Program-made: the position numbers and the translations under genes | In this document: positions 1 to 36,278 of the stretch, one piece after another | Numbering within the stretch: position 1 is the first letter of the stretch | Layout: each line of letters starts with the position of its first letter | The notes under the pieces: generated by a model | Databases searched by the model: none | Seen by the model: only the letters and a program-made list of their open reading frames with translations | What the model was told of the DNA's origin: nothing | DNA from: Bacillota bacterium | GTDB taxonomy: Bacteria; Bacillota; Bacilli; Alicyclobacillales; Alicyclobacillaceae | Length of the DNA stretch: 36,278 bases | Assembly (NCBI GenBank): GCA_027336365.1 | Contig: DAHWFY010000008.1 | Location: 1 to 36,278, forward strand | Direction: 5' to 3'

Positions 1-36
1 TGTAAATCCACAAAAATGTATTTACTGGGATAGGAG
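1..36 (+). repeat. partial copy (3' hairpin half) of the ~67-bp two-hairpin repeat, cut by the window edge
   Basis: tgtaaatccacaaaaatgtatttactgggatagg matches the 3' half of the repeat consensus. Confidence 0.75.
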
Positions 37-39
37 AGG

Positions 40-624
40 GTGCTGGTGACACGACTGTTTTTTGCTGTGGATCTACCGCCGTCCATCAGAAGACAGTTGA
101 CCTCCTTGCAGAGTGCGCTGCAAGACAATGGATTTGCCGCTCGCAACTGGTCGCCCTCCTCCTTGTTTCACCTGACTCTGGAATTTCTTGGCGACAAGGA
201 GGACGCGCTACGGCCATTTTTGGAACAGGCCGCATGGGAGGTGGCAGCCGCCCACTCCGGTTTTTCGGTGACTCTGTCGTCTTTGGGCGTCTTTGTGGAA
301 AAGCGAGTACTATGGCTGGGTCTGACACCTAACCAGGGATTGACACAACTACGGAGCTTGCAGGCTGCCCTAGTACAATCCCTGGCTACCAAACTTTCCT
401 CGCCATGGGAGCAACGTTCTTACCATCCGCATCTTACCCTGGCTCGACAGGTTGCCAGGGACAGCATCAGTTGTGTCGATGACTATCGGTCCTTGACAGA
501 GAAAGTGCTCACTGAGTCGGAATTCTCTGTGATGGATTTTTGCCTCTGCGCTTCCACCCGGTTGGAAGGCCGATTAGCCTATCCTATACTGACCCGTTTC
601 CCTTTGGCGAAAGACAACCAGTGA
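40..624 (+). CDS. thpR: RNA 2',3'-cyclic phosphodiesterase / 2'-5' RNA ligase family (ThpR-like)
   Basis: Translation RLFFAVDLPPSIRRQL...FHLTLEFLGD...HPHLTLAR carries the two HxT motifs (HLTL, HLTL). RBS-like aggagagg upstream; start may be GTG at 40 or 46. Confidence 0.88.
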   Translation: MLVTRLFFAVDLPPSIRRQLTSLQSALQDNGFAARNWSPSSLFHLTLEFLGDKEDALRPFLEQAAWEVAAAHSGFSVTLSSLGVFVEKRVLWLGLTPNQGLTQLRSLQAALVQSLATKLSSPWEQRSYHPHLTLARQVARDSISCVDDYRSLTEKVLTESEFSVMDFCLCASTRLEGRLAYPILTRFPLAKDNQ

Positions 625-685
625 AAGGGTTACGTTGCTCTTTAGAGATGGCCCATGTCTTTTGGTGTTGGCGAAAAGAAGGGTC

Positions 686-1642
686 TTAGCGTTCCTTGGC
701 TTGCAACCAGTGCATTAAGCCGAGGGCATCCAGAGGCAGGTCCATCGCCAGAGTTTGCAGAATGTCCTCCTCATGGATAGAAAAACCGCGTTTCAATAAG
801 TCCTGATGAATCCATTGTACAAGGGCTTTTATGACCTCGTCGACGGTGACTTGAGGGTGGTATGCCTGTTTCATCACCGCGGCCATGGCCAAAGCGCCAG
901 ATTCCGTATTTGTCAAGGCCTCCTGTTTGCCAGAACGCCCGAAGTGGGTATGATAAACCCACCGAAAAGGAATTTGCTGCAATTTTTCTACCGTTGTCTG
1001 AACGGCTTGAGGATCAAAATCCACGGGAGAGGTGGAGGGCATGATCCACTCAAACGGCCAATTCGTAAAGCAAGAACGATAGCGAATTCCCAGGGCATCT
1101 CCGGAAAAAACGGCATCGCTTATGGGGTCAAGAATGGTGAAATGGTGTTTAGCATGACCGGGAGTATCGTAAAAAGTCAAGACCCGGGAACCAATATCCA
1201 GGGTTTCACCGTCGTTGCGGATGAGTACCCTATTTTCCGGAACAGGAATCATTTCTCCGAACAACTGAGAGAGTGACTCGCCGTAAACCTGTAGGGCGCC
1301 GTTCCACAATCGGCTGGGGTCAATCATGTGCCGAGCCCCCCGAGGATGGACCACCAAAGTGGCTCTGCGAGCCTTTTCCATGATTTGGCCTGCACCTCCC
1401 GCGTGGTCCAAGTGAACGTGGGTGATGATGACATAGGCCAAGTCTTCGGGTTGTAAATTGCAAGCGGCCAAACCTGCCAGGAGGATGTCATGGGATTTGG
1501 CAGAACCAGTTTCAATCAAAGTGGGCCGGTCCCCCAATATGACGTATGCGGCACTGCGGCATGGGGTGTCCTGTTCTAAGAGGTCAATCATTTTTACATT
1601 ATTTCCTAGATCCACGGGTTCAAATTGAGTTTGTTGTGGCAT
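686..1642 (-). CDS. MBL-fold metallo-hydrolase
   Basis: THVHLDHAGG metal-binding motif, later GHAKHH and FSGDAL; metallo-beta-lactamase fold. Confidence 0.9.
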   Translation of the reverse strand: MPQQTQFEPVDLGNNVKMIDLLEQDTPCRSAAYVILGDRPTLIETGSAKSHDILLAGLAACNLQPEDLAYVIITHVHLDHAGGAGQIMEKARRATLVVHPRGARHMIDPSRLWNGALQVYGESLSQLFGEMIPVPENRVLIRNDGETLDIGSRVLTFYDTPGHAKHHFTILDPISDAVFSGDALGIRYRSCFTNWPFEWIMPSTSPVDFDPQAVQTTVEKLQQIPFRWVYHTHFGRSGKQEALTNTESGALAMAAVMKQAYHPQVTVDEVIKALVQWIHQDLLKRGFSIHEEDILQTLAMDLPLDALGLMHWLQAKER

Positions 1643-1840
1643 ACAAGACGCACCTTCCTTTTCTCTGCAATGAAGTCCTGTCGGTTAAAGAGGATGTCAG
1701 ATGTCTGGCGCTCGTTTACTCTTGTGACCATACCCTCTCACTTCCAGTGTAGCATAGGCAGGACCGATAAGGACGAAGACGTTCACGCAGATGTGGGACG
1801 GAGGAGCATCTTTTCTAAAACACGGAGTCTGTTTACCAAA

Positions 1841-3385
1841 TCAGTGTCGAGAATCGGGTGGTCGGTTACGTCTGCCAAGTTTTGTGTCTCTCTTTTGACG
1901 CGATTTTTGTTGACTTGTTCGGGGAGAGGTTGAGTTCTCGTACCAGTGCGCGTTACGCTCTCGCCAGGTCATTTCCGGGGGGCGATGCTGGAGTGTAGTT
2001 TTACCACGACTCGGTCGGGTGGCTGTACGGGAGGACTTGTGGGAGCCCAACTTGTCTTTAATGGAACGGTTGTTCTGAGATTCACTTCCTGCAGAGATTT
2101 CTCGCTGACTCTGCCAAAACGGCTGGGGATTTTGCTGAGTACGGTGCAGTGGCCGAAAAGAACGGACTTGGGCTCGTCTACTGGGGAAGTCCTCCCCCAA
2201 TCCGGGTAATCCCTTGATATTACCCCGGTGCTGCGCCTGTCTTCGCTCTTGCAACTCTGTTGCTTCAATAACCTCGGCCAACTCATCGGCTTCCGGCTCA
2301 TTTTCAAGACTCCGACGTGAGATGCTTAAAAGAATGCCAACGGAAATCATATTCATGATGAGAGCTGTACCTCCATAGCTAATAAAAGGCAGGGGAACTC
2401 CTGTGACGGGCAACAATCCAGTGACGGCACCCAGGTTGATGAAAGCGTTGATGGCCATCATCGTAGTCAGACCAACCGATAACAGGGCACCAAACCGGTC
2501 AGGAGCATGACGAGCCACGCGAAATCCGCGCCACATGAATACAAGGAAAATGATCAATAGGCTAACGGCTCCTATCAGGCCCCATTCTTCAACAAACACC
2601 GGAAAAATAAAGTCGTTCTGAGGGTATGGCAAATACCCCGCTTTTTCAATGCTCTGCCCGAATCCCCGACCAAACCAACCTCCGGCGGAAATGGCCGTCA
2701 TACCCTGGACCAATTGGTAACTGATGCTGTTCATGTGGGCAAAGGGATGAAACCAAGCAATGATGCGATTTGAGCGGTAGGATTCCAGCAGTGCCAGAAT
2801 AATAAGCACTGGAGTCAGGGACAGCAGGGTCAAAAGCAAGGGCTTGAGCCTGACTCCAGAAGTGAACACCACCGCCAAGGCGGCAGCAAGAAGGATCATG
2901 GCAGTACCCATATCGGGTTCTGCAAAAATTAACAGAAAATTGGCTCCGATAATCAGTAAGGACGGTAATAGTCCGTGCTTTAAATCGTGCAGCAACATCG
3001 CCTGTTTGGTGAAGAAAAATGCCAAGTAAATCACAGTGGCAAGGATTGCTATTTCCGAGGGCTGCAAATGGAGGCTGCCATGGCCAATCCAGCGGCGGCC
3101 CCCGTTTTGCGCCCATCCAATGTGGGGTATTAGCACCAACAGTAGCAAGCCGAGGTTTATCATCATGAACAAAGGTGCATATCGGTACCACACACGGTGG
3201 GACAATTGGCTAACGCCAGTCATCAGTCCCACCCCCAGCACGGCGGAAATCAGTTGGCGTTTGGCGAAATAGGCGGCTGGCAATGGGGGTTGGGACTGTA
3301 ACGCCCACACTGTGCTGGCAGAATAGACGGTTAAAACCCCTATGGCGCACAAAATTATAGTTGTAAAAAACAGAACATAATCCAT
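1841..3385 (-). CDS. FtsW/RodA/SpoVE-family SEDS protein with long basic C-terminal tail
   Basis: MDYVLFFTTIILCAIGVLTVYSAS...QPSEIA...GRGFGQS...PQNDFIFPVFVEEWG...PFISYGGTALI: SEDS signature. ORF extends to 3400, but ATG at 3385 follows agagg. Confidence 0.9.
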   Translation of the reverse strand: MDYVLFFTTIILCAIGVLTVYSASTVWALQSQPPLPAAYFAKRQLISAVLGVGLMTGVSQLSHRVWYRYAPLFMMINLGLLLLVLIPHIGWAQNGGRRWIGHGSLHLQPSEIAILATVIYLAFFFTKQAMLLHDLKHGLLPSLLIIGANFLLIFAEPDMGTAMILLAAALAVVFTSGVRLKPLLLTLLSLTPVLIILALLESYRSNRIIAWFHPFAHMNSISYQLVQGMTAISAGGWFGRGFGQSIEKAGYLPYPQNDFIFPVFVEEWGLIGAVSLLIIFLVFMWRGFRVARHAPDRFGALLSVGLTTMMAINAFINLGAVTGLLPVTGVPLPFISYGGTALIMNMISVGILLSISRRSLENEPEADELAEVIEATELQERRQAQHRGNIKGLPGLGEDFPSRRAQVRSFRPLHRTQQNPQPFWQSQREISAGSESQNNRSIKDKLGSHKSSRTATRPSRGKTTLQHRPPEMTWRERNAHWYENSTSPRTSQQKSRQKRDTKLGRRNRPPDSRH

Positions 3386-3540
3386 TTGTTGCCTCTGCAC
3401 TGTTGCCGCGCCACCTTTGCAAGCCTGGGTGAAGGAATCAGTGGTTCATGATTCGCATTGTCTCCGGACAATCTGTTCGACGCAAGTCCTTAACTTCCCT
3501 GCCAGAGTGGACCATAACCACTCATTTCCATACGCTTGAT

Positions 3541-3858
3541 TCACCACCATTGCATGCCGATGGCAGTGATGCCAAGAATGGCCGCTAAGGGGATGGCCAG
3601 GTGCCAACCTCCTCCTGGTCTCGGGGGCGGATATCCCGGTCCACCAGGGCCCATGGCGGGTCCACCGAAAAAGGGGCGGTAGGCGTCAATTTCATTTCCA
3701 GGTGGCCACGTTGAACCTCGGGAAAGGCTGTGCCAGTGAGGAGCGAGAATCAGGTATTTACGGGTGCAGTGTACAACCATACCAGAAAATGTGCCATAGG
3801 GCGTATGACAACGGATGGGTTGACCTATCAGTTTACGGATCGCATGGTGGGATACCAT
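3541..3858 (-). CDS. small protein with Sm-like N-terminal region, Gly/Pro-rich linker and C-terminal hydrophobic segment
   Basis: MVSHHAIRKLIGQPIRCHTPYGTFSGMVVHCTRKYLILAPHW...GPGGPGYPPPRPGGGWHLAIPLAAILGITAIGMQWW; strong RBS aaaggggg ahead of the internal ATG at 3858. Confidence 0.65.
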   Translation of the reverse strand: MVSHHAIRKLIGQPIRCHTPYGTFSGMVVHCTRKYLILAPHWHSLSRGSTWPPGNEIDAYRPFFGGPAMGPGGPGYPPPRPGGGWHLAIPLAAILGITAIGMQWW

Positions 3859-4140
3859 GAAATAACCCCCTTTATTGCAAAGATGAAAGCAGACTGCGAA
3901 CCCTTGTCGCGCGAGATGGACAAACGTACTCGGTATGCACAAAATGAAAGGGCATAACACTGGGACGGGTCGCCTATGGGTCTTCGCCCATAGTGTATGG
4001 GAGAAAGGGCTATCGGGTATCCACAGGAGCCCATCTTTGTGGATGAGAATCATTCCATGCACAAAAGCTTGCGGGTCCGCTATAATGAATCCGTAGCTGT
4101 TTGGCCGGGGAGGGCCTGCGCGTTGCACATCCAACATGGT

Positions 4141-4977
4141 GTGTGTAAGGAATGGCAGAGAAGTCGGGCACCGTGGGTGATGGCGCATCGTGGAGACAGT
4201 GCCCGGGCACCAGAAAACACTCTGTCGGCTTTTCGCTTGGCGGTGGAGGCTGGGGTGGATGCACTGGAAACGGATGTTCACTGGACTTCGGACGGCGAAG
4301 TGGTGGTTTCCCATGATGCGACAGTAGATAGAAACACAGATGGCAGAGGGAATATACGCGATTTGACCTTGGCACAGTTGCGAAAGTTGGATTTTGGCTG
4401 GAGATTTACTCTCGATGGGGGGAATACCTTCCCTTACCGGGGACAAGGGATTCGTATCTTGACCCTGGAAGAACTCCTCAATCATTTTCCCACTGCACGC
4501 GTGACCGTTGAGATTAAACCCGAACATCCAGCGTCTTTGCAGCGTCTATTGCAAGTGATTGGGGAATGTGGGGCTCATCAACGAGTGCTGCTGGCTTCTT
4601 TTCACCATCAGGTACTGACAAGAGTGCGTCAGATGACTGACAGAGTGGGAACCGGAGCGTCGTCCCGAGAGACGTTGGGGGTTTACATCCGCAGTCAATT
4701 TCTCAGCAAGTTTGTGCATCCTGCAAAGTCACCGTTTTGCGTGCTCCAATTGCCGTTGCAGCAGATGGGTCTGCAAGTGGTAAACCGCCGCTTCATCCGG
4801 TATGCCCATGAGGCAAGGATGGCGGTTCATGTTTGGACGGTGGACGAAGCGTCGCAGTGGGAAAGGTTGTGGGAAGCCGGAGTGGATGGAATTGTTACCA
4901 ATCGGCCCCGGGAAGCAGTGCAGGCCCGGGATATTTGGTGGCGTCGGCATCTACATAAAGCCATTCGGGAGGCATAA
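4141..4977 (+). CDS. glycerophosphodiester phosphodiesterase
   Basis: VMAHRGDSARAPENTLSAFRLAVEAGVDALETDVHWTSDGEVVVSHDATVDRNTDG ... VHVWTVDE ... GVDGIVTNRP are GDPD signatures. Start uncertain (GTG 4141 or ATG 4180). Confidence 0.92.
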   Translation: MCKEWQRSRAPWVMAHRGDSARAPENTLSAFRLAVEAGVDALETDVHWTSDGEVVVSHDATVDRNTDGRGNIRDLTLAQLRKLDFGWRFTLDGGNTFPYRGQGIRILTLEELLNHFPTARVTVEIKPEHPASLQRLLQVIGECGAHQRVLLASFHHQVLTRVRQMTDRVGTGASSRETLGVYIRSQFLSKFVHPAKSPFCVLQLPLQQMGLQVVNRRFIRYAHEARMAVHVWTVDEASQWERLWEAGVDGIVTNRPREAVQARDIWWRRHLHKAIREA

Positions 4978-4978
4978 C

Positions 4979-6157
4979 ATGGATGTTTTAAGGCGAAACG
5001 GACGGCAAATTGATTTTGTATTGGTTGGTGTGACCGTCTTGTTGTTAGCGTACGGTTGTGTGGCTGTATTGGCGGCGACCTACAGCAATCCAGATCCTAA
5101 CATACCGTCTCATGCTTGGATTAAGCAGTTGTTGTATGGTGTGGTGGGTTTAGGCATCATGACGGTGATGGGGGTGTATGATTATCGGGGACTGCGCAAA
5201 TACCACTGGTGGATTTACGGGGTAACCACTGTGTTGTTAGTGGCGGTCTTTGGTTTTCATTCCATCAACGGTGCCCATAGTTGGATTCCTCTGAGTGTGT
5301 TCAGTATCCAGCCTTCCGAGTTCGCCAAAATTTCCCTGATTGTGTCTACTGCAGCGTTCTTGGCAGGCAGGGAAGAGGCCGAGTTCCCTGACCGTCGTTG
5401 GTTCAAGTCTTGGCCCGTTTTGGCTTTGTTGATTGTTCCATTTGCTCTTACCTACAAGGAGCCAGCCCTGGGGCAGGCTTTGGTGATGCTGGCCATTACG
5501 GGAACCATGTATGTGATGTACATACGCAGGGCTTGGTTTGGTGTGGCCATCACTTTCTTGGTGACAGGGGGTGTGCTGGTGGTGGCGGTTCCCATACTTT
5601 TTCCTCAGCAGGCGATTCAATTTGTCAATCAGGTGGTGTTGAAACACCATCTGTTGCGTGGGTATCAGGCGGATCGAATTCTTACTTGGCTGAACCCGTC
5701 TTATCAATTGTCTAGTGCTGGGTACAACATTCACCAGGCCCAGGTTGCCATTGGTTCGGGTCAGCTTTTTGGCCAAGGGTTTCTTAATGGCGTGGAAACC
5801 AATGCAGGTGCTGTACCGAATCAGTGGACAGACTACATTTTTTCCGCCATCGGTGAAGAATTTGGTTTTGTCGGTGGCAGCATTCTGGTTTTGCTGTTCA
5901 TGATTATGGTGCACAGACTCATCCGTATTGCTGCCAATGCTCAAGATGCATTTGGTTCATATGTTGTGATGGGTATTGTGGGGATGTTTGCTTTTCAGGT
6001 CTTCGAAAACGTGGGTATGGATGTGTATATGAGTCCCTCCACGGGTATCACACTGCCTTTCATCAGTTATGGCGGGAGTTCTATCGTGGCCAATCTGATG
6101 TGTATCGGTTTGGCCCTGAGTGTTGCTTTGCGGCGTAAGAAACTTTACTTTGGCTAG
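4979..6157 (+). CDS. rodA: rod-shape determining protein RodA / SEDS family
   Basis: MDVLRRNGRQIDFVLVGVTVLLLAYGCVAVLAATYS...QPSEFAKISLI...GQALVM...FSAIGEEFGFVG...LPFISYGGSSIVANL; ATG at 4979 immediately after the GDPD stop. Confidence 0.92.
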   Translation: MDVLRRNGRQIDFVLVGVTVLLLAYGCVAVLAATYSNPDPNIPSHAWIKQLLYGVVGLGIMTVMGVYDYRGLRKYHWWIYGVTTVLLVAVFGFHSINGAHSWIPLSVFSIQPSEFAKISLIVSTAAFLAGREEAEFPDRRWFKSWPVLALLIVPFALTYKEPALGQALVMLAITGTMYVMYIRRAWFGVAITFLVTGGVLVVAVPILFPQQAIQFVNQVVLKHHLLRGYQADRILTWLNPSYQLSSAGYNIHQAQVAIGSGQLFGQGFLNGVETNAGAVPNQWTDYIFSAIGEEFGFVGGSILVLLFMIMVHRLIRIAANAQDAFGSYVVMGIVGMFAFQVFENVGMDVYMSPSTGITLPFISYGGSSIVANLMCIGLALSVALRRKKLYFG

Positions 6158-6280
6158 TCGTGTGTGTTCGAAACTCACATGACTTAGTTAGTGGGCATCA
6201 CGGATTACGGGAACTTGAACCTCCGATGATATGAAATACATCCTGAGGAAACAGGAGTTGTACCTCATTTTTCGGAGTTT

Positions 6281-6964
6281 TTATGGACGCTCCGCTCCTT
6301 CACCGGGTTGATCTTTGCTGCGGAAACGGTCTGCCAGTTCTACCAGCCACAGGTGATGGTAGGGCACCTCATACAATACAGGTTCAATTCGTACATCCCC
6401 AGGTCCAATCCGGTACATCCAAATGGTGGTTTCCGTGTGATATCCCTCATGCATGCGAATTCCTAAGTGAATCGAGTCACGGTAACCGTTTTTGTACGCG
6501 ATGGCTCCTAACTGTCCGTGCAATTCTTGAACCAAGGGTCGATATCGCGGATTCCTTAAGACGGGAACATCCACCCACGGGGTGTAGCCGTCAGCGTCAG
6601 TTCGCAGTCGCTGCTCTGTTTCAATGATAACAACTTCAGCTGTCGCCAAGGGTTGAAGAGTGCGTCCGTCGATCACGTGTGCACGGAATTTCCCCACTGG
6701 CCAAGGTGCATAGGGGCTGGGGGTGTGTCCTCCACCGGACTCAACGGGACCCACTGGGGCTGGAGTCGACGGATTGACGACGTTCGGACTGAACGGACTG
6801 GTTCCGGAGTTCGAGCCGGGGGATTTCTTGGATGACGGCTGCGGTGTCGCAGGGTTTACTGACGTTGCTGCGGCCTGGAACGGGGTTGAACAAACCAGGC
6901 ACAGGGAAAATAGGGCAGTAACCATTGAAATTAGGGTATGGGACTTGCGTGGCACACGACTCAT
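6281..6964 (-). CDS. secreted Pro/Ser-rich protein with carboxypeptidase-regulatory-like (Ig-like) domain
   Basis: N-terminal signal peptide (LISMVTALFSLCLVCSTPFQAAA), Pro/Ser linker, then FRAHVIDGRTLQPLATAEVVIIETEQRLRTDADGYTPW. Confidence 0.6.
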   Translation of the reverse strand: MSRVPRKSHTLISMVTALFSLCLVCSTPFQAAATSVNPATPQPSSKKSPGSNSGTSPFSPNVVNPSTPAPVGPVESGGGHTPSPYAPWPVGKFRAHVIDGRTLQPLATAEVVIIETEQRLRTDADGYTPWVDVPVLRNPRYRPLVQELHGQLGAIAYKNGYRDSIHLGIRMHEGYHTETTIWMYRIGPGDVRIEPVLYEVPYHHLWLVELADRFRSKDQPGEGAERP

Positions 6965-6988
6965 CCTCCTTATTTACATTTATATCAT

Positions 6989-7615
6989 TTATGGAACTTG
7001 GAACAGGCTCCTATCCATGTAGTAAAACTGCAGAATCTGGAGGTAGGTGCGCCCGCGCTGTGCCCAGTACTCGGATCCCCATTGGGACATTTTTTGCGCG
7101 TTGCGGTATTGCCAATTAGGGTTATTGCGATAACCCGCTCGGTAGTTAAGCTCCATAATGTCTCCGCTGGGGAGAGTAAAGGCTAGCGGACGAATGGCTT
7201 CCACGGCCTGATTGGTGTCAACTTGACCAGATAAATAACGAAAAGATTGAAAGTTAGTTGTGTTGTCTACGTCAAAGGTAAGACCCCCAATGGTAATTGG
7301 ATGCAGGTGATGGTACCATGCAAACATTTTAACCGCCATGGCACCGGCCTTCAGGGACTCCGGAGACCACGAGGGCATCCATTCATTGGGAAGTACATCT
7401 TTGCAGTATTCTTCAAACGGAACGGTTTGAACCCAGACAATTTTGCCTCTGGGATCTGGCTCACCGTTGGGATTATTCTCTCGGATAGCCACTTGAACGG
7501 TTGAGGGAGTTGGTGTATTGAACACGGTTTGGGTCGCGGCTGCGGGGGGAGCAGCAATTGCGGTCCCGCAACCCGCGGTGAACAGACTAAATATTGTGAG
7601 CAAGTACCGTTTCAT
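6989..7615 (-). CDS. SpoIID/LytB-domain protein, secreted or lipoprotein
   Basis: LFTAGC lipobox-like N-terminus; VPFEEYCKDVLPNEWMPSWSPESLKAGAMAVKMFAWYHH and KMSQWGSEYWAQRGRTYLQILQFYY typical of SpoIID domains. Confidence 0.82.
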   Translation of the reverse strand: MKRYLLTIFSLFTAGCGTAIAAPPAAATQTVFNTPTPSTVQVAIRENNPNGEPDPRGKIVWVQTVPFEEYCKDVLPNEWMPSWSPESLKAGAMAVKMFAWYHHLHPITIGGLTFDVDNTTNFQSFRYLSGQVDTNQAVEAIRPLAFTLPSGDIMELNYRAGYRNNPNWQYRNAQKMSQWGSEYWAQRGRTYLQILQFYYMDRSLFQVP

Positions 7616-7741
7616 GTGCGTTCCTCCTCAAGAGATACGATTCCCGCTAACGGCCTTATGCATGCATGACAAACCAAGTGTGAGACGTTACAATGGGGAA
7701 AATGTGCAACAATTCGTGTTTAAGAGAGGGCGTGGGGCATC

Positions 7742-8212
7742 ATGCAAGAGATTGGCATCAATGGGTCTTCGTCCCATGCCCGCGGGGATGGCACTCTGCG
7801 GGGATTGTCAGCTGTGTTTATTGACGAGAGACGGGTATTCATCGATAATGGGGCGGTTCATGGCAAGAGTCAATTGGAGCGTTCCTTACAGTTTGTAAAA
7901 AATCAAGGGGAACTTAAGCAACCTCGACGGGTTTGGGTGGTCTGGGTGACAATCAAGCGTTTTGCTCAGACGGGTCAGGGATTTCACGGGGCCATGCCAT
8001 TTAGCCTATGGATTGACGAGTCTGGCAAAATGGGATATAAGTCGCTGGCAGAACAAGTGAATCAAATGGATCGGGCCATTCAGGGACGAGTTAACTTAGA
8101 AGGAATGTCCCCTGAAGAGCGAAATGAGCTGAAAGAATATTTAAAATCTGATAACAACAAACATTTATGGGAGAATGCGACACGAGAATTTCGGGAGGCG
8201 TTTGGGGATTGA
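7742..8212 (+). CDS. ywhD: YwhD-family protein
   Basis: LSAVFIDERRVFIDNGAVHGKSQLERSLQFV...VWVVWVTIKR...MGYKSLAEQVNQMDRAI resembles the YwhD family pattern. Confidence 0.7.
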   Translation: MQEIGINGSSSHARGDGTLRGLSAVFIDERRVFIDNGAVHGKSQLERSLQFVKNQGELKQPRRVWVVWVTIKRFAQTGQGFHGAMPFSLWIDESGKMGYKSLAEQVNQMDRAIQGRVNLEGMSPEERNELKEYLKSDNNKHLWENATREFREAFGD

Positions 8213-8250
8213 CATGGGTCCATCCTGCTGTTCATACGGAGGGTTATCCA

Positions 8251-9729
8251 ATGGAAGTCTCGTTGTGTCAAGAAGACACCCCTCTATTTACAGCCTTGAA
8301 GAATCACGTCGCGCGACGGCCGATTCAGTTCCATATTCCGGCCCATAAAGGGGGGAAGGGAATGAACGGCGAGTTTCAGGACTTTGTGGGGGACAACACA
8401 CTGTCTTTAGATCTGATTAATATCGCTCCATTGGACGATTTGCATCATCCCACGGGACCGATTAAACAGGCTCAGGAGCTTGCGGCAGAGGCATTCGGCG
8501 CAGATTACACTTTTTTTTCGGTGCAGGGAACAAGCACGGCAATTATGACTATGGTTATGTCCACCGTGGGTCCTGGAGACAAGATTCTGGTGCCTCGCAA
8601 CGTTCACAAGTCGGTTCTCACCGGGGTGATGTTGGCTGGGGCACGGCCTGTGTTTTTACACCCTGAGGTGGACATGGAATTGGGAATTATGCACGGACTG
8701 GCGGTGGAGACGGTGGCCGCGGGTTTAAAGGCTCATCCGGACGCTAAGGCTCTGGTGGTGATTAACCCCACTTATTTTGGAGTGGCCTGTGACTTGAGTC
8801 AGATTGTGCGCATGGCCCATGAGCACCAGGTGCCTGTACTGGTGGATGAGGCCCACGGCGTGCACACGGGATTTCATGAAAAACTTCCCATTTCTGCCAT
8901 GGCTGCGGGAGCAGACATGGCTGCCACCAGTGTTCACAAGCTGGGTGGTTCCATGACTCAGTCTAGCATATTGAATGTCCGGGCAGGACGAGTGGATCCT
9001 CGGCATGTGCAGGTGGTTTTGAGTATGCTCACAACCACATCCACATCTTATCTCCTGCTGGCTTCTCTTGATGTGGCTCGCAAAGAGTTGGCTTTACGGG
9101 GGCGAGCAAATATGGAACGGGCCATTCAGTTGGCGGAATCGGCCCGCACAGCCATCAATCAAATTTCTGGATTGCACTGTGCTGGCGAGGAAATTTTGCG
9201 GTCCAGTGCGGCTGTGGCTTTGGACCCCACCAAACTGACCATCAGCGTGAAGGACCTGGGAATCACGGGCTATGATGTGGAGCGAATGTTGCGGGAAGAG
9301 TTTAATATTGAGGTTGAACTGAGTGACCTGTACAACATTTTGTGTATTCTGTCTTGGGGAGATAGTCGGTTGGATGTCGAGGCATTGGTGAGTGCTTTGA
9401 CGGCGATTTCCGAAACATACCAGGGTCAACTGGGAAAACGAGAAGTTAAAGTCCATGTTCCAGCGGTCCCAGACTTGGCCATGTCGCCGCGGGAAGCTTT
9501 TTATGCGGCCACGGAAACCGTCCTTCTTACCCGTTCGGTGGGGCGCACCATTGCGGAAATGATTATGGTGTATCCACCGGGAATTCCAATATTATTACCT
9601 GGAGAAGTTGTGGAACAGCAAAACGTAGATTATATTGAAGAAAACTTGCGCGCAGGTCTCCCGGTGCAGGGGCCAGACGACCCAGAAATTCGGTTTGTCA
9701 AGGTGGTTCGGGAGGACGTGCGTAACTGA
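8251..9729 (+). CDS. speA: Orn/Lys/Arg decarboxylase (arginine decarboxylase SpeA-like)
   Basis: FHIPAHKGGKGMN...SVQGTSTAIMTMVMS...VDEAHGVHTGFHEKLP...ATSVHKLGGSMTQSS (PLP lysine); ATG at 8251. Confidence 0.92.
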   Translation: MEVSLCQEDTPLFTALKNHVARRPIQFHIPAHKGGKGMNGEFQDFVGDNTLSLDLINIAPLDDLHHPTGPIKQAQELAAEAFGADYTFFSVQGTSTAIMTMVMSTVGPGDKILVPRNVHKSVLTGVMLAGARPVFLHPEVDMELGIMHGLAVETVAAGLKAHPDAKALVVINPTYFGVACDLSQIVRMAHEHQVPVLVDEAHGVHTGFHEKLPISAMAAGADMAATSVHKLGGSMTQSSILNVRAGRVDPRHVQVVLSMLTTTSTSYLLLASLDVARKELALRGRANMERAIQLAESARTAINQISGLHCAGEEILRSSAAVALDPTKLTISVKDLGITGYDVERMLREEFNIEVELSDLYNILCILSWGDSRLDVEALVSALTAISETYQGQLGKREVKVHVPAVPDLAMSPREAFYAATETVLLTRSVGRTIAEMIMVYPPGIPILLPGEVVEQQNVDYIEENLRAGLPVQGPDDPEIRFVKVVREDVRN

Positions 9730-9741
9730 GGAGTGTCGACT

Positions 9742-10209
9742 GTGAATCTGTTGAAATTAGGGGATGAGGCACCGGACTTTACACTTCCGGCTTATCCTCA
9801 GGGAGTCGTGACCTTATCGCAACACAGAGGGAAAATCGTAGTGTTGTTCTTTTATCCAAAGGACAATACTCCTGGGTGAACGCAGGAGGCCTCTAACTTT
9901 CGCGACCTTTTGTCCGAGTTTGCGGAAGTGGGCGCCGTCGTGTATGGCGTCTCCAAAGACTCTCTGAGCTCCCATGAAAAATTCGCCACTAAATACAACC
10001 TGAACATGTCTTTGCTTTCCGATGTGGACAAGTCGGTCTGTGATGCATATGGGGTTTTACGGGAAAAAGTTAATTTTGGGAAAATCTCCGTTGGTGTGGT
10101 TCGGACCACTTTCGTGATTGGAACTGATGGGAAAATTGCCATGCTTTATCCTAATGTGAAGGTAAATGGGCATGCTCAGACGGTTCTTGACTTTGTGCGT
10201 CAAATGTAA
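9742..10209 (+). CDS. bcp: Bcp-type peroxiredoxin with in-frame TGA (9877-9879) at the peroxidatic Cys position; candidate selenoprotein
   Basis: Continuous frame from GTG 9742: (V)NLLKLGDEAPDFTLPAYPQGVVTLSQHRGKIVVLFFYPKDNTPG-[TGA]-TQEASNFRDLLSEFAEVGAVVYGVSKDSLSSHEKFATKYNLNMSLLSDVDKSVCDAYGV...TTFVIGTDGKI; the canonical motif is YFYPKDxTPGCTxEAxxFRD. Confidence 0.85.
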
Positions 10210-10234
10210 ATCGAGCGTTAGGAGGTGAAGAGGT

Positions 10235-10588
10235 ATGGTAAAACTTACGGACAGTGCAGTGCGCAAGCTCCAGGATATGATTGGCAATGCTTCGGAGGGT
10301 GAGGATGTCCTACGAATTTTCATCAAACCCGGTGGATGCTCGGGGTTCAGTTATGGACTGGCCCTGGATACTCCACAGGAACAGGACGAGGTGTTTGACG
10401 TCCAAGGTATATCCGTGATTGTGGACTCCAACAGCTTGGACTTGGTGAAAGGTTCGGAAGTCGACTATGTACAGGATTTCACTGGCGAGGGTTTTCGTAT
10501 TTGGAACCCTAATGCCATTTCCACTTGCGGTTGTGGCTCCAGTTTTCATACTCGAGATCAAGCTGGGCATCCCGGTTCGTGTCTGTAA
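10235..10588 (+). CDS. A-type iron-sulfur cluster assembly protein (IscA/ErpA/HesB family)
   Basis: MVKLTDSAVRKLQ...IKPGGCSGFSYGLALD...NPNAISTCGCGSSFH: three-Cys A-type scaffold signature. Confidence 0.93.
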   Translation: MVKLTDSAVRKLQDMIGNASEGEDVLRIFIKPGGCSGFSYGLALDTPQEQDEVFDVQGISVIVDSNSLDLVKGSEVDYVQDFTGEGFRIWNPNAISTCGCGSSFHTRDQAGHPGSCL

Positions 10589-10609
10589 AAAAGTACGTTG
10601 GAGGAACAA

Positions 10610-11857
10610 ATGGTGCACTTCGAAAAGGTTCTTAAGGACCCGGTGCATGACGAAATTGTAGTTACTGATCCTTGGTTGTGGAGCTTAATTAATACCAGAG
10701 CCATGCAGCGTCTACGCCGAATTCGGCAACTGGGAACCTCTTATTTTACCTTTCACGGCGCAGAACACAGTCGTTTCACCCATTCTCTTGGAGCCTACGA
10801 AACCATGCAGAGGGTCTTGGCCTATTTAGGCCAAGACCATGATTGGCCTCGTGATTTGCATGAACGCAATCTTGCATTGGCGGCCGCTCTGCTGCATGAC
10901 ATTGGGCATGGACCTTTCTCTCACACTTTCGAGAACGTTTATGCAGGAAGGCACGAACACTGGACCTCGCGCATCCTTTTGGAGGATCCAGAGTTAAATT
11001 TAATCTTGACTCAACAAGATGAGGGTTTTGCGCGGGATTTAGTAGACATCCTCGCGAGAAGGGGCCCCTTTTCCTATGTCCAACAATTGATTTCCAGTCA
11101 ACTGGATGTGGATCGAATGGATTATCTGTTGCGGGATGCTCTTCATACGGGTGTGAATTACGGCCGCTTTGAGTTAGGGAGGTTGATTCGTTCCCTCACT
11201 TTGTCGGACGGTCAAGTTCTCCTCACGTCGGCTGGAGTTCACACCGCAGAACAGTATATTTTAGCGAGATACTTCATGTACACACAGGTTTATTTGCATC
11301 CTGTGACAATTGGCAGTGATCTGTTAGTTGCACAAATTTTACATCGGGCGGAAAAGTTATGGCACGAAGGGAGATTACAAGAAACACCAAGAGAGTTGCC
11401 GGTTTTGTGGCAGGACGGCGTTGAAGTGGAAGTGAGCGATTATCTGTCCATTGACGAGTCCACCCTCATTTACGCTTTTCACACTTGGTCTCGATCTTCA
11501 GATCCGGTTTTGCAGGACCTGTCCGCGCGTTTTTTGCAACGCCGCCTGTATGTGCCGCTGCTGCACCCTCAGCCCACGCCGGAAGAGTGGGCCGAGTTGC
11601 GTACGGCGGCAAGCATGGCTGGGTTTCATCCGGATTACTACGTACTCGGCCGTACCATGGAAGTCGCCGGATACGTTTACCGGGGGGAAGGAATCCCTGT
11701 ACAATTGCCTCGTGGAGGGATATCCGAATTGAGCCGAGAGTCTCGACTGGTTCGGTCACTCATTCCAGACTCGGAATATCTCGTATTCTTGCCCAAGGAC
11801 CTCTTGGAGGATTCGGGTGTTGCTGGGCAACGGGTGCGTTCGATTCTCAACATCTAA
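10610..11857 (+). CDS. ywfO: HD-domain phosphohydrolase (YwfO-like)
   Basis: KDPVHDEIVVTDPWLWSLINTRAMQRLRRIRQLGTSYFTFHGAEHSRFTHSLGAYE...ALLHDIGHGPFSHTFE; RBS ggagg ahead of ATG 10610. Confidence 0.87.
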   Translation: MVHFEKVLKDPVHDEIVVTDPWLWSLINTRAMQRLRRIRQLGTSYFTFHGAEHSRFTHSLGAYETMQRVLAYLGQDHDWPRDLHERNLALAAALLHDIGHGPFSHTFENVYAGRHEHWTSRILLEDPELNLILTQQDEGFARDLVDILARRGPFSYVQQLISSQLDVDRMDYLLRDALHTGVNYGRFELGRLIRSLTLSDGQVLLTSAGVHTAEQYILARYFMYTQVYLHPVTIGSDLLVAQILHRAEKLWHEGRLQETPRELPVLWQDGVEVEVSDYLSIDESTLIYAFHTWSRSSDPVLQDLSARFLQRRLYVPLLHPQPTPEEWAELRTAASMAGFHPDYYVLGRTMEVAGYVYRGEGIPVQLPRGGISELSRESRLVRSLIPDSEYLVFLPKDLLEDSGVAGQRVRSILNI

Positions 11858-11896
11858 TTCCTGATATTTAGTAGTTGTGTCAGTGCTGAGCCAAAC

Positions 11897-12502
11897 CTAG
11901 GAGGAATGACGACGAGAACCCTCCGAACGATGGCCAAACCAAAACCACAAGGCTGTCGCAATGAGTACGAGTGCTCCGAAATAACTCAGTGGTTTTAAGG
12001 ACTTGTCAATCGTTTCCCAGTGTTGACCCAGTTGAAATCCGGCTAGAGTGAGGACAATGTTCCACGGCAAGGACCCGACTGCAGAATAAAGTGTAAAGCG
12101 ACCCAGGGGCATTCTTGCGACACCTGCGGGCAAGGAAATAAATGTGCGCAGGCCAGGCAACAAGCGGCCCACCAGAACCGTGACTTCTCCTCGTTTAGCA
12201 AACCACCGTTCTGCTCGCTGCAAATGCCGTTCATTTAGTAAAATGTACTTTCCATAACGTAGCACAAAGGGTCGACCGCCCCAAATACCAATGGCGTAAG
12301 CAATCCATCCCCCCACAACGTTGGCTAGGGTAGCCACCAGAACTGCTTCCCACACGGTGATTTGGTGAAGAAAGGCCAAGTAACCCGCATAGGGCATGAC
12401 TACCTCACTGGGAATGGGAATGCAGGCACTTTCCAGTGTCATCAGGACAAAGATGGCCAAACTTCCGAAGTGGGACACAAATAGGCTGATCTGTGCCGAC
12501 AA
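11897..12502 (-). CDS. DedA-family membrane protein
   Basis: LESACIPIPSEVVMPYAGYLA...GRLLPGLRTFISLPAGVARMPLGRFTLYSAVGSLPWN: DedA signature. Confidence 0.92.
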   Translation of the reverse strand: MSAQISLFVSHFGSLAIFVLMTLESACIPIPSEVVMPYAGYLAFLHQITVWEAVLVATLANVVGGWIAYAIGIWGGRPFVLRYGKYILLNERHLQRAERWFAKRGEVTVLVGRLLPGLRTFISLPAGVARMPLGRFTLYSAVGSLPWNIVLTLAGFQLGQHWETIDKSLKPLSYFGALVLIATALWFWFGHRSEGSRRHSS

Positions 12503-12708
12503 ATTTTTTCTCTCCTTTTTGATTCTAAGGTCTCTAACCTTCTTTTAGTGACTCGTCTCGCCCGATGGGAGTTCGTAAAGTATAGAATCGTAGTCATGGT
12601 ACACGAATTTGCGGGAATTGTGAACCGAGGAGGAGAAGAATTCCTCATCCAAGGCGTTGACACAGGAGCATCTTGGAATCACAATGATATGCGGGGTATT
12701 CACTGTCC

Positions 12709-12841
12709 TATCTCAGTAAATACAACTGCGTGGATTTACCTTCCCTGCTGGTGCCGCTAACAGCGGGATGACGGTCTATCCAGTAAATACAGTTGCGTGG
12801 ATTTTCATTCTTTGTTGGTGCCGCTAAAGCGGGATGAGGGT
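12709..12841 (-). repeat. two tandem copies (minus orientation) of a ~67-bp two-hairpin repeat
   Basis: 12709-12776 and 12777-12841; reverse complement of each matches the 14.7-kb units: GACCGTCATCCCGCTGTTAGCGGCACCAGCAGGGAAGGTAAATCCACGCAGTTGTATTTACTGAGATA. Confidence 0.85.
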
Positions 12842-12973
12842 TTGCTCTCTTCAGTCATGCGGGCATATGGCCTGTAAAACACATCCTTGGTCGAAAAGTG
12901 TTGTTGGAACAAGGATTTTGTGATCATTTTTGAACAGGGAGAAAAAGTTTGACCAAATTGGACCATTGGGGGA

Positions 12974-14227
12974 TTGTGCATGTCCCTGTTACATGCGTCG
13001 TTTAACATATCCTATGTGACGATGCAAATATTTACCGGGTTTATTGGGGTTTATCAGATAGTGGTTTCTTTTTTTGGTATCTGGTATAAAAAAGCATCTT
13101 TGCAGTATGAGCCCCAAAAACGGTTTGGCGTGCTCATTGCGGCACACAATGAGGAACAAGTGATTGGACCCTTGATTGACAGTCTTATGATGCAAAGGTA
13201 TCCACGTTCTTTGTTCAACATTCATGTCATTGCGGACAATTGTACCGACCATACGGCTGACGTTGCAATTCGCCATGGGGCCATGGTGCACAGGCGAACA
13301 GACCAAGAGCATCGAGGAAAGGGTTTTGCGATTGAATGGATGTTGCAACGGTTGTGGCACCGGGACGAGAATTTCGATGCGGTGCTGATGTTTGACGCCG
13401 ATAACTTGGTGGCTCCTGACTTTTTGCGGCGAATGAATGACTATTTGTGCAGCGGTCATAAGGTCATCCAGGGGTACCTTGGTGTGAAAAATCCTTTTGA
13501 TACTTGGGTCAGTGTGTCGATGGCCATTTCATATTGGTACAGTAACCGAATGTGGCAGAATGCTCGGCAAAATCTAGGACTTTCCAGTTCCCTTGGAGGG
13601 ACCGGGCTATGCATTGACATGAACTTGCTGCGAGAAATGGGTTGGGAGGCCACAGGATTAACGGAAGACCTGGAGTTTGGCGTTCGCTGCGTGGAACGAG
13701 GCGTGATACCCGTTTGGGCGCATGATGCGAAAGTGTACGATGAAAAGCCAATGACCTTATTGGCTTCCATGCAACAACGACTGCGTTGGATGCAAGGGCA
13801 TTTTCATTGTGCTAAGTACCATATGCTTCCGTTGTTGGCTGCAGGTGTAAAAGAACGGAGCTTTATCAAGTTTGACGCAGGCTTATACTTGTTTCAACCG
13901 ATGCGGTTTTTAATTCTTTTTTTGACTTCCATTATGATGTTGCTTCAAGTTGCGACTCCGCACACGACGGTTATGTCTCATGTGACTGCGCTGATGCCTA
14001 CAAGTTTTTGGGTTGCGGTCAATATGTTTTTGTATCTGCAGATGCCGTTGGCCCTGCTTCTAGAGCGGGTCAACTGGCGTGCATATTTCGGGTTAGTGAT
14101 GTTGCCGTTCTTTCTTTGGACGTGGGGCCCTGTGGTGTTTCAGGCCTATTTCACCATGGGCAATCGGCGTTGGTCCCACACGACGCATAAACGGGCCATT
14201 CGTTTGGATGAGTTGCATGGACGATAA
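12974..14227 (+). CDS. glycosyltransferase family 2, membrane-associated
   Basis: FGVLIAAHNEEQVIGPLIDSLMMQRYP...VIADNCTDHTADVA...VLMFDADNLVAPDFL...TGLTEDLEFGVRC...QQRLRWMQGHF, C-terminal TM segments. Start uncertain (12974 TTG, 12980 or 13022 ATG). Confidence 0.9.
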   Translation: MCMSLLHASFNISYVTMQIFTGFIGVYQIVVSFFGIWYKKASLQYEPQKRFGVLIAAHNEEQVIGPLIDSLMMQRYPRSLFNIHVIADNCTDHTADVAIRHGAMVHRRTDQEHRGKGFAIEWMLQRLWHRDENFDAVLMFDADNLVAPDFLRRMNDYLCSGHKVIQGYLGVKNPFDTWVSVSMAISYWYSNRMWQNARQNLGLSSSLGGTGLCIDMNLLREMGWEATGLTEDLEFGVRCVERGVIPVWAHDAKVYDEKPMTLLASMQQRLRWMQGHFHCAKYHMLPLLAAGVKERSFIKFDAGLYLFQPMRFLILFLTSIMMLLQVATPHTTVMSHVTALMPTSFWVAVNMFLYLQMPLALLLERVNWRAYFGLVMLPFFLWTWGPVVFQAYFTMGNRRWSHTTHKRAIRLDELHGR

Positions 14228-14335
14228 TCATCATCACTTGGAATTCAACGCCGTGTTGCCATGGGGCAAATGAGACATGTATTTCGACCCATTGATGTCG
14301 GGGTGATGCAGCACACAAGATGGGCACCCGATATT

Positions 14336-14653
14336 TTACTCGTTTTCGTGTTCTAGCATTTTGAAGAGGGCGTCTTGAACAGACATTCCTGGGGAAATAT
14401 GAATGTCCTCTGCGGCCTGGGTACAGGATTCAATGGTTCCATTCCATAGTTCATTCATGGTTTTTACACCCACTGCTCGGGCGGCAAGAATTCCTCGATT
14501 TGCCAGTTTGTCACGGAGCAAGGCTATGTCGAGCGCCCCACACATGACATACCCTGATTTTGTTTGCAGGATGAGCAGAGTGGTTTTTGGGAGTCGAACT
14601 TCAATGCCAACGATAACGTGTCCCTTAAAGTGAAGTGGTTCAACGGTTACCAT
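14336..14653 (-). CDS. yunC: YunC family protein (DUF1805)
   Basis: VRLPKTTLLILQTKSGYVMCGALDIALLRDKLANRGILAARAVGVKTMNEL...AAEDIHISPGMSVQDALFKM. Confidence 0.82.
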   Translation of the reverse strand: MVTVEPLHFKGHVIVGIEVRLPKTTLLILQTKSGYVMCGALDIALLRDKLANRGILAARAVGVKTMNELWNGTIESCTQAAEDIHISPGMSVQDALFKMLEHENE

Positions 14654-14685
14654 GTTTGATGGATCGCTCCTTTCGTTCCGGTGTA

Positions 14686-14936
14686 GACCGCCATGCCGCA
14701 GTTAGCGGCACCAGCAAGGAATGTAAATAACATGTGAGTGTATTTACTGGATAGACCGTCATGCCGCAGTTAGCGACACCAGCAAGGAATGTAAATCCAC
14801 GTCATTGTATTTACTGGATAGTGTATGGAGTAGGACCGTCCAGATGTGCCGACGTTTGTGTGCAGGTATGACCTTCATGCCGCTGTTAGCGGCACCAACA
14901 GGGGATGTAAATCTGCGAACCTGTATTTACTGGATA
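14686..14936 (+). repeat. three copies (plus orientation) of the ~67-bp two-hairpin repeat; two tandem, one after a ~49-bp gap
   Basis: 14686-14753, 14754-14820 and 14870-14936; consensus GACCGTCATGCCGCAGTTAGCGGCACCAGCAAGGAATGTAAATCCACGnnnnTGTATTTACTGGATA. Confidence 0.9.
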
Positions 14937-14958
14937 GGGTTTATGCGCGGAGGGAATC

Positions 14959-15453
14959 ATGAAAACCGATCTGTTACATTTTTTCTATGGATTATGGAAT
15001 AACGCACCCTTAATGGCGTCTTTCTTGACTATTCTCATTACGCAAGGACTAAAAATTCCGGTGCACTATATTCGTTACCGGGAATGGGATCTACATAAGT
15101 GTTTGGATGCAGGAGGGATGCCCAGTTCTCACGCGGCGGGAGTCATGGCTTTGGTGGCATCTCTTCTATACGTGGTAGGTCCCCAATCGCCCGTATTTGC
15201 TACGGCGGTCGTGTTTGCAGCCATTGTCATGTATGATGCAGGAGGAATTCGCCGTCATGCTGGGGAACACGCAGTTCTGCTCAACCGTATTGCTATGGAA
15301 ATTTATCAGTCAGGTGTTCATTTTCAGGACTCACCCGGGGATTCGAGGGAAGGAGAGCGTTTAAAAGAGATCTTGGGTCATGAACCTCTGGAGGTGATTG
15401 CCGGCGCAGTATTAGGAACATTGCTAGGAGCAATAATAGGTAAATATTGGTAA
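14959..15453 (+). CDS. yuiD: divergent PAP2-family membrane protein (YuiD-like)
   Basis: LKIPVHYIRYREWDLHKCLDAGGMPSSHAAGVMALV...MYDAGGIRRHAGEHAVLLNRI; RBS ggaggg before ATG. Confidence 0.9.
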   Translation: MKTDLLHFFYGLWNNAPLMASFLTILITQGLKIPVHYIRYREWDLHKCLDAGGMPSSHAAGVMALVASLLYVVGPQSPVFATAVVFAAIVMYDAGGIRRHAGEHAVLLNRIAMEIYQSGVHFQDSPGDSREGERLKEILGHEPLEVIAGAVLGTLLGAIIGKYW

Positions 15454-15500
15454 AAATCCCTCGGATCAACTGCTTTTGGAATGGATCCGGAGGATTTTTA
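15452..15500 (+). terminator. rho-independent terminator after yuiD
   Basis: aaaaatccctcggatc ... gatccggaggattttta: near-perfect inverted repeat followed by T run. Confidence 0.7.
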
Positions 15501-15601
15501 CTTCATCCATGGCGTCATTATTCATCGTGCTATTTTGTGTTGCGAAACAGGTTCGTTGTGCTAGTTCATCTTTAGTTGAACGAGTTCACTGTTGTGAGTT
15601 C

Positions 15602-15952
15602 TCACTCTTTTTCATCTAAAATGGACTCATTCGAGTCGTCGGACTCCTCAGACTGAACTTCACCCTCCTCGGAGAACAACCGTTCCACGCCTTCTCTGCG
15701 GATTTTATCTACGAGAGAAAAGAGTGCTTTTTCTTGACTGATAAAATTTGGAGTCCCATATACAATTAATTTTTCTGAGTCCTCAGGCACTGCAATTGCG
15801 TAAAAAGTTCCATCGGGATTTTCGTACAGATCAACATGGTACGCGGCGTGAGGCGTGGTGTATTCATATGTTTCTTTCCGTTTTAACGTGCACCCCGGAG
15901 GAACTGGGATGTTTGAAAAAGCGGACGCAGGGTTGGTTGGACGTTCATTCAT
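15602..15952 (-). CDS. hypothetical protein with acidic C-terminus
   Basis: MNERPTNPASAFSNIPVPPGCTLKRKETYEYTTPHAAYHVDLYENPDGTFYAIAVPEDSEK...; aaaaggag upstream of the start region. Confidence 0.6.
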   Translation of the reverse strand: MNERPTNPASAFSNIPVPPGCTLKRKETYEYTTPHAAYHVDLYENPDGTFYAIAVPEDSEKLIVYGTPNFISQEKALFSLVDKIRREGVERLFSEEGEVQSEESDDSNESILDEKE

Positions 15953-16044
15953 CAATGAAATACTCCTTTTCTGAACAGGTGTTTGAATCAACTTGGCTTG
16001 TGCTTGACAAGGGTACAAAGCGGATTCACACTACATTGTACCAC

Positions 16045-16551
16045 ATGACGAAGTTGAACTCTGTCTCATACGGAGGGGTGTGTGTGCAGGGTGGAGGTCA
16101 GGCCACAGGCGTGAATACGATATGGCAAAACGCGAAAGACCCACCAGTCGCCGTGCTCATCTTTCCGGTCTTGCTGGGAGGGGTGCTGTGGGGGAAACAC
16201 CCTCTGCGAGGTTGGGAGGTTCCTGGTGGGAAAATAGAGGAGGGGGAGAATCCTGAACAAGCAGCTCGCCGAGAAACTTGGGAAGAGGTTGGCGCGCTTC
16301 TTGGCAGATTACATTGGTTGGCGACGTATGAAACGCCTGACAAAAAAACCAAGTGGATTTACTTGGCCGATGTGGAGGACGTGGGAGCAAGACCAGGTAC
16401 GTCGGAAATTGTCGATGTGCGTTTGATGTTGAATATGACACCTCAGCGAGCAAGGACAGACCCGGACGTGAGTTTTATCATGAAAGATCAGGTTTACGAA
16501 GTGGTTTGGCCCCTGCTGTTATCCTATTTGGCTGAGAAGGAGAATCTCTGA
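16045..16551 (+). CDS. NUDIX hydrolase
   Basis: NUDIX box GGKIEEGENPEQAARRETWEEVGAL. Confidence 0.92.
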   Translation: MTKLNSVSYGGVCVQGGGQATGVNTIWQNAKDPPVAVLIFPVLLGGVLWGKHPLRGWEVPGGKIEEGENPEQAARRETWEEVGALLGRLHWLATYETPDKKTKWIYLADVEDVGARPGTSEIVDVRLMLNMTPQRARTDPDVSFIMKDQVYEVVWPLLLSYLAEKENL

Positions 16552-16617
16552 GGAGTTTGTTGAACCCCCCTCCCCCCCGTCATAAGTTGCTACACCCGTC
16601 AGTCGACGCAATAAATA

Positions 16618-16659
16618 GCAAAACAGCACCCTCCCTGTACAGGGAGGGTGCTGTTTTGC
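16618..16659. terminator. bidirectional rho-independent terminator, perfect 42-bp palindrome
   Basis: gcaaaacagcaccctccctgtacagggagggtgctgttttgc is its own reverse complement; lies between convergent NUDIX (+) and korB (-). Confidence 0.93.
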
Positions 16660-16692
16660 AGAGAACATTTGACAAGCGTTTGAACATCGTCT

Positions 16693-17568
16693 TTATGCGA
16701 ATTCCTTGAGGGTCTCCGCAAAAATTTCTGGGTTCAATTGCAGGTCCTGCTGTGCGATAGGAGTGGTTTGATACCCAGGAATTTGATCTTCATAGTCTTG
16801 TCGATGGTCATCTCTGTAGATTAGGCCTGTGCAAAGGCCCTGTGTTTCTATCACGGTTTTCATGGCTTCCATACGGCTGGTTGGATCGTATCCGTCTACC
16901 TTGTCTAGGTTGACAATGTTCTCCCGGAAAAAATCATATGTGTTGACCTTGTTGTAGGTGACACAAGGGCTGAACACGTTCACCAGAGCAAATCCCTTGT
17001 ACTGAATGGCCTGTTCAATCAGAGACACCAGTTGGTTCACATCACTGGAAAATCCCTGAGCTAAAAAGCCAATGTCCGCGCCTAAAGCAATTTGTGCCGG
17101 AACGACCGCATTTTCAATGTTCCCTGCGGGTGCCGTTTTAGCTGTAAAGCCATGAGCGCTCGTGGGGGAGTGTTGCCCCTTGGTCAGTCCATAAATATGA
17201 TTATCCATCACGATGTAGGTAATATCCATATTTCTTCGCACAGAGTGCATAAAGTGATTGAGACCGATACCGAATCCGTCTCCATCGCCACCTGCGGCAA
17301 TCACCGTCAGGTCACGATTGGCCAGCTTCAGTCCCTGTGCCGCAGGTAAAGCTCTGCCATGGACACCGTGGAAACCATAAGTGTTGATGTATCCTGAAAT
17401 TCTTCCTGAGCAACCAATACCGGAGATCACGGCGACTTCGTGGGGCTGCTTACCCAGGGATGCCAAAGCCCGTTGAATGGACGCCTGAACAGAGAAATCT
17501 CCGCACCCTGGACACCAATTGGGCCGCACATCATTGCGAAAGTCCTTGACCGTTACCGTCGTCGTCAT
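16693..17568 (-). CDS. korB: 2-oxoacid:ferredoxin oxidoreductase, beta subunit (KorB-like), paralog 1
   Basis: RPNWCPGCGDFSVQASIQRAL...VISGIGCSGRISGYINTYGFHGVHGRALPAAQGLKLAN...GGDGDGFGIGLNHFMHSVRRN: TPP-binding beta subunit. Confidence 0.92.
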   Translation of the reverse strand: MTTTVTVKDFRNDVRPNWCPGCGDFSVQASIQRALASLGKQPHEVAVISGIGCSGRISGYINTYGFHGVHGRALPAAQGLKLANRDLTVIAAGGDGDGFGIGLNHFMHSVRRNMDITYIVMDNHIYGLTKGQHSPTSAHGFTAKTAPAGNIENAVVPAQIALGADIGFLAQGFSSDVNQLVSLIEQAIQYKGFALVNVFSPCVTYNKVNTYDFFRENIVNLDKVDGYDPTSRMEAMKTVIETQGLCTGLIYRDDHRQDYEDQIPGYQTTPIAQQDLQLNPEIFAETLKEFA

Positions 17569-17569
17569 C

Positions 17570-19303
17570 TTAAAACATCCCCTTGACAAAGTGATGAATT
17601 TCGATGGGCAGGAACGCTGAACCGTCATATTTGAGAAAACTTGACACTTGCGGGTGTTCCACGCCAAAGTGGGACATCAGATGGCGCAATTGCCCAGTGG
17701 CATTGTTCTCCACAACGACCACACGCTCGGCATCGGCTAGCGATTGCTGTAGGGTCTGCACCGGGAAAGGTAACAGAGTATGCAAGTGAACATGGGCGGC
17801 GGTGATGCCGTCTTCACGAAGACGTTCACAAGCCTCATCGATAGCCCCGATGTTGGCCCCCATGCCTAGGATGGCCACCTGTGGATTGTTGTCTCCAGTT
17901 CGCACCAGACTCCCGGCAAGTTCAACTCCCTCAAGCTTGTGTAGACGTTTGTCCATCATGTTTGTGCGATTGAGAACCGCTTCGTTTGGACGACCATTCT
18001 CAGAATGCTCCACGCCGGTAACCTTGTGAATACCTCCCTGAGTGCCGGGGAATGCTCTGGGCGAAATACCCGTTTCTGTGAGCAGATAGCGCTTGAATTC
18101 CTCACCGTGATCTGGCCGTTCTTTCGCTAGCATGTCCGGTGTTGCGATGCTACCCCGATCTATGATTACCTTTTCTAACTCAAAGGGCTCCGTTGTTTGT
18201 TTACTCAGGGACAACTGTAAATCGGTCAGAACAATGACTGGGCATTGATAATGGTCTGCAAGGTTAAAAGCTTCTCCCATAGAATAGAAGCACTCTTCTG
18301 GGGTGGCTGGGAATAAAACGATTTTAGGGATTTCACCATGGGTGCCAAACATTCCAGCAAACAGGTCTGATTGTTCCTGTTTTGTAGGAAGTCCAGTGGA
18401 CGGCCCACCCCGTTGGGTATCAATAATGACTGCAGGGGTTTCCGTCATCCCCGCCAAGCCTATGGCCTCCATCATCAAGGCCAATCCCGGTCCGGACGTG
18501 GCGGTAAAGGCACGTGCGCCACCGTAGGCAGCCCCAATTGTCATGTTCATAGCGGCAATTTCATCCTCTGTCTGTACAACTACGCCGCCCACTTTGGGGA
18601 ATTTCTTAATCAGATACTCCATCACATCCGATGCTGGTGTGATGGGGTATGCGGGCATCACGCGAGCCCCAGCCGCCAGAGCACCCAAAGCCAAAGCGTC
18701 GTTACCCATCATAAACAGGCGATGAGTTCCATCGGCCGATTTCAGTGCAAAACTGGGATCGGCTCCACCCGCTTCTTTGATGAATTCATATCCCCGTCGA
18801 ATAGCCTCAGTGTTTTGATCTACAACTTTCTGGCCTTTGCGGTGGAACCGTTCCTCGGCAACTTCGGTAAAAGTTTCAATGGGCAGTCCCAATACGGCTG
18901 CAGATGCCCCCAGGGACACCATGTTTTTCATGATGGCCGAACCGCACTCTTCCGCAATGCTGGTGAGAGGGACCGCAAACAGTCGCACGTGATCCGGTGC
19001 CGTCGGATTGAATTTTTCATCCGCAATGACGATGCCATTTGTGCGGACCTCGCCAGCCTCCAAGTCGATGGTGTCCTGGTCAAAGGCTAGGAGCACGTCC
19101 GTGTAATCGGTGCTGGTTCGGTATTGTTTCAGGCTGACCCGTACTTTATCATTGGAGTGGCCTCCTTTAATACGGGATGAAAATTGACGGAAAGAGTACA
19201 CATAATACCCGCGTCGGTTGAGTGCGACAGCGAACGTTTCACCCGTACTTTCCACGCCTTCGCCTTGCTGTCCGCCAACCTTCCACGAAAGTTGCTCTAG
19301 CAT
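17570..19303 (-). CDS. korA: 2-oxoacid:ferredoxin oxidoreductase, alpha(gamma-fused) subunit (KorA-like), paralog 1
   Basis: SWKVGGQQGEGVESTGETFAVALNRRGYYVYSFRQFSSRIKGGHSNDKVR...AYPITPASDVMEYL...VVVQTEDEIAAMNMTIGAAYGGARAFTATSGPGLALM. Confidence 0.93.
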   Translation of the reverse strand: MLEQLSWKVGGQQGEGVESTGETFAVALNRRGYYVYSFRQFSSRIKGGHSNDKVRVSLKQYRTSTDYTDVLLAFDQDTIDLEAGEVRTNGIVIADEKFNPTAPDHVRLFAVPLTSIAEECGSAIMKNMVSLGASAAVLGLPIETFTEVAEERFHRKGQKVVDQNTEAIRRGYEFIKEAGGADPSFALKSADGTHRLFMMGNDALALGALAAGARVMPAYPITPASDVMEYLIKKFPKVGGVVVQTEDEIAAMNMTIGAAYGGARAFTATSGPGLALMMEAIGLAGMTETPAVIIDTQRGGPSTGLPTKQEQSDLFAGMFGTHGEIPKIVLFPATPEECFYSMGEAFNLADHYQCPVIVLTDLQLSLSKQTTEPFELEKVIIDRGSIATPDMLAKERPDHGEEFKRYLLTETGISPRAFPGTQGGIHKVTGVEHSENGRPNEAVLNRTNMMDKRLHKLEGVELAGSLVRTGDNNPQVAILGMGANIGAIDEACERLREDGITAAHVHLHTLLPFPVQTLQQSLADAERVVVVENNATGQLRHLMSHFGVEHPQVSSFLKYDGSAFLPIEIHHFVKGMF

Positions 19304-19601
19304 GCCTTTTCCACTCCTCTGTCAGCACCCTGCCTCTCCACTCCCACATGGTCCCGAAACGTATCGGAACAGCGCGCATTGCGGCAGCGTGTGAACGGTT
19401 TGAATCCTCCATGGACAAAAAAACCCAGGGGGGCAAAACAAAACCCGGTGAAGCCTTGGTCAACCCACCGTGGTCAATTATACTGTACCTGTCGGAGCAA
19501 TGAAACTTCGGATCGACAAATTCTTTAAATTGCATCCGAACAAAGCCAGAGGACGACAAGACTCATAAGAGTACCAGCGCTTGGTCTATTTAAACCCCCT
19601 C

Positions 19602-20057
19602 ATGGAGTTGATGTTGATGTTTATGACTGACAACCTGCGTTCCGAAGTGAGACGCTCTTTGATGGCTATGCAGGTCCGGTTGGACTGGCTCAAGAGGCTT
19701 GCTGCGCGTACGGATGCCTGGTGGAAAGACGACACTACCTGCTGGGCTGCGGAGCGTGCTTTACACGTGTGCCTCGAGTGTGCGACGGACGCGGCCAGTA
19801 CTCTGATTGTCGGATTGGTGATGCGGGATCCGGGAAGTTATGAAGACATTTTTCGCATTATGGCGGAGGAATCCGTGGTACCCAGGGAATGGTTCGAAAA
19901 CTTCACCAGTGCTTTGAAACTGCGTGATGGCCTTATCCACAAGTATGATCAGATCACTGCCGATGAGGTGCACATTGGTGTTCAGGACTATCCCGGTCTC
20001 TTACAAGATTTTGTCCGTTTTATGGAGATATATTTGCAAAAATCCCCTATTACTTAG
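19602..20057 (+). CDS. yutE: HepT-like/DUF86 protein (YutE-like)
   Basis: AAERALHVCLECATDAASTLI...FTSALKLRDGLIHKYDQI; RX4HXY motif R-DGLI-H-K-Y of HepT-like RNase/AMPylation-target proteins. Several possible ATG starts (19602-19623). Confidence 0.8.
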   Translation: MELMLMFMTDNLRSEVRRSLMAMQVRLDWLKRLAARTDAWWKDDTTCWAAERALHVCLECATDAASTLIVGLVMRDPGSYEDIFRIMAEESVVPREWFENFTSALKLRDGLIHKYDQITADEVHIGVQDYPGLLQDFVRFMEIYLQKSPIT

Positions 20058-20854
20058 CGAGGCAAATGTACACTAATATGTCGACGAACACCAAACTTCC
20101 AGGCAATTTCATCCGAGGGTAAGAGGATGTCAATGTGTTTGCCCTTGATGGCGAATCCTGTATCTTCGGCAATTCGCCAACCGATTCCTTCAATGTAAAT
20201 TCGTGTGCCAATGGGGATAATCCGAGGATCCACGGCCACCGTTCGGCTTACGGTGGCTTTGGTACCACTGGCCGTAATACCAAATCCAGGGGTACCCGGA
20301 GATTTGCCAGTGGAGTTTTTGGTCAAGGCGTAAGCCGTTAAAGTGAAATCCTTCAACACCTCATCGGGCAATCCCCTGCGGGGTGTTTTTTTACGCCCAC
20401 TGGAAGAGGGCTGTTTCAATTCATAGACGCGATTGTTTACTGTCTTCTGTGAAGCCATCCATGTCTCATCCCTTCGCAAAGGGGTGTTGGCAATTGGAAC
20501 GTTCTTGACGGTTCCTACTGTTTCAAAACAGATTGGAACGCTGTTATACTGTTCTACGACATTTTTGAATAGAGCCTTTTTCTGTACGCTAAGCGGAATT
20601 ACAGAGAACTTATTTGCAAAAGTTTGACGGCTGTCATAGTCAATATATTGAGACTGTGCTACACTAACGTCAAACGAATATTCTAGTGGCTGTAATCCCC
20701 GTGTGTGACTTGAGGTAAGCCCGTTTGCCGCTGGCAAGCAGGTCAAACCCAAGAGACTTGTCCCTATCCATCGGATCCATGTTTGCATGAATTCAACTTT
20801 CCCCGCTTCGGTTGAATTTATGCTGTGTGGGGACACACGGGGTTTGTGGTCCAT
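20054..20854 (-). CDS. 3D-domain secreted protein (YuiC/YocH-type)
   Basis: C-terminal FTLTAYALTKNSTGKSPGTPGFGITASGTKATVSRTVAVDPRIIPIGTRIYIEGIGWRIAEDTGFAIKGKHIDILLP: 3D (Asp-Asp-Asp) domain. Confidence 0.87.
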   Translation of the reverse strand: MDHKPRVSPHSINSTEAGKVEFMQTWIRWIGTSLLGLTCLPAANGLTSSHTRGLQPLEYSFDVSVAQSQYIDYDSRQTFANKFSVIPLSVQKKALFKNVVEQYNSVPICFETVGTVKNVPIANTPLRRDETWMASQKTVNNRVYELKQPSSSGRKKTPRRGLPDEVLKDFTLTAYALTKNSTGKSPGTPGFGITASGTKATVSRTVAVDPRIIPIGTRIYIEGIGWRIAEDTGFAIKGKHIDILLPSDEIAWKFGVRRHISVHLPR

Positions 20855-20869
20855 TAGGGAGGATGAGTC

Positions 20870-22636
20870 ATGTCAGGAGATATTGGTTGGAAGGTGGGCG
20901 GCAGGCAGGGAGAGGGCATTGACAGCACCGGGGACATTTATGCTGTAGCCTTGCATCGCATGGGATACTACGTATTCACATATCGCCACTTCATGTCTTT
21001 GATTAAAGGCGGACACACCAATTACAAGGTGCGCAGTTCTGACCAGGTTTTGCGCCATCACGGAGACTTGGTGCATGTCTTGGTGGCCTTTGACCAGACC
21101 ACCATCACTCATAATTGGCATGAGTTGGCCGACGGGGCAGTGGTGATTTATGACACGGCCGCCTTCAAGGCAAAGGCACCTGATGATAGAAATATCAATT
21201 TGTGTGGAGTACCTCTCACCGAATTGGCCAAAAATGCTGGAAGTTCCATTATGAAAAACATGGTTGCCATCGGTGCCAGTATTTGCATTCACGAGTTGGA
21301 ACTGGAATCCCTGCGGCCGGTGGTGGAAGATAAGTTTGGCAAGAAAGGTCCGACGGTGGTGGAACAAAACATGGAGGCTCTGCATCAGGGGTACGTGTAC
21401 TTCAATGAGCATTTTTCTGCTCGTTTTCCGTTGCCACCGATTAAAAAATCCACTCACTCATTACCGTCAGCGCGACTATACGCCTCCGGTAACCAAGCGG
21501 TGGGGTTTGGTGCTTTGGCAGGAGGTTGTCGCTTTCTGTCTGCTTATCCCATTACCCCAGCGACGGAAATCATGTACTGGGCGTTGGCACAGTTTCCTCG
21601 TTACGGAGGAGTCGTGGTGCAGGCCGAAGATGAGATTGCCGCGATGAACATGGCCATTGGTGCAAATTTCGCTGGGGTAAGAGCCATGACCTCCACGTCT
21701 GGACCTGGCTTTTCTCTGATGATGGAAGCTTTAGGCTTAGCCGGAATGTCCGAGACCCCTGTGGTTGTTGTGGATGTTCAACGTAGTGGCCCGTCCACAG
21801 GTTTACCTACAAAAACGGAACAGAGTGACTTGAATGAGGCTCTCCATGGAACTCACGGAGAAATTCAAAGAATTGTTTTGACACCACGCACGGTAGAAGA
21901 GTGTTTTTTGCTCACCGCTGAGGCGTTCAATTTGGCAGAACGCTACCAGCTACCGGTCATTGTTTTATCTGACCTGTACATGGGCATGTCTTCTCAAACC
22001 ATTGATGAATTTCCACTGGATAAAATTCATCATGAGCGGGGCAAGTTACTGCAAGAAGTGGATCTGGAGAAGTTTGGGTCATACACATACCAGCGCTACA
22101 ATGCGGATGTGCTTGACGGAATCTCTCCTCGCGCTCTGCCTGGCCAAAAGAACGGTCGATATGTGGCTTTGGGCAATGAGCACAGCGGAGTCGGTCTGGA
22201 GATTGAAGACCTGGCCACTCGGCGGGCCCAGGTGGGGAAGCGCCAACGCAAATTGCTCAACTTTCAACACTTTACGGGGATTCACTTGGACGGGGATGTC
22301 CATTCTCCCTTGGCACTGATTGGTTTCGGCAGTACTTGGGGAGTGATGGAAGAGGCACGAATTGCATTAAACACCAACGGGCTACAGGTAAAACACATCC
22401 ATTTTTCACGAGTGGCTCCTTTTCCGACTGAAGAGTTTAAAGAGGCCATGAAGGGGGTCCAAACGGCTCTGGTGGTGGAACAAAACAGTACCGGGCAGTT
22501 GGCGGACCTGATTCAAAAAGAGGTGGGATTCCACGACCGTTTGGAGCGTTGCCTGCGCTTTGACGGAGACCCCTTTACTTTACAGGAAATCATCACACGC
22601 AGTGAGCAAGTTTTTCCTTTGGGGGTGCATCATTGA
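20870..22636 (+). CDS. korA: 2-oxoacid:ferredoxin oxidoreductase, alpha subunit (KorA-like), paralog 2
   Basis: GWKVGGRQGEGIDSTGDIYAVALHRMGYYVFTYRHFMSLIKGGHTNYKVR...AYPITPATEIMYWAL...VVVQAEDEIAAMNMAIGANFAGVRAMTSTSGPGFSLM. Confidence 0.93.
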   Translation: MSGDIGWKVGGRQGEGIDSTGDIYAVALHRMGYYVFTYRHFMSLIKGGHTNYKVRSSDQVLRHHGDLVHVLVAFDQTTITHNWHELADGAVVIYDTAAFKAKAPDDRNINLCGVPLTELAKNAGSSIMKNMVAIGASICIHELELESLRPVVEDKFGKKGPTVVEQNMEALHQGYVYFNEHFSARFPLPPIKKSTHSLPSARLYASGNQAVGFGALAGGCRFLSAYPITPATEIMYWALAQFPRYGGVVVQAEDEIAAMNMAIGANFAGVRAMTSTSGPGFSLMMEALGLAGMSETPVVVVDVQRSGPSTGLPTKTEQSDLNEALHGTHGEIQRIVLTPRTVEECFLLTAEAFNLAERYQLPVIVLSDLYMGMSSQTIDEFPLDKIHHERGKLLQEVDLEKFGSYTYQRYNADVLDGISPRALPGQKNGRYVALGNEHSGVGLEIEDLATRRAQVGKRQRKLLNFQHFTGIHLDGDVHSPLALIGFGSTWGVMEEARIALNTNGLQVKHIHFSRVAPFPTEEFKEAMKGVQTALVVEQNSTGQLADLIQKEVGFHDRLERCLRFDGDPFTLQEIITRSEQVFPLGVHH

Positions 22637-23499
22637 TGTCAACCATCGCGGATTTTAAAACTGAAAAACCCACTTGGTGTCCGGGTTGTGGGGACTTTGG
22701 GGTATTGAATGCGATGCAAAAGGCCTGCGTCAATCTGGGACTGACACCAGAGAAGGTTGTGGTAGTTTCTGGAATCGGTTGCTCGGGGAAAATGTCGCAA
22801 CACTTCGGTGGATATGGGGTTCATTCTTTACATGGACGGTCTTTGCCTACCGCCCAAGCGGTCAAATTAGCCAATCGAGAGCTAACGGTGTTTGCCGCCG
22901 GAGGGGATGGAGATGGCTATGGAATTGGCATGGGACATTTTATTCATGCCATGAGGCGCAACGTGGATGTGACCTATGTGGTCATGGATAATCACATTTA
23001 TGGATTGACGACGGGTCAGGCATCGCCCACCAGTGACGTAGGACATGAAACAAAAACTTCACCACACGGAACGATTGAACAGCCTATTGTTCCCTTGCAA
23101 CTGGCAATGGCGCAACACTGTGGCTTTGTTGCCCAAGGATTTTCCGGGAACATCAAACAACTTGTTTCTCTGATGGAACGAGCAGTAACACATAAAGGTT
23201 TTTCTCTTGTCAATGTCTTCAGTCCCTGCGTAACTTTTAATAAGGTTAACACCTACGAGTTTTACCGGGATCATTTGGTGAATTTGGATGAGGAAGAAAG
23301 CTACAATCCCCAGGACCGTTTGGCAGCCTTGGACCGCGTGGCGGCGGCTAACAATCTGGTCACCGGGGTGATCTACGAAGACTTGGATCGGCCAAGTTTT
23401 GCAGAACAGTTGTATGGTTATCCTGAGCAGCCTTTGACACAAGTCAACCTGGCGCTCAGTGAAGAAAGTTATGAGGAAATTCTTTCTAGTTTCCGATAG
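22636..23499 (+). CDS. korB: 2-oxoacid:ferredoxin oxidoreductase, beta subunit (KorB-like), paralog 2
   Basis: KPTWCPGCGDFGVLNAMQKACVNLG...VSGIGCSGKMSQHFGGYGVHSLHGRSLPTAQAVKLAN...GGDGDGYGIGMGHFIHAMRRN; ATG overlaps the korA stop (TGATG). Confidence 0.92.
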   Translation: MSTIADFKTEKPTWCPGCGDFGVLNAMQKACVNLGLTPEKVVVVSGIGCSGKMSQHFGGYGVHSLHGRSLPTAQAVKLANRELTVFAAGGDGDGYGIGMGHFIHAMRRNVDVTYVVMDNHIYGLTTGQASPTSDVGHETKTSPHGTIEQPIVPLQLAMAQHCGFVAQGFSGNIKQLVSLMERAVTHKGFSLVNVFSPCVTFNKVNTYEFYRDHLVNLDEEESYNPQDRLAALDRVAAANNLVTGVIYEDLDRPSFAEQLYGYPEQPLTQVNLALSEESYEEILSSFR

Positions 23500-23867
23500 G
23501 CCTGGATACTGATGTGAAAGTAGTGTAGGATGGGGTGTCGGCATTTTGAGCTGGCATCCCATTTGTCACCGGATGTAAGCGGAAACATTGTCAGGAGTGT
23601 CTAGATTTCTGAATCTATTACACCGTATGGGAAAATTCACTTGTTATACACGAGGCAAAAAAGTTGCTATACTTTGAGTTGGTCGTGCTTTTGGCGGGCA
23701 GCGGCCACAGTTTTACAATTATCAACTTTTAAGGTAAATGAGTCGCAATATTTCTGATTTGTGACTAACGTTGTTTCTCTTGGAACCCTGGAAAGGGCCG
23801 AAGTGTATTCCCAGAAACCTGGATTCAGTGGTAGCCAAGGCAAGCGTAGAGTATTCTCGAGCAGAGG

Positions 23868-24854
23868 GTGAAGGAATTGGCAGATGTCCTAGAGGTCAGA
23901 GACTTGACCATCGAGTTTCTGATTGAAGAACGGTATTATCGGGCGGTTCAAGGGGTCAGCTTCGACATTGGCGAGGGCGAGACCTTGGGACTGGTTGGCG
24001 AGTCCGGATGTGGAAAGAGCGTTACGTCACTGGCGGTGATGCGGTTGTTGCCAACCCATACGAAAGTGAGTGGGCAAGTGAAATTTCGCGGACAGGACTT
24101 GTTGAAAGTCGGTGAGCCGCAGATGCGCCAAATCCGTGGCAATGAAATCAGTATGATTTTTCAAGAGCCCATGACCTCGTTGAATCCGGTGCATCGTATT
24201 GGCACTCAGATTTCTGAAAGTCTTATTTTACACCGCAACGTGTCTGCGGCTAAGGCGCGGGCACAGTCCATTGATTTGTTAAAATTGGTTGGCATTCCTA
24301 GAGCAGAGCAAATTGTGGATGAGTATCCGCACCAGTTGTCAGGGGGGATGCGGCAACGGGTCATGATTGCCATGGCAATGGCTTGCCAGCCCTCGGTGCT
24401 CATAGCCGATGAACCCACCACGGCACTGGATGTCACCATTCAGGCACAGATCCTCGACTTGATGCGTCATTTGACCGCTGAAAATCACATGTCCACGTTA
24501 CTCATCACGCATGACTTAGGGGTGGTGGCCGAGATGTGTGACCGGGTGGCAGTCATGTACGCGGGTCAAATTGTGGAGCAAGGACCGGTAAGGGAAATTT
24601 TTCGCCATCCGTCTCATCCTTACACAGTAGGTTTGATGAATTGCATTCCTAAAATTGCAGGAGAGCGTAAGCGTCTGGTCCCTATTGAGGGAAATGTACC
24701 CTCTCTGCAAAATATGGGTGTTGGATGTCGCTTTGCTCCTCGTTGTCCCAAGGCGATGGATGTGTGTCATGAAGAACCTGAAGAGTACAGCGTGGGGACT
24801 GAACACACGTGCCGTTGCTGGTTACACGCTGAGGCGGGGGTGACGAGTCGATGA
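23868..24854 (+). CDS. oppD: oligopeptide ABC transporter ATP-binding protein (OppD-like)
   Basis: GLVGESGCGKSVTSLAVMRLLP...QLSGGMRQRVMIAMAMACQPSVLIADEPTTALDVTIQAQILDLM; C-terminal oligopeptide-type extension. Confidence 0.93.
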   Translation: MKELADVLEVRDLTIEFLIEERYYRAVQGVSFDIGEGETLGLVGESGCGKSVTSLAVMRLLPTHTKVSGQVKFRGQDLLKVGEPQMRQIRGNEISMIFQEPMTSLNPVHRIGTQISESLILHRNVSAAKARAQSIDLLKLVGIPRAEQIVDEYPHQLSGGMRQRVMIAMAMACQPSVLIADEPTTALDVTIQAQILDLMRHLTAENHMSTLLITHDLGVVAEMCDRVAVMYAGQIVEQGPVREIFRHPSHPYTVGLMNCIPKIAGERKRLVPIEGNVPSLQNMGVGCRFAPRCPKAMDVCHEEPEEYSVGTEHTCRCWLHAEAGVTSR

Positions 24855-25816
24855 CAGAGGCCTTGTTACAAGTGGAAGAATTAGTGAAATACTTCCCGAT
24901 TCGCCGGGGGGTACTGCAGCGAACTGTTGGACACGTCAAGGCAGTGGATGGCATATCTTTTGCGGTTAATCAAGGGGAAACCTTGGGAGTTGTGGGGGAG
25001 TCCGGTTGTGGAAAGTCCACGATGGGCAGGAGTGTGTTACGACTGATTGAGCCCACCAAGGGTAAAGTGACGTTTAATGGTAAAAATGTATTGTCATTGA
25101 ATAAACCGGAAATGCGTGCAATGCGTCGGGAAATGCAGATTGTCTTTCAAGACCCGTACGCCTCGTTAAATCCCCGCTATACGATTGGACAAACCCTGTT
25201 GGAACCGATGAAAATCCATAATTTACACAGCCCAGGTGAACGCATGCAAAAGGTTCACAGTTTGTTGGAACGGGTGGGCTTGGCTTCTGAGTACGCGCGT
25301 CGTTTTCCCCATGAGTTTTCTGGGGGTCAGAGGCAGCGTGTGGGCATTGCCCGAGCACTAGCCGTAAATCCCAAACTGGTTATTTTGGATGAACCAGTGG
25401 CAGCCCTGGACGTTTCGGTCCAATCACAGGTATTAAACCTGCTGGAAGACCTGCAGGACGAGTTTCACTTGACTTATGTATTCATTGCCCATGATTTGAG
25501 CGTTGTTCGTCACATTAGTGACCGAGTCATGGTGCTTTACTTAGGCCGCATGGCCGAGGTTGCCGATTCGGAAGAATTGTTTACCAATCCTTTGCATCCT
25601 TATACGAAGGCATTGTTATCTGCCATCCCCGTGCCAGACCCGGATGCCAAACGAGAACGCATTATCTTGCAAGGTGATTTACCCAGTCCTGCCAATCCTC
25701 CCTCGGGTTGCCCATTCCATACTCGTTGTCCGGTGGCAGTGGACAAGTGTCGGCAGGAGGTACCTGCTTGGCGGGAGGTCAAGTCGAGTCATCACGTGGC
25801 TTGTCATTTGGTTTAG
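24851..25816 (+). CDS. oppF: oligopeptide ABC transporter ATP-binding protein (OppF-like)
   Basis: GVVGESGCGKSTMGRSVLRLIEPTKG...FSGGQRQRVGIARALAVNPKLVILDEPVAALDVSVQSQVLNLL; ATGA overlap with oppD. Confidence 0.93.
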   Translation: MTEALLQVEELVKYFPIRRGVLQRTVGHVKAVDGISFAVNQGETLGVVGESGCGKSTMGRSVLRLIEPTKGKVTFNGKNVLSLNKPEMRAMRREMQIVFQDPYASLNPRYTIGQTLLEPMKIHNLHSPGERMQKVHSLLERVGLASEYARRFPHEFSGGQRQRVGIARALAVNPKLVILDEPVAALDVSVQSQVLNLLEDLQDEFHLTYVFIAHDLSVVRHISDRVMVLYLGRMAEVADSEELFTNPLHPYTKALLSAIPVPDPDAKRERIILQGDLPSPANPPSGCPFHTRCPVAVDKCRQEVPAWREVKSSHHVACHLV

Positions 25817-25899
25817 GGATTCAGGAACTGTCTACCGAATCATGAGGTTTGGAGACGTATTCAACGACGAATTGGTCGATGGGCCCAGGAGGGAGCTTT

Positions 25900-26811
25900 A
25901 TGTCCTTATCAGAATTAGACATCAAACCGTCTCAACCGTTTGCGCCTACACCGATGGTTGCGAAAAAGCAGCAATTAAAGTCACTGCGAGAATTTCCGAT
26001 GTTGTATTTAGGTGGATTTATTGTGTTGGTACTGATTGTGGTAGCAATATTTGCTCCTGTGTTGGCGCCACATAATCCGGATGCCGTTTTTCAAAATGGC
26101 CTGAACGCGAATGGAACACCGATTGCTCCTAACTGGGAATTTCCCCTTGGAACCGATAGTAACGGGAGAGACATTTTGTCAAGGGTTATCTTCGGCAGCC
26201 GGGTTTCTTTGACAGTGGGTGTTGTGTCTACTTTGATTAACCTGTTTATCGGTGTCGTGGTCGGCTTGGTTTCTGGGTATTTCGGCAAGTGGGTGGATAC
26301 TGTTCTGATGCGAGCGGTGGACACTATTTTGGCCTTTCCTTTCTTGCTGTTTGCTATGGCACTGGTTGCGGTTTTGGGACCTAGCCTGTGGAACGTACTG
26401 TTTGCCATTGGTATTTTGGGCTGGGGAACGATGGCTCGGGTGGTGCGTGGACAGGTGTTGTCTTTAAAAGAGTTTGACTACGTGCAGGCAGAGCGGGCTC
26501 TGGGAGCTTCTCACGGGCGCATCATGTTTCGCATCATTTTGCCTAACGTCATTGGTCCGGTGATTGTTTTGGCCACTTTAAATGTCGGCATGAACATGTT
26601 GACTGAGGCTGGATTGAGCTTCTTGGGAATTGGCATTCAGCCACCTCAAGCCAGTTGGGGGAACATGATTCAGCAGGGGATGAACACGTATGCTTTTGCT
26701 CCATGGACTCTGTGGTTTCCCGGACTGGCCTTGGTGATAGCGGTTCTCGGGTTCAATATGATGGGAGACGGGCTGAGGGATTTGCTGGATCCTCACAATG
26801 CTACTCGCTGA
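25900..26811 (+). CDS. oppC: oligopeptide ABC transporter permease (OppC-like)
   Basis: APVLAPHNPDAVFQNGLNANGTPIAPNWEFPLGTDSNGRDILSRVIFGSRVSLTVG...AERALGASHGRIMFRIILPN; RBS aggaggg before ATG 25900. Confidence 0.92.
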   Translation: MSLSELDIKPSQPFAPTPMVAKKQQLKSLREFPMLYLGGFIVLVLIVVAIFAPVLAPHNPDAVFQNGLNANGTPIAPNWEFPLGTDSNGRDILSRVIFGSRVSLTVGVVSTLINLFIGVVVGLVSGYFGKWVDTVLMRAVDTILAFPFLLFAMALVAVLGPSLWNVLFAIGILGWGTMARVVRGQVLSLKEFDYVQAERALGASHGRIMFRIILPNVIGPVIVLATLNVGMNMLTEAGLSFLGIGIQPPQASWGNMIQQGMNTYAFAPWTLWFPGLALVIAVLGFNMMGDGLRDLLDPHNATR

Positions 26812-26887
26812 TCAAAAGCAACTGAACTGTCACGTTTTTACTATTTATTTTATTGTCGTCATTTGAACGGTGCAGGAGGGACAAGCC

Positions 26888-27808
26888 GTGTACGCATATC
26901 TGATTCGACGTATTTCCGGGGCCGTTGTAGTATTGCTTGGGATTTCCATCATAACCTTTTTGCTCGTCTATGCCGTTCCAGCGGACCCAGCGCGAATGAT
27001 TGTGGGCCCCAAGGCACCGGCCGCAGTGGTGGCCGCGGTGAGGGCCCAATTGGGGCTGAACCTGCCTTTGCCTGTGCAGTACATTCACTACATGGATCGG
27101 TTATTTCATGGAGATCTGGGAACCTCGTATATCTATAGTCTACCCGTTGCGAAAATGATTTTGCAGCGAATTGGTCCCACCGCATGGCTGGCTTTGTGGT
27201 GTTGGGTGGCTGAACTTGTAATTGGAATTCCATTAGGAATTTACACTGCGCGTCATGCTCGCCACAAGAGAGACTATATCGTCAGTGCTGTGGCTTTAGT
27301 CGGAATTTCCTTGCCGGTGTTTTGGCTGGGACTGGTGCTGTTGTATTGGTTCGGTTTCGAAATTCCCATCCTGCCCTTGGGCGGGTCTGGCGGCATTCAG
27401 TATGTGATTTTACCCGCCATCACTTATGGGATTACCGGGGCAGCCTACTATACTCGGTTGCTTAAGTCGTCCATGCTGGAAGTTATGGGTCAAGATTACG
27501 TGCGTACGGCCAGGGCCAAGGGAGCATCAGAACGACGTGTCACTTGGCGACACGTGGTGCGCAACGCCTTATTGCCGGTGGTTACGTTTGGGGGCATCGA
27601 TATTGGCTATCTACTGACCGGTGTGGTCTTGATTGAGGCAACATTTAATTGGAATGGTCTGGGCATGTTGGCTTACACAGCGATTCAAAACGATGATGTA
27701 CCGGTCATCATGGGTACGGTCATGTTGATTGCCGTCGGTGTGGTGCTGTTCACCTTGTTGGTGGATATCATCTATGCTGCGATAGACCCGAGAATTCGCT
27801 ACGAGTAA
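26888..27808 (+). CDS. oppB: oligopeptide ABC transporter permease (OppB-like)
   Basis: YLIRRISGAVVVLLGISIITFLLVYAVPADPARMI...DYVRTARAKGASERRVTWRHVVRNALLPVVT; GTG at 26888 after ggaggg. Confidence 0.92.
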   Translation: MYAYLIRRISGAVVVLLGISIITFLLVYAVPADPARMIVGPKAPAAVVAAVRAQLGLNLPLPVQYIHYMDRLFHGDLGTSYIYSLPVAKMILQRIGPTAWLALWCWVAELVIGIPLGIYTARHARHKRDYIVSAVALVGISLPVFWLGLVLLYWFGFEIPILPLGGSGGIQYVILPAITYGITGAAYYTRLLKSSMLEVMGQDYVRTARAKGASERRVTWRHVVRNALLPVVTFGGIDIGYLLTGVVLIEATFNWNGLGMLAYTAIQNDDVPVIMGTVMLIAVGVVLFTLLVDIIYAAIDPRIRYE

Positions 27809-27948
27809 GTTTTCAATCTTGACTTTTCATTTGCAAGAATACTTGCGGTTCTTTTGTGGAGAGAATATAATTCAGAAAGTCTAAAAGAAAGTTAGACATA
27901 CTCAATCTTGGTTGGATTGAGAAGATTGAAAAAAGGGGGAATATATGC

Positions 27949-29640
27949 ATGGACTGGAAGAAGGGAGCCGCGGTCGTGGCCTCAGCGGCCGCATTTAGCT
28001 TGGTTCTTGCTGGCTGTGGCGCTAATTCTGCATCGCCCACCAACAGCCAAAATAGCACAGGAACGGCCAGCACGGGCAAACCCGTGCCAGGCGGAAACGT
28101 CACACTGGATTTCATACAAAATATTCGAGATTTGGATCCAGCTATCGCTTACGACACTCAGTCGGATGAAGTCGTCAGTCAGTTGTATGACCAGTTGGTC
28201 ACTTGGCAGGGTAATACGGACAACATTGTGCCCATGGCGGCGAAGGATTGGACTATTTCTCCGGACGGTTTGACGTATACTTTCCATTTACATCAGAATA
28301 TGAAGTTTTGGAACGGAGATCCGGTAACTGCTCAGTCATTTATCGACGAATTTCAGCGAGTACTTAACCCCAATTTGGGTTCTGGGGGCTCAGGATTCTA
28401 TACGATTATTCAAGGAGCACAGGCATACTTTAACAAAAAGGCTTCAACAATTTCCGGATTGTCGGCGCCAGACCCTACTACTTTGGTCATTAAGTTGACA
28501 AAACCAGAGAAGTTCTTCTTAGACACTCTTACCATGCCCTTCATTTCTGCGGTGGACCAAAAGTTCATCGACAAAGTGGGGAACAAGGCGTTTGATGCCA
28601 CTCAGGCCATGGGTAGTGGTCCCTTTGAATTGACATCCAGTGACATTACTCCTAATCAAATCACTTTGACGAAGAACCCTAGCTATTGGCGTACGGATAA
28701 GTATGGCAATCATTTACCGTATCTAAACAAGGTCACCATTAATATCAGTAACAATGATCAGTTGGATACATTACACTTTGAACAGGGCCAAACCGCATGG
28801 ATTGGTTGGAACTTCGGCGGTGATGGAATTCCGGCTTCGAGCTACCCACAGTTTATGGCTAATCCGAAGTACGCGGGTTTAACGCAATCCATCATCATGA
28901 ATTCCGTTCAGTACATTGGGTTGAATACCACCATGGGTCCGACGAAAAATCCTCTGGTTCGCCAAGCGATTGAGTACGCCATTAATAAGCCGGATATCCT
29001 GCGACTTAACAATGGCCGTGGGCAAATAGCGAATCAACCTTTGCCACCTGGGATTCAGGGTTATGTGCAGAATTTGCCAGCGGATGCCACGTACAACTAT
29101 GACCTACAAAAAGCAAAGGATCTGCTCAAACAAGCGAATTACCCCAATGGATTTACCATCGACCTGTATTCCTCCAATGATGGTGCTCAGTTAACCTTGG
29201 ACCAAGGCGTTCAATCTCAGTTGGCCAAAGTGGGCATCAAGGTGAACATCAAGGCGAGTTCATGGGGCACTTTCCTTAATGTCGCCGAGGCGGGCAAGGC
29301 TCCGATGGATTGGCTTGGATGGATACAGGATTTTCCGGATGCCTCTGATTTCCTGAATACCCTGTTTAACTCCAATCAGATTCCTGTGAATAACAACATG
29401 AATTACAAGAACGCCAATGTGGACACGTGGTTGAACCAGGCCGAATACAGTATGGACCAACAACAACGAAATCAGTTGTACGGCCAAGCCACAGACCAAA
29501 TTATGAAGGACGCAGTTTGGGTGCCCATTTGGTATGATAAGTTCACGGCTGCGACACAGTCCTGGGTGCATGGGTTCTATATTCCGGCAGTGGGTACAGA
29601 CCCCATCGAGTGGGTATGGATTGACAAGAGCCATCAGTAA
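27949..29640 (+). CDS. oppA: oligopeptide ABC transporter substrate-binding lipoprotein (OppA-like)
   Basis: Lipobox SLVLAGCGANS; SBP family 5 features (DLDPAIAYDTQSDEVVSQLYDQLV...GLTYTFHLHQNMKFWNGDPVTAQSFIDEFQRVLNP). Confidence 0.92.
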   Translation: MDWKKGAAVVASAAAFSLVLAGCGANSASPTNSQNSTGTASTGKPVPGGNVTLDFIQNIRDLDPAIAYDTQSDEVVSQLYDQLVTWQGNTDNIVPMAAKDWTISPDGLTYTFHLHQNMKFWNGDPVTAQSFIDEFQRVLNPNLGSGGSGFYTIIQGAQAYFNKKASTISGLSAPDPTTLVIKLTKPEKFFLDTLTMPFISAVDQKFIDKVGNKAFDATQAMGSGPFELTSSDITPNQITLTKNPSYWRTDKYGNHLPYLNKVTINISNNDQLDTLHFEQGQTAWIGWNFGGDGIPASSYPQFMANPKYAGLTQSIIMNSVQYIGLNTTMGPTKNPLVRQAIEYAINKPDILRLNNGRGQIANQPLPPGIQGYVQNLPADATYNYDLQKAKDLLKQANYPNGFTIDLYSSNDGAQLTLDQGVQSQLAKVGIKVNIKASSWGTFLNVAEAGKAPMDWLGWIQDFPDASDFLNTLFNSNQIPVNNNMNYKNANVDTWLNQAEYSMDQQQRNQLYGQATDQIMKDAVWVPIWYDKFTAATQSWVHGFYIPAVGTDPIEWVWIDKSHQ

Positions 29641-29686
29641 TTGAGTCGGTCTCTTGGGGTACCTATTAGCTGATTCTTAAATGGAT

Positions 29687-29722
29687 CACCGCCGCCAGAG
29701 TATTCCCGGGCGGCGGTTTTAT
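29687..29722 (+). terminator. rho-independent terminator after opp operon
   Basis: accgccgcc agagtattcccg ggcggcggt tttat. Confidence 0.85.
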
Positions 29723-29769
29723 ATGCTGAGGAGTTTTGTATCAATGCACTGTCCGCGCGTCCAGTGTCC

Positions 29770-29798
29770 TTGCATCCTATATAGGCCTATGCTATATT
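29770..29798 (+). promoter_or_regulatory. sigma-70-type promoter for tRNA-Lys
   Basis: TTGCAT - 17 nt - TATATT, 40 bp upstream of the tRNA. Confidence 0.6.
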
Positions 29799-29837
29799 GG
29801 AAAAGCAGTTTATTGGGCTAGGCGATTTCGCCAATAT

Positions 29838-29913
29838 GAGCCATTAGCTCAGTTGGTAGAGCACCTGACTTTTAATCAGGGTGTCGGTGGTTCGAGTCCA
29901 CCATGGCTCACCA
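29838..29913 (+). tRNA. tRNA-Lys (anticodon TTT), CCA encoded
   Basis: GAGCCAT/ATGGCTC acceptor stem; CCTGA cTTTTaa TCAGG anticodon arm; GGTTCGAGTCC T-arm; encoded CCA. Confidence 0.95.
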
Positions 29914-29930
29914 AGAAAATAGCCAGTCAT

Positions 29931-29978
29931 AGCGCGGGTTTTTGAGCCTTCCTCAGGTGCAAAGACCCGCGTTCTTTT
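29931..29978 (+). terminator. terminator downstream of tRNA-Lys
   Basis: CGCGGGT ... ACCCGCG with ttcttttt tail. Confidence 0.6.
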
Positions 29979-30284
29979 TGACGTTTGTGTGCGTATAGTG
30001 TGCGATCATATAATTATATTATTTTAAATATTATATTATATTATATTCCCCTCTCTCAAGAAAAGTATCTTTTTCTCCTGTTTTCTCACTCAATCGCACG
30101 ATATCGCATTTGACCATTTCGTACCCAGGACACATTATTGTCGATGAGAGCGATTTTATCCGTTTGAGGGTGTGCTGAACCAGACGAGCAATGTCGTCTT
30201 CAAATTTATGGTACGCACTTGTCGGATCTCCACCAATGTCTTTCGTGGTTTACCCTCTCATGTCTCACAGGGTCTGACGCCCTC

Positions 30285-31847
30285 AGCAGTCCTTCGTACG
30301 ACCTGTCGAAAGGGTGGAGGCTAGCTAAGCTTTTTTGCAGGGTCGGTGCCCGAATGGACAAAATGTATGCCAGCTTCTCCGTGCTCTACGTTTGTCAAAT
30401 GCAGGTTCGTTCTTGTGCGACGTTCACAGCGAGACGACAGTCAGTCTTGTGACTTAGGCAACCTGGTTTATGAGTGGTCGGTAGGCCGGACCAAGGGCTC
30501 GGATGGGATCGTAATCCACATGCCGTGTGCCTATCGTGAACAAGATGCGAATCAGTTTTCCACAGAGAGCGACAAGCGACTGTTTAGGCTTAAGCGGGTT
30601 ATTCACACGAGTCTTGAAATGTTGGTGCAGCAGCTTGAACTCTGAGTTCTTAGCTGCCAGGATGAACACACCTCGGTAGAGCAGTGCCCGCAGCCGTGAC
30701 CGACCTCGTTTGCTGATGACTGTCTTGCCCTTGTGTTTCCCAGAACTGTCTTCCTTCAGGTTGAGTCCTGCCAGTTTGCGAATCTGGTGCCAGCTTGTGA
30801 ATAACGACAGGTCTCCGACTTCAGCCAGGAATCCGGCGACTGTGGATAACCCGAGACCGGGTATCCGTAGCATTTGCGTGGCTCCTGGAATCTCCGCCAG
30901 CAGTTTGGCGATTTGCGCTTCCAGTTGGTTCAGTTGCTGTTGAATTAAGTCGTATTGACACATCAGGATCTGCAGCTCTTGTCGGGCCATGGTTGACCCC
31001 TCCCGCAGCCCAATGGATACCTGAGCGGTACTCACAAGCTTCTTTGCCGTTTTCAATCCAACACCTCGCTTGATATCCGCCTCCCTCCACATGTGAACAA
31101 TTACCTCTGGGTCCATTTCGGAGATATCTACAGGCAGCCATGCTTTGCGCAACACGGCTAGTGCCGCTTTGCCATCCCACTCTTTGAACACTGTCGGCAC
31201 AAACTCTGGGAAGAAGCGATCCAGCCAGTTGTGAATGCGGCCCTTGACACGGTGCATGTCCTCTAACAGGCGCTCCCGCTGGTTCATGCCTCCACGCAGT
31301 TCGGCGTACACACCGGTCGGGACGATTGGCTCTGCGTAGCGGCCATCCTTGACCAGGCGGGCGATGGTGAGCGCATCCTTCACGTCGTTCTTCGTTGGTG
31401 AGTTGTCATCAAGCTCCTTGCTCTTTTTGACGTGCGACGGATTCACATGAACCACCGGAATGCCTCGCTCCCGCAGATGCTGAGCGAGCACCATCCAATA
31501 ATGCCCGGTCGGCTCCATCCCAATCAGTACATAGTCCTTGCCGTGCGAGCGCTTGAGCTCTTCCAGCCATTGCTCTAGACGTTGGAGTCCAGTCCTGGTA
31601 TTCTCGAAGGTGAACGGCTTACCGAGTTCAATACCTCGCCAATCGACGCTTCTAGCAACGTGCGTGTGCTTGGCGATGTCAACACCGACGACAAGTGTTC
31701 CCTCGGTGATACGTTGAATCTTAGCGTTCACATTCTTTGCCATTGTTGCTTCACCCTCCTGTGTTTTCGTGTTGGTTTGGCAACTACCACGATACCAGGA
31801 GGTTTTTTAATCTATCAAACCTCAAATTGCTTCATTACAGGACTGCT
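30285..31847 (-). mobile_element. IS110-family insertion sequence, likely IS1111 subgroup
   Basis: IS110 transposase ORF; inverted 9-mers AGCAGTCCT (30285-30293) and AGGACTGCT (31839-31847) flank it as candidate subterminal IRs; ~170 bp noncoding DNA on the 3' side of tnp. True tips not determined. Confidence 0.7.
30454..31743 (-). CDS. IS110-family transposase (DEDD + transposase_20 domains)
   Basis: TLVVGVDIAKHTHVARSVDWRG...LIGMEPTGHYWMVLAQHL...HVKKSKELDDNSPTKNDVKDALTIARLVKDGRY...LRIPGLGLSTVAGFLAEVGDLSLFTSWHQIRKLAGLNL. Confidence 0.95.
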   Translation of the reverse strand: MAKNVNAKIQRITEGTLVVGVDIAKHTHVARSVDWRGIELGKPFTFENTRTGLQRLEQWLEELKRSHGKDYVLIGMEPTGHYWMVLAQHLRERGIPVVHVNPSHVKKSKELDDNSPTKNDVKDALTIARLVKDGRYAEPIVPTGVYAELRGGMNQRERLLEDMHRVKGRIHNWLDRFFPEFVPTVFKEWDGKAALAVLRKAWLPVDISEMDPEVIVHMWREADIKRGVGLKTAKKLVSTAQVSIGLREGSTMARQELQILMCQYDLIQQQLNQLEAQIAKLLAEIPGATQMLRIPGLGLSTVAGFLAEVGDLSLFTSWHQIRKLAGLNLKEDSSGKHKGKTVISKRGRSRLRALLYRGVFILAAKNSEFKLLHQHFKTRVNNPLKPKQSLVALCGKLIRILFTIGTRHVDYDPIRALGPAYRPLINQVA

Positions 31848-32026
31848 TTTTTATACGAAAATAGCCCGTCCTAACCTTTTGGCCATTTTCATTCCTGGGG
31901 GTGGCCGTCAGGCCATAAAAGTTTCGGGCAATCTCTTTAAAATAACGTGCGACGTTTGTATGCAATTTCAAGGAACACAGCATAGAATTGACCCCAAAAG
32001 AATATGGTTGGGAGGAGGGGAAGTCG

Positions 32027-32125
32027 ATGAAAGTTGACCGATTTGACTGGGCGTTGAAATTGACGGCGTTGCTGGTGGTGACGTGGACTGTGGTGTCTGT
32101 CGGCATGCACGCGCATGTGCTGTAG
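32027..32125 (+). CDS. small 32-aa hydrophobic protein
   Basis: MKVDRFDWALKLTALLVVTWTVVSVGMHAHVL*; strong RBS ggaggagggg 6-15 nt upstream and terminator ~20 bp downstream. Confidence 0.5.
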   Translation: MKVDRFDWALKLTALLVVTWTVVSVGMHAHVL

Positions 32126-32145
32126 AACTCATAGAAAATATTTGC

Positions 32146-32176
32146 TAAGCCCGGTTGAACAAAATCGGGCTTTTTG
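32146..32176 (+). terminator. rho-independent terminator
   Basis: aagcccg gttgaacaaaat cgggctt ttt. Confidence 0.8.
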
Positions 32177-32240
32177 AGGTATTGGGAAACCTTTCATCCG
32201 AGAACCTGATGGTTCAAACCCCAAACCGGGGGAGAAAGGA

Positions 32241-32364
32241 TTCCCTCCACCTAAATTCCTTCCACCCAAATTCCTTCCACCTAAATTCCCTCCACCTAAA
32301 TTCCTTCCACCTAAATTCCTTCCACCTAAATTCCTTCCACCTAAATTCCCTTCACCTAAATTTT
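32241..32364. repeat. tandem repeat, 15-bp period (CTTCCACCTAAATTC), ~8 copies
   Basis: Uninterrupted ttcc[c/t]tccacctaaa units; minor variants; overlaps the 3' end and stop codon of the acyl-CoA synthetase gene. Confidence 0.95.
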
Positions 32365-33951
32365 CTCGCCCAGGTTTCCGTACCGATCTCTCAGGTCCTT
32401 TTTCAGCACCTTGCCACTCGGATTTTTGGGCAGAGATGGTGTTATCACCACGTGTTTAGGGATTTTGAACTTGGCCAAACGCCCTTCGCAGAACTGCAGG
32501 ATATCTTCTTCCGTCAGGTCCACTCCCGCTTTGGGCACAACGACGGCCGTCACCGCCTCAATCCAGTATTCGTCAGACACGCCAATCACGGCCACCTCCG
32601 ATACCCCCGGGTGTTGGTAGAGAAACTCTTCCACTTCGCGACTGGCCACGTTGACTCCGCCAGTTTTAATCATATCTTTTTTACGGTCCACCACGGTCAG
32701 GTAACCTTCTTCATCCATCACGCCCAGGTCTCCACTGTGCAGCCAACCCCCGCGAAAAGCCTCCGCGGTCTTCTCGGGTTTGTTCAAATAGCCCAGCATG
32801 GCGTGGGGTGTGCGGTGAACAATTTCCCCCACAGTACCAGGAGACACCGGATTGTCCGCTTCATCGACAATGCGGGTTTCCACGTTAAGCCCTGGTTTTC
32901 CGGCCGATCCCAATTTACGCAGCTGGTCCTCTGGTTTCAAAATGGTGGCAAGGGGTGCCACCTCGGTTTGACCGTAAAAGTTCCAGAAACGGGCCTGGGG
33001 TACCCGCGCAGACAACTCTTTCAACACCTCCACGGGCATGATGGCCGCGCCGTAATAACACTTGCGCAAGGAGGTCAAATCCCGTTGGTCAAAATCCGAG
33101 TGTCGCAACAGACCAATCCACACCGTGGGTGGACAAAACAACAGGGTGGCCCGCTCCGCTTCTACGGATCGCAAAATTCCATCTGGCGTAGCCTGGTTGA
33201 GAATGATACCCGTTCCCCCCAGATAGACACTGGGCCCGAGAAAGCAATTGAGCTGGGCGCTGTGGTATAGGGGCAATGCGTGAATGGACACATCCTGCTC
33301 ATCCATGGACCCGTCCACCAGCGTGCTGACATACTCCGCCACCAGACTGCGATGTGTTAGCATCACCCCTTTGGGTCGGGACTCGGTGCCACTGGTGTAC
33401 AGAATTTGCGCCACGTCATCGTCCGTCACGTCAGAATCCACCGCCTCTATCGGCACACCTTGCCGCCGGGTGGACAACGCTACCCACCCGGGGTAAGCAG
33501 AATCAAACTCGTCCATTCCATAGCGGGCCAGCATGGAGTGGCCCAACTGTGCCGTCGCGCGTGTCATGGCCTGTTCCATGGTGGGCACCAAGTCTGCCGC
33601 ACAGGCCACCGCCGCAATAGCTGCGTCTTCCAGAACGTAAGCGATTTCATCTGCGGTCAACATATAATTGATGGGCACCAATACAGCCCCCAGGCGGGCT
33701 GTGGCAAAGGCGAGCATCACAAAATCCATACTGTTTTTCGACAGAACCGCCACTGGTGTGCCCCTGCTCACCCCATCTTGGCGCAAGAGATAGGCTGTCT
33801 GATTGACCCGCTGGTCAAACTGCTGGTAAGTCAGGCGTTCCTCCTTGTACACCAGGGCCAGTTTGTTCGGGTAACGTCCCGCGCTACGTGTGAGCACATC
33901 CCCCAACGTATTGCGCCGGGCTCGCGCAATTTGTGCCTGCCATGCCTCCAC
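32356..33951 (-). CDS. AMP-dependent acyl-CoA synthetase / long-chain fatty-acid-CoA ligase
   Basis: ILYTSGTESRPKGVMLTHRSL...NFYGQTEVAP...GWLHSGDLGVMDEEGYLTVVDRKKDMIKTGGVNV...PKNPSGKVLKKDLR. Confidence 0.93.
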   Translation of the reverse strand: MEAWQAQIARARRNTLGDVLTRSAGRYPNKLALVYKEERLTYQQFDQRVNQTAYLLRQDGVSRGTPVAVLSKNSMDFVMLAFATARLGAVLVPINYMLTADEIAYVLEDAAIAAVACAADLVPTMEQAMTRATAQLGHSMLARYGMDEFDSAYPGWVALSTRRQGVPIEAVDSDVTDDDVAQILYTSGTESRPKGVMLTHRSLVAEYVSTLVDGSMDEQDVSIHALPLYHSAQLNCFLGPSVYLGGTGIILNQATPDGILRSVEAERATLLFCPPTVWIGLLRHSDFDQRDLTSLRKCYYGAAIMPVEVLKELSARVPQARFWNFYGQTEVAPLATILKPEDQLRKLGSAGKPGLNVETRIVDEADNPVSPGTVGEIVHRTPHAMLGYLNKPEKTAEAFRGGWLHSGDLGVMDEEGYLTVVDRKKDMIKTGGVNVASREVEEFLYQHPGVSEVAVIGVSDEYWIEAVTAVVVPKAGVDLTEEDILQFCEGRLAKFKIPKHVVITPSLPKNPSGKVLKKDLRDRYGNLGEKI

Positions 33952-34098
33952 TAAAACTCAACCCCCTGTCTTGATGTAATTTGTAGAACTTTGTAACTCT
34001 CTTGGGAAAAAGAAACTTCATGATGTCCCCAATGTAACTCTCTGTCTGATTGCGAATCTGTCTGATTGTGCAATGGAGATTCAGCGTCTGATCCTTGC

Positions 34099-34119
34099 GA
34101 TTCACACCGTCTGTGAATC
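34099..34119. promoter_or_regulatory. palindromic operator-like site upstream of acyl-CoA synthetase
   Basis: GATTCACA-ccgtc-TGTGAATC, perfect 8-bp arms. Confidence 0.4.
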
Positions 34120-34211
34120 CTATAAAAACCTGAGCATCTCCCTATTTGACTATACCTTTCATTTAATGAATTTTACAATAGGTCTGAACACTCAGGTTGA
34201 TAAGCCCTATT

Positions 34212-34230
34212 GATGATGAGAATCATAAAT
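34212..34230. promoter_or_regulatory. Fur-box-like site
   Basis: GATGATGAGAATCATAAAT vs GATAATGATAATCATTATC, 14/19 by eye. Confidence 0.35.
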
Positions 34231-34272
34231 ATGATATCCTTGTGATTATGCCAGATCATGTTCCTCTTCTCT

Positions 34273-34351
34273 TGAAGTTGCTTTGAAGTTGCTTTGAAGT
34301 TGCTTTGAAGTTGCTTTGAAGTTGCTTTGAAGCTGCTTTGAAGCTGCTTTG
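34273..34351. repeat. tandem repeat, 11-bp period (TGAAGTTGCTT), ~7 copies
   Basis: ttgaagttgctttgaagttgctttgaag...; last copies carry a T-to-C variant (gaagctgcttt). Confidence 0.95.
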
Positions 34352-34574
34352 CAATTTAACATCCATTGCTAGATTCGCTTGATGAAGGGTCGTAGTTCTC
34401 ATCACTTACGCCTAGGGATTCCTTGGTTAACAAAGCATTTGCCGACACTTTGGACAAATTCGTACTTTGCCTCCATGGAAGAGAAGAGCGCACCACTCGG
34501 TGATAGGCATAGCGGATGAGTCAGGAACAATGAGCTTGCACTTGAACCTTGAGACACCTATGAGGAGTGAAAAC

Positions 34575-35567
34575 ATGCATCGTTTACTGCTCATTGCCAC
34601 TGGAGGCACCATTGCCTCCGTACAGAGCCATCACGGGCTGACTCCAGGAATTGGCGCTCAGCAACTGGAAGCCTATCTAGGCCAACTGTCACATCGATAC
34701 CACATCAACAGTCTGAACTTGTTCAATATTGACAGCACCAACATGCAGCCCGAGTATTGGGTGAAAATTGCGGAGACAGTGGCGGCTGAATACAACCATT
34801 ACGATGGATTTGTCATCACCCATGGAACCGATACGTTGGCTTACACTGCGGCAGCCCTGTCCTACATGTTGACAGACATTAACAAGCCCGTGATAGTGAC
34901 CGGATCGCAAGTACCCTTTACATATAAGAAAAGCGATGCCAAGCGAAACCTACTTGATGCGGCCCGTATGGCTTGTGAACCCATTGGCGGCGTGTATGTC
35001 GTCTTCGACGGCCACGTGATTGCCGGAACTCGCGCTGTAAAAATTCGAACAAAAAGCTTTGATGCGTTTGAAAGTATTAACTACCCGGATATCGCCACCG
35101 TGGACAATACAGGGAAAGTCCACTATCACGTGCATGTTCCTCGCTCCCAGCGTCCACTGTCCCTCGATACATCCCTGTGCCCAGATGTGTTTTTGTTGAA
35201 ACTGCATCCCGGTACCAAACCAGAGGTTTTTTCCGCCCTAATGCCGCTATACAAGGGAATTGTCATTGAAAGTTTCGGCAATGGGGGCATCCCCTTTCTG
35301 GAAAGAAACCTCCTTCCTCCCATTGAAGCCTGTGTCAACGCGGGAATTGCCGTGGTGGTGACCACACAGTGCCTGCAGGAGGGAGAAGACTTGAGCTTGT
35401 ATGAAGTAGGCAGGAAGGTGGCCGAAAACAACAGGGTCATCCTGTCCAAAGACATGAATACGGAGGCGATTGTTCCCAAACTCATGTGGGCTTTGGGGAA
35501 AACCCCCGACTTAGCCGAAGTCAAGCACATCATGGAAACCCCTATGGTTTATGATTCTTCATTTTGA
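34575..35567 (+). CDS. ansA: L-asparaginase (type I-like)
   Basis: [12 protein letters not shown]...[21 protein letters not shown]...[29 protein letters not shown] gaggag before ATG 34575. Confidence 0.93.
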
Positions 35568-35713
35568 AATGAGCCAGGAAAGATCCAATCGGTGCAAGGA
35601 AGTCAGCTCATATGAGCAAACGATTCAGAGGACAGCGGCATGCGCACAAACAGTGGCATACGCACAAGGTGAAAATTTTGATACTACCTGATTTAACCAG
35701 TTTATAAGTGCAT

Positions 35714-35856
35714 GTCCGGAAAGGGGTCTGGTCAGACCCAAACAGTGCCAGGAGGCCAGCCCAAAATGCGCACCCAACGTACGTTTCGGGTACGTGAGGG
35801 AGCATTTTGGGCGACGACGCAGCAATGCCGCCGGGGAGTTCTGACCCTTTCCGGAC
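35714..35856 (+). other. large nested inverted repeat / candidate structured RNA leader upstream of ogt
   Basis: Outer arms gtccggaaaggg (35714-35725) / ccctttccggac (35845-35856); inner perfect arms gcccaaaatgc / gcattttgggc; apical acgtac / gtacgt. Confidence 0.6.
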
Positions 35857-35901
35857 AATCTCTATAAGAAACTTCGCTATAGAAAGCAGGATGACAACCT
35901 C

Positions 35902-36278
35902 ATGAAAACAGCCGTGTATTGGAATACTCTTTCTCATCAAGACTGGACCCTTCACCTTGCAGCCACAGACCGTGGGCTGTGCTGCATTACACTACCCAAT
36001 GAACCGCTCGAGACTTTGGCCACATGGGTAAATCGACATATTCCCAATGCGGAAATGCTGAAAGATGATAAAAAAATCTTGCCATACGCTCAGCAACTCC
36101 GCGAATACTTTGCGGGTTCCCGGACAGAGTTCACAATGCCTCTCGACTTATACGGCACGCCGTTTCAGCATGCGGTATGGGTTGAACTCAAGCGCGTCCC
36201 CTATGGGGAAACCGTGTCCTACTCTGACCTTGCTCAACGCATCGGCCACCCAAAGGCAGTGCGTGCGGTGGGCGCCGC
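35902..36278 (+). CDS. ogt: methylated-DNA--protein-cysteine methyltransferase (Ogt), truncated by window end
   Basis: LDLYGTPFQHAVWVELKRVPYGETVSYSDLAQRIGHPKAVRAVGA...; the window ends before the PCHR active site. Confidence 0.9.
   Translation, partial: MKTAVYWNTLSHQDWTLHLAATDRGLCCITLPNEPLETLATWVNRHIPNAEMLKDDKKILPYAQQLREYFAGSRTEFTMPLDLYGTPFQHAVWVELKRVPYGETVSYSDLAQRIGHPKAVRAVGA

Follow-up and report, generated by a model that had tools for sequence, protein, structure and literature searches.

Selenocysteine (Sec)-containing peroxiredoxins with a TxxU motif are a catalogued family within COG1225 (Bcp) (PMC9312934; PMC13188914). The first example, as both of these reviews cite it, came from Eubacterium acidaminophilum (Soehling 2001). 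By 2016, 91 examples from 78 organisms had been counted (PMC5029168), and several Cys-to-Sec events had been proposed for peroxiredoxins in 2006 (PMC1794560). In PrxQ/Bcp proteins, a Gly residue directly precedes the catalytic residue in the motif PxxxTPG (PMC5302317). The searched text of the two reviews (PMC9312934; PMC13188914) does not mention Alicyclobacillus, and we found no report of a Sec peroxiredoxin in this genus in the largely non-subscription literature searched.

The window, the 36,278-nucleotide stretch of DNA analyzed here, comes from a bacterium related to Alicyclobacillus and, judging from its sequence, very probably contains a further example of this family in a new lineage. 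Since Sec-containing Bcp-type peroxiredoxins are already catalogued, the gene adds a member to a known kind; for the Alicyclobacillus-related lineage, it is a clear predicted selenoprotein backed by the machinery. With the COG1225 Sec peroxiredoxins it shares the peroxiredoxin fold, U at the peroxidatic position of PxxxTxxU, and Sec machinery in the genome, whereas it differs in its origin from Alicyclobacillus-related Bacilli and in the replacement of the resolving Cys at position +5 by Ser. Homology to PrxQ/Bcp proteins (E. coli Bcp-type, NF006960; solved relatives 5enu, 5iph, and 3gkn) extends over the whole length, and in both cases Gly stands directly before the catalytic residue; however, the predicted active site has Sec instead of Cys, and the resolving Cys at +5 is missing. 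PrxU (NF040737), an AhpC/Prx1-type Sec peroxiredoxin, also has Sec as the peroxidatic residue and is a distant superfamily match, but the window protein belongs to another subfamily, scoring 60.1 bits against the NF040737 cut-off of 270.

The peroxiredoxin gene and its in-frame TGA

Translation through the TGA codon yields a protein with the segment FFYPKDNTPG-U-TQEASNFRDLL, and this TGA is the sole interruption of the frame. The features of the locus are as follows.

8167..9729, + strand: upstream neighbor, an Orn/Lys/Arg decarboxylase-like PLP enzyme, its own stop being TGA (9727-9729)
9730..9733, + strand: GGAG, a Shine-Dalgarno-like element recognized from the sequence, 8 nt 5' of the GTG start
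9742..10209, + strand: PrxQ/Bcp peroxiredoxin gene, 155 residues with predicted Sec as residue 46, GTG start, TAA stop
9877..9879, + strand: in-frame TGA (predicted UGA-Sec) as the peroxidatic codon within PxxxTPGU; 39 orthologues encode Cys here and 18 have TGA
9880..9939, + strand: candidate bacterial SECIS hairpin, with a ACUUUCGCGA/UUGCGGAAGU stem, a CUU/GAG top stem, and the apical loop UUGUCC
9892..9894, + strand: codon of Ser51, the +5 position, at which most Cys orthologues have the resolving Cys
10039..10041, + strand: codon of Cys100 (DKSVCDAYG), kept in 17/18 orthologues of the Sec type and 33/39 of the Cys type
10235..10588, + strand: downstream neighbor, an ErpA/IscA-type Fe-S carrier in its Cys form

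The GGAG element directly abuts the stop codon of the decarboxylase-like gene. The read-through protein matches PF00578 (AhpC-TSA) at 2.6e-40 with 137.6 bits, and its score with the PRK09437/Bcp model NF006960 is 140.9 bits over residues 2-154 of 155, narrowly above the curated cut-off of 140. The segment PKDNTPG-U has the Gly immediately before the catalytic residue that is typical of PrxQ/Bcp, and T43-P-G-U46 corresponds to the TxxU motif of the Sec-containing family, with TGA aligned with the peroxidatic Cys. A preliminary description of this DNA had placed the TGA exactly at the catalytic Cys of a Bcp-type peroxiredoxin, in a frame otherwise undisrupted from GTG 9742 to TAA 10209. Both the translation and the orthologue alignment agree with it, as they do with its mention of Ser at +5 and of a further Cys in DVDKSVCDAYG.

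Mechanical ORF calling on the window recovers only 9910-10209, as the same description had reported, and the active site is missing from this product. Thus, ordinary gene calling, by placing the start after the TGA, hides the active site of the peroxiredoxin. Taken at face value, such a call would mean that translation begins internally, at TTG 9910 for example, and yields only a truncated protein, with the upstream part forming a peptide of its own. However, that product would have neither the catalytic residue nor the first strands of the fold, and in all orthologues the upstream part is kept as peroxiredoxin sequence in frame with the remainder. We consider this explanation to have a negligible probability.

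Conservation among relatives

The comparison covered 61 genomes, the window's own and 60 relatives, each represented by its best peroxiredoxin orthologue. The best orthologue is interrupted by one TGA in 18 of the 61 genomes. Among the 57 orthologues that were re-extracted and aligned, these 18 all have TGA at the peroxidatic codon, TGC or TGT occupies it in the remaining 39, and no TGA is found at any other codon, a pattern beyond coincidence. The only congener among the genomes compared (G001) shares this TGA codon in a protein of 75% identity, and the gene order around it is that of the window, with a decarboxylase upstream and an ErpA-like carrier downstream; 16 further relatives also carry TGA at the peroxidatic codon. 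For the codons after the TGA, comparison with this congener gives dN of 0.16, dS of 1.33, and omega of about 0.12. The part after the TGA is under strong purifying selection. Upstream dN/dS values for distant pairs were set aside as saturated or possibly mis-registered through indels. A homologue search of the genome contigs gave mostly matches from distant phyla, with one family member named, Alicyclobacillus sp. HOT.Cluster.61.

These data bear on the possibility that the gene is a pseudogene or carries a sequencing error, TGA being either a misread TGC or TGT or a genuine nonsense mutation. A single base change turns either Cys codon into TGA, and the assembly is fragmented. On the other hand, the identical TGA recurs in 17 other genomes, including a congener whose protein is 25% divergent, selection on the downstream part is strong, and the frame has no second disruption. 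Since this congener was sequenced independently and shares the TGA, an error of sequencing is very unlikely, and the shared codon, the neighbors in this congener, and the dN/dS ratio after TGA together make both error and decay very unlikely, so that we assign this explanation hardly any weight. Decay of the gene in close relatives, named in the preliminary description among the observations that would refute Sec insertion, is not what these relatives show; the gene is conserved in them.

Two other types of TGA-interrupted peroxiredoxin genes can be observed in the dataset. One is found in the window's own genome on contig C83 (L004:1501-1878); it is of the AhpC/PrxU type and has U as the peroxidatic residue (FSFVUPTE), and its best NCBIfam match is PrxU, under the cut-off. 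The other is a group of loci, L172-L179, from the genomes G046, G042, G045, G041, G037, G049, G022, and G048, with the motif FYPLDWTPVU(G/S)AQMPSYEDD, in which the catalytic residue follows Val, like that of the AhpE group, and with strong post-UGA folding.

Selenocysteine machinery and the post-UGA hairpin

A genome-wide search for selA, selB, selC, and selD and for a tRNA with the UCA anticodon, proposed in the preliminary description, found all of them away from the window. The genome encodes SelA (564 bits), SelB (361 bits), and two SelD proteins, all above the family cut-offs, together with a tRNA-Sec that scores 69.3 bits against a cut-off of 47 and is called tRNA-SeC with the anticodon TCA by ARAGORN. 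The location of the sel genes on other contigs is explained by fragmentation of the assembly, which is 83% complete in 366 contigs. SelA retains the segment SGDKLLGG, taken here as the PLP-lysine motif. Each of the two selD genes has one in-frame TGA, in SPGAGU and TSCSGU, respectively, and hence both SelD proteins look like selenoproteins themselves. A related observation comes from the near-complete genome G020, where SelA, SelB, and tRNA-Sec are not found above the cut-offs and an orphan selD with an in-frame TGA is present (L184). Over 1,930 bp, this gene shares 96.2% identity with one selD copy of the window's genome (L182, contig C19), although the genus is different; the likeness reflects either horizontal transfer or bin contamination.

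Could the UGA be read as Cys, or as another standard residue, by an unusual tRNA with the UCA anticodon or by near-cognate read-through? UGA-recoding tRNAs are known in other bacteria, the TGA sits precisely at the Cys position, and an enzyme with Cys there would work as well. However, the only tRNA with the UCA anticodon that we found is the canonical tRNA-Sec; in this 83% complete genome, the 33 other tRNA loci are ordinary and contain no further UCA anticodon, with CCA for Trp and GCA for Cys. Moreover, SelA, SelB, and SelD are all present, and recoding to Cys leaves the extra structure after the UGA unexplained. This explanation is therefore very improbable. UGA also terminates 7 of the 25 window genes, the decarboxylase-like gene directly upstream among them, which indicates that it is still a normal stop codon. 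Across the dataset, SelA is present in 17/18 genomes with TGA-containing peroxiredoxin genes versus 12/39 genomes with Cys forms (Fisher p=6.8e-6, with related genomes treated as independent).

The preliminary description, made by eye, saw no convincing SECIS hairpin after the UGA; this statement does not hold, given the folding, the covariation, and the comparison of Sec and Cys genes. Region 9877-9945 forms a single long hairpin with a folding energy of -26.9 kcal/mol (z -2.07, 4 of 200 shuffles being as low), with the apical loop about 30 nt 3' of the UGA. In 16 TGA orthologues, 80.5% of cells in this structure are paired and the covariation score is 0.294; neither value is reached by any of the 500 shuffles or by any slid control. 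Relative to synonymous-codon shuffles, post-UGA folding has a mean z of -2.4 in TGA genes and -0.4 in Cys genes (Mann-Whitney p=1.7e-6). The RNAalifold consensus is weak, -1.69 kcal/mol, because the internal helix differs between sequences.

The bSECIS model describes an apical loop 16-37 nt after the UGA, an upper stem of 4-16 bp, and a minimum free energy of -7.5 kcal/mol or lower (PMC13188914), and the window hairpin agrees with it on these points, with its loop 30 nt from the UGA and its energy of -26.9 kcal/mol. The model also asks for G within the first two positions of the apical loop (PMC13188914), which the window loop, UUGUCC, does not have. In minimum free energy folds, such a G is seen in 7/18 Sec orthologues, about the same rate as in Cys genes (12/39), and known selenoprotein genes that miss the model do exist (PMC13188914). 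A strict bSECIS scan gave matches in Sec and Cys genes alike, without discrimination, and the comparison therefore relied on codon-shuffle z-scores and covariation.

Pseudogene formation, sequencing error, recoding to Cys, and an internal start were all rejected on the evidence of conservation, selection, tRNAs, and reading frame. Sec insertion, the reading preferred in the preliminary description, is supported by the sel genes, the tRNA-Sec, and conservation in relatives, and on these genomic grounds the gene very probably encodes a selenoprotein. The UGA at codon 46 would be read as Sec through the SelA/SelB/SelC/SelD system of the organism, and the mRNA hairpin just 3' of the UGA would aid its decoding.

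Proposed catalytic scheme and the state of the Sec system in G028

The predicted product belongs to the PrxQ/Bcp peroxiredoxins and would carry Sec where these have the peroxidatic Cys. The Cys at +5 is present in 1/18 Sec orthologues versus 30/39 Cys orthologues (9/39 are without it), and the window gene has Ser. This widespread absence of the resolving Cys from the Sec genes suggests that the enzyme works with a single Sec and that thioredoxin reduces it directly. In such a one-Sec peroxidase, reduction of H2O2 or organic peroxides would convert the selenolate to a selenenic acid, and thioredoxin or another thiol would then reduce this acid, possibly via Cys100.

On the best tree, the Sec and Cys states require at least six changes, four of them on well-supported branches, with the direction unsettled; the pairs that this tree offers were too few for independent-pairs tests to reach significance. 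With close Sec and Cys orthologues, repeated changes of state, and a resolving Cys mostly lost in the Sec forms, this set is a handy test system, suited to asking what Sec alters in the catalytic cycle of PrxQ.

An example of a different relation between the gene and the machinery is provided by genome G028 (99% complete), which keeps the TGA-containing peroxiredoxin and is missing selA, selB, and selD. Comparison with its congener G010 (two contigs) shows that the three genes were deleted cleanly, with the flanks joined and a 78-bp relic of selB left (loci L194, L195, L197/L198, L187, and L018). The tRNA-Sec is retained, slightly degraded by three substitutions. Because the peroxiredoxin gene is intact and tRNA-Sec is kept in the absence of selA, selB, and selD, UGA in this genome may give another amino acid. 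It is improbable, but conceivable, that the lineage decodes the UGA of this gene even without a canonical Sec system; the window gene itself would stay a Sec protein in that case. The peroxiredoxin core in G028 is one synonymous codon apart from that of G010, but the entire 3.45-kb locus is 98.6% identical, which makes a recent loss of Sec more likely than continued use. Most likely, the UGA-containing gene in G028 was kept because the Sec system was lost recently, and this genome would represent a natural loss of the system caught early.

Elsewhere in the window, the ORF list contains two sets of 2-oxoacid:ferredoxin oxidoreductase-like genes with two subunits each, at 16693-19303 and 20870-23499, which are oppositely oriented on either side of a short intervening region.
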